A DNA stretch of 64,000 bases from Ectocarpus siliculosus. Lineage: Eukaryota > Sar > Phaeophyceae > Ectocarpales > Ectocarpaceae. The notes under the pieces are model-generated. The model made no database searches and had not been told where the DNA came from. It saw nothing but the letters and a program-made list of their open reading frames with translations. Both the position numbers and the translations under genes were made by a program. The stretch lies in assembly GCA_000310025.1 (NCBI GenBank), contig FN649744.1:1326869-1390868 (forward strand), in the 5' to 3' direction. Shown here in pieces: positions 1-64,000 of this stretch (its first letter is position 1; every line of letters begins with the position of its first letter).

Positions 1-102
1 TCCCGTCACCTCTGAGAGTTTGCTTTAGTACTCAAGGTAATCCAGGTTGCACGGGCGTCTTTTCTGACCCACCGCGCCTTCCCCATACACCCATTCACAC
101 AG

Positions 103-2805
103 GCCAAGGAAAAAATTCTTCTGGCGAGCTTCGACATCTGGCGGGGAGGTGAATCTCTTCCTTCCAGCGGGCACAAGTGTGGTCATCGTATCGTCAAAGT
201 ACACTCGGGGCAAACTTGTCGTGGGTGGGCCCCCGACATCAGATGATGGTTACCTGGTTGCCTACGAACACCAGCAGGGTGCGGCGGGGGAGGAGAAGCA
301 TCACATTGAAAAGCTTGCCGTACCTCTTGAAGCCTGGTGAGGTTGTGCGCGGGTTGCGAAACCTACTCACGGAGAGCTTGTAACCCTCGAGGTTGGTCGA
401 AGAGCATGAATTTCGTTCGAACAACACCTCACCACATTCTGCCAAAGTCGCACCCTCTTTTTCTGCTCATGGACCCCTAACTGGGCTGTTCGTGTTCAAC
501 CCCAGGTGGACGCCCCCGTCTTGGCCAGACCTGCCAGCCGGTTTGAAGGTTCATGTGATACATGAGACAGCTATCATCAAACGGCTGTCAGTTTCGATGG
601 ACAAGCCACCATCCGCGTACGGTCGGTACTTGATCACCCAAGCAGACGGGAAGTGCTGGAAGTTACCGTTGTACTCTCTCATGGCGCCGTTGTCAAGCTG
701 GTGAGAATTCTTCCGAGCATTGCGCTCATCACCCAAGCCGTTTTCTCCTGTTCGAGCTTCAATGCCACTATCCTGACTCGTGTGCATGCAGAAAGCCCGG
801 TTGGTCGTCACAGTAAAACGCGCTGTACATGTGCCGAGTCTGCGACGTCGAATGTACGTTCCCAACCCTGAACGAATCCATGCTAGTCTACAGTGGCCAT
901 TCCATTGCTGGAGGGCAGATCCATCCACAGAGCGACGGCACTTCCTGACCTGAACCTCCAGTTTGATACAGCGCCGCCGGGGCCAATGAGCTGAGTCGGC
1001 AAAAAGTGTTTGATGTTGCAACACTGTTTTCCAAATCTCCTAGCCAACATCGCCTCATTGGCGGACGTCAGACCCGCTCTGGCTGTTTCTTGTTTGAAAC
1101 AAGGCGCTGTGGACATGTCGCGGACCTGAACGGTACATAGCCTTGAGAACGCGCCCACAACGTGTGCCCAGCCGCCACCTTGCCCGATGGAGGCGTCCAC
1201 CATGTGGTGCATGGGTTTCTGTTTTATATTCCTCGCAGAACCGCTTGGTTTCAACTTGTTGCACTGCTATCATCATCGGTCCAATTTGGTATTCAACCAT
1301 TTGTCAGGTGGGTTGGACCCTCCGCCTTCGATGGGGCGGGGCAACCGTACCCCAAGTTGCCAGAGGGTATGACGGTACTAGCACGATCTCCCGACGATTT
1401 GATGGAGTTGGTCACTCTCATGAACGGCCCTGCTGCAGATGGAACCTACCAGGTTCACAGTCCGGCTTGGGACAAGATTTACCACCTGAGCGGAAAGATC
1501 CTCGCAGTGTCCCTCGAAACCCGGTAAGCGCGTGACATACTCTGGGTTTTGCGAAATATTAAGTCAAGGCCAGCGTTCAGTGTGGATATTGAAGCCCGAA
1601 GCTCGTATCAATGAGTCGTGGCGGGTGGCTTACCTATTCCCCACGTCATCCCTCGACCACACACTCTTGAGCTGCGTCACAGGTTACACCTGCACCAGAT
1701 GGACGCGATGAAGCAAGACATATACTCGTTCAAAGCCCAAGTGGGGGGACAAGACGCTTCCATTAGTGACCTCAGGAGGAAAGAGATGACCACGGCCGCC
1801 GCCTTCACGAAGCAGAAGTCCGAATGCGAGAGGGCCAAAGAGCTCGTCAGTAAGATGCAAACCCAAGTGCGTGAAAAAGGCGCTTACATCAGTGAGCTCA
1901 AGAGGAAAGAGATGACCACGGCCGCCGCCCTCATGAAAAAGAAATCTGAATGTGAAAGGGCCGAAGAGCGCATCAGCAAGATTGTCCAGGGTGAGAGGCT
2001 CATGCTCAGCTCAGCCGGCGAGCATGACTACGGCTCCAACCTTCCATCACCGGCTGACCTTGTCCAGCGAATCGCGAGCATCCAAGATCAGCTCTTCGTG
2101 GACTGGGTCGCGGAAGCCCTGGGAGATCCCTGCAACACCTGGTTGGTAAGCCAGGATGCGATCGAGGCTATCGAAAACCCCAGGAACTTCGTGTTGCAAG
2201 TGCTTGTCGAGACAGCGCATGGGTGCTTTGGGCGCGTCCACGAATGTATTTCTAGGCGGATGGACCTGATGACAAGTATCATGAGGGAGCTCGTGGGAGC
2301 GACCAACGATGGGCACCTTGCTGAAGAAGTGGCACAATTCAAGCGCAGCGCCTTCCACAAGGGATACAAAGAGATGTTCGCTGAGGTGTGCCCAGCATGT
2401 CCCATCAACCAGAGCGAGCTGGCTCGAGGTGTCTTTCACGGGCTTGACGCGTGCGTCTCCGTTTCGAAGATTTCGCCGAATGGTCCCACCGCACTGTTCG
2501 ACGCGACACAGGTAGCCTACGAGGATATCGTCAAAGCCCTTCTCTTGACGTTCTTGGAGTGCGAAGTTCAGCGGTCAGCCCCACTGAAGTTCTCGGAGAA
2601 GTTTGGAAGCAGGGAGGCTTGGAACCCTAGCGAGCACCACAAGGATACATTCGACCCGTCGTATGAAGGAGACAAACTCGTGGAGGGGAACACCCAGGTG
2701 CAGGTGGTCATCCCTCGCCTTTTCTGGGAGAAGAAGATGGCTGACGATGACAGTATTTCAAGGTATTTTGAAACCCAGGCTTCCTTTGTCGTTCCCAGTG
2801 CGTGA
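103..2805 (+). CDS. Unknown protein: three repeated modules plus coiled-coil tail (5' partial)
   Basis: Proposed exons are 103-336, 506-700, 1308-1523 and 1683-2805, ending at a TGA. Acceptors are CACACAG, ACCCCAG, TTGTCAG and CGTCACAG; donors are GTGAGG, GTGAGA and GTAAGC. The first three exons all begin and end in phase 2, so they can be duplicated without breaking frame, and each codes for a similar unit with P(A/E)G followed by a hydrophobic strand, a G-Y-x-(V/I) strand and a Trp/Leu-rich end. This looks like a small beta module (SH3/Tudor-like by shape only). The last exon has two near-identical heptad-rich repeats (core KEMTTAAA then KSECERA) around 1790-1980, then a roughly 270-residue helical region I do not recognise. 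The gene runs off the left edge, so the start is missing. No function is assigned. The exon chain is well supported by phase; homology is untested. Confidence 0.6.
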
Positions 2806-3117
2806 GCTGTTAGTTGCGAGAGAGAATTAATATTTTTAGGGATCCACGCAGCAAAGGGCCACGCAACAACGCGTGCGCCGTAGTACAACAGCCCAACATC
2901 CTATTTTCATTGCACCAGACTCCTATTCGGTATATTCTGGGGAGGGGGTGTTCTTCTTTGTCCAGATACTGATGGCCATGAGGTTGCCTTTCATGTTACG
3001 CGTGCGGCAGGGATCCGCCTGGCCGGTGAGAATCCGGCATGAGGGTAGGGAGAAGCGTGCAGGCATGACATGAGTTTTTCCCGATTTCGAAAGTGCGGAG
3101 GTGCACATTGAGGAAAA

Positions 3118-3212
3118 GGGCCGGTGTAAAACCGGCGACGAGGACCCGGTCAAAAGTAGTAGGGTACGGAGATATTGTTGTCTTGGTAATATTGAATCGT
3201 ATTACTGTAGGT
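3118..3212 (+). repeat. Direct repeat A1 of the YR element
   Basis: Begins with ggtgtaaaaccggcgacgag and ends with attactgtaggt. It matches A2 at 4900-5004 almost base for base apart from a short extra stretch (about 10 nt) in the middle of A2. It lies upstream of the first ATG of the recombinase. Confidence 0.85.
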
Positions 3213-3238
3213 CGATCGAGCTAGACTTGTCGTCTGCG

Positions 3239-4057
3239 ATGTTGAAAGGTGCGCTAAGGGGGATTGCGAGGAACCACGTGGCTATGGGGGCGGTACGCCG
3301 TGTGCGCCTGCCTGTGTCTTGGCGTATGCTGCTGGAAGGGGAAAGCGCAAGCCAAAACTGGGGGGAAGGGGGCAGAGTGATGTGTCTGTGTCTGTGCCTG
3401 TCCTATCTCTTCATCACACGGTCTGATGAGGTGTTCGCGAATGACGCGGGCAGGGTGCATGAGGCACACTGTCTTACGAGGGCGGACGTAGCATTGTTTG
3501 CCGGCGAGACGCAACTACACTTTAGTCACTATCGTAGTAGAGCAGACCGTGTCGAAATGAGGTTTAGAGGACACAAGGCCGATCAAGAGCAGAAAGGCAA
3601 CATACGGGTTCGTACGCGAGACGAAGTCACCGGACCGCAGTCAGGTGTGAGAGCACGCGGCGGCGCGGTGGCTCTTGTGGTGGAGCTATTATCGTGTCAT
3701 GCGACGTTGCCTGACTCCGCACCGTTGGCTTCGTACCGTAGTGGAAGAGCTGTGAGAGTAGTGAGGTATAGTGCTGCCCTCCGTGCAGTCAGAGAAGTGG
3801 TAGCGAAGTCGTGGCGTAACCCCCAGGAGTACGCGTTGCACTCGTTGCGAATTGGAGGCGCGACGGCTCTTGCATCGGGCGGAGACGTCGCAGAACGAAT
3901 GATTCAGAGAGAAGGAAAGTGGAGGTCGGATGCCTACAAGCCGTACGCGCGAAACAATGTAGAGGATTCGCGGCGAGTGTCACGGAAACTTACAGACGGC
4001 AGCAGGATAGTATCGAGACAGCCGGGGGAGGGGACCGTGTGGGGAACGGATAGTTGA
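3239..4057 (+). CDS. Tyrosine recombinase (integrase-like), possibly truncated at N terminus
   Basis: The frame is open upstream to 3101, but the first ATG is at 3239, giving about 272 residues. The C-terminal half carries the YR catalytic signature: an Arg in the LFITRSDEV segment (about 3405-3430), the box LHSLRIGGAT (H-x2-R, about 3835-3865), a Trp in GKWRS and the nucleophile candidate Tyr in AYKPYAR (about 3915-3950). These are the residues that cleave and rejoin DNA through a 3'-phosphotyrosine. The wording of the HSLRIGGAT / GKWRSDAYK boxes resembles YR retrotransposon and Crypton recombinases rather than phage integrases. The frame overlaps repeat A1 at its 5' end, so the gene may have been fused to or truncated by the repeat. 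It ends at a TAG just before repeat B1. Catalytic residues look intact; activity is unknown. Confidence 0.75.
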   Translation: MLKGALRGIARNHVAMGAVRRVRLPVSWRMLLEGESASQNWGEGGRVMCLCLCLSYLFITRSDEVFANDAGRVHEAHCLTRADVALFAGETQLHFSHYRSRADRVEMRFRGHKADQEQKGNIRVRTRDEVTGPQSGVRARGGAVALVVELLSCHATLPDSAPLASYRSGRAVRVVRYSAALRAVREVVAKSWRNPQEYALHSLRIGGATALASGGDVAERMIQREGKWRSDAYKPYARNNVEDSRRVSRKLTDGSRIVSRQPGEGTVWGTDS

Positions 4058-4093
4058 CTTATTCGGTAGTCGTCCAGAAACTGACCTCGATGT

Positions 4094-4331
4094 GGGTGTT
4101 GTAGAATGGTGTGTGCCATTTGAGGACTTGGTTAGTTTTGGGACTCCTGCGTTTGCAGTCGTAGTCCCCCGGCTAGTATTTGTGGAGAGAGAGATGGATT
4201 TGTTATAGTTGATGCCGGCCTTCGCAGCTAGCGCGGCCGGAGAGACGATGAGCGTTTCGTGCGTCTCTCTCCCCAACACGTAGCCTAGAAACGGAAGAAA
4301 TAATGAAGCAATTCGACAGAAAACAAAATAA
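4094..4331 (+). repeat. Direct repeat B1 of the YR element
   Basis: About 238 bp starting gggtgttgtagaatgg and ending gaaaacaaaataaa. It differs from B2 (4661-4899) at roughly 11 positions, so the two copies are about 95% identical. It lies immediately 3' of the recombinase frame. The antisense frame open in both copies is a by-product of the repeat, not a gene. Confidence 0.85.
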
Positions 4332-4660
4332 AAGGAAGTTTTGTTCGTCGAAGCAGATAGAATAAACTGGTGTTTATTTTGTAACAGTCGAATTAGAATT
4401 TGGCTTCATTTCTATCGGAAACCCAGGGTCACGGTGTTTGGAATGATTAGTCTTTAGTTGGGGGTGTCATCCCGTGATCGAGTCCACGCAGGGGCTGTAG
4501 CAAAGTCGGGTACTGTGTGAGAGCTACAGAGCGCGTCAAGCAACGGAAGGACAGCAGCAGCCGCCTAACGCAGTAGCGGCGGCAGTTTAGAAAATCCCGC
4601 CCTCCCATCCCTTTCTTTCGAAGGTGGGGGCATAAGCTCGGGAATATTCGGTATCTAGTC

Positions 4661-4899
4661 GGGTGTTGTAGAATGGTTTGTACCATTTGAGGACTTGGTC
4701 AGTTTTGGGACTCCTGCGTTTGCAGTCGTAGTCCCCCGGCTAGTATTTGTGGGGAGAGAGATGGATTTGTAAGAGTTGACGCCGGCCTTCGCAGCTAACG
4801 CGGCCGGAGAGACGATGAGCGTTTCGTGCGTCTCTCGCCCCAACACGTAGCCTAGAAACCGAAGAAATAATGAAGCAATTCGACAGGAAACAAAATAAA
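4661..4899 (+). repeat. Direct repeat B2 of the YR element
   Basis: Second copy of repeat B. Unlike B1, it runs directly into repeat A2 at its 3' end. The roughly 330-bp spacer between B1 and B2 (4332-4660) is unique in this window and shows no coding signal. Confidence 0.85.
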
Positions 4900-5004
4900 G
4901 GGCTGGTGTAAAACCGGCGACGAGGACCCGGTCAAAAGTAGTATGGTACGGAAACAGAGTGAACTATTGTTGTCTTGGTAATATTGAATCGTATTACTGT
5001 AGGT
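4900..5004 (+). repeat. Direct repeat A2 of the YR element
   Basis: Copy of A1 from ggtgtaaaaccgg through attactgtaggt, joined to the end of B2. Sequence beyond 5004 no longer matches the sequence downstream of A1, so this is my estimate of the right-hand repeat border. Confidence 0.8.
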
Positions 5005-5991
5005 GTAGCTTCGAGCTCCCCGTAGCATCGCTTGTGAGTCTGGGTAATCAGCTTATAGCGGTAGCGCTTCGGACTGAGCCGTCCTGGAGAAGTTTCCGCA
5101 CGTGCTCCCTGAGAGGAAATCCTACCTGTTCGTATCACGACGTGAAACACAGTGGGTGCTGATACGGAACTTGGTGACCCTCACACGATGAGAAACACGA
5201 TGTTGTTGTTCCTGGCTGACCCCAAGATCAGGTTGTGATGGTAGACAATGAGAGAGAGGCGAGCTGGTCAACTCTGAAAACCTCGAAACAACAGAAACAC
5301 CACCCCCCTCGCATACGTGTACGTATGGCCAAGGCAGCGTCTCGTCCTTGGAGACGAACACGATGGCGTTATGCCGTTGTTTTGTGCAAGGACGCATGGA
5401 AGCGCGTCGTTGCTTGTGTCTGTCCCCTTCATTTTCAGCTGTACCTTGATGCGGGTCATGCCTCATCTGCTTCTGAGGGGCGCTGATGGCTCTTGTTTCG
5501 TCCACGGAGTAGGCGTTTGGTCGATTGGGATGAGGGTGCGGGCGTCTGTGCTTTGCGTGTTGCGTGTTGTGTGTTGTTCTACGGCGGTTTGATTGAAACA
5601 CGTTGTCTCTCTGCACCAATATATTACAGAGGGGATTTTGCTGACTCTCTTTGTCATCGAGAGCGAACCACCTGGCCCCAAGGATATTTGGTCAATCCGT
5701 AAATTCCGGGCACCTTTTCTCTCTCTCTTCACTGCATGCAATAAATCCCTCCTGAGTGCTTTAGCCAGATAAGAGATATCTCGAACCATGACCTTTAGTG
5801 AGCATTGATGGTACATAGCATTGACGGATGACCGTGGCACTCAGAATCTCCTCCTGGTGAGTACATGCCGGTTCGTAGTGGGAGCTCTCCTCGTCGGCTG
5901 CCGGAATGCAACTGGCGGAATCGTTCCAACTCGCGCGAGGGCAGGCATTAACAGGATAGCACAAACACCCCACATGCCGAACATGCGTTTC
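5005..5991. other. No gene assembled
   Basis: Only short open frames occur here. One minus-strand stretch near 5700-5840 reads like protein but has no partner exon that I can join to it with matching phase. It could be a downstream exon of the gene ending at 5992 if that stop is not the real one. Confidence 0.4.
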
Positions 5992-8539
5992 TCAACGTCC
6001 TGGATCCGGAGCCATGGTAATGTAGGTTAACATAACAATGGTGAGCCCCTTCGAGTAGCCGCAGTTTTGGCACTCGATATGGCTGCGGGATTTCTGGCAC
6101 CGAGTAATGGTGACGCGCCGTTCCTCGGGGTCCGTACACTTCCGGCACCTGCGTCGCACGCCGAAATAGAACCAGCAGCCGTTGGTTTGCGAGGCACAGT
6201 TCATATCTCGTCATCACACCAGTGGGATCAAGGTAGCTTTACAACATCATCACAGCGGTTGTTGTACAAAATCAGGTTTTTCTTACCAGTTTTTTGCGCA
6301 CGTGTGGCAGTGACATCGCACTGCCCGGATGGTCTTGCCACAGCCGGCACACATGGGGATGAGAACCTTGATACCCTCCTGCGGCCGGAGAAGGGCCAGA
6401 CATAGCGCCTTGAATGCCCGAGCGTTCGCGACAATGCTATCGGTCTGCAGCATGTTCACCTGGAGCAGAGCGAGCGGGTGAGAGCGGGAGGTCAAGCGGG
6501 AGGCGGGCAAGAGCGGGTATGCAGCCACTTTCAGAGAAAAATGTACGGATTCTACTACTCCGTATGTACCAGGCAGCACAATCGACTTCCGGCTTTGTGA
6601 TGCTGGCAGAGGGTACTGCTATGCATTCAGCGTGCTGCACAAGATGGAGAGAGTCCAGTTGGATTTAGGAGCCAATCTTGTTCCGGGGGGGATGCATGTG
6701 ATTCTGCAGCGTGTTTGTGCCTTCCCCAAAGAGCAGACTACAATCTACAGACCCAACACCTTATGTCTACATGTCTGTCTATATATGATTTCCTGGGGTT
6801 GTCTACCTCGTGGGTGTATTCTCATTAAGATACCGAATTCTCGCCGCCACTGGGCTGGATGTCAACCATAGTTTTCTCCGTCGTGATTTCAGGAGCTACA
6901 TTGTCACCATGGACGTGGGCGCGTTTCGATGAGAAGGCCAATATTTCATACAATCGCCTCTGTGCGCCGTTTGTTATTCTGAGGTCGCTCCGCCATTCTG
7001 TTTTCGATTCTTCTCGCCTGCCAGCCGCGTCGCCCTGGAAACCATTTGCATTGTTTACCACCATATATATTTTCAAATAGATTTCAACACGTTTTCAACG
7101 GAAGGATACCTGCATGGTGTCGGAGAGAACCTTGCGGTCCCGAAAAACGGTGTTTGACACGTGGTCAGGCTCGGACGTAAAGCCAAGGAAGCTGCCTGGA
7201 CGAACAGAAGCTTCAGCGTCCCCGCCAGCGTGGTCATCCCCTGGAGGCGATGGCGGCGTGTCTTCTGCCACCGCCACCGATGGTGGCTGTCTGGTGGCGC
7301 TGCAAGCAGCAACACCGCCGACATGAACACCCGGAGCAGACGGGGGGCGCGACCTTGCCGTTGCCCCGGCCGCGGCCATCGCCACCGGTGACGGCGATCG
7401 CTTCTTGATGAAGACAAAAAGGTTGTCTTTAAGGCTCTCGGACGCCAATAGACTCTTCTGCTTGCAAAAATACGTATATTTGCGGCGGATACAGAGTGTT
7501 GCGAGGGATCACGCGAGAGTCGGTCACACACAGTAAGCCAAAACAACAAACATATCGTAAAATCCCAATGAATTCAGTGGAGGATCGCCCAGAACGGATT
7601 TGTCGGATGCAGGCTGGAGGTAGGGTACGCGAATAGGATGTTTTGTCTTGGGTCACCGTCTGTGCCCGTGTTTTCGTTATTTGCATCGACCGTTCTAACC
7701 GGCTGACCAATGAAAACACGTCAGTCTCAAGTGCGGGCGGTTGAAAACACGAAACGCTTCTAAAATATGTGTGAACGCGTACGGGTGGATGTGAGGAAGG
7801 CGGTGACACAACGTCTCAACTAAGAATATGGAAAATTGGACACTCTGCTAGCACATCAGGTAAAGTGATCAGGGGGTTCCCTGCGAAGCATGCGACCCTG
7901 CAAAATTTGTCGAGTCTATGTTCCCGCCCTACCCATATCGGCACCTCCGGTACAAGTCGCGTAACTCAGTCCCAAGGCGACACGCGAAGGTTCGGTTGAA
8001 CAAGCGAAAACCCAAAACATTCGAAGTGAATTTTTCACCGAAGCAAATGTCCGCCTTCACAAGACGACCGGTTGTCGTACATACGCGAGTGTATCGATTC
8101 ATATTCACATGTTTGACGCCCGAGGTGCTACAATAATCTACATGTGAATGTGTCCATCCACAAGCAGGCCTCAAATGTGGACCACGGCGAACCCAAGCGC
8201 AGGCAATTCTTGTCTAGATTTTCGAACCGAACATTTATAATTCCCCCAGGTAGCTACGCATACGCCGGCGGCCCGCACGGACGATGCAGGCAAGCGAGGT
8301 TCGACAAGACCAATACAATCCACCCCGAACTTGACCGCCTGCAAGACAATAAGTTGTCGCTCGAGGTCCTGTTTCTGCTTCTCCCGCCCAGGCAACGGCG
8401 GCGGTGGCCGCGGTTGCTGGTCTGCAGGACCTTCCCTGTCGACAGAAGGTCCCCCTGCCTCGCCCGAGTTGACCGTCGCTGCCGAGGAAGGCAGGCCGAG
8501 TTGCAGGCCGCCCGCCGTGCTGCTGCCACTGCCGCCGCT

Positions 8540-8572
<33 letters not shown>

Positions 8573-8845
8573 GCCGCCACCGCCGCCACCGTCACCACCG
8601 CCGCCGACGACGTTGGGAGCATCACCGCCCGGTGAGTCGGTCGCCCCGCCGTTGCCCCCTTGTCCCCCCCACGCGCCCGCCGTCTCGCTGTCTCGCGCGT
8701 TTGGGAGAGCGTGTTGGTGATTCCGAGCTGTGGTCCTCCGGAGGAACGGCACGGCGGCGACCGGTGGCTCTTGTCGGGGGGCCTGCTCCTCCTCCTCCCC
8801 CTCCTCGTCCTCTGACGGAGGCGATTCCGCCCCTCCTGGTCGCGG
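5992..8845 (-). CDS. Unknown low-complexity protein with Cys-rich zinc-binding C terminus (5' partial)
   Basis: Exons in transcript order are 8845-8264, 7457-7110, 6444-6287 and 6148-5992 (TGA). Phases are 0, 0 and 2, and the sum is 415 codons, which closes exactly. Acceptors are TTTTAG, AGCAG, CTGCAG and ACGCAG; donors are GTATGC, GTATCC and GTAAGA. Exon 1 is acidic (SEDEEGEEEE), then has a long Gly run coded by a GCC/GGC repeat at 8520-8600, then a charged helix (EKQKQDLERQL). The last two exons join across the intron into a Cys cluster: C-x2-C, then CHCHTC, WCRKC, and finally ECQNCG. This pattern would bind two zinc ions. The spacing is reminiscent of Rpr2/Rpp21-type zinc ribbons, but I cannot confirm that. 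The start codon was not found; an ATG at 8973 is one candidate. Confidence 0.5.
7640..7760 (+). repeat. Dispersed repeat C, copy 1
   Basis: Contains the core catcgaccgttctaaccgg followed by ctgaccaatgaaaacacgtc. Related copies are at 50270-50380 (reverse) and 59645-59790. It is a decayed interspersed element of unknown class. Confidence 0.55.
8520..8600. repeat. GCC/CCG trinucleotide tract
   Basis: Near-pure CCGCCG/GCCGCC tract. On the minus strand it codes for the Gly run inside the first exon of the gene ending at 5992. On the plus strand it makes a spurious poly-Pro frame. Confidence 0.8.
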
Positions 8846-9346
8846 CTAAAACTTTCCCTCTCGAGGCTGGCGTCTGTGCCTTGCACGCCTGACACGTGCA
8901 GCAGTTGCAAAAGGCGTTTGAGAGACGGGACACGGCGAGGGAAGGGGGGCACCGGTTGACGGGGTACAAGCATATGAAGATTAAGGGAAACGTCGAGGAA
9001 AGGCCAGGGGGCGCGGTTTCATTATGCCCAAGCGGAGCAATGTCCACGTGAACATTGTCAGTCCATGTGTCAGCCCGTGTGCCAGGGGTGGGAGGAGAAG
9101 TTGTTCGAAACGTAAGTGTGCGTTATGTCCTCTGTAGGATTGCCGATGCTCAAAAAGGCGCCATGCTGTGTGGATATCTTGCTCGGACTGTTAGTATTTT
9201 TTCGGCGGTCACACAAGAGTGACTGAGTGCTGAAATGGGTTAACCTCGCAACTTCGCGACATTTGCGACGTGGGAGGTGCAGTCGTCACCCAAACTGGAA
9301 CGTTTTCTCAAATTATGACCAAACAATGCGTAAGCCTAAACTTTAA

Positions 9347-9490
9347 ATGTGTACGAAATGCTCGACTTCACGTTCGACGAGGGAAAGGAAAGTCCTTCTT
9401 GCCAGAAAAATGAAGGGAACCATCGCAGAAGGAAGGCCGAGAAAAACCTCCTGGGTGGTCTTCCTCCTGTGTGCCCCGGCATGTACAGAA
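9347..9490 (-). repeat. Dispersed repeat D, copy 1
   Basis: The reverse complement of this stretch resembles 24226-24390 on the plus strand, including the shared string tttccctcgtcga. The translations also match in part (FLSLVEREV here, FLSLVDREI there). It is probably a relic of a protein-coding mobile element. Confidence 0.45.
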
Positions 9491-9851
9491 AACGTAAAAA
9501 GAGTTGAGAATAAAGACCGGCGTACAGAATGGTGGGACGACAATCCATGGGAGCCTGAGTTCAAGGGCCCCAAGACGATATTGCTCCGCTTGTTTCTGAC
9601 ACGTCTACACAGAGAGAAAGTAGCGAAGAAAACCATCACTCTGGGAGAGTGTTGTTGCGCTGACGATTAGGAAATGGCGACACCGACGATCAAATCATGG
9701 TAGAACATCGTGTGTCAAGGGTATGACAGCCAATAATCATCACGACATGTGTAGATTCGGCGTCGCCACGGGGGGGTGAAGACACATTATTTTCGTGTGT
9801 GGTGGGTTTCCACGGGCTTGGCCGTTCCCGTCTCGACCCAGCACGACCCAA

Positions 9852-12800
9852 CTACCACCTCGTGGTGTTTGACTCATGTGTTCCTAGTTCTTCTACAAGA
9901 TGCATGTGTACGTGTGCATGAACACCGCTCGAGGTGGGGCGGGTAACCTCGCCAGCGTGCTCATCAGACCAATAAATCTTAGCCGGAAGACCGTTTCCGG
10001 CTTCTACGACGCCCTGCAATAAAAAATTACTTGATGCATCGGATGTTGCTGCTCTCACCTCGACCACCAGGCTCTCTAGGCACCCCGGGGCGTCTCCTAT
10101 CACAACCCACCCAGTGACTCGCTCAGAATATCACCCTGTGCCGCTGCCATTTTGTCCTTGACGACGGTCGCCTTCTGTTGTTGTCCGTTTGGGAGTGGGT
10201 ATCGTGACGCAGCGGTGGGAACACAGAAGGTCGTCGCAACACAAACGAACAATCGCCAAGAGCGGGATACACCCTTGAAAGAACAGCATCATATTGTCGT
10301 ATTCTTTGCGACGTTGGGGATGGCAACTCTGGAAGCACCTAACACTATTTGATGCTGTTGATGAGCGCAACGCTTTGTGGGGCGTCTTGTTTCAGGAGGC
10401 GATGGAAAGATATGGCAGGCGAAACGCCCGTACAACGGGGGCGTGAGTTCAAGTGCAAGACGATACCAGCTGCATATTAGCAATGCAGAGTAACTGGTGA
10501 CACACGTTACACACCTTGCGAATTTTGGGTACAACGTTCTGCGCCCACGGCATGCGTTCCCAGCTGTCGGTGATGGTGGCCAACTCCAGAAAGAAGGAAC
10601 TCGCCGGCATGCCGTCGACTTGGTCGACACGACGAGCAAGAACTCTGCCGCAAAGGAAATGAAACACGCATGACGGGACACACTCGTTCATATGAGACGT
10701 ACGAACGTGGATCAGTACTATCTCAACCGCCTACTCTAGGATTTACCAATTCTTTACAAGAATAACCACCCCTTTTCCGAATGCCAAACACGGTGAAATG
10801 TGTTCAACGTGAGCCAATTACGCCATATTTCCATCAGATCAAGAAATACGGTCACTGAAGGTGCCACACCCCCCACAGAATTACACCCCTGGTCAAAATA
10901 GATATTTTCCCCGGGACACGTATCGTCAGGGCTGTAATGTTGTGTAGAATGCGCTACGGAAAAGGAGGCAGGATTGTCAGAACTGTTTGGCAACACGTGA
11001 CGAAGTAGAAGCAGCAGCCCGCGTCTCACCGGCAGACAGGTACAACGTCATCAACAAAAGCAACATCAGGATGACGACGACCATCGCAAGAGGACCAACC
11101 CTTCGCAAGCCGACTGCATTCTCACCGCAGAATAAATGAGTGCGCCTCCTCCAAGGCTTCTGCCGGCTTTCGCTTCCTCACGATGAGGACTATGTCTTCC
11201 AACAGGCCCGTGCGGAGAAGCAGCGAATATGCTACGCGATTCAGCTGTCAATGTATCAAGTCACTCGAGCACGCGCCTTGTGGTGGGTCTCGAAAACTTC
11301 GATATACACGTGGACGCCGTCAAGATGACGATCGCCCCTGATGAAATGGGTCGAGCTGTCTTAACTCCAGCATGCAGTGGGCCCCTACTTGTTGCTTGCA
11401 CGCCAAGGCAACCGTAGAGTGGGGCGGGGGAGATTTCTGCAATGCTCGAAAAATTTAAAAGCACAGAGGAAACCCGGAAAGAGGGGTGTTCGACGTATTT
11501 ACTCCCTACAAATATCAGCGCTTCTCACTACACGGAAGATACTACTATGTGCTCGCGGGTGAACGCATTGGTACCCACGCATCCAAGCTAGAAGGAAACC
11601 CAGCATGTTGCAAGTTTCTTTTGTGGGAACCCTTCTTTGTTCCAATGTGCGTTTGGTATGTGCCACGTAGATCGAGGCCTATCCACAGGGCGAGGGCGCA
11701 ACTAACGAGCACTCAAAGTGCAGATTGGCGGACAGGTTCAAACGTGCCCACATGCTTTTATCCGTCCGGATCGGTCGTGATATGATCGAGCTTTCCCCGC
11801 CCTACAACATTGCAGTTGCTTCTCGTTGGCTCCACAACCACAACAAAGCTGAGAAAATTACCGTGCACCTGACGGTGTCGTAGGCGGTCGTCTGCTCTCT
11901 TTGCCAATGCTTGACGAGCAGAAGGTTCGCCAAGCTGGCCATCTCATCGTACATGGTCAAGATTAGACCGCCTGGATAGAAACCCGGACTGTCGTCCTGG
12001 CCGCCAGTTGTAGCGTTGTCGTTGTTGTTAATGACGAAATTTGCATTTGGAGCATCGCAACAAGTTGAAAAACGAGGGGGGGTGGGGTCGGTGTCGATAA
12101 AAGAGACAAGCGCACCCACGCTTGCCGTTGGAAGCGCCTCGTGCATATGCCTCGTGCCTGCGGCCAGAGAGCTCACCTGAATCACGTGCATCCTTGGTAG
12201 GTTTAGTCACATGTTAGCTGCCTTATGTGTTTGCTCTCTTGTGGAGCTAAACGTCAACGCCGATGCTTCTTTCCCGCGGCTTGGTGCGTGTTACAGTAAC
12301 AACCAGTCAGCGGAGTGGCGGCGGCCCCGAAGAGTAGAATGGCAGGATTTAAAAATACCTACACATGCCCAGTAGAGATACTCACCTGGGAGCCGGTGAT
12401 AATGGTGTTCACCGTCGGTTGTCGTTCTAGCAGCGCGTTCATCCTCGAGGGCGAGCCTAGCAGCTCGTCTCCGGTTGCTGACGTCAACTCGACTCACGCT
12501 TTGCAGACATCCTGTACCATTGCAGACATGGTCGCGGTCCAACGTTGGCCCGCGCCGGGGGGATCAACGATGCCCTTTGCCAACAAAGCCCTGTCCACGC
12601 AGGAGAGATGGCGGATAGCGAGCGTCTCCCGGAATCAACAAAGGGGCAGGAGGAAATACGTGCGCTCTGACCCTACCTGCACCCCGACAAGATTCGCTTT
12701 GGACCAACGCGTTAAAGTGGCAACTAAGGTTGATACTGGATGCTATCTCGGGAGGGACGACGGCATATAAGGTTCAGGTTTCCCCAGTATATTGATGCTG

Positions 12801-15800
12801 TGGGGTGCTCATGAATGTCATGCGGTCTGTCGCCCACTCCGGCGACGGTCGTCACCAGCTTTCATGTGCCACCAATCGACCGCGACACTTTCTCCCCAGC
12901 ATCATATATGTGTGTTTAGGCCACCAGGGACACCACGAGGGGAATTGAATGCCACCCTGACGCAGGCAACCAACCTGACGTCGATTTCCGTACGTGAACA
13001 GGGTGGGCGACATCGGTGGTCGCCCCTTGTCCGATCAAGGAAGCCCGAAGTTGTTTGTCGACGAAAGTGTCGGCGCTCGTTCGTGGGAGACGGGCCCTAG
13101 ACAACCATGAATTGTCCTCCTTCACGGCACAGGATTGTGCAGTAGTTTGGCGAAGACGGTACGTTAGCCGCAGATTGGACGAGACGAGGAGGATAAGAGT
13201 GACTCAAGCCACGAGAGAGACCTTTGTGCTCTCCCGGGGAACAGAACCGCGAACTGGGCGCAAATGGTTCGATATGAGAGTGATACTGAGGCTCACAGAG
13301 GGAACTAACTCACTGTTCTTGCTCGGAAAGACAACTGCTGTTACGACGGGGTCACACTTAGCTCACATCTTGCTTGTCGAAGCTCTTGTAGGTGTCTCCC
13401 ATGGAGGTCGTCCGGAGACCTTGGACGAACTGGGCGCAATCCTGATGTTGCAACAATAGAAAATTGAGATCGATTGGGGAAATACCCTTGGTAAGCCCAC
13501 TTGCTTCCACATCGTAGCCTGAGCGCAAACAGGTTTCGGCAGTCTCAATGCTTGCTGGAGTGCATCAGGACGGTGGTGGTACTGCAGGTGTTTTTTTTGT
13601 ACTCCGTAAGGATATTCTGTACTGGGAGACACTGCTGCAGCAAAAGAAAATTGCCACATGTAGCCGATTCGTTGTTACGTGGACCTCTCTCTTAAACGCA
13701 GCAGTAACACTAGCCCCCAAAGTGGTCTTGAATAGCTTCATATCTGGTATGGGACCAGGCGGTTCTGAGGAATAAAATCAGCGAAGCTGGCGCAATGGGA
13801 ACGCTATGCGCCAGCCCTCGTCTACGCACGCCCTCAACGTGGTCGCGACAGGGTTCTACTACAAGCCGCTGCCAAAGGGAGTATGGTGTAGGCTCTTCAA
13901 GTGACAGCTACAAGAATATTCATCGGACAGAAAACCTGAATATGACCAAGGTACGAAGACAGCCGATATACAGTAGGTCATTGGTTTCCCTACAGGTATT
14001 GTCCAACATGGCACCTTGGAACGTTCGTAAATTGGTCTTCAATACTATGAAAAGGGTACAGTAGTCGTCTCTTCCACACTCTTTCCGAACCTCGTGGAAA
14101 GCTACGTTAGGACGCACAGGGTTCTAACCCCAAAGCGAGTTCCCGGTTTTGATATCCCAAGGAAGTCTCTTTTGGGCGTGTTCTTGCGCAACGTGGGAAG
14201 GGCCGGGCTCTCGTTCAGTTAGTGCCTTCGCTGACACCTACGTTGTTGTTGGGATTGTACGTTTAGCACGACATCTTCCATTGGGAACCTGAGGGAAACG
14301 CATTGATGATAACCACTAGGTCTCCCATGTGTAAGAATTGTATTAAAAGGTGTAAGGACCAACCAGAAGCAACGGGATGAAAAACCTAGAATGGAAATCC
14401 TTTGGCGGTGGGGTGCGTACCGTGGGGAGATGGGAGAAGGAACATTTTGTGACCACTTCGACAATGGGAAGGCCTCGAGGGCATCGATATTTCGTCATGA
14501 GTTTTGCTCCCCGTTCCGTATGATGAGAGGGTTTTGGAAGGATGGGAACTGGGGCTCATAAGCAACAAATCGTCACCTGCTGTCAGTAGGAGTTTGTGAA
14601 TGATTTGCGTGCTCATGCAGTTAGACACGTACGGTAGTTGTAGTTCGATTCCTGGTATCGCTTCAACTGCTGTCTAGTATAGGCTACTTTATAGGCCAAA
14701 GTGTAGGGTTCCACTCGAGGACATGGTTTGTTTGCAAACGTTCTACATGTCGGGAAACGTGAGTTTTGTTTCCTCCATGTAGAAAACATCTGTAACGTGT
14801 GCGGGCCGAACTGTGTGCACATGTTGCCTCACGAAGAAACCGTCCAGTCTGGCACCCAGAAATGGAACGAGACAGAATTGCTCGTTTCATTCATTTCGCC
14901 CTCACGTGGTGAACCCACGCGTTCCATCCGTTGCAAAAGACTCGTGCGGCAAGCCTCCTGGTGGGCTGCTTGAGTGACAGTACCGACTTCTCCCCAGCGC
15001 CGGCAAAGTCGACGTTGGCCTTCGTGAAACAAGAATCGCACGAGGTGTTGACGCCATCCACGGTTCGGAAGAAAGACGCTGTGCAAGTGTGATGGAAAGG
15101 ATGGTCCGGGCAGGAAAACCATCGTGGCTGAGTTGCAAACGTGTGGAGAATGATGTTGCTACTATTTTCATGTGACGTCTCTAGGCTGGTTGGTATGGGG
15201 AGACGAGCAAGAGCAAAAATTGAAAAACGTGGAGGTGCGTACTTTCGACCGGTGCAGAAAACCAGCTCCTGCTTTGAAATAGTTACTTACGGTGCGTATG
15301 TCGTGTCCAAAGCTGGGGAGCAAACAACCATTCGTACCAAGCGATAGTGAATGCACACAACGACTGTTGTAGACTGCATTCAAGACGGCCTTAGTGATAA
15401 TCAATGCTTGTGTTTTAGACTTCGAGGAACCAATGTGTCACTTTTCACGTCCTCAACCATACTGGAACGGGTTTGCTGCCAGGATGCGTCTGTCTCATTT
15501 CGGCGTCATGGAATACACGAGGTTCACTTTCACCAAAGGTAGGTGTGGGCGTATAAGTGCTTGGGTTGGCAAGGGGCTACCAGGCGGAGAATAACGGTAA
15601 TTTCCTTTCCGAAGGTGTCAGCTCGGCCTCGCAGGGTTTGTTCGAGGAGTGGGTGACGTTTGACGGGTTAGGTCAACCGCAGCACGCCCGAGAAGTCTGG
15701 GGAGGGCCGTTTTTTCTCTCCCAGTGCTACTGGAATATTTTCCTTTATGGCCACGACATTGCACAATATTCTCGCACGCGTGGTGTACGAGCCATTGGAT

Positions 15801-17110
15801 AAATTGTGTACCCAACGATTTCTGACCGAAGAAGCCCTAGATCAGTACCTTGATTCTTCACCAAGACACCGCACCGCCCGCAGTGCACGTAGACAGGGTT
15901 GGTGAGGCGACAACCAAAGTGGCAGACAGGGCAAAAAATTCCTCCGCAACCATCGCATGGGGTTCCGTCCTCAGAAAGACACCGCTGGCGTTCTTGCACG
16001 AAAGAGTTCACCGCGTTGTTGCAGGCTTCCTAAAACCAGTGCGGGAAGGGGGGCGGATGAGCGGGGTGTCAACTGTAAGGTTAATATATGGTCGCCCCTC
16101 TCCTGTCAACACACGCTGAACCGAACATTTTGGAGCCCGATCGAAGCCTTCCGTCGATAGTGTCGACGAGTTATCTTCACTGACTAAAATAACATGGCCA
16201 GGCGGCACGGGTTGCGGTTTGTAGGGTGCCGTGAGATGGAAAACGCTTACATGGCAGTGTAGCTTGTCGAGTGCTTTCTGGAGAGCATAGCAGACCTTTT
16301 ACCACCCACCGGAAGACCAAGGGCATGCAGTATCGTGTCCCGGGTGTTTTGATTTACGCACCTCCAACGTCTTGAGGACTTCCGACCCCAATGTTCCAGG
16401 GAGAGATGCTGCCCAGTCTGCAGGGGTCGCGAACTGCGACGATGAAACTTTGACCTTCAGTTGGGTCTGGTAATGCCAGCACACCGAGCATCCGAGCGAA
16501 CACGCAGACAAGCAGTTCGAGATCCAGGAAAATGAGCACGTTGCACACTGGCCTCGCCCACACGAAGCGCTAGAAATTGAAGAGGCAGGGAATCCTACAC
16601 GATGAAAACGTTTTGAAACCGCAGGTCTCCCGGCCAATGGTGTTATCAACAGCGGGGCACAAGCACACGAGGAAAACACGTCAATAATCTCATATGATTC
16701 CCCGGAACCCAAGGGACGGTAGTTCCCTCCCGAATACGTTGAATGCAGTCGGGATGCGTCTTGCACTTGTCGCTTCCGACATGCAGCAGATAGCAACTAA
16801 CAAAGAAGTTTTCGATTGCTCCCGAAACACCGTACCTCATCTCCCCACTCACGATGGCCTTGATGGTGTCCTCGCGGGAGGTTCTCGCTAGCGCTCCGCT
16901 TGGAGTTCCCTCGGCTGTATCCACTGTCTCCAGAAGCTTTCCGTTGAACTCCCCCAGGGCCAGTCGGAAGTCTGACCACATTTTCTGCACCCAGTCTCTT
17001 TCGCGTCTCAACTGAGACGAGAGATGGCGACCATTAATCGCCACGACGTGTTGGAGGTGGGACGCGGTGGAAACGCTAGATGACGCTACACTAGGAGGCC
17101 CTATGCCACC
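9852..17110 (-). CDS. Large unknown Cys-rich multi-exon gene (partial model)
   Basis: Well-phased exons in transcript order are: about 17110-16690, 16466-16362, 16295-16113, 16029-15849, 15127-14906, 13554-13367, one ending 12386, 12176-11869, 11436-11273, 11244-11126, one starting 10982, 10644-10515, and a last exon ending at TAG 9852. Several join cleanly by phase: 16466-16362 to 16295-16113 to 16029-15849 give GSEVLKTLE then VCYALQKALDKLH then EACNNAVNSF, and 11436-11273 joins 11244-11126. The 16029-15849 exon has a zinc-type Cys cluster (CDGCGG, CPVCHFGC, CGRCG); 15127-14906 adds another (SCPDHPFHHTC, CDSC, FCNGW). Some exons are still missing, for example near 15.6 and 13.0 kb, and the 5' end is not found. 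I recognise no family. It could be more than one gene, although every supported piece is on one strand in a consistent reading. Confidence 0.5.
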
Positions 17111-17149
17111 GGGGGCGCGCAAGATTCTGCTCGACCATCACAAGTCTAA

Positions 17150-18330
17150 CCAAGAGGTTGCCGATGTCTTGTGCGTGAAGGCACGGAGCACTCGCCTTGC
17201 TCGTACGTTCGCGTTCGCGAGGGCGAGGTGAAAATCTATCAGGAACGACCCGAGTCATCATTCGCAATCCAAACGCCGCTCTTCAAGAGCACCTAGAGAT
17301 AGTGCTGAGTCGGCCGTCGGACATACCTTCGCTATTGGGTGCGGGAGTGGCCGTGCCGCATTGCTGGAGGCAGCATCGGATTCGGACAAATGCCCTCCGG
17401 CAGGCACACGAGCGGGAGCGGGAGCGGGAGCAGGGGCAGGAGCAGCACCAGCACCAGCACCGGCCTCGGGCCCGCACCCCCCGTTGAGTCAATGACCCGA
17501 GAGAGCTGCATGGAGGGGGGGACACGTTTCGAAGATCCGTGATATCGAAAGGCCAAAGGTGGTCGAGCGATGATTCTCTCCACGATATCTCAGGTGGCTT
17601 CACGGACCGGACGTGGAGTTGCGTCTGAGCTCCTCTAGCCGCTACAACACCAACACCGTTACCAAGTTCGTCAGGTCGCCGGACAGCTACAAACGGAGTA
17701 TTCTCTTCTACCGTTCGGGTTGTTCTCCTAGGCAGCGACAGTCACCTCTGCGCAAGGGCTGGCAGCTCATTCAACGCGCCCAGCGTCGGATACACCAGAC
17801 CCTGCCGGGCCGTCGACCCCAGCCTTTCCGGATCCAGCCGCTTGTGTGGCTGCGCTGGTGCCCTCGCTAACCTTGGCCTCGCCGGAGTTGGTCACGGCGG
17901 AAGGCTCGCCTCCCGTACTGGAGTAAATCGATATGAAGGGTAATGTTTTGTGTAGCAGCGCTCAGCTTCCTCAGTAGTAGTTTTATGTATTTCCCTTCCT
18001 CCCGGTTGTGAGTAATAAAACATGCTCTTTGCTTGTTGTCTCGCTTACAGACACCTCTCTCGTTTTTTCTCTCTCTCTCTCTCTCTCTCTACCCCTATCG
18101 GTTACCATGGATATTTTATTTTTTGAACTTTCGCTTTGCCCAACATAAGTTGAAAATTAGATATGTCTGTACTTGCCTGATTTTCGCGTGGAACTTGATT
18201 CAAAACTGGGGAGTAAAACGAAACTCACCGCGTAGATGCAGAGGCAGCAACAGACACCCCACCCGGCCAGCCCGCCCGGCACAGCTCACAGGATAGGTGA
18301 GGTGGAGTTCCATGCGGACACGCATCCGAA
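17150..18330. other. Possible upstream exons, unresolved
   Basis: Minus-strand stretches at 17270-17490 (Ala/Pro/Gly-rich) and 17780-17910 (TNSGEAKVSEGTSAA...) read like low-complexity protein. A short segment near 18290-18325 (FGCVSAWNST) sits between a TTCCAG acceptor and a GTGAGC donor, and a second GTGAGT donor lies at about 18230. They may be 5' exons of the Cys-rich gene, but the phases could not be chained. Confidence 0.3.
18067..18091. repeat. (CT)n microsatellite
   Basis: Uninterrupted CT dinucleotide run of about 25 bp. Confidence 0.9.
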
Positions 18331-18399
18331 CTGGAACAACGGAGCGGAAACGCCGAACACAACGCAAAGGTGAGTATGTGTTCCGGTCCAGGGTTGCCA

Positions 18400-21300
18400 A
18401 GAGCAGGACAACTGAGACACCCGTTCCTACGTATTGGCACCGACGGGGACTAAGTGCCAAACGAAGAATAATAGACGGTGCATGTCCACCACAAGCAAGG
18501 ATGCCACAAGAACACTTGTTTCCCAGGCTCGACGTCCGTACGCCGAACTGGGCAAAATCGGCAATTTCAAGGCCATCCGTTATTTCGGTGAGGTTTTACG
18601 GTCGAGGGCTAGACCCTACCGACGGAAGGTATGGTTCTCATAAGAAACATCCCGTCCTACATGCTAGCAACTCGGCAAAAGGGAAAGTCAGCGCAGCCAA
18701 TAAATGGCAAGGTCGTGCGCGTTTCGGACTAGGAAATGGAGTCCGTACTCATCTGAACGCAGTTAGCGGAAAATATAGATATGCGGATACGCTTTTGTGG
18801 TGCGTGTAGATGAAATAGAAGCAGCTCGGTTCCAGACAACCGATAATTGTGGGTCTACTTATAGTGGTAGCTTTAGAGACAACCATTTTTCTGGACGGAT
18901 TTTGCAGCGACTGGCAATGTGTGTCGGAAGCAGAAAGAGGGACAGGAGAGCTGCGAGAAAAAAGGAGGGGGTAGGCGGAGAAAACAGAGCAGCCGCGCGG
19001 GCTTAATCAACAAATCATGCTTGAAATCGTCAGATGACGACTTGTCGCGTGACTAGCACACCAAAGCACGCACAATCTCGAAAAGCGTGTTATACACCAG
19101 AGCACGGTCAATTCCTACGGGTTTTCTGGCGTGAAAAGCGTCGCGCTCGGGCTACAGGTATACTGCTAATCTTCGGTGTAGTGTCAGGAATATTGGGGAG
19201 CCGAAAAAAGTGGACCTCTCGCAGCAAGAACGCGGGGGCGCTTAGATTCCAACAAATAAGGAAGTATCTGATTTCGCTGCACGGCAAGCACCGGGCGTAG
19301 GGTGCTGTCGGTTCGGCACATACATTGTAGATGTATCATTCGACGCAAGATAGCGAGGGACAAGCTGTGACAAAGGCCGCTGAGAAAGTCGCCAGGGGTT
19401 GTTCGACATTTTCTCCGGGCAAACCGGTCTGCCAGATGTGAAAGCACTTGCTCCGTCGGCGCTCCAACAGTTCATACTTGTGGTGTTAAGTCTTTATCAG
19501 CGTTTTGGTCAAGGAGAACAAACTTTGAATGCATTTGATATTGGGGTTACGTCGTTTGTTTGTGGGCGTCGAGTCGTACGGGCAGACAATGCCTTCAGAT
19601 AATTTAATAGTTTGTGTGTTCAAAGACCGGCGATTCAAGCAAGTAGCATGGGCTCATCTGGATCCGGCAAGAAGTTTTTTTCCTTGCAAAAAAACAATAT
19701 TGCCTTGAGTACGTTTCAATGGCACACCTGGTTGTGAAAGCTTTGATCGGAACGTCCTTCATGTTCTCCTTTTTTCCCCTGTATTTTATGTATCCAAACT
19801 TCCTCGGTCTCCAAGCACTACGTGAAAGTTTCGGCTTTCCCCTGGCACTGCACCTAGCCCACCACGAATGCCTTGTTTTTCAGCGTCAATCCATCGATCC
19901 AGTTATTTCCGTCATCACATATTCTTCTCTCGTTGTGCCGTCTGCTTCCACGTCAATTGAGTGAGGTGGATCGGCATTGCATCTCTTGCCATCGTATGGT
20001 CTCTCTCCCGTCTCACCGATTGTGTGCCAGTTGCCATCATGTCACTTGCCACCGTTCCAACTCTTTTTCGCTCGTGCACCACTTGCCATTGTGGCACACT
20101 TTTCCATCATCATGCCTCCACACCCAAGTGGGAATGCCGAAATCTTCGATTTTTCTGCTGAAACAGGGACTATTGTTCTGGAATCTCTTGGTAAAACCTT
20201 AGATGAACACTGTAGTTGCAAAGAGAACGCAATTTCCTTTTCGCAACCGTGCCCAACGCACCCATCTACAGGCAGAAGTTGTTGCAGTAGGTTGGACATC
20301 TTGGAAGTGAACAACCGAACTGTGTGTTTATTTCCCACCAATTAACTACGAACGGCCAGTAGCACCTGCTTGGTGAAGCAGAAGGCCTGTTTCTCTCGTC
20401 ACCATAAGCAGGCGACTGTTCGCCGCTGTACCCAATACCAATCCCTAGAAGCCGTTGCAGTGGGAGCATGGGTCGAACACTGAAGAATTTACAACACATT
20501 TCAACTGGTCGCTGACCAGATTTGGTGACCGGAACTTTCGTACACGCCACGACAACACGGGCGGTCACCTTGGCTCTCTTCAATCGGCGCTTCTCAAAAC
20601 TTCATTCTGAAGAGAAACAAACCCACTACAGCAACACGTGATGCGAGTTCATGTGAATGCCGCTGAAGAAAAAGTCGTTAGCGTACTTCTAGAAAATAAA
20701 CGAAGTTGAGGGCGGTGCGTGGTTGCGCCGTTGTACATGCGTCAAAACGATCAAAATTGAACAAGTGTAAGGTCACGGCATGGGCCCAGGAAAGTACCCA
20801 AGGCCCCACAAATCAGAATGCGAATACACTGTGTGTTTAGGTCCGAATCGTAGAGCGCTGTGTGTCCCCCGTGGTCCTGGTGTGAAAAGCGGCTCGCATG
20901 GGGCTTTAATACTCTTGATCGTATGGGGGGGGCGCAAAAAGGCGAGCTCGCACAACAAACACGCAGTGCACGTGGTCTTCAACGAGCAGGTCGGAGCTCG
21001 GATTGGACAAATCATGGAACGCCGTTGAATTGCACGCGAAGATTCTACAGCAAGCCAGCGCACCGCGCGTTGTTTATTTAGCATCACCCTGGGAACCAGA
21101 ACTATCAATCTGACGGCACGACAACCAGCGACCAGACCTTGGCAGCGCCTACTGATTGTCGGTCATGATGAGTTCGACTTTTCCCCCTCTTATCCCGGTC
21201 TCGCACTGTGGCGAGGATGATATCTCCGTTCGGTGCTTAGTGTTGCTGTTGAATTGTTTTTGATCGCCCACGAGAGGACCGGCTGCTCGTGATTTGGGGC

Positions 21301-23500
21301 AATGAGTTGTACGTACAACTATCTCGACGTTCTCGTTGGTTTTCGACACCTCTGGGTACATGTGAATGTATCGGCAGCACCTGGATGCAATAAGTGGTTG
21401 ATGTGATATTCGGGTCTTGTTGGTATCTAGTCGCGAGTTTGTGATATTTCTCGGTTCGAAGATTTGTGTCGACGAATGTAGTCTAGACTATGTGTTTTAG
21501 CGACTGGAGGAGTTCATCGGAAATGAAGCATGGCGTAGTTCGTTGATAACAAACATGAGAGAGATGCCATTGTGAGACGCCGTCGTTGGGTGGTGTAATG
21601 AGTTGGATGAGGGTATTTGTTGAGTGGGTGGATTTTCGGAGTTCATACTCAAGTGGTAACAGTGTGGAAAGAAGTACACAAATCACAAAACTCAGAACGG
21701 CGGTGTACTGTATTAACCTAAAGTTTCGCCACCACCGCAGACAGCAGGTGCTCAAACAACAGTAAGGGATCTTGAAATTGTGTAAGCTTAAGAACCGAAG
21801 GCATCTCCTTGTAGCTTACACGATTTCAAGACCCCCCATCGTTGCTTAAGCTGCTGCCCTTTGCTGTGGCGGCGAAACTTCAGGTTTTATACATAGTGTC
21901 TAGGTAAAGCTCGTATGAATGATTGGGAATTCGAAGTACATGTGGACAGCATACAAAGACGAGTAAAGTGGAAACGCATCAGCTCCCTTTGGCTGCAAAG
22001 AAAAAAAAAATGGATACATTCGGAGCGTGAGGTCGTTTTAGCTGTAGTCCAGAATATCTGGGACAAATGGACCCAACCTAGGCGTGGGTGGGTGGCATAG
22101 AGAATTGAACCGACACACGTGGTAGCAGCACCCTCAAAGCAGTGCATTCGCACAAAAAAAATATCGCGATCCCGGCCCGGGCGCAAGCATCCCGATGACT
22201 AATATATCGCTAAACAACCGTAGTAGTGGACAGCACAGGGTGCTCTCCCCGCCTGACATATCTGACATGCGTATCCAAGCATGATGGACGAATGACCAGC
22301 CTCGCCGCCTGCCTTCGAATGGGATGGGTGCAAGAGCTATTTAAGTCATTCGTCGTACCCCACCCCACCGCCACGGGCCATTACCAAGGGTCTCAGCAAA
22401 AGTTTAAAAAGAACACCCGTTGTCACGGCCTCAGGCTCTCTTTAGCTGCAGCAAATTTGGCTAGTCCCCGGGTCCACACTTCTCGACTCAAACCCTGTTA
22501 CACAGGTTGCGAGCAAAAACGGTAAAGCGGGTGGAGGAGAGTCTTTGTAGGGCGTGGGGACGAGATTTGGGTCACAGTTTATCGGTCTGCCGTGGGGAAA
22601 CGACTATCGGTAGAACACGCTCAGCTACTGCCAGCGATGAGGTATAACCGCCATGGAGAAGACATGGGGTGGGAGGGCGAAACGGCTGCAGGTGAGACAC
22701 AACTGTCTGTTCGCGATACAGTGGGGGTCCCCGAATAAGGCGATCGCCCTTTACAAGGCGAGTGAAACTGGCTGGCATAGACGGAATATTCAAGTTTTTC
22801 TACACATTGAACACGGTGGTCTATGCCCCATATAAGGCGGTCATTTTCAGCTGCCTCACCACCGCCGTAATCGGGGACCCCCGCTGCTGTGTGGGTTGTT
22901 CGTAATGTTGCGCGGTCAGCCAGATGAACAAGGGCAGAGTGCGTCACTAGGAAGCACTGGCATAACAGTGCGCCCGGCACTGGCAAAAGCCGGGGTGCTG
23001 AGTGGGAGAGAGGGCCACGGAAGCTTCCGTATGCTGTGGGTGAAGCCAGCGGCAGAAAGGGTTCACAGCAGGCCCAACGCGAGGAGGCAAGCCTGCACAC
23101 TCAAGCCACCCGGTATCAGAGTCTGGGAGATCCAACCAACTCGTCGCCCTCCCGTGGTCGTCTAAAAATATTAGACGCGTGATTGGTCGCTGACACGGCT
23201 CCCGAAGAACACGACCGCAATAGGCCCTCCCGGGCAACAGCACGTCGCCCAATTCGGGGATGAATGAACAACGCACCCCCGGATACGTTCACCCAGCTAC
23301 TTACTGGCAGCCTAAATGTATCCCAAAAAACGCACTTGACCCAGAACAAAAATAAGAGTCTTTGAGACAGCCGTTCCCTAACAATCCTCCACCATATCGC
23401 AACCAGAAGGCTTTGCTTAATCCCCAGCATGCATGGTTTGACATGCCCGACGCCAAAAGGTTGAAACCACCTTCACCCAAAAACTTTGGACACGAGAAAT
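18400..23500. other. About 5 kb without a recognisable gene
   Basis: Open frames are short and none chain across splice sites on either strand. The stretch at 19960-20100 repeats the word cttgcca several times. A strong hairpin lies at 21767-21834. The left part may be 5' flank of the Cys-rich gene and the right part may hold the unlocated last exon of MDP1. Confidence 0.4.
21767..21834. repeat. Inverted repeat / hairpin
   Basis: The arm ggatcttgaaattgtgtaag (continuing ct) pairs with agcttacacgatttcaagac about 24 nt downstream, with one bulge and one G-T pair over about 21 bp. The stem-loop size would fit a small-RNA precursor or the remnant of a short inverted-repeat transposon. Confidence 0.65.
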
Positions 23501-23561
23501 CAGAACGCGAAACTCAAGAAACAGACTACCCCGGTACACCCTGTTCTACCCTAGTTCTCAC

Positions 23562-26500
23562 CCGCCGACACTCCACGCAAGTGACACCGAGCTTGCCCAC
23601 GTCCTTGCAGTTCTGGTCCCAATCGTCGAAGAAAATCATTTCCTCGTAGGAAACCTTCGAGTTTCGACGAATCTCCCCGAAGTGCCGAACCTTTTTTCGC
23701 ACACACGAGACAGGGCCGACCGCGAGAAACAGGGTTTCGTGCATGCAACGGGTGAAAGAGCTAGCACTGTTGCCCAAGGCCAGTCCCGCACCATGAGTTG
23801 GATCACCACCCGGCTTGAGCACAGCAATTCCCTCTGGGCTGAAGGCTCCCGGAGGAGACGCTCACGAACGCGAAGTGAAACCGAACGCCCCGGGTAGAAC
23901 AGTACTCCAATGAAAGGGGAGCGATGCTTCGTGAAACGACAGCACGCCCGAACGACCCCCCAGGGTGTTCGCACTTTTGTGCTTTTGCTGGGGACATGTC
24001 TCGGGTGAAAAGGTGCTATCGATGGAGAGGTCAACGGTGTTCAAATAGTGAAGACATAAGAATCAACCACAATGGTGTTTAGCAGCAACAACGGCAACAG
24101 CAGTAATGGGTTGCAGGGATCAAGCCTGGATTTTGTGTGCACACGCCATTTGCACTTGCTCCGTTTTTTGTTGTTGCCGTGCCCTATTCTTATTCGGGGC
24201 GTCTGTCTTTGTGCCTGTCGGTACAATTTCTGGACGCACCAGCCGGGGTCACACCGGAGGAATGCCGCTCAAGAGTACTTCTTCGCCTTTCTTCTACGGG
24301 GCTTGCCTTGGCTTCTAACGCGGAGAGGATTCAGCCGTTCCTTTCCCTCGTCGACCGTGAAATCAGGCTTTGCGTACACACGAAGTGATCGCTTCCAGAT
24401 TGTTTGGGCACATGGTGAGAGAAAAAAATTGTTTGACTGCGCGGAGATTCGGCCCATGTCCCAAACATCAGAAGGCTGAAAGAATACCGACCGAACACCT
24501 GGCCCGTCGCTTGAGAGAATAACAGCAAGGTTTCCCAAGGCAAGTGTTCGTTGCAAAGTGCCCCGGTCCGTGCCGCATCCAAGGCATTGGTCACCCGCGA
24601 GAACTATCCCCGGCCCAATCCCCCATGATCAACAATTTCGTCTCAAACAAGTGTTCTCTGAAACCAAGGTGCTTCATGTTGTATAGAGTCTCGCTCGACG
24701 TACGTTGTAGTCCCGTCAGCCGTCACACCTTAGAGCCCGAGTAGATTTCGGTGAACGAAAAAACGCTGCGCATCAGGAGCCCGGGCTCAAGCTCGATGAG
24801 ACCCATAACTTGCCGCGCCCATCTGTAAACGGAGAAACACACGAACATGGAATCCGGAGACAAACCAAAAAAAAAAAAAGCGAGAGGCGGGTGAGCTCTC
24901 CAAGTTACGACCTGCCTCTGCATTGTATGCTTCATGTTCCTTTTCTGGCAGCTGCTGTGTTGGTTTTTCGCGTCTTCAACACGGAAGATGCAAACACGTA
25001 AAGAGAGACAAAACGAGACCAAGATCAAGGCGTGCATGAAACCATCGACAGAAGCCACGACTGGGGGCTGGTTCCAGTGATGGTCGCCGCAGACCAGCGT
25101 GCCTCGCGAACACTTTGGACGAGACCAAGCCCCTCTTCCCGCTCGAACGCTTCTGGTAAAGCAGAGACCCGAGACGTCTCTGCTGCTTCACATACTCGTA
25201 CACAGCACATACTACCCGTGTGAAGTCAAGCATTGTGTGCATCTGAACGAAAGCTCACTCTGGCAGCTCTTGTTATTGTTGGTGTTGTGTTCGCGTTGAC
25301 CGCTGGTTTTGACCATCTCTGTCCGCGGCCAACAACTAAGTTTCCGTGGTCGCGAGTCAAAACCTGAAACGGGGCACAACCAACTGAAGATCTGTTCTAG
25401 AGCTCCGCCATTCGCGAGAAAACAAAAGAAGGGTACGGCCGAAACAAGACCGACACAACCCGAGTCAAAATCAAAACAAATGCAACCCTGAAGGGGCTAC
25501 CTATATCCTTGGCATGATTTTGAAACAATGGCGAACCAGGTGCTCGGATAATCGGTGAAGAGTGTAGCATGCCCGAGGTATCGCGTAGCTTAAGGATATC
25601 CGCGGCAGCTGAGCCAGGTCGACGGAAGCGATGAAAACGTGCATCACACATTCCCGTAGTATCGCAGATGGGTTTGGTTATCACGCAAGCTTCCAGTCAA
25701 TGCTTTTTATTTTTCACATAAACCCACCGCTCCCACCGCTCCCACTCCACGTGCGAAGCCAACCAACTAGAATTAAGCAAAACCAACAACAACGTTAACA
25801 TCACCAAGAGAAGAAACTTGCAACGTCGCGTCCTACTAAAATATAGACCTGGGGTGTATTCACCTTTGGGCTTGCACCGGCCTTGCTATACAATGGACCA
25901 ATCGTTCATCGGATTCCCTTGTCCACGTGCGCGGCGTTTGTCGTTGCAGATATACCAGGCCAAGTGTTTTTTATCCAAGCGGGATCAGTTGCTAGGCCAA
26001 TGGCCACAACGATTCTTGATTCTTGTTGGATAACACCAGCGTGTCAATGCGCAGAATTTGATCGCGGCGGTGTGGGCGGTATGACAATGCGTATACCAAC
26101 AGCAGCATCGATCATGCCGCGCCTAAAACACCAAACGAATACGTATGGCTGCCAACACGATATTTTCAGCTTCCATGCGTTCTGGGGGCCCTCACAACAA
26201 AAAACGTTTCTGTATGGGGTTGTGACTTCAAAGGACAAACCCGTTCTCACCCAGACAGTCGACGCAATACAGGGGCATCTCGTGCAGATTGAGTGGATAT
26301 ACTCCTCTCTCTCTTCCAGCAAGAGAAGTATGCCTCATTAAAGAAGGTCACCGGTGCTCAACACTACCCTCTCCACAGCCGCAGACGTGACTGTACAATG
26401 CCCCACGCTTGCATCCGTGTAGAACAGAACAACAGCACAATTTTCGAAATCTTTCAAAACACCTTTCGTGCGACGTCCTCGAAGCGATGGCCAGCTTGGT

Positions 26501-27879
26501 GTCCCTGAAGCGATGCCCCCTGTGCACCTCCAGCAGCGCTTCTCGAACGCCGGGGAAGAGGTCGATCACCTCGCCCGAGCGATCCCTTACCTTGCCGTCC
26601 TTCTTCTTGGTGAAGGGCGCCCCCCTCATCTGGTACAGCTCCGGCTTCCTGCAGTCAGTCGCCGTGGGTTCACTGCTACTGTTTTATCCTCGTCGGCGAT
26701 ATGCATTTACGTCAATGTGGTGGTGTTTCATACAACCTTGTCGCTAATGAACCCGGACGCTACAGGAAGCCTGGGTCGCACACCCTAGTGAATAGAAGAG
26801 GACGACGCTTGGCCGCGGTGGCACGGGCGCGGTGGCGAAGCGCAACTCAGGTGATGCTGGTGAGGCTTCCTTTGCTCGCTTTCGCCACCTGTTATTATGT
26901 ACCGATTATGTAAATTTCGTCCCCTTCCTTCGTTACGCGTTCAGCTCAGGCTTCTATGCCCATAACAAACTGGATGTAGTTGTTCATGGACAGGGGGTGA
27001 TACTGTACTGAATGGCGTGCAAACGGCGAAAACAATGTTCACCGATCCCGTATTCATCAGTTTCCTTGGCATGTGTACGTGAAGGCGACGGGCTGAAAAA
27101 AGCGAAACGGCTGTTGCCAATCTACTGACCGTATACTTCCAAACGCAGGGACTGCCGGTCGAACGTGGACTACGCGTTAACACCCACTCGATGAAGCATG
27201 TGCTGCCTGCTACAGTATAACAGCTGTCTACAGGCAAAAGGAACTGCTGCTGTCGTTTATTTGAATTTGAGGATGTACCAGCAGCCCGGCATCAGCATCC
27301 TCCCGTTGGGTGCAACGCGGCAGTTTTGTAGCGCGTAACGGTTTCCAGGAAACTGGTGTGTGGAGCGAGGTCAAGGCTCGCTGTCCATGCTGCTGCTGTC
27401 GGTGAAGGGTATGTGCCACCCAGCAGCGTTTTTGACCATGGCACCGTCGTCGAGAGGGTTTGGCACCGAGGCCGAAGCCAATTGGTGACTGCTTCAGCGC
27501 GTACATACGTAAGCAAGGTCGGCAAGTTGTGCGTGTTCCAAGCTCTGTCTCACCACAACGTGTAGTCAAGGTCCATAACAACCAGGCGAGGCACACTCCC
27601 ATCGCTCTCTTCTGCCGCAGCGTCCCCCCTCTTATCCATACCCACAGCCTCGTCCTCCACGCCGACATCTCCGATCCCGCCTCGCCCTCGCTTCTTCTTC
27701 GAACGAGCCCCTCCCTTCTTGCCCATCATCATGCGCAGCCCGTTGGTCGTGGGGTGTTTTCCTGCGTGATTCGGATACTGCCCTCTTCGAGCTGTTCTCG
27801 TGGGAACGGTAACGAACGCGCTGATTTCTTCCGTAACGAACACCACCAAAAGTAGCCCCACAACCACTCTCAGAGCCAT
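23562..27879 (-). CDS. MDP1: MDP1-type HAD phosphatase with plastid presequence (middle and 3' end unresolved)
   Basis: Exon 1 is 27879-27554. The first ATG starts MALRVVVGLL, a signal peptide that ends ISA|FV, like the stramenopile ASAFAP plastid motif, followed by a basic linker. The exon ends in the HAD nucleophile motif MDLDYTLW. Donor GTGAGA joins in phase 2 to exon 2 at 26648 (ELYQMRGAPF, then VRDRSGEVIDLFPGV) containing the SRT motif (ASRTSHE, ending near 26470). A 43-codon exon at 23690-23562 supplies VRHFGEIRR and the acidic motif FFDDWDQNCKDVGKLGV. These are the HAD motifs of magnesium-dependent phosphatase 1, which dephosphorylates phosphotyrosine and sugar phosphates (fructosamine-6-phosphate has been proposed). 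About 25-35 residues between SRT and VRHF, including the motif III Lys, and the C-terminal helix were not located. The 3' coordinate is therefore only the last exon I can place. Confidence 0.75.
24226..24390 (+). repeat. Dispersed repeat D, copy 2
   Basis: Lies in an intron of MDP1 in antisense orientation and resembles the reverse complement of 9347-9490. It keeps a readable stretch (AGVTPEECRSRVLLRLSST) in one frame. Probably a mobile-element relic. Confidence 0.45.
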
Positions 27880-28576
27880 GTGCTTCCACGCCTTCCTCAC
27901 TCCTTTTCAATGCCGAACTGCGGTTGCTGTACCTGCCTCAACTATGAGCAGCAACATGCGGCGAGATTTTGTTCTTCAGGGGGCTCCGCCCGATTATAGT
28001 ATACATACGTGCGGGCGGGCCAAAAGCAAGTCGCGGTTGCGGGGTCCCAGCTCCACACACCTGTGCAGCGCAGCAACGCAATCAGATCACCCAACTAGCC
28101 AGAGCAAGGAGACAGCACTTCGCATCGAGGTGAGATCTTGTGTATAGTGCATTTTTCTATGCGCATGCTGGCTGTTTTGCGAGGTGATGCAGGTTTGCAA
28201 CACGGAATGCAGCCCCCGAGAACACCGGCTGTTGCCGCAGAAGTCGCCAGATCATCCCCCCACTCTGGGATACCCTCTGTGGAGATGTCGAGCAGAGCAA
28301 AGCCCGTAGGACCCGTTGTATGGCCACACGATGCGGATGCTCTCGGTGGAACAAATACCACTGCAAGGCTCGCCGATAGGTTTCATGAAGTCTTTGGTGA
28401 TCTGCAATAGTTGACGTCGGCAAAGTCTCTCATGGCGTGATGGATGCTGCACGTTGATACACCCGAACAGGTGGGAAACGCTCCCCACACCCCTCTTACT
28501 GCTGCTGCAACATCTCTTTCGTCGTCTGATCAGTAGCAGGCACGGAACTGCAAATCGATAGGGGGCAAGTTTCCTG
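27880..28576. promoter_or_regulatory. Divergent intergenic region MDP1 / RPN3
   Basis: About 700 bp separate the MDP1 ATG (minus) from the RPN3 ATG (plus), so both promoters must lie here. An AT-rich word tatagtatacat near 27995 is the only TATA-like string noticed. No other element can be assigned. Confidence 0.45.
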
Positions 28577-31500
28577 ATGACGGACGTAGACATGAAGGAC
28601 GCCTCTGCGGCGGCAACAGCAGCGGGGGAGAAGGGGGAAGTGGCGGCGGTGCCCAAGAGCATCAAGGTGGAGGATATCGTGCGGAACGCAGAGCTCATCG
28701 TCAAGGGCGTCCAGGGCGACACCGCTCGGCTTACCACGAGGGCAATCAGTAGGTGGGTTCGTTACACCTACCTTTGCGTATGGGTACAGTAGCGCAGCTC
28801 GATATTTCCTCCAAGGTTGCGGAACGGTACGTCTTTGCTAGTGTACTGCTTGTAGCGTCATCTCCCTCTGGAAATGGGCCTGTTTTCTGGTGCCGTTGCG
28901 AAGCCCGTGGTTGGTTCCGCCGCCTCACAGCTGTTGGCGCTCCCCGGCGGGGTAGTATGTGCATGGGTTGGTGGTACGGCGCGCTTGTATGTATACATGC
29001 GGTGAAGTGTTTTGCTTGTGGTACATAGGAGCCAGCAGCTAGCTTGTTCGGTTCCGAAAGCTTTTTTGCGGGATCTCTTCTCTTGACCCTCTCGCGGTAG
29101 TGCGGCGACAGCAGTCGGTCGGGCTTGAGCCCTTTTGAACTGCGAGGAACCTTCAGACTGATTCCACCGACGAACACGTCGTCAAAGCTCAAGGAGATGT
29201 GCATTTTTCATTTTGCCTCACACGGGAAGCAGTAGCAGCCGCATGCTCCATGAAGCAGCAGCAGGGAAAGGCGGCAAGCACGACGAGAAGGTGGGGCTGT
29301 TTCTCGGTCATCCGCATCTTCTGGTATACTGCTGAAGGCGACACATGGCTGCTGCGCACCAGACCACGGCCATGCGCGGAGAATTAGGTTATGTCGTGGC
29401 GAAGGAGGGGGTGACTGAAAATGGCAGACTGAACCAGGAACTCGGGACGATACGAGGCGCCTAGGGAGCATCTCTCGCCGCAGAGTAGATCGTATAACCC
29501 CCGTCCGCTTGGCCAACACGCGAACGTTGAAGCCGTCTCATGGCATCACCCTTGTGTGGTTCGTCTTATTGTGACCATGGCCTACTAGGACTACCCATGC
29601 ACCGCCTGGCCCTCCCTCACCCGTCCTTGCTCTCTTTTTTTATTTCTGTTCCGCCGCTTCACCTCACGTCGACTCGCGCTCACCCCCCTCTCCTCTCCGG
29701 CATCGATGCACCGTCCCCCCTCGTGTCTCCCAACACTGGTGGTTTCGATCCTTTGTGGATACGCCGGTGTTGGTGCTGGTCTTGCCATGGCGCTCGCTAT
29801 GGTGCAGGAATACGCCCATCCGACGCAGGGTGCAAGCGGATGTGCTGTGCGAGGCGTTAGCCAAGCTGCTGCCGGACGACTGCCCGGACAAAGCCGAGCT
29901 CACCCGGCTTCTGGCCAAGCTGCCCAGCGAGGGTAAGGCTAATAACGATTCTGTCTTGGGTGGTTGCGATGTAATTTAGCGACAGGGCTGGAGAGAATAC
30001 GTTGGGTTTGCACAGGAGGAAAGAAATGGCGAGTGCTTTGTAGTATGACTGCCCGGCGAGGGCAAGCGACTTGAAGGGTAAGAAGGAGAGGGGCGGGAAC
30101 ACGCAACGTTGGGAAAGAGGGGCCTAGCACGCGGAGGAGAAAAAGAGAACGACCGGATGCAGCATGCAGCACCTGTTTGTGAAGCGAGAACCACAAGAGC
30201 TGCCCAATGCCGGGTCCAGTTTACGGTGCATTCTGTGTGGATGGCAGTGGTGACCTTTGTCCCTTTCCAGCGACCCGCTGACCTTTGCCACCACCACCCT
30301 CACCACCCGAGTTTTTCGCTCACATCATCGGAGGAAAGATCTCTCTTGATAGCGTGTCCGATCATCGCTGACACGAAAATTAAAACGCCCGAATGCCCCC
30401 CCCCCCCCAGCGGTAGCAGAGCCGGAGACCCCGACGACGGAAGCCATGGAGGTCGACTCCGAGGCCGCCAAGAAAGAGGCCGCCGCGGCGGCGACTGCGG
30501 AGGCCGTCGCCGCTAAGAAGGCCGAGGAAGCGCTGGCGAGCGTGGTGGCGGCGAAGCTGCCCGAGGTGGAGGTATACTTGTCGACCTTGGTTTTGACGAC
30601 GCTGCTGCGGCACAAGGCAAACGCGGACGCGGTGGCGGTCGCGCCGAGGCTGCTGGAGCGGGCCGTGAGCTTCAACCGGAGGTGGGTGCGGGGGCGCGCG
30701 CGCGCGAAAGATATTTGTCGTCTCGAGCGCTTGCTTTTCTTTTTTGTCTGGCGGTGGGAGGAGTTTGTGCCGTGTTGGTATTTAGTGTGCTCCCCCCAGC
30801 TGAGAATGTCTTGGGGCCGTTCGTGGCCGCGGTAGCGTGTGATAGTTGGAAATGCGTCGCTGTTCCTGGTATGGCTTTCATTGGCCGCTCCTTCTTCCTG
30901 CCTATTGTACCGTGCCGCCCTTTTCGACTTGTCTTGTCCCTCCCTGTGCATGACGTAGGATAGCGTAAATAAATCACGGCACATCTATGATCCAGTTGAC
31001 TTGATGTGGGGGGGGGAGTGGCAGGGCATGAAGACAAACGACCAAACGACCAATGCGTCCCCCGCGTGACGAAGACAAGACGCTGCTCCGGTTCTCGCTG
31101 GCACCCAAACTAGTGGTACTTTCCGCTCTCTCAGCAAATCCACTGCTGTCCGTTCCCGCCACACGCGCCCGCGCGCGTGCGCCTCTCTTGGAACTAACCG
31201 ACGCGCCATTGTGCACACGTGAACGAACGTTAACATTTCCCAGGACGCTCGACTCCCTTGCGGCGAAGACGGTGTTCTACTACTCGTTGGCGTTCGAGGT
31301 TTCCGGGCGGCTGCCGGAGGCGCGACCGCGCCTGCTCGGGCTTCACCGCACGTGCTGCCTCAGGTTTGTCAGGCTTTTCTTTCTCTGCGCGCTTCCGAGC
31401 ACCGCTGCGAGCACCGTGTGTCTCAGGCCGAGGTGGTGTGTTTCTTAAGTGGGCTCAAGAGGAGTAATGCTGCAGGATTTCCTTTTGCGTTGACGGCAGT

Positions 31501-34500
31501 GTATGATGGATCTTCCGTTTCTTTGGTGGTGGCCAACAATGGCCGCTCGGGTGTTGATTTGCTGTAGGTTCTCAGAACCGTCTTTGAGAACCGTGCGGGC
31601 GGTGTTCGGCTAACTCGTCGTTTGCCGCTTGTGGCGTCTCTCGATGTCCGCCGAACCCGCGGGGTGGATTTGTGTTTTCCGTGGACGCGTTGTTGGGTCG
31701 GGTTGTCTGATTGATGATCGCGCAAACGATGGCATGCACCTTTCCTTTTCGTCCGCATCTATCTCCGTCTTTGTTGTGCATGTAGAGGCCCGTGTCCGGG
31801 CCTCTCTCCCCCTCCTCCTTCGCCTCACTCACTCTGCTTAGCCTTTCGCCGGTGTGGAAATTCCGACCTGTTCTGGGTCCGTGATGGGGTTGTCATGAAG
31901 TCACGTGGTACTCTTTTGGCTTGCTTGTTTTTTGGTAGCATGCGCTCATGAGCGCAACGCAGAAGCGCGATTTGTTTGGCGCTCCGGTCATGCTATAATA
32001 GCGCCGCCTGCTCTTGTCCACTACTGGCACCACCGCTAACAACAACAACAACAACGTCCAACGACATTATCCTGCAACTCAACAACGATGATGACACCAA
32101 ACAATGACACCGGTAACACAACAACAACGACAACAGGCACGACGAGATCGGGCAGGCGACGACGCTGAACCTGCTGCTGAGGAACCTGCTTTCCCAGAAC
32201 CTCCTGGACCAGGCCTACAAGCTCGCCTCCAAGACCAACTTCCCGGAGAGCTGCAGTAACAACCAGTTCTGCCGATACCTGTGAGAATGCGCTGCGTGTG
32301 TTGTTTTCTTCACACTTCACAAACCGTTCCGGTGTCCGCTCAGTGCCTTCTTATGTCCGTACTAAAACAGTCCAACTGATGCGAACGTCTTCCGTGGCCA
32401 CAAGCTAACTACCCGGAGGTACACCCTTCTCGCAATCAAAGAGGCCGGAAATGAAGTTTTCGGGTGTTTTTCCTGTTTTTGGTGGAACAGGGCAAGACTC
32501 CTTTGGTGAATTTCGTCCCCTTTTTTTTTTTGCCGATCTCTCCCGACGGCAAACTTAGACGGGACTTTGAGGCTGTCGCCTAAGTCGCTGTAGTCTCAAC
32601 GGTGTTTAACGTTGTTTCTTTTCTTCTCATGTTGGCTCTTTTCCTTTTATAGCTTTACCGACACTCGCGTACAATGGACCCATGGACAGACCCATCGCCT
32701 GCTGTGTAGCGAAAGGCTGTGGCAAATATCTTGTCGTGGCCGCTTCTTGGTGGTTCTGGTGTTGACTAGGACCGACACATGTAAAGTACGTGAACCGTAC
32801 AACTTACTGCCGTACTTGTCCTTGTCGTTGCTGCTATTGCTACAATATTGGTGGGGCTGACCTCCTCGTTGCATCAAACTGGACCGCGCCCCAAAATGAC
32901 GGCATTTTTTTCGCCGTTTGCCTGCTCTGCTAAAAGCACAAACTATGTGGGTATTCTCTCTATCGCGTCTCCTCTTTCGTGGATTCGCTCTCAAGTTACT
33001 ACATGGGGCGCATCCACGCCCTCCAGCTGGACTACACGGACGCCTACACCAAGCTGATGCAGTCCAGCCGCAAGGTCTCTCAGAACACGGCCATGGGCTT
33101 CCAGCGGGCGGCGCAGAAGCTCGTCATCATTGTACAGGTGTGTGTGGTTCTCGTTGTTGCCACTGCTGCTGCTGCTGCTGTTGCAGCTGATTGTTGGCAT
33201 TTTGAGTGCCCAGCACCATGTCTGTAGAGACTATGACGTGACCAAAACACATGGTCACGTTTTTCTTGCACACACACATGTGCGTACTGTTTTGCGCAGC
33301 ACAGTTTTCACCGCCTGTTGAAACTCTCGCTCGCGTGTGTGATTGTACCCACCCACCACGATTCCACGACACCGGCCCATTGCTCGACACCGGCGACATT
33401 TGTTTTGTTCAGCTCCTGCTCGGAGAGGTGCCGGAACGGTCGGTGTTCAACCAGAAGGGCTTCGTGGTATCCCTCAAGCCCTACCTCGCCCTCACGCAGG
33501 CGGTCCGACAGGGGGACCTCGTGGAGTTCAACCGCATCGTCGGGGAGGTGGGTTCGTATTGCATTGCATTGGGATGGGGGGGGCACCGTCGTGCGATGTG
33601 GGCGATGGGGAGGGGGAAGGGGAGCTACATTAACACACTCGTTCGTTCGATCGCCTCGGTGAGGTTCCTTCCTGTCAGCGCGACAGCGCAAGTCTAGCAG
33701 TTTTGCTTGTTACGTGCGTGCCCGTGTTTTTCCGCGATAGCTTTGGGGGGGGCTTGTTCCGCCTCTCGAAGGTGCCAACTCTTTTTTCGTCTTTTGTGGG
33801 TATTTCGTCGATTTCTATGCCCCTACCGTTGGTGTTCGGCAGCCATGCCCTCGAGCCACGTGTCCGTTGGCTCCAGATGAAGGGTTTTGATTCATTCGTT
33901 TGGTACCGCGAGCCGCGTGTATATCCACCTGTACGCTGCAAGCGTTCGACTTGTTTGCATAATATTTTTTCTTCCATGCGTGGCGTTGTCGTTGTGTTTC
34001 ATCGTGTGCCCCCCTGGGTTTTGTCGCCCTGTTGTGCGCGTGCGCATCATAACATGACACACTGCCTCTTCAATTGATGACAGTTTTTTTTTTTGTCGAC
34101 GTGCAGCATTTTTTTTTGTTCATTTCTCTGTGTTATGTTCGTTTCTGCCTGTTATAATTTCTTCACTTGATACGTGCACATACGACAACAACCCTTTTTC
34201 GCTCTTTTTTTAATATGTTCTTCTTCTGTCTCTCGCTTGCTCGCTCTGTTATCTCGGCTCCTGCGAAATTCCGAAAAAACACATCAAAACCACAACTGCA
34301 GCACGAGTCAACCTTCCGGGCAGACAAGACCTACACCCTCATCCAGAGGTTGGCGCACAACGTCATCAAGACGGGGCTCCGCAAAATCAACTCGTCTTAC
34401 TCCCGCGTTTCCCTCCAAGACCTGTGCGAGAAGGTAAGCAAAACTAGTAGAGTGTTTTGTGCACCCCATTGCTACGGCGCTTTGCGCTTGGTGATGTGCT

Positions 34501-36285
34501 AGCCTGGTCCGGTGAAAAGTTGGCGTGCTCATTCCGTCCCGGCTTTGTAGGGATGCGAGGTCAAAGGTCTAACGACTGTGGGAGGCACGGCTATGTGTAC
34601 ACGCCCCCCCCCCCTCCCCTTACTTACAGCCGGAGGCCCTCAATAAAGGAGGCAGGCGTAGGCCTCCAGAAACCGTATTCGGGCACTGATACTATGCGGG
34701 TGCCCAACACAACGGCGATTTGCGCCGCACGATGTAACCGTCAGTCCACTGGGCACCGGCACTCTTGAGTCAGTCCGCACGATCAATACTGCGGTGCCCC
34801 TCCGGTTATGCCGCGACATGTTTTTCTCCAAAGACCGAAACACGCGTCTTTTCCGCTGCTCGTATATATCACACGGGTGCAGCACACAGCGGGTTTTTTC
34901 GAGTTCGAGGAACGCGTGGTTGAGTGAAGTTTCTTGCAGGCTCATCGGCGTCTCGTGCATTGCCTGGTCTAAGATTGGGAAGAAGGAGGCGTTTTAGTCT
35001 TCCGGGTTTGGTCATGTGTAGACCGACGTTTTGCTGATTCGAGCCGGGGGTAATATTTTGTGTCGTCCTTGTTTCTGACGGTCGATCGGTCTGATCAAGG
35101 CCGGATGGCGTGTTGCCTCGCCGAAGGTGCGTAAATCAGAACACATGGGGTAGAACGATCGTGGTCCTTTTTCCCCGTGAAAGACGTACCTCGACTACGG
35201 ATACAGTCTTCCGAATCGCCTTTACACGAGGCGGAGCACGGCTCCATTCAGTACGCTGTAGGAACGCTCGTTACATTTGTTGTTGTTGTTTTTTTTTTTT
35301 TTCACTCATTCGCTTGTTGTGGGTGCGATTACCCGTGCTGGACAAACGCACGAACGGCAGGTGAAGCTCGAAACGGTCCAAAGTGCGGAGTTCGTGTGCT
35401 CGAAGGCCATCAGGGACGGGGTCATCGACGCGGTCATCGACCACAAGAACGGCTGGATACAGAGTCGGGATGTCGTGGACGTGTACGCCACGGACGAGCC
35501 GCAACAGGTGCTTGCTTTCGTCCATCTCTCTTTTTTTTTGTTTTTTTTGTGTGTTGTTGTTGGAGCAAAGACCACTCAAGCTGGCTGGCCAACGGTACGA
35601 CTGTCAGCCTTGTACAAGAACGAAGTTCAGCGTTGCCTGTTCGCGATACTGCTGAGTGGATCGTACTTGGATGTAAATATGTAGGCGTTCACTACGTATT
35701 TTGCGTCGTCCGCGTGGTGCCTCGGCAACGAAGAGCACAACAACGTGCCTGCGTGGTGCCTCCTCGTGAAAGCTCGAGCGTTTTGTGAATAGTTCATGAC
35801 GTTTTTTGGGTTCTTTTGTTGGTGGATGTTTTCGCGTCATGGCTGTGTACGTCTCTTGGCGCAGGCGGCCCTGCAAGCCCGCTTTCGCGTGCCCGCAACA
35901 AGTATCAAATAGCATGTGTGACCTCGCATTGGTGATTGCGAGTTGCTCAGTTGTTTTGTTTTTGCAATCCAGTCCCCATGTGTTTTGCGTTCATGCAGCA
36001 CCTTCTTTTGATTAGTTTTTGCTCTGGGCGCATGTACGTGAACATACAGCGGACCGATTTCTCGCGCGTGCCCGTTCATTTGAAAATGTCCCGCAGGCCT
36101 TCCACAAGCGCATCACGTTCTGCCTGGACGTTCACAACGAGGCGGTGAGAGCGATGCGCTACCCACCCAACGCCTACAAGCAGGAGCTGGCCAAGTCTCG
36201 TCCCGGGATGGAGGACGAGAAGACCGATGAGGAACTCGCCAAGGAGATCGAGGACGAGATGAACGAAGAAGACGGAGGCCTCTAA
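28577..36285 (+). CDS. RPN3: 26S proteasome regulatory subunit RPN3 (PSMD3)
   Basis: Ten exons: 28577-28752, 29829-29932, 30411-30681, 31244-31363, 32137-32280, 32996-33137, 33413-33547, 34302-34433, 35361-35507, 36097-36285. All junctions are GT-AG, phases match at every join and the sum is 1560 nt, i.e. 519 residues, close to the usual 480-530 for RPN3. Family landmarks in order are: an Ala/Glu-rich N-terminal linker, [35 protein letters not shown], the PCI-domain segment [31 protein letters not shown], and the tail [19 protein letters not shown] followed by an acidic end. RPN3 is a PCI scaffold subunit of the 19S lid that helps hold the lid to the base in nucleus and cytosol. The start is the first ATG in frame (MTDVDMKD). 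It is a single-copy housekeeping gene in most eukaryotes. Confidence 0.96.
32298..32435 (+). repeat. Dispersed repeat E, copy 1 (RPN3 intron)
   Basis: Shares aaccgttccg, ctcagt, ccttctt and tgtccgtacta in the same order with 43913-44050, followed by a common gtggNcacaNg ... aggtacac block. Confidence 0.5.
34526..34590 (+). repeat. Dispersed repeat F, copy 1 (RPN3 intron)
   Basis: Resembles 54112-54182: both have ttccNtcccgNctttNta, gggNtgNgaggtca and ggtctaacg in order. Confidence 0.5.
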
Positions 36286-36412
36286 GACCGAATCGACCTC
36301 TCTAAGACCAGAGCGGGCTCTTAAGACCAGATGGGACTCTTAAGACCAGATCGGACTCTTTAAGACCAGATCAGTACCTAAGACCAGATCGGTCTAGAAG
36401 ACCAGGTCGGCC
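36281..36412 (+). repeat. Tandem repeat in the RPN3 3' flank
   Basis: About seven degenerate copies of a 17-20 bp unit, taagaccagatcggactct, starting at the RPN3 stop codon and running about 130 bp. It would be transcribed as the proximal 3' UTR. Confidence 0.85.
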
Positions 36413-39001
36413 TAGATCGACGCCTGTCTGTCCTAGCGGACGTACGAAAGCAGCAGCCGCATTTCCTTACGCGAAAGAACCACCCGAGGATAATCAATCG
36501 ATGTCTCTTCATCGAAGGGGCGAGCGAACTCGGATGGAACAGCAAGCGGAGACGCGTTTCCCGACGTTAGTAGGACGCTTGAGTTCGTTTGCGCTTTTGG
36601 GCGGACTCTGACGGGCAGAGTCTTGCGCTGCGCGAAATTTCAACAACCCTTAAGACTACATCATGTTGGACCGACTCGTGAGAGGCTCGTCTTTTGTACT
36701 GACCTTGTGTTTCATGGGTTTCTAGGCTCAAAAGTTGTTGTGTACGGTTAGGTGCAGTTTTACTTGCAAGGAGGGTGAGGAAATGATAGTTGCGGATTCT
36801 TCAAAAGGACCGTCTATCTTGGCGCCTGGCTCCTGTGGAGAAGTGGCCAGCAGGAAGACCAGTAGGGAGGTCCAGGGCTCCCAACGCTCTTCGTGTATTT
36901 AGCCCACTTTATTGTTGGGGACGGCGGTGGTGCACTGCCTGACGTGACCGACTTTGTGGCAGGAGACACCCAAAGCATTTCACTCCTTTTTTCTCTTCGT
37001 GGATGGACGTCAGACCACCCGACTGCAGTGGAAGAAAGAACGCTGCTGCTATTTTCCTCAACTACTTGTATAGGCGCGACGTTGAGGTGGTGGGCATGCG
37101 GTTTCACAGAGGCGGCTTCCTCCGCGCAATATTACGCTTACGCCGTGCGGCAAGTGTTGTGACGTGGAAATTGGCTGTTGAAGCGAATGGTCAAGGCACT
37201 CCCTATTTAAAACCCCACAACCCCATCAATATCCGGCACACATTGTCGTTGCTTGCGGCTGAGACATGAACGGCCGACCGCCCTCGCGTTGTGCTCTGCC
37301 GACCGAGAAACAGAGTGCTATCTACTGGTGTAACCTGTGTGTAACGAAAAGAGGGTTGCCGCGTCCTAAGTCGAAGCTGGTGCCGGACTCAAGAGTGAGT
37401 CGCATTTTTTTTTAAGATGGTCGTACTTAGCCGCGTGGCGGCGTTTTTTTCACAAGCAACGAGATACCCACAGGTGAGCGAACATCGTCCGCCTCTAGCT
37501 CCCCCCCTCACGAGGACATTAACGACGTTCGCACCACAAACATTCCGCAGTGGAGGTATGAAAGTGTTGCTGGGTTGCTTCACTTCGAAGTAGGATTTCC
37601 ATGTATTTTCAAGGTACCATTTTGCATGTGCAATTTCGGGGGGGAAATCGGCAAAGCATGCGTCGATCCTACCATAAACCCAACCCGCATACCCAAGCGG
37701 GGTTCGCCGCGCGTTCTGACGCGTTATGGACGACGTGGGGGGTGGCTGAGGGTCCTAGTCACCCGTTGTCACAGCAGAAAGAAAACGTCTCGTCCAGAAC
37801 GAATCGCAAAAAAAAAACTCAACGGAGTGCACGATACCCAATGGAGTAACTAATAGTAAAGATGATCAAAGAGAGACCCACTTCACGCGAAAAACAATTC
37901 GAAAAAACGAACAGATGTTGAAGTAGGGACAGCCAGCGAGACATCAACACGAGTGCAGCCCTTTGCCCAAGTTCGGAGGCGGCGAAAAACAAACACCTGT
38001 GAGTGCCTTCGTGCCTCCGCAAAAAAAAAAAAGACACCCCCCACAAAGGCGGTGCAGAGAAAGACCACGACATCTCAAGCGGTACATCAAGGTATTTTCA
38101 CGTCCCAGCTGGTGCTTCGTACGGAATCGGCTGTAGTTTTGGCCGTATCCGTAGAAGGAATACCCAACTAGTCGGTGCAGCCAGTACCGACCGGTCTTAA
38201 GTTTTGGAGAAGGCATTCTACCAAGGCGGCATCTTACTTTGCCACCACTATGCCACACCTAAAAGTACAAGGTCGAACCAACAAAACGGACGACATACAA
38301 GCTAGATATTGAGTCAGGAAAACGCGGACAATCTGTCGCAATTCCCGAAAACTCGTACAGATCAGTCTATCTAGACACACTAGTTTTGTTCATGTGCCGT
38401 TTTTGTACAACCCCATGGCTTAGCAAACACACAAACGCCACGTCGACGGCTGTGGCACCAAGGAAACATGCATGCGCACACCTCACGGCACAACGTCATG
38501 AGAACTACTACTATATTCTTTATGCGCCTGAAGCACGTCAAGCATTAAAAATAATTCAGCAAATCAAACGAAACTGGTTTTCGACCATACATTGCAAAGA
38601 TGCGGGACGGATCACCGCCTTTGGACGTTCAGCACCTCTTCAGCACCTCTTGTTCGATATCTTGCGTGAAGCACAGAGTATCACCACCTCTTGTTCATTG
38701 TCTTACATTAAACACTCCACTCTTTTTCAATGTCCGGATTTAAACATACAGTATCAACACCTCTTCTTCAACGCTGCCTTTGGCATCAAACTTTCAGCAT
38801 CAACACCTCTCGTTCAGCATCTTGTATTTTATACCACCTCTTCTTCAACACCTGGCACTAAACTTTCAGTATCAACACCTCTTGCTCAGCATCTGGCAGT
38901 AAACATTCCGTGCTAACACATCTTCTTCAACAAACCGGAACCGCAAACTACGAACGAACGCGCGCCCAGTGTCTGTTCTACCATGACGAGTTAGCCCGCT
39001 T
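36413..39001. other. No gene recognised
   Basis: About 2.6 kb between the RPN3 3' flank and the first GT47 gene, whose 3' end is at 39002. Frames near 36900-37270 are open on the plus strand but unfamiliar and have no splice partners. Confidence 0.4.
38626..38935 (+). repeat. Degenerate tandem repeat
   Basis: Four or five imperfect units built around ttcagtatcaacacctctt and gttcagcatctt. They keep a plus-strand frame open, which I regard as a by-product rather than a gene. Confidence 0.7.
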
Positions 39002-42000
39002 TTAAAGGCTGTCGAAGATTGGTCCTTCCTGGGGGAACAGGTCGTGCCCTTCCCCGAAGTTGAGCAGGCTTGTGTACGTCTGGGTCATCGCCATAGAGTA
39101 CCACGCCACACACTCCTCCTGCGAGAAGGGAGAGGTTTGACCGGAAACGCAACCAGCGCATTTACTCCGCCATACATCTAGATAATAGATAGGTGTGTGT
39201 GTCACAACGTCGAAAATACAGATATAGAAGTATAATACAGGGTTGATTTGGACGACGCTTTGGCGACGTCTTGTCGGGGAAGGAAGTGCTGAAAGGAACG
39301 TCTGGTTCGTCCAACCTGTGTATGTTGAGGTTTCAGTATCTAGCATCCACCGCCCCAACAGGTCGCGACCAATCAAACAACGTCCGCCTCGGTGAAGCTA
39401 ACAACGGGAAAGGCCATGATCTGGGAGGGGTCAGGTGGGAGGTCAGGTTGCGGTCCGGATGAAAGAACAGACGCGGTCCAAGATGGGGCAACGCACGTGT
39501 CTACTGCTGTACAAAGGTTTCTACTTGTTGCGGTCTTTTCTGGCTCCGTCGGCGTATTGTTGTTTGTTCTATTATTTATTCTCTTGGTGTTCACTACTCC
39601 CATAGCTTATACTAATGCTATATTATGGGCAGTTCACTGTCCCTTCGGCGTTTGGTCTGTGTGGAAGACTATCTGGGTCAGAACTTTTGCTTTCTTCCAC
39701 ACCATCTCCTCCGTATTCCCCATTACTCCCATGCGTCCCAACGTCTGTATGCCTGTGATGGAAGAGGCTGAGAGGCTGGACACAAAGGCCCAGCCTGTGT
39801 CCGTGTGTGATTCTGTACCTCAGGTACATCGTTTTTGCGTCATGAACGTACTTGCTGTTGATCTGGGGGGCGGTAAGTACCTGGAGCTTGTTGATGTACT
39901 CGTCGGGCTCCCGCTGCAGTCGGTCTAGAAGGTCGGGCAGCTCGAGCCAGTTGTTCACCGAGACCTGCTTCGCGAAGGGAGAAGCGGCCACCGTGTTCCA
40001 GGCGATGTCCCCGTCCCCGCAGGTGGTGTTGGACTTGGTGCCCACCACCGGATGCGTGAAGTCAAGCTTCGAAACGATGGGTATCGACCTGACCAGCGAA
40101 CACGATAGAGAGAGCGCATGCAGACCCGATCGGTACTTACTAAGCGATTTGTGTGTGGCAGTGAGAACGTCCTCTGGGACAGCAGTTTGCGCAGAGCTAC
40201 ATGTACTTCCACTCTAAACGCACGTAAAGGCTGCAGCACCATCTGGTTCAAAACCGCAACCCGCGCGGAGCGTGATTTTTTGGACCTCTCATCAGGCGAG
40301 GAGGGAACGGCAGGTGTACAGAACGCGCTCACCCTCAAGAACCTCTCATTGTTGCCGAGACTCGTTTCTTATTTTCTTCTATGGGGTAGACTACCCCCAC
40401 GAGGTTTTATTGTAGGATTCTTGACTGAGCACACACATGTTCATAAGGACAAGTTCTTAGATTTGGATTTTGCAGGCTCACGTTCATCACTGCATAAGTG
40501 GTGCTGCCATCTGAATACGAAGGCAGCACCTGCAAGCGACGGAAGACGTAAAAGCTTGACGAAACACGTGACGGACAATAACGGAGACTAGTTCACATCG
40601 AGTGGCACTGCATGCTTACCCGGCCTCCAGGGCCTCCCACAGGCGAAACGTCTCGGGGTTGCGCCCCGCGGGACAAAGGGTGAACTTCGAGTCGAGAACC
40701 AGCTCCTGCCACGCTGTCTTGCTGATGCTCGGCCTGTTGGTGGCGCACTCGAGGCCTGGGTTGCTCAACTGGTAGATGCTGGCGGTCTCTATGAGCTCCC
40801 CCCTCCTGCCCTGCGTTTCAGGCCTGACCTGCTTGGGCAAGCGGTATTCGGGCGCGCGCGGAGCTGTTTCGTCTATTTCGGGCGATGGTGGATGACTCAA
40901 AAGGGGTCGGCGATGGTTTGATGAGTCGAAGGAATCGCTGCCAACATGGCCAACCCGCACTACAACTAGGGGGGCCCGCACTATCGCCGAGATAATTTGA
41001 CCCCCACTATGTCAGGCCCCCGCACCCGTCAGGGCCGTACTGTGTAGGGACCGCGATTTGTATCTTCTCTGGAAGCTTGCTCCTGGCGGTCTCTCTCCGG
41101 AGCGGAAAAAGCGCGTCACAACTACATTGGAAGAGTCGAAAGTGCAATGCGACAACACCACCCGACGCTGACAAATGCGGCATACGATCCCTGTACGTTG
41201 AACAATGCTTGCGCTCGCCCTCTCCGAAGCGGAAGCAAGACGCGATACACAATTAGTTGACATCTACACCACACCGCACACCTGTAAGTTGAAAAACAAC
41301 GATCTGCTTGAAGCCAAAGGTCGACGGTCATCGCTCACGAAGGGGAAAGTGTCCCGCGGCCCCAGCGGCAAGTACGGCCTCCTCGGCTCTTCGTTCGCTC
41401 TTCAAGGCAAAACAACCGTGGTTCGGGGGGAAACGAAACAGCAGGAAAGACGGAGTGCAATGTGTTGGCCGTTTTGCGTGCAAAACATGTCTGCTGCAAC
41501 CTGCGGCTTAGTTGACAAAGGTGGATGGCATATATTGCACTCGTTTGCCAAGAGGGAACTTGGTTGACACGCTGGTACCTTTTGCACTCGTTTGTGAGGA
41601 GGGCAACAAGCGGCATCGGTTAACACGCTCCTGCGCAGATTGGTAGCTGGTGGGTTGGTGGGTGGGTGGGTGGGTGGGTGGGTGCCTTCAACCATCAGCT
41701 TGCCTTGGGGTTGACGACGATGAACTCGTGAGTTCATCTTATCCTTGACATGTGAAAACGGTCGGCGCTTGCCCCACTACATTTCGAGCAACGGCTCAGC
41801 ACAACTTGCGACAGTAAAGGCCATCGATCAAAGATCGCGACTCCATACCCTTGCCTTTCGAATTGTGGCACTACCGTCCTCTTGACAACAACGTAAGTGT
41901 TGCTATTGTCATGTACACACTTCAATTCACATTTAGCATGAACATAGGTGTGCTACCTATCTCCACCATCCCCCTAGAGGCAAATACGACACTTGAATCG

Positions 42001-42189
42001 GTGACAAGGAAGTCATATCCCGAAACAGGGTACACGCGAAAACAAGAAACAAACGGCAGCGTCTCCGCCACTCGCCAAGAACATTTGGTCTCCAAGAGAG
42101 AGCAACAGGAAGGGCCGGGTAGGGCGAGAAAAAGGAGTGGGAGGGAGAGAGAGACAGACAAACATAGAGATAGAGACAGACAGACAGAC

Positions 42190-42246
<57 letters not shown>

Positions 42247-45062
42247 GGGAGAGAGAGAGGCGCACTCCTCCGTTGCGGTGAATGAAACCAACTAGAGCAC
42301 GAGGGCCAGAGAAGTGGGGAGCAAGCAAGAAGACTCGTGGCTTTTGACTTTCTGCACCCGTTTCTTGTGGCGTCAGTACAGTACACACACCGCAATTCAC
42401 AAAAGACTGCACTCATCCGGCAAAGAGATACGCTACGCAGCAGGACAACCTAACCTGTCCTGGTTGAAGGGAAACGCCCGAACGACGTTGGACCGGCACG
42501 AGGGCGGTATCCCCACGGGGAGGCCGGACGTCCTGCAAGTCTCGTCGGAGATGATGAGCACTGTCGTCTCCGTCGGGTCCTCGCAGGAGGCCTGCAGGTG
42601 AGACGCCTGGAACCACACACGACGACCCCCAATCGCAAAAAACACGAGCGCGAAACGTTGACAGATATCGCTGCTGCTGTTGTCGTTGTACACAACGGTA
42701 GGAATGACTGCAACCAGGGCCCCGAATCTTCTCGAATTCGGGTTCCTCAGATGAGAAACCAACCCATACTTTTCTACCATCAAATGTCGATTTCGAATTT
42801 TAGTTGTGGCTCATCCAGCTAGCTCATCGGATTGCTTATCGCGTAGTACGTTCATTTGTGTCAGTGTCCGTTCCAGGCTGAATTATATCGAGCTTTTCGC
42901 TTTGAGAGATTTAAGAAGCAATTGGTGCACCTTCCGTTGCATGAGGGATATTGATTGCCTTCAAATTGAAAAGGGCCATTGAAAACGTTCTTACCTCTAC
43001 CCAGTACCACCCACTTCCCACTCTTTCAATGCAAATAAGTACCACCCGCTACTGCATCGAGTTACAGTCCAAACTCAGGTACAGCAATACGTACTCAGGT
43101 ACAGGATAAGAGTGAGCCAGCCCGTAGGTAAAGAGATTGTCGAAACCAAACATCGACCCCGCCGTTGATATTCAAATCCGAAGAACAAGCTGCTCCTAGG
43201 GAAACAGACAAGAGCGGGTACCCATATACCCACCCCTCTCTCGACAAAAGGCTACTGCTTAGCGGAGACCACTGACGAAAAAGGGGCGAACCACTCAAAA
43301 TATCATTAGATGTGCATTTGAAAATTTCCCAGTACAACCACAGACAGCTAGCGCCCGCACAGAAATAACTTCGGCGGTTCATGAAATTTTTTTGATATAG
43401 CCTCGAAAAATTAAAAACCTAAGAACATGAGCACCATTTGTGAGCTCGGATAAGAACCCCACAACTACAACCTTCTTGAACTACAATATAGCGGCCATTC
43501 GTACACTGCTGTAGCATGTCCGTAGGAACCAAGAACCCAACCTCGGCCGGCCAAATCTTCTTCTTAATGCGGGCGCGAACTCGGTGTAGCCGCCATGTCT
43601 TTTTGCTGCTATAGCATTTCAGACATGTCACAGGCATGGAATTTTATGTCTCAGGCAATACCTCAATTTTTGCCTCAACTTGTCCACAAGCCTGAGGTGC
43701 GCCGCCTTCGGCAGCATACCTGATCGGGCTAACTAATCGGGCTAATTCTTCGAGGACGGGTCCTGCTGTTGGTGGGAAATAGTTGAGAAAATTACATCGG
43801 GCAGACTCCGGTTGGCAATCTCACACCGTGTGCGGAAGGCGGAATACGCCCAGAACTCGGTTACTCCGTCCTCTGTTGAACTGTTGTTGGTTGTATCTGC
43901 CAAGGAAAGCATGTTGTTGTTGTTGTCTTCACATTAAAAACCGTTCCGTTCTCTCTGCTCAGTAATACCTTCTTCTGTCCGTACTATTTAGTCTAACACT
44001 TGACGGGGTCGATTCTCGTGGTCACAGGACTTTCGCCACAAAGGTACACGGACCCGAAGACTCCGCAAGCCAATAAAAGAAAAGCGTGCTATTGCATCAT
44101 AGACAACGACCACGTGAGTGTCTTTCCAACGGTGCGGAGGACCAAGGCAAACAAAAAATAAAGAGGATGGAATCCTAACCCCCTGAAGGCGGGGGGGCCT
44201 TCTTACTCCACCACATCCCGTTCTACTGTGGGTATATCTCGAATGGGTAGTCTTTCTGTGTGTGTTTTTATTATTCCTTAGTTCGAAGAGCAATGTCCAA
44301 CAAAGTATGCAACCCCTCATGGGTACATACTCCGGCATGCAGAGTACGCATGGTACGCACCCTTTGGAGGGGAAGTAGTAGATGTTAACCGTACGTCGAT
44401 GAGCAACGGGGCGCGTTCGCTAGACGACACAAAGCGTGTAGATCGTACATTAGTTGAGCCACAGCAGCAGTATAGTAGCAGTAGTCTCGTCGTCGTGGCA
44501 CATGTATGTGTGGTGTCTCTCTCAGCAGCCTGTACAAATTGCCTTCCTTGACTACCCACACCTGATAGGGTTTGACGTGCGTCCCGATGTCCTTCAGATG
44601 CACTACCCGCACTTTCTTGTCCACTGCCGCTTCTTCGTCTCCCTCCGGGTGACTCACGAAGAAAGGAGCGGCCGAGCCCTCCGTTATCGGTGCGTGCGGG
44701 CAGGGATTTGCAAACTGCACCGACACCACCGCGGTGTTGGTGCTGTCCTCGAAGGCTCTCACTCTCTCCTTCTCTCGAGCCAGGTTCGACGTGTGATGCT
44801 CCACCTCGACCACGATGACGGAGTACCTGGTCTTGCTGCCGAAGAGGATGCGTTCGTCCTCCTCCTTCCACGCCATGGCCGCGTGCTGCCGCCGCAGCTC
44901 GAGCGGATCAATGCGTCTCAAGCCCCGATCGGAATGGACATTCTGGGGGGTCCGTTCAGCGGCAACAGCAGCAGCAGGGTCATCCGAACTCGCAGCAGCG
45001 TTCCAATGGTGGAGGGAGATGATGACCCCAAGAACAAAAACGGACCACAATCGCGCTCGCAT
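39002..45062 (-). CDS. Exostosin-like glycosyltransferase (GT47), tandem copy A
   Basis: Six exons in transcript order: 45062-44562, 42591-42455, 41399-41282, 40828-40620, 40088-39881, 39118-39002 (TAA). Phases are consistent and the sum is 430 codons (429 aa). The start ATG gives an N-terminal hydrophobic segment (LWSVFVLGVIISL), i.e. a signal peptide or type II anchor, so a Golgi location is likely. The exostosin signature is [20 protein letters not shown] across exon 4, continued by SIPIVSKLD in exon 5; the conserved acidic and Trp-rich C terminus is ECVAWYSMAM then [11 protein letters not shown]47 enzymes transfer sugars from UDP-sugars to glycans; the substrate cannot be told. Introns are 0.4-2.0 kb and carry microsatellites. 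Copy B, 1.6 kb downstream in transcript terms, has the same structure. No disabling mutation is seen. Confidence 0.85.
41642..41683. repeat. (GGGT)n microsatellite
   Basis: ggtgggtgggtgggtgg run in the intron between exons 2 and 3 of GT47 copy A. The homologous intron of copy B has a shorter ggtgtgggtggg remnant near 49820. Confidence 0.8.
42150..42262. repeat. (GACA)n microsatellite
   Basis: About 18 gacagaca units flanked by ga-rich sequence, inside the same intron of GT47 copy A. It makes spurious frames on both strands (Arg/Asp/Thr or Cys/Leu/Ser/Val repeats). Confidence 0.9.
43913..44050 (+). repeat. Dispersed repeat E, copy 2 (GT47-A intron)
   Basis: Aligns by eye to 32298-32435 over about 130 bp with roughly a quarter of positions changed. 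Unit class unknown. Confidence 0.5.
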
Positions 45063-45201
45063 AATCGCAGCTGTCCGTTGAACTAAGAACAAGTTCCGCT
45101 GGCTGGTTTTCAGCTGCAGCTACACGACATGAGGTAGTGCTGCCCGAAGAGGAGTCGCCCGCTGGTATGAAACGTTCCAGGTTCACCAACTCGATTATTG
45201 A

Positions 45202-45257
45202 TTAGATAAAATTTGACCATCTGACTGACTGGTCAGATGGTCTAATAATTTTTCTAA
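45202..45257. repeat. AT-rich palindrome upstream of GT47 copy A
   Basis: A perfect 11-bp stem gaccatctgac / gtcagatggtc encloses a 6-nt loop, and the pairing extends outward with gaps through ttagataaaatt / aatttttctaa. It lies 140 bp upstream of the copy A ATG. It may be a small inverted-repeat element remnant or a cruciform-prone promoter site. Confidence 0.7.
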
Positions 45258-46635
45258 TACCATTCTTGCAGAACAAAAAATAAGATCTACGGAGATCTGA
45301 ACACGGAGATCCTGTCACAAGCAACTTGCGGTCAAGGGCGCCTCTGACCTGTAGCCCTGTGGCTTGGGGTGGTCCAGCCGAGGCCCGCCGGTGGGCTTAG
45401 ACCACGCCAAATACGACCTAGTGACAACGACGGCGGAGACACGAGCCCGAGCCTCGTAGGGCCCTGAGTTTGGTATCAAGGGTTGGTTGCGGTAATCGCG
45501 AGATCATGTTGTATCTGTTCTGTTCAGCAGCCGGTTGATTCCACGTTGTTCTACCCCGGCAATGACTTTTGTGCGGCAACAACGTCATGCACGCGCCAAG
45601 CAGGTAGCAGAGCCTCCACGGCTCCACGGTCCTCTGCCTTCAACAGCCCCGTGATGGTACGATGCTGAATTAAAAACTACCACAAGTACAGAGAACACGA
45701 CGCCGATCGATGTCAAAAGCCTCCAACCGACGATCTTCAGTAACGCACTGTCTCGAACCGACAACTAACCCCAAAAGAAGGTCATGAAAAAGACTTTGAC
45801 AAACACACAAATAGACACCGCCGAGGGGCTGAGCCTCTACAACGAAGGAGATAGATAACGGGACGCCCTCAGGGTTAACACCTCCAACAAATAGAAAACT
45901 ACAGCAGCAGTAGTAGTACTGTAGAACGGGGTTTGTACCTGTTAGGGGCTCCAGTGCATTGGGCTATATTACGGTAGGACACCGAACCAAGTGAACGATG
46001 CCCTCACCTCGCGGCGCAGGCTCCCCATTATGGAGGGACAGACCGACATAAGGGCGAGAAAGATCGGTGGGGAAAGCGATGATGGCCAATCTCCATTGAC
46101 GCAAAGTCTAAATGTACATTCACCCGTGATACGGGTTTTGACGAATAGTCTAATACTCTTATAGACCAAAGAATAGGCCGACTTTAACCTAGACTCAACT
46201 AACGCGTGGACAACTTCCTCTCTCTGTAGGACCATGAGGTCGTTTGAGCAGTCGGTATGTACTGGTAGAATATTTGCTCCGGTACTTACAAGTACCACCA
46301 GCACGTATAGCGCACACGACTGCATTATCGCCATCAACGCCTACAAAACCACGGGATACTGTGCAAGCCGGCAACGTGAAGATGAGCAATTTCGTATCTA
46401 CGCCTCACACACGGCAACAACCAATGCCAAGGCTAACTCGACGTTGAAAACCAACGTAACTTTGGTCCGATCATGAATTTACATATGGAAGATACAACGG
46501 ACCGCACTTGCGTAGAAACTTTCACCAGCAAAACCTCTTCCGCACATTGATTCCGCTTGACATGAACACACCCGTTGTCTACGGGAAAGCGGTGAATGAA
46601 TGGATGGATTGAGGGCTCTAAAATGACTAGTCTCC

Positions 46636-49318
46636 CTAAACGCTGCCGAAGAGTGGCCCGTCTTGGGGGAAAAGGTCGTGCCCTTCGCCGAAGTTGAGCA
46701 CGCTTGTATACGTCTGCGTCATCGCCGAAGCGTGCCACGCCACGCAATCCTCCTGAGAAAAGGGAGGGGTTGATAAGAACCGCAGCAACCTTTCAGCTTG
46801 TCATACAGCCGTTGTTGGTGCCTATGTATGCGAGGTCCAAAGTACAACCGAATAGTGTCGATTGGGTGCCGTCCAGTGGACACTTGCGGGAAGCGACGCC
46901 CAACCACGCCGGATGAGTGTGCGTGCGTCTCTATCGTTGGCATCGGCCGCGCTAAACGTTTGAAAAATGAACCGCTTGACAGGATGCAGTTTACAATAAC
47001 ACGATCGAGTCCGCCGAAACCCTTACAGGGCGGGGGCGCGAAGGGGTGCGGAAGAGATTGGGAAGAAGGTCCGCCTCGCCGTAAGGGTATTTGCTCCACT
47101 ATGTAACGTCTACCGCGATTGCCTTTTGAACGATGTTTCTTAGGCGGTGGGGGCATATAAGCTATCTCCCGAGCGAGTGACCGATCGTCTTCAGAGTGAG
47201 AGAAAAAAGACGGCGAGCGGGGATAGAGAGCAAGAAGGGGCGAGACAGGTACACAGAGACACAAAAAGAGATACACAACGATACACACCGCAACGGTCAT
47301 TTCGGCCTCGACTAGGGACTAACGGTCGAACGTTTTGCGGCGGTGTTGACCCAGAAAATACAGGAGAGTAGCCAGCAAATACATGAAGTCTTCGCAAATC
47401 CTTTGACCAATTCTCAGTAGACAAGGCAAACAATTACAGAACGTAGAAGATCGAGGCGATTGCGAGCACCCAACGGCGAGGTCGAGGACTCTCAGAAAAC
47501 AATGTAATTCCTGTCACAATTGGAGCGCCTGCCAGCCTTCATCCACCGACACTCCTATTTGCACCCCTCGCCATAATAATACCACAACTGCTCCAAACGT
47601 CTACATATATATCAATCAAAACGGTAAAGCCTTTTGTACGCAAAAACAAAATCGAAGTCACCCCCATGCAACCGTCGGCATCCTCCACATCAGACCCAGC
47701 AGCGTTCACCAAACGTCAACGATCTACCACGACTCGAGCCACCCTATATACCTGAAGCTTGTTGATGTAGTCGTCCGGTTCCTGCCGCAGTCTGTCGAGG
47801 AGGGCCGGCAGCTCGTGCCAGTCGTTCACCGAGACCGCCTCTACGAAAGGAGAAGCGGCCACTATATTCCAAGCGACGTCGCCGTCTCCGCAGGTCTGGG
47901 TGGACAGAGCACCCAACGCCGGCTGCGTGAAGTCCAGCTTCGATACGATAGGTATCGACCTGTCCACGAAACGCGCACCTCGGACTAGTCAGCACCAACA
48001 GGCTCTTCTTCTTTTCCCATCTACTCAGCACAGGAAGCTTTGTTGTGACCGTTGGTGTGCTCTGGCAGGTTGATGAACTCTCACGCGATGAGGACTTGTG
48101 TCATTCCTCCGACACGCGTTTCTACAGTCCTATTTCTTGCGTCAGGCGAGTTCACCCAAAAACCAAAGACATGCAGCGAGTAACCAAATTCGACACGTCG
48201 TCGTGGTGCAACGCACAAGAGAGCCCGGAATCTCAGATGTCGTTGTCCCCCGACTCCCTATTTTCGTGCTGGTTATCCAAGAGTCGTTTATGTAGGAGTT
48301 TGAATGGGGGTCCCCGTTGGGGCAGAAAACTACTGCCCCCGTTAAGATGACGACCATACGCCCCCTGATCATAGTATATAAAGTATGCAGCGTGGGCCCT
48401 CCTCTCTCCTCCGACGGTTAACTCATCCTGCTTCGGGGTAGGACGTCGGGGATCCCACTTTCCCGGCCTTGTTGCATGGCAATGTAGGGGGACCCATCAC
48501 ATGGAAGGTGCTGACTAACCACGCATCCGCGGGGCGGGCATGGTTTCGGGAGAAACACAACGAGCTAGCTTCCACATCTGGTTGCGATGAAAAATATGAT
48601 AACAACAACGACCTCGGGGCAACCTACATGTTACGCACATCGAGCTATTCCGCTCTCACCCCACCATGTAACATGGTGGACAGATTTTTTCGCGTCGGGA
48701 GCCCCGCGGAGGGTGACTGAATCTTCCTCAGCTGAAGCGGGGATTGCAAACACAGGGGGGTAGCAACTGCGAGCGACACGACATCATGATGACAAACAAC
48801 AACGAAAACGGCACGGATGCTCACCCGCCCTCCAAGGCTTCCCACAGGCGAAAGGTTCCGGGGTTGCGCCCCGCGGGACAAATGGTGAACTTCGAGTCGA
48901 GCACCAGGTCCTGCCACTCTTTCGGGTTGATGTGCGGCCTATTGGTGGCGCACTCCAGGTCTGGGTTGTCCGACTCGTATTGACTGGCGATGTCCACGAG
49001 CTCTGCCCTCCTGTCTGACGTGTCGGGCCTGACCTGCTTGGTCAGCGATTCACGCGTGGACCGCATGGTGATGGTTGTGCAGGGCGATGGTCGATTTTCA
49101 AAGGGATTGGCGACGACCGATGGCTGCTGAAACCGCCGTCATTCTCGGCGACAGGGCCAGGAAGGGTGCAAGACATGAAGTCTAGATGCCATAGTGTTAG
49201 GAGTAGTACCCTCTCAGAATATTATCAATACATTCCCGAACACGAAAGAGTCCATGGTCGACAAAACGAACGTGGCTGATCAATGCGGTATACGATCCCT
49301 GTACGCATGAATAATGCT

Positions 49319-49411
<93 letters not shown>

Positions 49412-51755
49412 AAGAGCAAGGAAGCCGTGATACATGAGAAGTTAACATTTTCCACGCAACAACAAGACACCACACGACGCACCTGCAAGTTGAAAAGCAG
49501 CGATCTGCTTGAAGCGAGCGGTCGCCGGTCTTCGCTGACGAAAGGGAACGTGTCTCGCGGACCCAGTGGCAAAAAGGCGTTCCTCGGCAAGCCATCCGTT
49601 CTTCATGTAAAACAACCGTGGTCGGGAGGAAAGAACAAGGCGTTCAACCAAAATTGCACGGTACCGCCGAGTAGGGTTGGTGGAATTGACAAGAAAGTGC
49701 GTGCGAAATTTTCTGCGCATGTGGTCGAACGGAAAACAGCATAGTGGGTGCTAGTGCGAGCGTACGTGTACGCCTGTATGGACAAGTGCTGCATCAGGTT
49801 GGTGGTATGAGTGGAGGTGTGGGTGGGTGCCTCCCAACGATCAGCTTGGCTTCCTTGGGGTGACAACAAGAAATCTTCGACCATTCATATCTAGGCAGGC
49901 TGCATCCCACCAAACGTTCCCTCACATAGTTATTTTCCAGAGACACAGTAGTAGTGAAGTCAGTCCGCGCCACCAATGTTATTTCACAGCAGGTCAAACC
50001 TAACCTGGGCTTGTTGAAGGGAAACACGCGAACGACGTTGGCCCGGCATGAAGGCGGTAGCCCCGGCGGGAGCTCGGGCAGCTCGCACGTCTCGTCGGAA
50101 ATGACGAGCACTGTCGTCTCCGTCGGATCCTCGCAAGAGGCCTGCAGGTGAGACGCCTGGAACACACACAATACAAGTAGTTTCTTCTGTGACTGGTACG
50201 GTATCTGTCTTTAACCCGGAGAGTAGCATAGCCTCCCCCATGACGCCCCCTCACGGGGTCCCAGATCGTGGCCTTAAAAGCATTTTGTGTTTTCAGCCGC
50301 ACAAGACTGACGGATTTTCCTTGGTCAGCCGGTTTGCACGGTCGATGCTAAAAATAACAATGACAGATACAGGAGAGAAACAAAAACAGCGCGTGGCAGT
50401 TGATTGGTCGAGAACGCACTGCTGTTCTTGCATGCTCGCTTGCTGCCGTTCGTTCGTTCCCCGCAGGTCTTCAGTTTTGCAGCAGACGATGCAGGTTGTT
50501 CTCTCCTTGTGATCCCATTCCGTCGACAATACCCGAATCCGCGCAACGCACGCCAGATGGTTTTGCAGATGGCGATACTGCTGACGAGCTACTGGTATAG
50601 ATGCCCTATTCCCAACGACTTCAAACAGGAGTAGCACAGACTATGCGTACGTATAGTAAGATTTCGGGCTTATTTACTCCATAACGTTTTCTTGACACGT
50701 TATCGACGGTATATTGTTTGGGAAGTGGACGGTGTACCATTGCGGTTTTCGGCGGCAACGACTTTGGCGGGAGGAAGCGGTACATAACTAAAATGTACAT
50801 GTCGAATATTTTTTGCCTGCTGCATGAATGAGGTCCCACCCAAGAAAACTGCGTGCTGCAGAATAAATCGCCCTTTGGGTCGCCTGTCTGTGTCGTCAAT
50901 GTGCTCTAATGTATGCTACGGCGGTAAGATATGAGAATTTCGATACCGCAGCATCATAAACTACAATACTCCTCCATCCGCACGTGCGTCCTTGTGCTAC
51001 AGCGGAACAATTGTAGACTACTCTGTAGTGATAGAGTAATGCATACATTCCCGAGTGAGTGTGCTCTTAAAAAAAATCGCAAACATGCGATGTACGGACC
51101 TACCTACAGTAGACATGTAGTCTAGAGAACCGACGATCGCGCATGGTCGCCACATCACGCAACCTAACAGGTTTCCTCTTGGAATACAAACAGCTGTTGT
51201 CCTCGCCAGCACAGGGATGCCTTTGCTGAACATGTGTACAAATACTGCTGTGCTGTGTACCTGATTGTCGTTGATTTTGTTCCAGAATTCCTTGAGGTAG
51301 ACAAGCCGCACCCTCTTGTCCACCCCTTCCGCCGGGTGCCCGACGAAGAAAGGAGGGGCCGAGTCGTCGTACGCTCGAAGAAGAGTGTCCGCAAACTGCA
51401 TCGACACCACCGTGGTGTTGCCGTCTTCGAAGGCTCGCACCCGTTCCTTGTCCCGGATCAAGTTCGAGGTGTGGTGTAACCTCTCAACTATGATGACTGA
51501 GTAGGTGGTTTTGCCGCTATAGAGGATGGCCGGGTCCTCCTCCTTCCACGCCATGGCGTTGTGCTCCAGCTGCAGCTTGTGTCCATCTACCAGGCCGCGA
51601 TCGGTCTTCCTCAATTCGGACCTCGAGTACCGTGTCCGGGAGGAGAGCCGTCGGCCCGGAGCGAGGTCGTCGTCGCAACTCACAGCGACCCAGTGCCGAG
51701 AGCTGCTGGTGATCGCGAGGACCACAGCGGACCATGACGCCAAAACGCTCCGCAT
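46636..51755 (-). CDS. Exostosin-like glycosyltransferase (GT47), tandem copy B
   Basis: Six exons: 51755-51261, 50141-50005, 49600-49483, 49033-48825, 47959-47752, 46752-46636 (TAG), giving 428 codons (427 aa). Exons 2-6 have exactly the lengths of copy A (137, 118, 209, 208, 117 nt) and the same phases. The N terminus ([17 protein letters not shown]) is a hydrophobic signal or anchor. The exostosin core reads [20 protein letters not shown] then SIPIVSKLD; the C terminus is ECVAW-like ([11 protein letters not shown]) with FGEGHDLFP retained. Exon 1 of A and B shares AMAWKEED and HHTSNL segments. A TATA-like taaatata lies about 250 bp upstream of the ATG on the minus strand. Both copies look intact, so this is an expressed-looking tandem pair rather than a gene and pseudogene. 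Confidence 0.85.
49321..49409. repeat. (CT)n microsatellite, about 44 units
   Basis: Pure CT run of about 89 bp, in the intron between exons 3 and 4 of GT47 copy B. It generates Ser-Leu and Arg-Glu repeat frames that are not genes. Confidence 0.95.
50270..50380 (-). repeat. Dispersed repeat C, copy 2
   Basis: The reverse complement contains catcgaccgtgcaaaccgg then ctgaccaaggaaaatccgtc, matching copies at 7640-7760 and 59645-59790. It lies in the first intron of GT47 copy B. Confidence 0.55.
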
Positions 51756-51759
51756 ATCG

Positions 51760-54700
51760 CACCTGTGGTACAAACTACCCTGGTCTGTTGTAGATATGAG
51801 CCCCGGTTGGCCGTTTTCAGTCTCCTTCTCTCCCACAACAGCAGCAGCAGTGCATTGATGGGGGGCAACTGAAGGGCCGGCGAGGGGGCAACATGGGCCG
51901 GCGAAGGGGCAACAGCGGACAGCCGCACCCGCAGAGCAGGAAGCAGCCCCCCCGCCTCCCCTCCGGCGCTCCCCACCCGCAAACTGCCCTTGCCTGGTCC
52001 GGTATATTTAGTGTAAGAAGATTCGAATAATCATTTGTCCACCCATATCTTGCCTTGCGTTGTACTTCTACACTTGGAGACTCGCATAGCAGCACGGACG
52101 GAACACAGAGAGGCGAGTATCCAACCGTAGATTCGTGAACCGTGAAAACGCGCATGACAGCAGTAGAGTGCAGTTTCCACAATAGTCTAAGCAGCATCAG
52201 TGGTGCAGTGGTGCAGCAAGAAATCTACTTCTTCGCCAATAACGTTCGCACCTTAAATAGTTGCGCCGCAGCTTGCTGCAGCGATTCGTTCCTTTGTTCT
52301 CAGTTCTCAGCTCTCCGCGCATCAATCTATGCGTGTGCATTCTACAAGTGATCCCTACGGAGTGGGCTCATGAGAGCGCAGTGTTACCAATGGGGATGAT
52401 GATGCTAAAGACAACAATAAAAGCAAGGACCAGCTCTCTGCGGTGTGACGTTTCTCCCAAGCTCACAAAATGGACATGTGTTACTGAGTCGAACAGCCCA
52501 GCGAACCTCATCGAACATCGAACCAAAGAGAAAGAACAAAATATAACGATTCCGTGTTCAGCAGCACATGAGCAATCTTATGCACTGCTGTGCGCAAGTG
52601 ATGGATTTGGCGAGGCATCGTGAGCTTCGGCCGGTGGTCCCGCCCTGACTTCGTCTTGATGTCGTATTTCTGAGGTTGAGTATTTGTAAGAACAATGAAG
52701 AAGAACCCTTGTGCCTGGGAGCGGATCTCGTCATCAACCAACCGCCCGCCCCGTTCCCACGAAGGGACTCTCTACGCGATTTCCCCACTCAAAAGGAGCG
52801 CAACGCGTTATGGGTAGCGGCGAGCTCTGCCACGGAGACGATGCAAAGACGACACGAGAAGAACAATACTCGACAACTTCTGTGGCAAACGCTTCTTCTT
52901 GTGTTCCCGAAAAAAAAAAAAAAAGAGCTACCGTCAGTCGTCCCAAATGAGAGGGTCAACACTTCTCTTGGACACTGCTGTTATGTGCGGTAGAGACAAA
53001 TCATGGAGGGGTCTTGGCAGTGATGAGGACTAAGGTCTCAGAGGTCTCTCTTTGTTGGTAAGCTATGTGAGGAACCAGTGAGATACCTCAAAGCCAAAAG
53101 ATTATGTGCATTGCTTTCGGGAGATAACATAGTTGCTGGAACAAACAACGACGCGCACAGCAACACGACGTACCTTACAACACTAGAGATACCCCCCTCC
53201 CCGTCCTTGCCCCCACGCCCCCAAAAAATGAAGCGAAAAGCCTGCCACCCTCCAGCTTCTTCCAATCACCCTCTCTCTGCCAAAAGCAGCCGTGTCAAAA
53301 CTGTCAAGATATATCTTGATGTCAGTCTCGCAACCGGACCGACTGACATAAGAAAAAGGAAAATGCCTGGCGGCACAAAACATACAAATAAATGCCACAA
53401 CCGGCGAGGTCGACAAAACACACCACAAAAAAAAAAAAAAGAGCAATGGGGAGTACACAGCAAGCCCCGCATACGTGCAAACGGCAATACAAAAGCTCAA
53501 TACACAAGAATCTGAAGGTGTTACTGCAGTGACGCTACAACATATAGCTCTTCTTCTAGCCTGAAATAAAAGCACAAGAAGAGCCTTTTGCGGGGGGGGA
53601 AGAGGGGGGGAAACCCTATCAGGGTGACGAGGAGGCGTTTTCCGGTAAGTAAGCCTGTTACACAGATCAGGAGACACAACGCCAGCGGCGTTCGGACCCC
53701 GCGATCCATTGTCCATCGGTTGCTCCGAGACAGCTCTCTCAGCTGAAATCGCCCCTTTTTGCGCAGCACCACGTAGTAGTTGCTGCCTCTTGAGAAGCTC
53801 CGCAATCCCGGCGCTTCGAGCCCCACCGTTGGATCCTCTTTGGCGGATGTCCAAACACTTTGACGCTACACGTACATGCTGCCTCCCGCCTGAAGGCCCC
53901 GATGAAGAACTTTGCGCGCGGCGACCTCCGTCTACTGACTGTTGATTTACCCCGCAAGCAACTCACTGCAGTTAATACCGTTTAAAAAAGATCATCAGCC
54001 AGTGGAAGCTAGGCCGCAATATCTCCTAACGCGGCGTTTATAATTCTTGACCAGAGTGGTGGGCATCTGCGAGCTCTCGCTCTATGGTCCCAAAGTTCCC
54101 CCACTGCGAAAACCTCGCGTGTTCCTTCCCGACTTTATAGGGGTGTGAGGTCAACGGTCTAACGGCAACGCCGTGTTCGGCTATTGAGTAAACACACACA
54201 CACACGCACCTTCACCGCTAGCCAGGTACATTGTCTGTCGGTCGATATCTCATCGAATCGGCTGCATCGATTCTTTACGTGAAGCGCTGTTGGCATCTCT
54301 TGCTTTTTTGTCCCTGCTGTGTGGTGGTGCTTGGGGGGTGAGCCCGATCATTCTTATCGAGCGCGAGCCCCGGTCGTTTCTCGCCACCCTCGCAAGCACA
54401 AGCAAGCTTTACTATCGAAGCAGCAGCGAAAAAAAACAAATCCCGCAGTTGGGTTTCATTTCACTCTTGGTCTAGAAGAACAACAAAGCAGAGGGTACTC
54501 GATACCACCCCGAATCTTGCGTCCTTTGGTTACTTCATTTCACTCTGCCTTCGTCAAAAACCGAACACAACAAATTGACCACCTTCGCACGCAAGTATCT
54601 CAAGAGGGGGTATACGGGAGTGTTGCGCGCGCGAGTGCACAGAGCGCATCTGTATGGCATCACCACCAGCACATCACCACTGCCGACACTCTCCCCCCAA

Positions 54701-54800
54701 AATCGTGCGGCCTCACGTCCCCTCTCTTCTGCCGGAGAGAAGATCGGAAAAAAAAAAACAGTCATCGTGACACCGCCAGAAAACAAAACCGACACCAAAA
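51760..54800. other. No gene recognised; 5' flank of GT47-B and 3' flank of the kinase
   Basis: About 3 kb with short frames only. It includes repeat F copy 2 (54112-54182), a short CA run near 54192 and several poly-A tracts. A plus-strand frame at 54319-54891 is unfamiliar and partly antisense to the last kinase exon. Confidence 0.4.
54112..54182 (+). repeat. Dispersed repeat F, copy 2
   Basis: Matches 34526-34590 by eye (ttccttcccgactttatag, gaggtcaacggtctaacgg). Confidence 0.5.
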
Positions 54801-56349
54801 TTACTTGGCGAACATGTACTCCTTGAGCGAGACCATGTTTCTAATTGCCATCCTTGGAGCGAAATCCTTCGCGCGAACCTTTCGCGAGTAGAGACCAATG
54901 GGGGGTTCCGGAAAGGACAGGGCGGGGGCGAGGGCGGGGGCGGGGTAGTCAGGTAAACGTATGCCGTGGTCGTCGGTAGCCCATAGACCCCGCGTCCCTA
55001 CAATGCCCGGACGAATCGATATGCCGGCTTTCGGCGGCCTAGTCCACGTTCACCAGAAGCTGGCCATCATTCTTGAGTTTGCGGCGGGGTGGTGAACAAA
55101 AAATCAACATCAAAAAACATATCTACGAGTCCTGCACCACACACTCTCGGACTTGTCAAAGCCAGCCCTGGAAGCTGTTGGCCTTCTTGGTCACGAAAAA
55201 GTCACACCGCACCAAATCGAGCGAACATCATCCACCAAGCAGATACTGGTGACATACGACGGGTCCCCCACGCAAGGCGCGTACCACACGAAATCGGCCA
55301 CATCGCACACCCCCCATAAACAGCCAAAAAATAAAAAACGTCGCCCCCCCGCACCCCGCACCCCAACTGGAACCCAGCCAATCTCACACGGCATGTTGTG
55401 CCAACTTGTGGCTAGGCCCTCCCCTTCTATTGTGTACATAACAGGTGCGGTGCAATCACGTGCTGTACATTTGATGTCTTGGACATCTTGCAGGACACAT
55501 GAAGGGGAAAAAAAACAACAAAAAAGCTCACCCGCAAAACCTTGGCCGTCTGCCCCGGCTTGCACGACACCACCTTCGGCGACACCGGATCACCGTCTCC
55601 GAAACCCTTACCGCAGAACAAGAAGTCACCTGCATCGGCGGTGGACGCCACGACAAGGTTAACTAGCGCGACCCGGGGGGACAACGGCGAAACAACAAAC
55701 TATATCGCTGCGACAGGGGTCTACTTGAAGGCATAAAACTGGCGGACGGGGGGGAAGAGCATTTTCTCAATGTATACTGCTAGACGATGCACCATCGTAG
55801 GCGCTTTCATCTGCCCCGTGAACAACAGAAAAGTGCTTCTGGTGCACGGCCATTCCTTCCAGGTGCTCTTTTTTCTGGGCATTGCAGGCGACCAAGCTCG
55901 TTGTTTCGTTTACATATATCGTTTGCCTGCTCTGCCGTGCACTCGGGAGTAGAGTTGCGCCTTTCCGACTTCCTCATGGCATCATGCCCCCACTCAAAAG
56001 CGGCCTCTCAACTCCCGTCAAAAACAAGCAAGTCCATGACAAGATTTCGGCACACACAGCGAAGGGTCCCCGTACGTACCTTTCCCCACCACGCGGTCCT
56101 TTCTGTGCCGCGGGCAAACCTTCCGCGTGGGCGTCCTGCCGTCGCCCCCCCTTCGGGCTCCTTGCCCGCCGACCTCCCTCCAGGCCCGGCCGTTCGCCTT
56201 GCCGGCTTCCTCGAGGCCGTACTCGGCGGTGATGGAGCCTTCCAACACCAGCAGCACGAACGATCCCTCGTTGTCCACGCCGCCGTCGTCGTAGGAGTCG
56301 TCGCCGCCCGCCGCGCCGGCGGCGTTCGCTGCCGCCGAAGCAGCGGCGG

Positions 56350-56381
<32 letters not shown>

Positions 56382-59300
56382 GCGTCGGAGTCCTCCTTCG
56401 CCGGCTTGCCGCTGCCTCTGTTCGCGACGGCTGGTCTGCCGCAGGTGGTGACGCTCCGCGCCCCGAGGTTGACGATCCCCGATCGGGCGGGCGGACTACC
56501 ATCGCCGCCAGAGCTCGCCATCGCCCCCGTCCCCCCAGCCGCCGCCTCCGCGTGGCCCTTACCCTGCCCGTCAACCGCTGCCTCGGGAGAAGAGGACGGG
56601 GGCGGCGAAGAAGAAGAAGAAGAAGAAGACGAAGACGAAGGAGAAGACGAAGAAGAAGACGAAGAAGAAGAAGAAGAAGAGTAAGACGGTGGTGGTGGCG
56701 TGAGGCGAGAGGGCCGAGACACGGGCGGCACCGGGATCGGGGGCGGGTTCTTCGGCTCCTTCCTCTTCCAGAGGGGGGGCAGCGGCCCCTGCACCGGCAC
56801 GACCTTCTTCCACTCCCCGGCCGTCTCCTTGCCGTCCTGGCCCCAGACCACGTCCTCTTCGCCGAAGGTCGCCTCCTCGCCCTGGAAAACCTTGGAGAGC
56901 ACCGCTTCCGCCAGCTGGGTCAGCCGCACCTCCCGCTGATAGCGTGTTCCAATTTGGATGGTTGCGGCGTGACGCAGAAACGCGAAAACGACAAATAAGA
57001 GACCCGCGAAAGACTTTTTAGTGGTGACCTCACAAGGCTACCGGACGGAAGCGGACACGCGTGCGCCGCAGAGTAGACAGGCGCACGACCTGCGATACGC
57101 ACGGTTTCTCGGTCTTGTCGGCCCTGGCCGTTGCGCGAAGGAAGGGATCCAGGAAGCATCCTCGACAAAAACTGGTTTGGTACGTATGCGGCATTTGATG
57201 AAAACCATGTCGACACATTTCTCCTCGACAGTGAAAGGACATGCCACACACAATTACCAGATGAGGTATGTATTAAATACCCAACAGCTTACACCTTGAT
57301 CCACGTCCCAGGCCCAGCCGCAATATCTCTGCAAAGCATTCACGGGCTAGCATAGGAGGTGCGAATATGGGGGGGGGGCTACGGCGGCCTTCGAATTCGT
57401 CCAAACCAACAACAAGCACCGCCAAGCCGCCAGCGCTGTTTCCGTTCCGTTTCCGTTCCGTTTCCGGTTCCAAGCACCGCCCAAACCAATCAAACTAAAC
57501 CCACACAAACCTGGAGATCGAGGCCCGCGCGCACGCCCTGGAATGTGTCCGTCAAGAGGTCGAACATGTGCTCCGTCACCACCAGCACCTCGCAGTCGCC
57601 CCCGCTCGGCTGCCCGACGCACGTGCACGTGGCCAGCCTCGGCGTCGAGAGCTCATCCGACCGAAGCAGCTCCACCTCGCCAAACGAAGCTCCTGTAATT
57701 CCATCATTTTTGGGATATGTTTTTGTTCAGTAGGGCCGGCGATATATTTGCCAAAATCATAAGAAACGCAGCTCCTGTTTTTTCGACCATTTTCTTTGTT
57801 TATGTTTCAGTGAAGCCGGCGATATACATGCCAAAACCATCTGCCACAATGGAGTCAGTGCGGGTACAACCCGACAAAACGGGCGATGGCCACGCCCCAC
57901 GGCTTGTCTCGAAGATCGGACGCTGGCCGGAGACGGAGGAGCACCCACACTCAGCGGAATATCACCGTGTTTAAGGAAGAAAGGCTGTATAGATACTGCT
58001 GTGAGCGAAAAATCCCTTCACATGCAACAATCAACACCGACCGCAGACGAGAGGAGAGAGATCGAGCGCGCATTCGCCCTCGACAAAAAAAACAAGCACG
58101 TGACGCTTTCATTCTCACCGGGAAGCTGCCGCTGCAGCCCAGCCTGCTCCTGGAGGGAGCAAACCGAGAACTCCACCACGCCCTTCATCAGCAGGTAGAA
58201 GGTGGGGTCCAGCTGCCCTTCCTTGTACAGGGTCTGGCCGGCCTTGATCTTCTTCGGCGGGCACAGCGGCGGCACCGTCTCCACCATCTCCCCGTACGTG
58301 ATTCGCCGCGACTCGGTCGCGGGGTCTCCGTCGATCGCCCTCATCATGTCGGTGATCTCCGCGCGGGTGAAGCGCTCCCCCATGGCCAGCGTGATGCGCT
58401 CGAGGTCCCCCCGGGTGATGTACCCCTTCCGCCCGCGGTCGATGATGCCGCACGCCGCCTCGCGGGACCCGATCGCGTACGGACGGATGCCCACGCTCGG
58501 GATCGTCAGCATCGCGATGAACCGGTCCTCGCTGGCGCCGTCCGCCTCCTGCTGGCTCTTCTCCATGTAGTCCGCGTACATCGCCGCGGCCTTGGCTGCG
58601 GCCTCCTCCTTCGCCTTCTTCTCCGCGGCTTCGGCGGCGGCGGCGGCCTCCGCCGCCGCCGCCGCAGCCGCCGCCTTCTCCTTGGCCTCCATCTCGGCGG
58701 AGGAAGCGGCGGAGAAGCGGCGCTTGCGGGTAGGCGGCGACTGGAACGGCGAGTTCGGCAGCAGCACCGCGGGGATCCCGGCCCCGGCGAGNNCCGGCGA
58801 GCCCCGACGGGGCCGGCGGCGGCGCCGGGGCCGGCGGCGGCGGCGGCGGCGGCGCCTCCCTCTTCTTCCTCCTCTCGTCCATCTCCAGGCGGAGCTCCAT
58901 CAGCGCCCGCAGGCTCTCCTCCTCGTTGTACTCTTCCGCCTCGATCTCGACGAGCCCGCACATGAGGGACAGCATGCAGGTCTTGAGCCTACGGCGGGCG
59001 GACCAGAACTTCTGGAGCGCCTCCGGGTTCGTCGGCGCCGGCTCCCCGTGCCGCGGGTGCCTCTCGGCGCGGTGCCGGTGCATGTGGCCCCGCGGATTCA
59101 TCGTGCGGAGGGTCCGGTCCCCTCCCCCGAGAGAGGCCAGCTCTAGCCACGGGTGCTGCAGCACCTCCTGCGGCGTCGCCCTGAGCTCCGGGTCTGGCGT
59201 CAGCATCTTGAGGATGAGGTCTCGCGCGAGCGGGGACACGCTCGACCTGGCCCCTCCCCCGCCCTCCTCGTCGTCCTCTGTGTCCGGAAACAAGGCCGCC

Positions 59301-62300
59301 TCGCCGTACCGACCGTCGCACATCCCCAGCACCCGCTTCGCCATTTCCTCGTCGGAGATCGACATGTCCGGGGTGAAGGGGTGCTCTCCCGTAAGGAGCA
59401 TGAAGAGGACAACTCCCAGCGCCCACACGTCGCCCATCGTGGTCACCACCACGTCCTTCCCGTCCAGCATGCGCCGCAGGCTCTCCGGCGGGTTGTACGC
59501 CACGGTCCCTCTGTTTGCGGGCAAAATACAACGGTTGATAGTGGTGTTGTTTATCAAAAGCCTCTCCTGTGTTCAATACTACTGAAGTACGTATCATAGC
59601 ATGCGGTCCCGGTCCGTCCCCCCCCCCCAAAACGTGTGTGTGTGTGCCGTTAGTGTTAGCATCGACCGCGCTAACCGGCTGACCAACGCAAAAGTGTCAT
59701 AGCGGGAAAGTGTGTGAGCTTGTTACTAAAATCGACCGCGGCTGACCAATGAAAAGGGGTCAGTCAGTATTGTAGCGGGAAAAACAACGTGTACACGCTA
59801 TGTATCAAAATCAAAGGTGTTGTATAGACATCGACCCGACGACCCATGCAAAGACATCGGGGTGAAACAAAAAAAACGTTTCAAAAAGGCCATGGTTTGG
59901 GGACGCCGTGAGGGGGTACCCGACTCACGGCGATCAAGTGTTGCACAAGAAACGGGCCGTGCGAAAAGCTAAGCCGCTGTGCAATATCTACATGTGTTTC
60001 GTAATGTAGCATTCTTTGGTCACCTTGTGTGCATCCCGGAGAGGGTGGTGCCTCCCCCTAGAGCCATCTCCACGGCCGACCCGAAGTCTCCCAGGCGAAC
60101 GCCTTCCCAGTCCACGTCTCCCGTGCTGCTGTTCGTCAAGAACACATTTTCGGGCTGCGGGCGGGCGGGCGGTCGTGTCGTAGCGGTGGTCGAGGCGGTG
60201 GCGGCGGCGGTGACAGAACCAAAGGGAGGGTGAAAGTTATAGAGAGAGAGGGAGAGAGAGAGAGAGAGAGGGAGAGAGGGAGAGAGAGAGAGGAGAGAGA
60301 AAGACACAGACTTGGACACCGGCCAGGTCGGTGCCCTCCATTGTTCCGTAACGACTACCAAAAAATTATCAATACAGACGGGACGCAAGACCGACAGATA
60401 CAAACAGACGGAGAGACAGCACACAGACGACAGAATGCGAGACACAGACGACAGATAGAGATACAACACAAGACAGGCACAACAAAAACCACGCCGGACG
60501 GGCGCCACCCACACCTTGACGTCCACTTCTGCGATCGACAACCCAAAACACCACAAACAACAAGACACGGAGAGCGGCGGCCTCACCTTGATATCCCCGT
60601 GGATAATTCCGTGCAGGTGGACAAAAGCTACAGCCTCCACCAGCGAATTCATAAGCGTCGCCGTGTGGACCTCGTCCGGCGGGCCGCTGTCCACCAGCAA
60701 ATCGAACAGCTCTCCTCCCCGCGCCAGCTCTTTTTCGTGTTCCATGTTTTGTTGCATGTGAGAAGTCGGTGAAACGGTCAAACAAAAGTTCAGGGAGTCA
60801 AGTACAACAGGCGGTGCTGCGGCGACCGCCACAGTCAGTCCTACCAAGGTGAGGCTGTTTGGTTTCGCCCTTTCCTCCGCCAATTGATGACGAGGGTTTC
60901 GAACACGAAAAAAAACGGAGACAGGATCATCGTGAGACCCGCACGTGCTTTGTGGGCTCGAACTCACACCCAAACAGGAAGACGAATGCTGTCGCGCCCT
61001 CGGTAGGCTAGCTGAAGCCATCGGAGGACACCTTCCAACCCAACTGGACAACAACAAAACCAAACTTGGCCATGGCAAGATTTTCAGGGAAAGTGCAAGA
61101 ATAAGGTATGAGTCTCCACTCATCCCGTTGTGGGTCCCCTGGGAACGGCGGGGGAGGGTCGGAGGCTCTTCAAAGTCACGGGACTCCATGCAGACCGCGT
61201 AGGTTCCAAGATTCGGGATGCCTCTCGAGTCTCGGCAACGCGGTTGGACCAAATCCGGCCGCTATTCCGCCGCCAGCGTCGGACGCAACCAGTGTTATTC
61301 CGCACTAATAACTCCCCAGCCTGTTCACCCCTACGCGGATGGATCTCAGTTCAGCACCGCCTTTCCCTTCGGCCTTTATACACGCTGCTCCAATTATCGC
61401 TATTAGTCTATCTCTGGATCATCAGATCTCTATGCGTATGCATACGGCAGTACATAAATACAGCAGCAGTATTACCTTTCTTTCTTGACCCCGTCGTTCA
61501 ACATGCACTACACACACATAAAGGTAGCAGATACTGACAGATAGGCAAAAGTCGAAGCTGCAGACAAGTGGGTGGGTGTGCAACGTGAGAAGCACGATGA
61601 CCAACCACTAAGAGTCTCGGCGAATTCCGCAAGTACTTCGGCAAAAGTCTTGGCGAAAAAAAGCCGCGCGCCGACTGTTCTACGCAAGGCTTGTGCCGTT
61701 TGATTTGGATGAGACTTCGTTCGTCGTAACCAACCATGTACGCAGGTTCAAAGGAAAGCGGACCTCGGACTGGAGGCTGCCCTGCGTGAGCAGGGCAATT
61801 TAAAAAGCGTTTTTATCACAATCCACAAGTACTACGCAGTAACCCAGAAAACGTCCGTCCATAAAGCGTCTTTTTGCCATAATCTTTTTCCAGATGAGAA
61901 ATCCTTCGCCGTGCGGGCCAAAGGCGGAAAAACTTGAAAGGAAAACAAGACAACGAAGGTGCATCTATCTGGTGAAGCCTCACCCATGGTCAGGTAGTAG
62001 TAGTCATCATCTTCGAAGATGTCGTGGAACTGCGTCACGTTGCGATGCTCTCCAGCCAGCTGTTGGTTGTGTGTCGTCGCAGTTGATATTTTAGGGGTAC
62101 CATCGTTAGCGTTGCCGGTGTGCCCCCGCCCCCCCCAAAAAAACAATCGCACGGAGACGTGCAAGCATGAAAATGTAAAGGTGACGCATGACAGGCAAGA
62201 GTGGATACCGCCCCAAGGGTAAAGGAAGCACGATTACTCGTGCTACGCACACACGCGGGGGCAGGCGGGAGGGAGGAATGTAAAACTACCTTGCTACTTG

Positions 62301-62420
62301 TACCACCGACGAAACGAAAGAAAAAACGGGCGACTGAAGACGATCACCGCCGTGTTTCTGCATCAACATGCAACGATCAAGCAGGGCATCTCTCCCTCTC
62401 CCTCTCTCTCTCCCTCTCTT

Positions 62421-62454
<34 letters not shown>

Positions 62455-63374
62455 TGATATTCAAGTATTAAACCCTCGTTCCTACCTTGAGCACTTCGAC
62501 TTCCCAGCAGATCTCGGCGAAGGTAAGGTCGGGGGTCCTCGTCCTGAAGGACAAGTGTTCATACCCAAGGTCACGAAGAGAAACGGCAGGGTCAACGATC
62601 ACGACCACGAGCTACGCGAATTTTACCAAGCGCAGCACAAACGCGCAGAAAACAACAATGATTGGGGCATCCCCGGTGGAGCTCCTACACACTAGCTTGC
62701 TGTTCTCAGCGGCAAAGCGCTTCGACAGCAGGACGAATCCATACCAAAGACTCCTCCCACGCTGTCAATAGTCAGGCAAGAGACGCCGAAGCAGCTACAC
62801 ACACAGGTAGCTGTTATGCTGCATAAGCACCGGGACCAGCGCCAGGCCACCCAAAAAATACAGCTGTCATCGAGCGTACAGGCCGACGCGCGAGCAGCGC
62901 GAAAGGTTGTTGCGTTGGATTCATCCCACTGTCGATATAATCTCGCCCGTGAGACACGGGGTTTGGACTTGCCAGCGATCGTGAGCAGCACTCCACATCG
63001 AACGAACGGCGATCGCTCCTACAGAAAGAGCATCACCCCATCCCCGGGGGATATTGGTACACGCCGACATTTTCAACAGGCATCGTGGTTTGAAAACGAA
63101 ACCGTGTAATCTTGCAAGTAGACTAGCGGTCGATGGGGGGTTTTCCACGCCTCGAGTCATGAACCTCAGTGCCCGATAATATCGTGATCTCTCACCTCGG
63201 AATGCGCTTGACGGCAACCACCTTTCCAGTTATCCTGTGCTGGGCTGTGCAAACCGTCCCGAAGCTCCCTGCAGAACAAACCAAAGAGGAGGCCGGATTG
63301 AGCTAAAGCGAATACCACGTACATTTTCAAAATACCGTCACCCCGGTATGCATACCTGCGATTGTGGGAATCAT
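54801..63374 (-). CDS. CDPK-like protein kinase with EF-hand pair and two C-terminal cyclic-nucleotide-binding domains
   Basis: Exons: 63374-63356 (provisional ATG), 63268-63196, 62543-62486, 62059-61984, 60729-60587, 60154-60024, 59510-58119 (with a 2-N gap), 57692-57511, 56935-56080, 55629-55532, 54878-54801 (TAA). Phases match throughout; with the gap collapsed the sum is 1032 codons. In order: P-loop AGSFGTV, AVKRIPR Lys, alpha-C Glu (EICWEVEVLK), hinge YYYLTMELARGGELFDLL, catalytic loop IIHGDIKPENV (HGD instead of HRD), DFG (LGDFGSA), YNPPE, GDVWALGV; then a CDPK-like junction (LQKFWSARRRLKTCMLSLM); an Ala/Glu coiled region; a degenerate EF-hand pair (DRGRKGYITRGDLE and IDGDPATESRRITYGEM); CNB-A with an intact phosphate cassette (FGEVELL ... 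PRLAT); a long Ser/Ala-rich insertion; and CNB-B (GDFLFCGKGFG) with a degenerate cassette. The first exon is the weakest call, as a longer 5' end may exist. Likely a cytosolic Ser/Thr kinase responsive to calcium and/or cyclic nucleotide. Confidence 0.85.
56590..56690. repeat. GAA/GAC trinucleotide tract inside the kinase
   Basis: gaagaagaagacgaagacg run coding for the poly-Ser linker between CNB-A and CNB-B on the minus strand. Confidence 0.85.
58792..58793. other. Assembly gap (nn) in a coding exon
   Basis: Two Ns are flanked on both sides by the same 8-mer ccggcgag. Upstream and downstream kinase frames differ by one base. Treating the second 8-mer plus the Ns (10 nt) as a duplicate of the first brings the two frames together through a Pro/Ala-rich linker. 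Confidence 0.9.
59645..59790 (+). repeat. Dispersed repeat C, copy 3 (partly doubled)
   Basis: Carries catcgaccgcgctaaccgg then ctgaccaacgcaaaa, and a second half-copy cgaccgcggctgaccaatga 60 bp on. It lies in a kinase intron. Confidence 0.6.
60239..60300. repeat. (GA)n-rich microsatellite
   Basis: agagagagagggagagagag tract in the kinase intron between the DFG exon and the catalytic-loop exon. Confidence 0.85.
62392..62456. repeat. (CT)n-rich microsatellite
   Basis: ctccctctctctctccctct run just downstream (transcript sense) of the alpha-C-helix exon of the kinase. Confidence 0.85.
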
Positions 63375-63661
63375 CGTGATCTCCTTTTATCTGCTCCAGA
63401 GGCAGGCTGGCAGGCAGCAAGGTGCACATGAACCTACGCATACAGCTGTACCTCTGCAACGCCGCATGCACAAGACGACACGGCGTGGAAAACAAAAACA
63501 AAAATCCCAGCATCGAGTTACTTTTAGGCAGACTAAATGCATTGCTGGACTCTTTTCTCTCCGAGAGAAAAATCAGCAATGATTCTTCCGAAAACAACAC
63601 CCGGTTGCAACAACCGCCGCGTACAACAAACCCTCTAATTCAATCCGATTACAGGTCGTGA

Positions 63662-64000
63662 CGAGGGGGGGGGGGGGGGGGGGGGGGCCCCAAAACCGGG
63701 ATGCCCCAATGGAAACCTTAAAACCAGGGCCCCCCCACCCCCAAAAAAACCCCGGGGTTTCCCCCGAACCGGGCCTCGGGGGGGAAAATTGGCCCCCGGG
63801 CCCCTTTGGGGGGGGGGGGCCTTTCAAAAAAAAAAAAATTTCCAGGGGGGAAAAACTTTTTGTTTGGGGGGGCCCCCCAAAAAAGGCGGGGAACCAACCC
63901 AACGGGGGGGGGTTCCTACCGGCGGCCCGCCGCCGTATGGGAGGGACCTCCCCGAAAAAGCCTGAAAAAACCCGGGGGCTACAAAAAAAAAAAAAAAAAA
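63662..64000. other. Low-quality contig end
   Basis: Composition changes abruptly to stretched homopolymers (about 22 Gs, then repeated runs of 4-9 C, A, G, T) and ends in 18 As. This is typical of uncalled tail bases from a Sanger trace rather than genomic sequence. Nothing here should be annotated. Confidence 0.85.

Follow-up and report, generated by a model that had tools for sequence, protein, structure and literature searches.

The 64,000-nucleotide stretch of the Ectocarpus siliculosus genome analysed here (the window) carries one multi-exon gene on its minus strand, at 63,268-54,801, whose parts follow one another in the order protein kinase, junction, EF-hand pair, cyclic nucleotide-binding (CNB) domain and CNB-B-like region. 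The reading we favour, with moderate confidence, is that of a single CAMK-group Ser/Thr kinase with a C-terminal regulatory region composed of a junction helix, an EF-hand-like pair, a first CNB domain (CNB-A) and a decayed second one (CNB-B). A sequence-only reading had proposed such a one-chain architecture, and, after corrections, a kinase with EF-hand-like and CNB parts on one chain is partly confirmed as real: a long exon is shared by these parts (Table 1), a second locus, C11, yields a colinear model, and two further loci, C30 and C346, have a kinase ahead of CNB domains, with a two-base assembly gap (NN) inside the shared exon as the caveat.

The exons were rebuilt from the sequence with GT-AG introns whose phases agree and with the long exon split at the NN gap; the joined model comprises 1031 amino acids followed by a TAA stop. 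Of the eleven in-phase exons proposed earlier, the borders and phases hold up, but the first exon is doubtful and the long one is interrupted by the gap. This first exon gives A-G ahead of S-F-G, as against the G-x-G of a glycine loop. Past the window end, the genome record consists of 17,635 N, and the true start of the gene probably lies in this 17.6-kb run; the last part of the window leading up to it (63640-64000) is homopolymer-rich, like a poor-quality contig end. Elsewhere in the window, two minus-strand open frames (44388-45119 and 51021-52007) are related, with 81/175 residues identical, and possibly represent a local gene family, and a plus-strand frame of 396 codons (1615-2802) contains a 126-bp tandem repeat (1731-1982) of charged sequence. 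Pfam matched none of seven other open frames in the window, these three included, and scanning the window for tRNA genes and Rfam families was negative.

Table 1. Features of the kinase gene and their positions in the window
Feature	Position	Strand	Remarks
Proposed exon 1 (ATG...)	63356..63374	-	Doubtful; glycine loop incomplete
Kinase exons	63268-63196, 62543-62486, 62059-61984, 60729-60587, 60154-60024	-	
Long exon	59510-58119	-	Kinase C-lobe, junction, EF pair, first half of CNB-A
Protein kinase domain	59144..63268	-	Five exons and start of the long exon 59510-58119; Pfam Pkinase
Junction NPEALQKFWSARRRLKTCMLSLMCGLV	58949..59029	-	Read from the model; counterpart in C11
Assembly gap NN	58792..58793	.	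8-bp direct repeat CTCGCCGG on either side; frame change
Calmodulin-like EF-hand pair, degenerate loops	58282..58443	-	EF-hand_8 below cut-off; profile search; hhalign
CNB domain, first half	58119..58254	-	Pfam cNMP_binding; PKA regulatory subunit 3of1
CNB domain, second half, cassette FGEVELLRSDELSTPRLAT	57511..57692	-	Retains Glu and Arg; 4 residues inserted
Exon with CNB-B-like start, Pro/Ser/Ala-rich insert and SFVLLVLEGSITAEY	56080..56935	-	Not recognised as CNB
Exon DFLFCGKGFGDGDPVSPKVVSCKPGQTAKVLR, degenerate cassette	55532..55629	-	Preceded by a phase-1 intron, as in C11
Last exon and TAA stop	54801..54878	-	

What kind of kinase is this? Pfam Pkinase covers residues 7-289 of the joined protein (1.3e-51), and the best rows among its PDB matches are CDPK, ribosomal S6 kinase alpha and CaMKII, with no PKA- or PKG-named entry among the best 60 of 1790 matches; the CDPK-like character assigned to the kinase earlier is thereby upheld. 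NCBIfam returned bacterial kinase models, each below its cut-off. The Lys of VAVK, the alpha-C Glu, PEN and DFG are kept, and the catalytic Asp sits in HGD, not HRD. Since the catalytic residues are kept, the kinase is expected to be active. The Arg of HRD is missing from the kinases of the window, C11, C30 and C346 alike (HGD, HFD, HAD and HAD, respectively). The segment labelled as junction, which has the counterpart FHRGRMQLKACLLAVMSGL in C11, presumably resembles the autoinhibitory segment of CaMK and CDPK enzymes. As to the CDPK-type junction claimed at this point, a segment of similar appearance is seen, but the PDB alignments of the window protein stop by residue 304; those of the C11 protein reach about residue 295, past its 252-residue kinase.

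The kinase and EF-hand frames differ across the NN gap. The eight bases of CTCGCCGG are identical on both flanks and, counted once, let the frames join exactly; as this holds only if CTCGCCGG is an assembly overlap, we infer the join of kinase and EF-hand part on that premise. Random 8-mers taken from the two flanks matched 22 times in 20,000, and among the ten N rows listed (three of which form one continuous run) no other is two bases long or flanked by an overlap of more than one base. Past the gap, the kinase frame likewise stays open, to 58115, without yielding EF or CNB; the join is therefore not dictated by the sequence as such but is carried by the overlap and the domains. Were two genes or contigs joined at the gap instead, the kinase would end near 58.8 kb and a separate EF-CNB gene would follow. 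The change of reading frame and the continued openness of the kinase frame in another reading would suit this scenario, yet we regard it as very improbable, given that the overlap restores the frame exactly, that C11 shows this order in a gap-free model, and that four introns, two on each side of the gap as judged by eye, are common to both genes.

The C11 model (C11:3669989-3677024) runs colinearly over 752 residues from glycine loop to stop, and its phases agree. Its Pkinase (7.7e-61) and cNMP_binding (9.2e-8) matches both exceed the Pfam cut-off, and no Pfam EF-hand match was found at E 1. The junction, the EF pair and a VPPLCP joint between EF and CNB are common to C11 and the window gene, and across the EF-CNB part 45/109 residues are identical (E 7e-23 in a single comparison). 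The shared introns, of the same position and phase by eye, fall in the glycine loop and ahead of three features: GGELFD, the CNB-B-like region and D/E-x-L-x-C-G. The CNB-A cassette of C11 contains a long insert, and its EF loops and CNB-B depart from the usual much as those of the window gene do. At L008 3500-3880, the sequence surrounding a C11 exon end and its donor site is present, as seen by eye, in three imperfect copies.

The EF-hand pair of the earlier reading is calmodulin-like by profile, although EF-hand_8 stays below the Pfam cut-off of 28 bits (6e-4 and 20 bits in the joined protein, 24.1 bits for the region alone) and the loops are degenerate. A two-sequence profile of the pair (window and C11) matched calmodulin at 3e-14 to 3.6e-11 among the best 60 of 261 matches, a query against the PDB found calmodulin at 1.3e-6 for the whole query and 0.019 for a single stretch, and hhalign assigned the window pair 97% against an alignment of other EF-hands. 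In loop 1, DRGRKGYITRGD, positions 3, 5 and 12 are not usual ligands, loop 2, DGDPATESRRITYGE, carries an insertion, and the window protein has one EF pair only, as compared to the two pairs (four EF-hands) of a CDPK. With loops that lack the usual ligands, calcium gating appears weak for the window gene. The pair would most likely serve as a structural relay and not as a calcium switch.

Pfam recognises a single cNMP_binding domain, at residues 583-670 (1.7e-7; 31.5 bits, cut-off 27.5), which reaches 6.4e-9 when the CNB region is queried alone, and the PDB query matched the PKA regulatory subunit 3of1 at 5.8e-7 for the whole query and 0.0039 for a single stretch. The CNB-A cassette keeps its Glu and Arg (FGE...PRLAT), with four extra residues between them, and a nucleotide input through this domain is plausible. 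The position after the cassette Arg is typically Thr in PKG and Ala in PKA; in the window gene it is Leu, so that the preferred nucleotide cannot be named. The CNB-B-like region, queried without its Ser/Ala-rich insert, had no Pfam match; it also had no PDB match at E 10, and hhalign gave it a probability of 0.70% against the CNBs of this genome. It is 30% identical to the equivalent C11 piece when the pair is aligned alone, and unpaired in the full-length alignment. At most, the second CNB survives as a relic. Of the two CNB domains claimed, CNB-A stands by its Pfam score and CNB-B finds no backing from Pfam, PDB or hhalign; the Ser/Ala tract described as the linker between them does exist, but sits inside the CNB-B-like region. 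The domain search of the joined protein, suggested along with these claims, thus returned Pkinase and one cNMP_binding over the cut-off and EF-hand_8 below it.

How might such a protein be controlled? In the arrangement we favour, the junction would block the active site at rest. Binding of a cyclic nucleotide, the putative ligand, would move CNB-A, and the EF-like pair, which is joined directly to the first CNB-A strand, would pass on the movement, which in turn would release the junction and unblock the active site. A paralog in decay could leave similar traces: expressed, it would have lost ligand binding by EF and CNB-B, and its kinase would be constitutive or controlled through phosphorylation or partners only. 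The degenerate EF loops and CNB-B cassette, the four-residue insert in the CNB-A cassette and the low-complexity inserts are consistent with decay, but the 1,031-residue open model with intact catalytic residues, the Glu and Arg kept in CNB-A and the similar departures of the C11 EF loops and CNB-B argue against it, and we consider it an unlikely, if serious, contender. Less probable still is a true dual-input kinase, with the window gene gated by calcium and cyclic nucleotide together, as the sequence-only reading had envisaged. A calmodulin-like EF pair and CNB-A do lie in one chain, and C30 combines a canonical EF loop with intact cassettes. However, neither loop of the window gene has the usual calcium ligands, its second CNB is at most the relic described above, and a Phytophthora infestans kinase with weak EF-hands was negative in a calcium-binding assay (PMC3019232); for the window gene the proposal is not supported.

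Regarding the control scheme favoured here, the related loci, sought by a search of the whole genome, add a further element: in C30 and C346, C-terminal EF-hands could contribute a calcium input. Both loci are known from ordered matches on one strand, whose pieces were put together. On the minus strand at 2547198-2533836, C30 has, in order, a kinase, an EF-like part (25.3-26.1 bits, cut-off 30), CNB-A (28.1 bits in the genome search), CNB-B with FGEMALMLKQPRSATVVC, and a C-terminal EF-hand just under the cut-off of 30 (29.6 bits) with the canonical loop DTDKSGYLDANE; the assembled pieces score 7.8e-13 for cNMP_binding, and the CNB-A and CNB-B cassettes are intact. At C346 (minus strand, 16.3-4.8 kb), a kinase is followed by a junction and EF-like part recognised by eye (12.8 bits, cut-off 25, E 0.1), CNB-A, CNB-B and an EF pair that exceeds the cut-off at 42.3 bits; here, the assembled pieces give cNMP_binding at 2.2e-40 with two CNBs, both cassettes being intact. 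The 14 anchors of C346 all follow in order; 12 of the joins between them allow a splice-compatible path and one has an unbroken frame, but such paths are common and this evidence is weak.

With a kinase ahead of CNB at the window, C11, C30 and C346, the arrangement looks like that of a small gene family and not like a reading error. Searched against the genome, the window EF-CNB piece found C11 weakly (E 0.07 and 1.0) and one other place, C25:530451 (0.98), but missed both C30 and C346. The genome search for CNB domains gave 19 matches at 13 places, which include neither the window nor C11. A kinase lies upstream of the CNBs at two of these places (C30 and C346); at three (C25, C479 and C13) the CNBs are upstream of the kinase in the PKG order, and the remaining eight, C9 included, were not placed relative to a kinase. 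At C9:3384216-3390238 (L018), the layout CNB-CNB-EF resembles that of C346, and no kinase was found in about 24 kb upstream. In a kinase tree built from partial fragments, the window kinase groups with two kinases termed C2a and C2b (0.875 and 0.751), while C30 and C346 form a pair of their own (0.993); a single origin of the fusion is consequently not established. C2a and C2b are located at C2:1280634-1284610 and C2:2605982-2607179, and no EF or CNB was found beside either.

Dual input, judged from its DTDKSGYLDANE loop and intact cassettes, would be more credible for C30 than for the window gene. Extending this to a kinase-EF-CNB-CNB-EF family, in which calcium and nucleotide would act C-terminally on a CAMK-type domain, where C30 and C346 would be the working members and the window gene would respond to nucleotide only, is a tentative proposal to which we attach low confidence, since at all four loci the EF part that separates kinase from CNB stays below the Pfam cut-off.

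Among known systems, CDPK/CPK enzymes come close in uniting in one chain a CAMK-type kinase and C-terminal calmodulin-like EF-hands, with a basic junction that the window gene appears to match; in contrast to them, the window gene has one EF pair with degenerate loops instead of four EF-hands, and a CNB domain after the EF-hands. With PKG and the PKA regulatory subunits it shares CNB domains, and the best PDB matches of the assembled C346 CNBs are putative cGMP-dependent kinases (2.1e-22), while those to PKA regulatory chains begin at 5.2e-19. Unlike in PKG and PKA, the CNB of the window gene comes after the kinase, neither before it nor on a separate chain, an order (kinase, EF, CNB) that holds for the sequence read, the missing N-terminus probably lying in the N run past the window end; and unlike PKG, its kinase is CAMK-like, not AGC. 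An oomycete counterpart may exist: for P. infestans, Table 2 of PMC3019232 counts 8 proteins with cNMP binding among AGC and CAMK kinases, and passages of the paper name four kinases with EF-hands and, for a diatom, one CDPK-like kinase with two EF-hands. The comparison with the P. infestans CAMK/cNMP combination is by these passages, in which domain order, EF-hand and gene are unspecified for the CAMK case (PMC3019232). As this combination may be a relative of the window gene, we make no claim to its first sighting. Within the open PMC literature surveyed, we recognised no description of the kinase-EF-CNB order. Scans of viral, bacterial and archaeal contig collections found no relatives, which has no bearing on stramenopiles.

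As a rule, calcium and cyclic nucleotides each have their own kinases to sense them. If true, a family in which a single CAMK-type kinase is followed by the two kinds of sensor would provide a defined protein on which combinations of these messengers can be tested, and C30 and C346 are more suitable for a start than the window gene. Moreover, with a layout opposite to that of PKG, it would imply that a kinase can come under CNB control from either of its ends.
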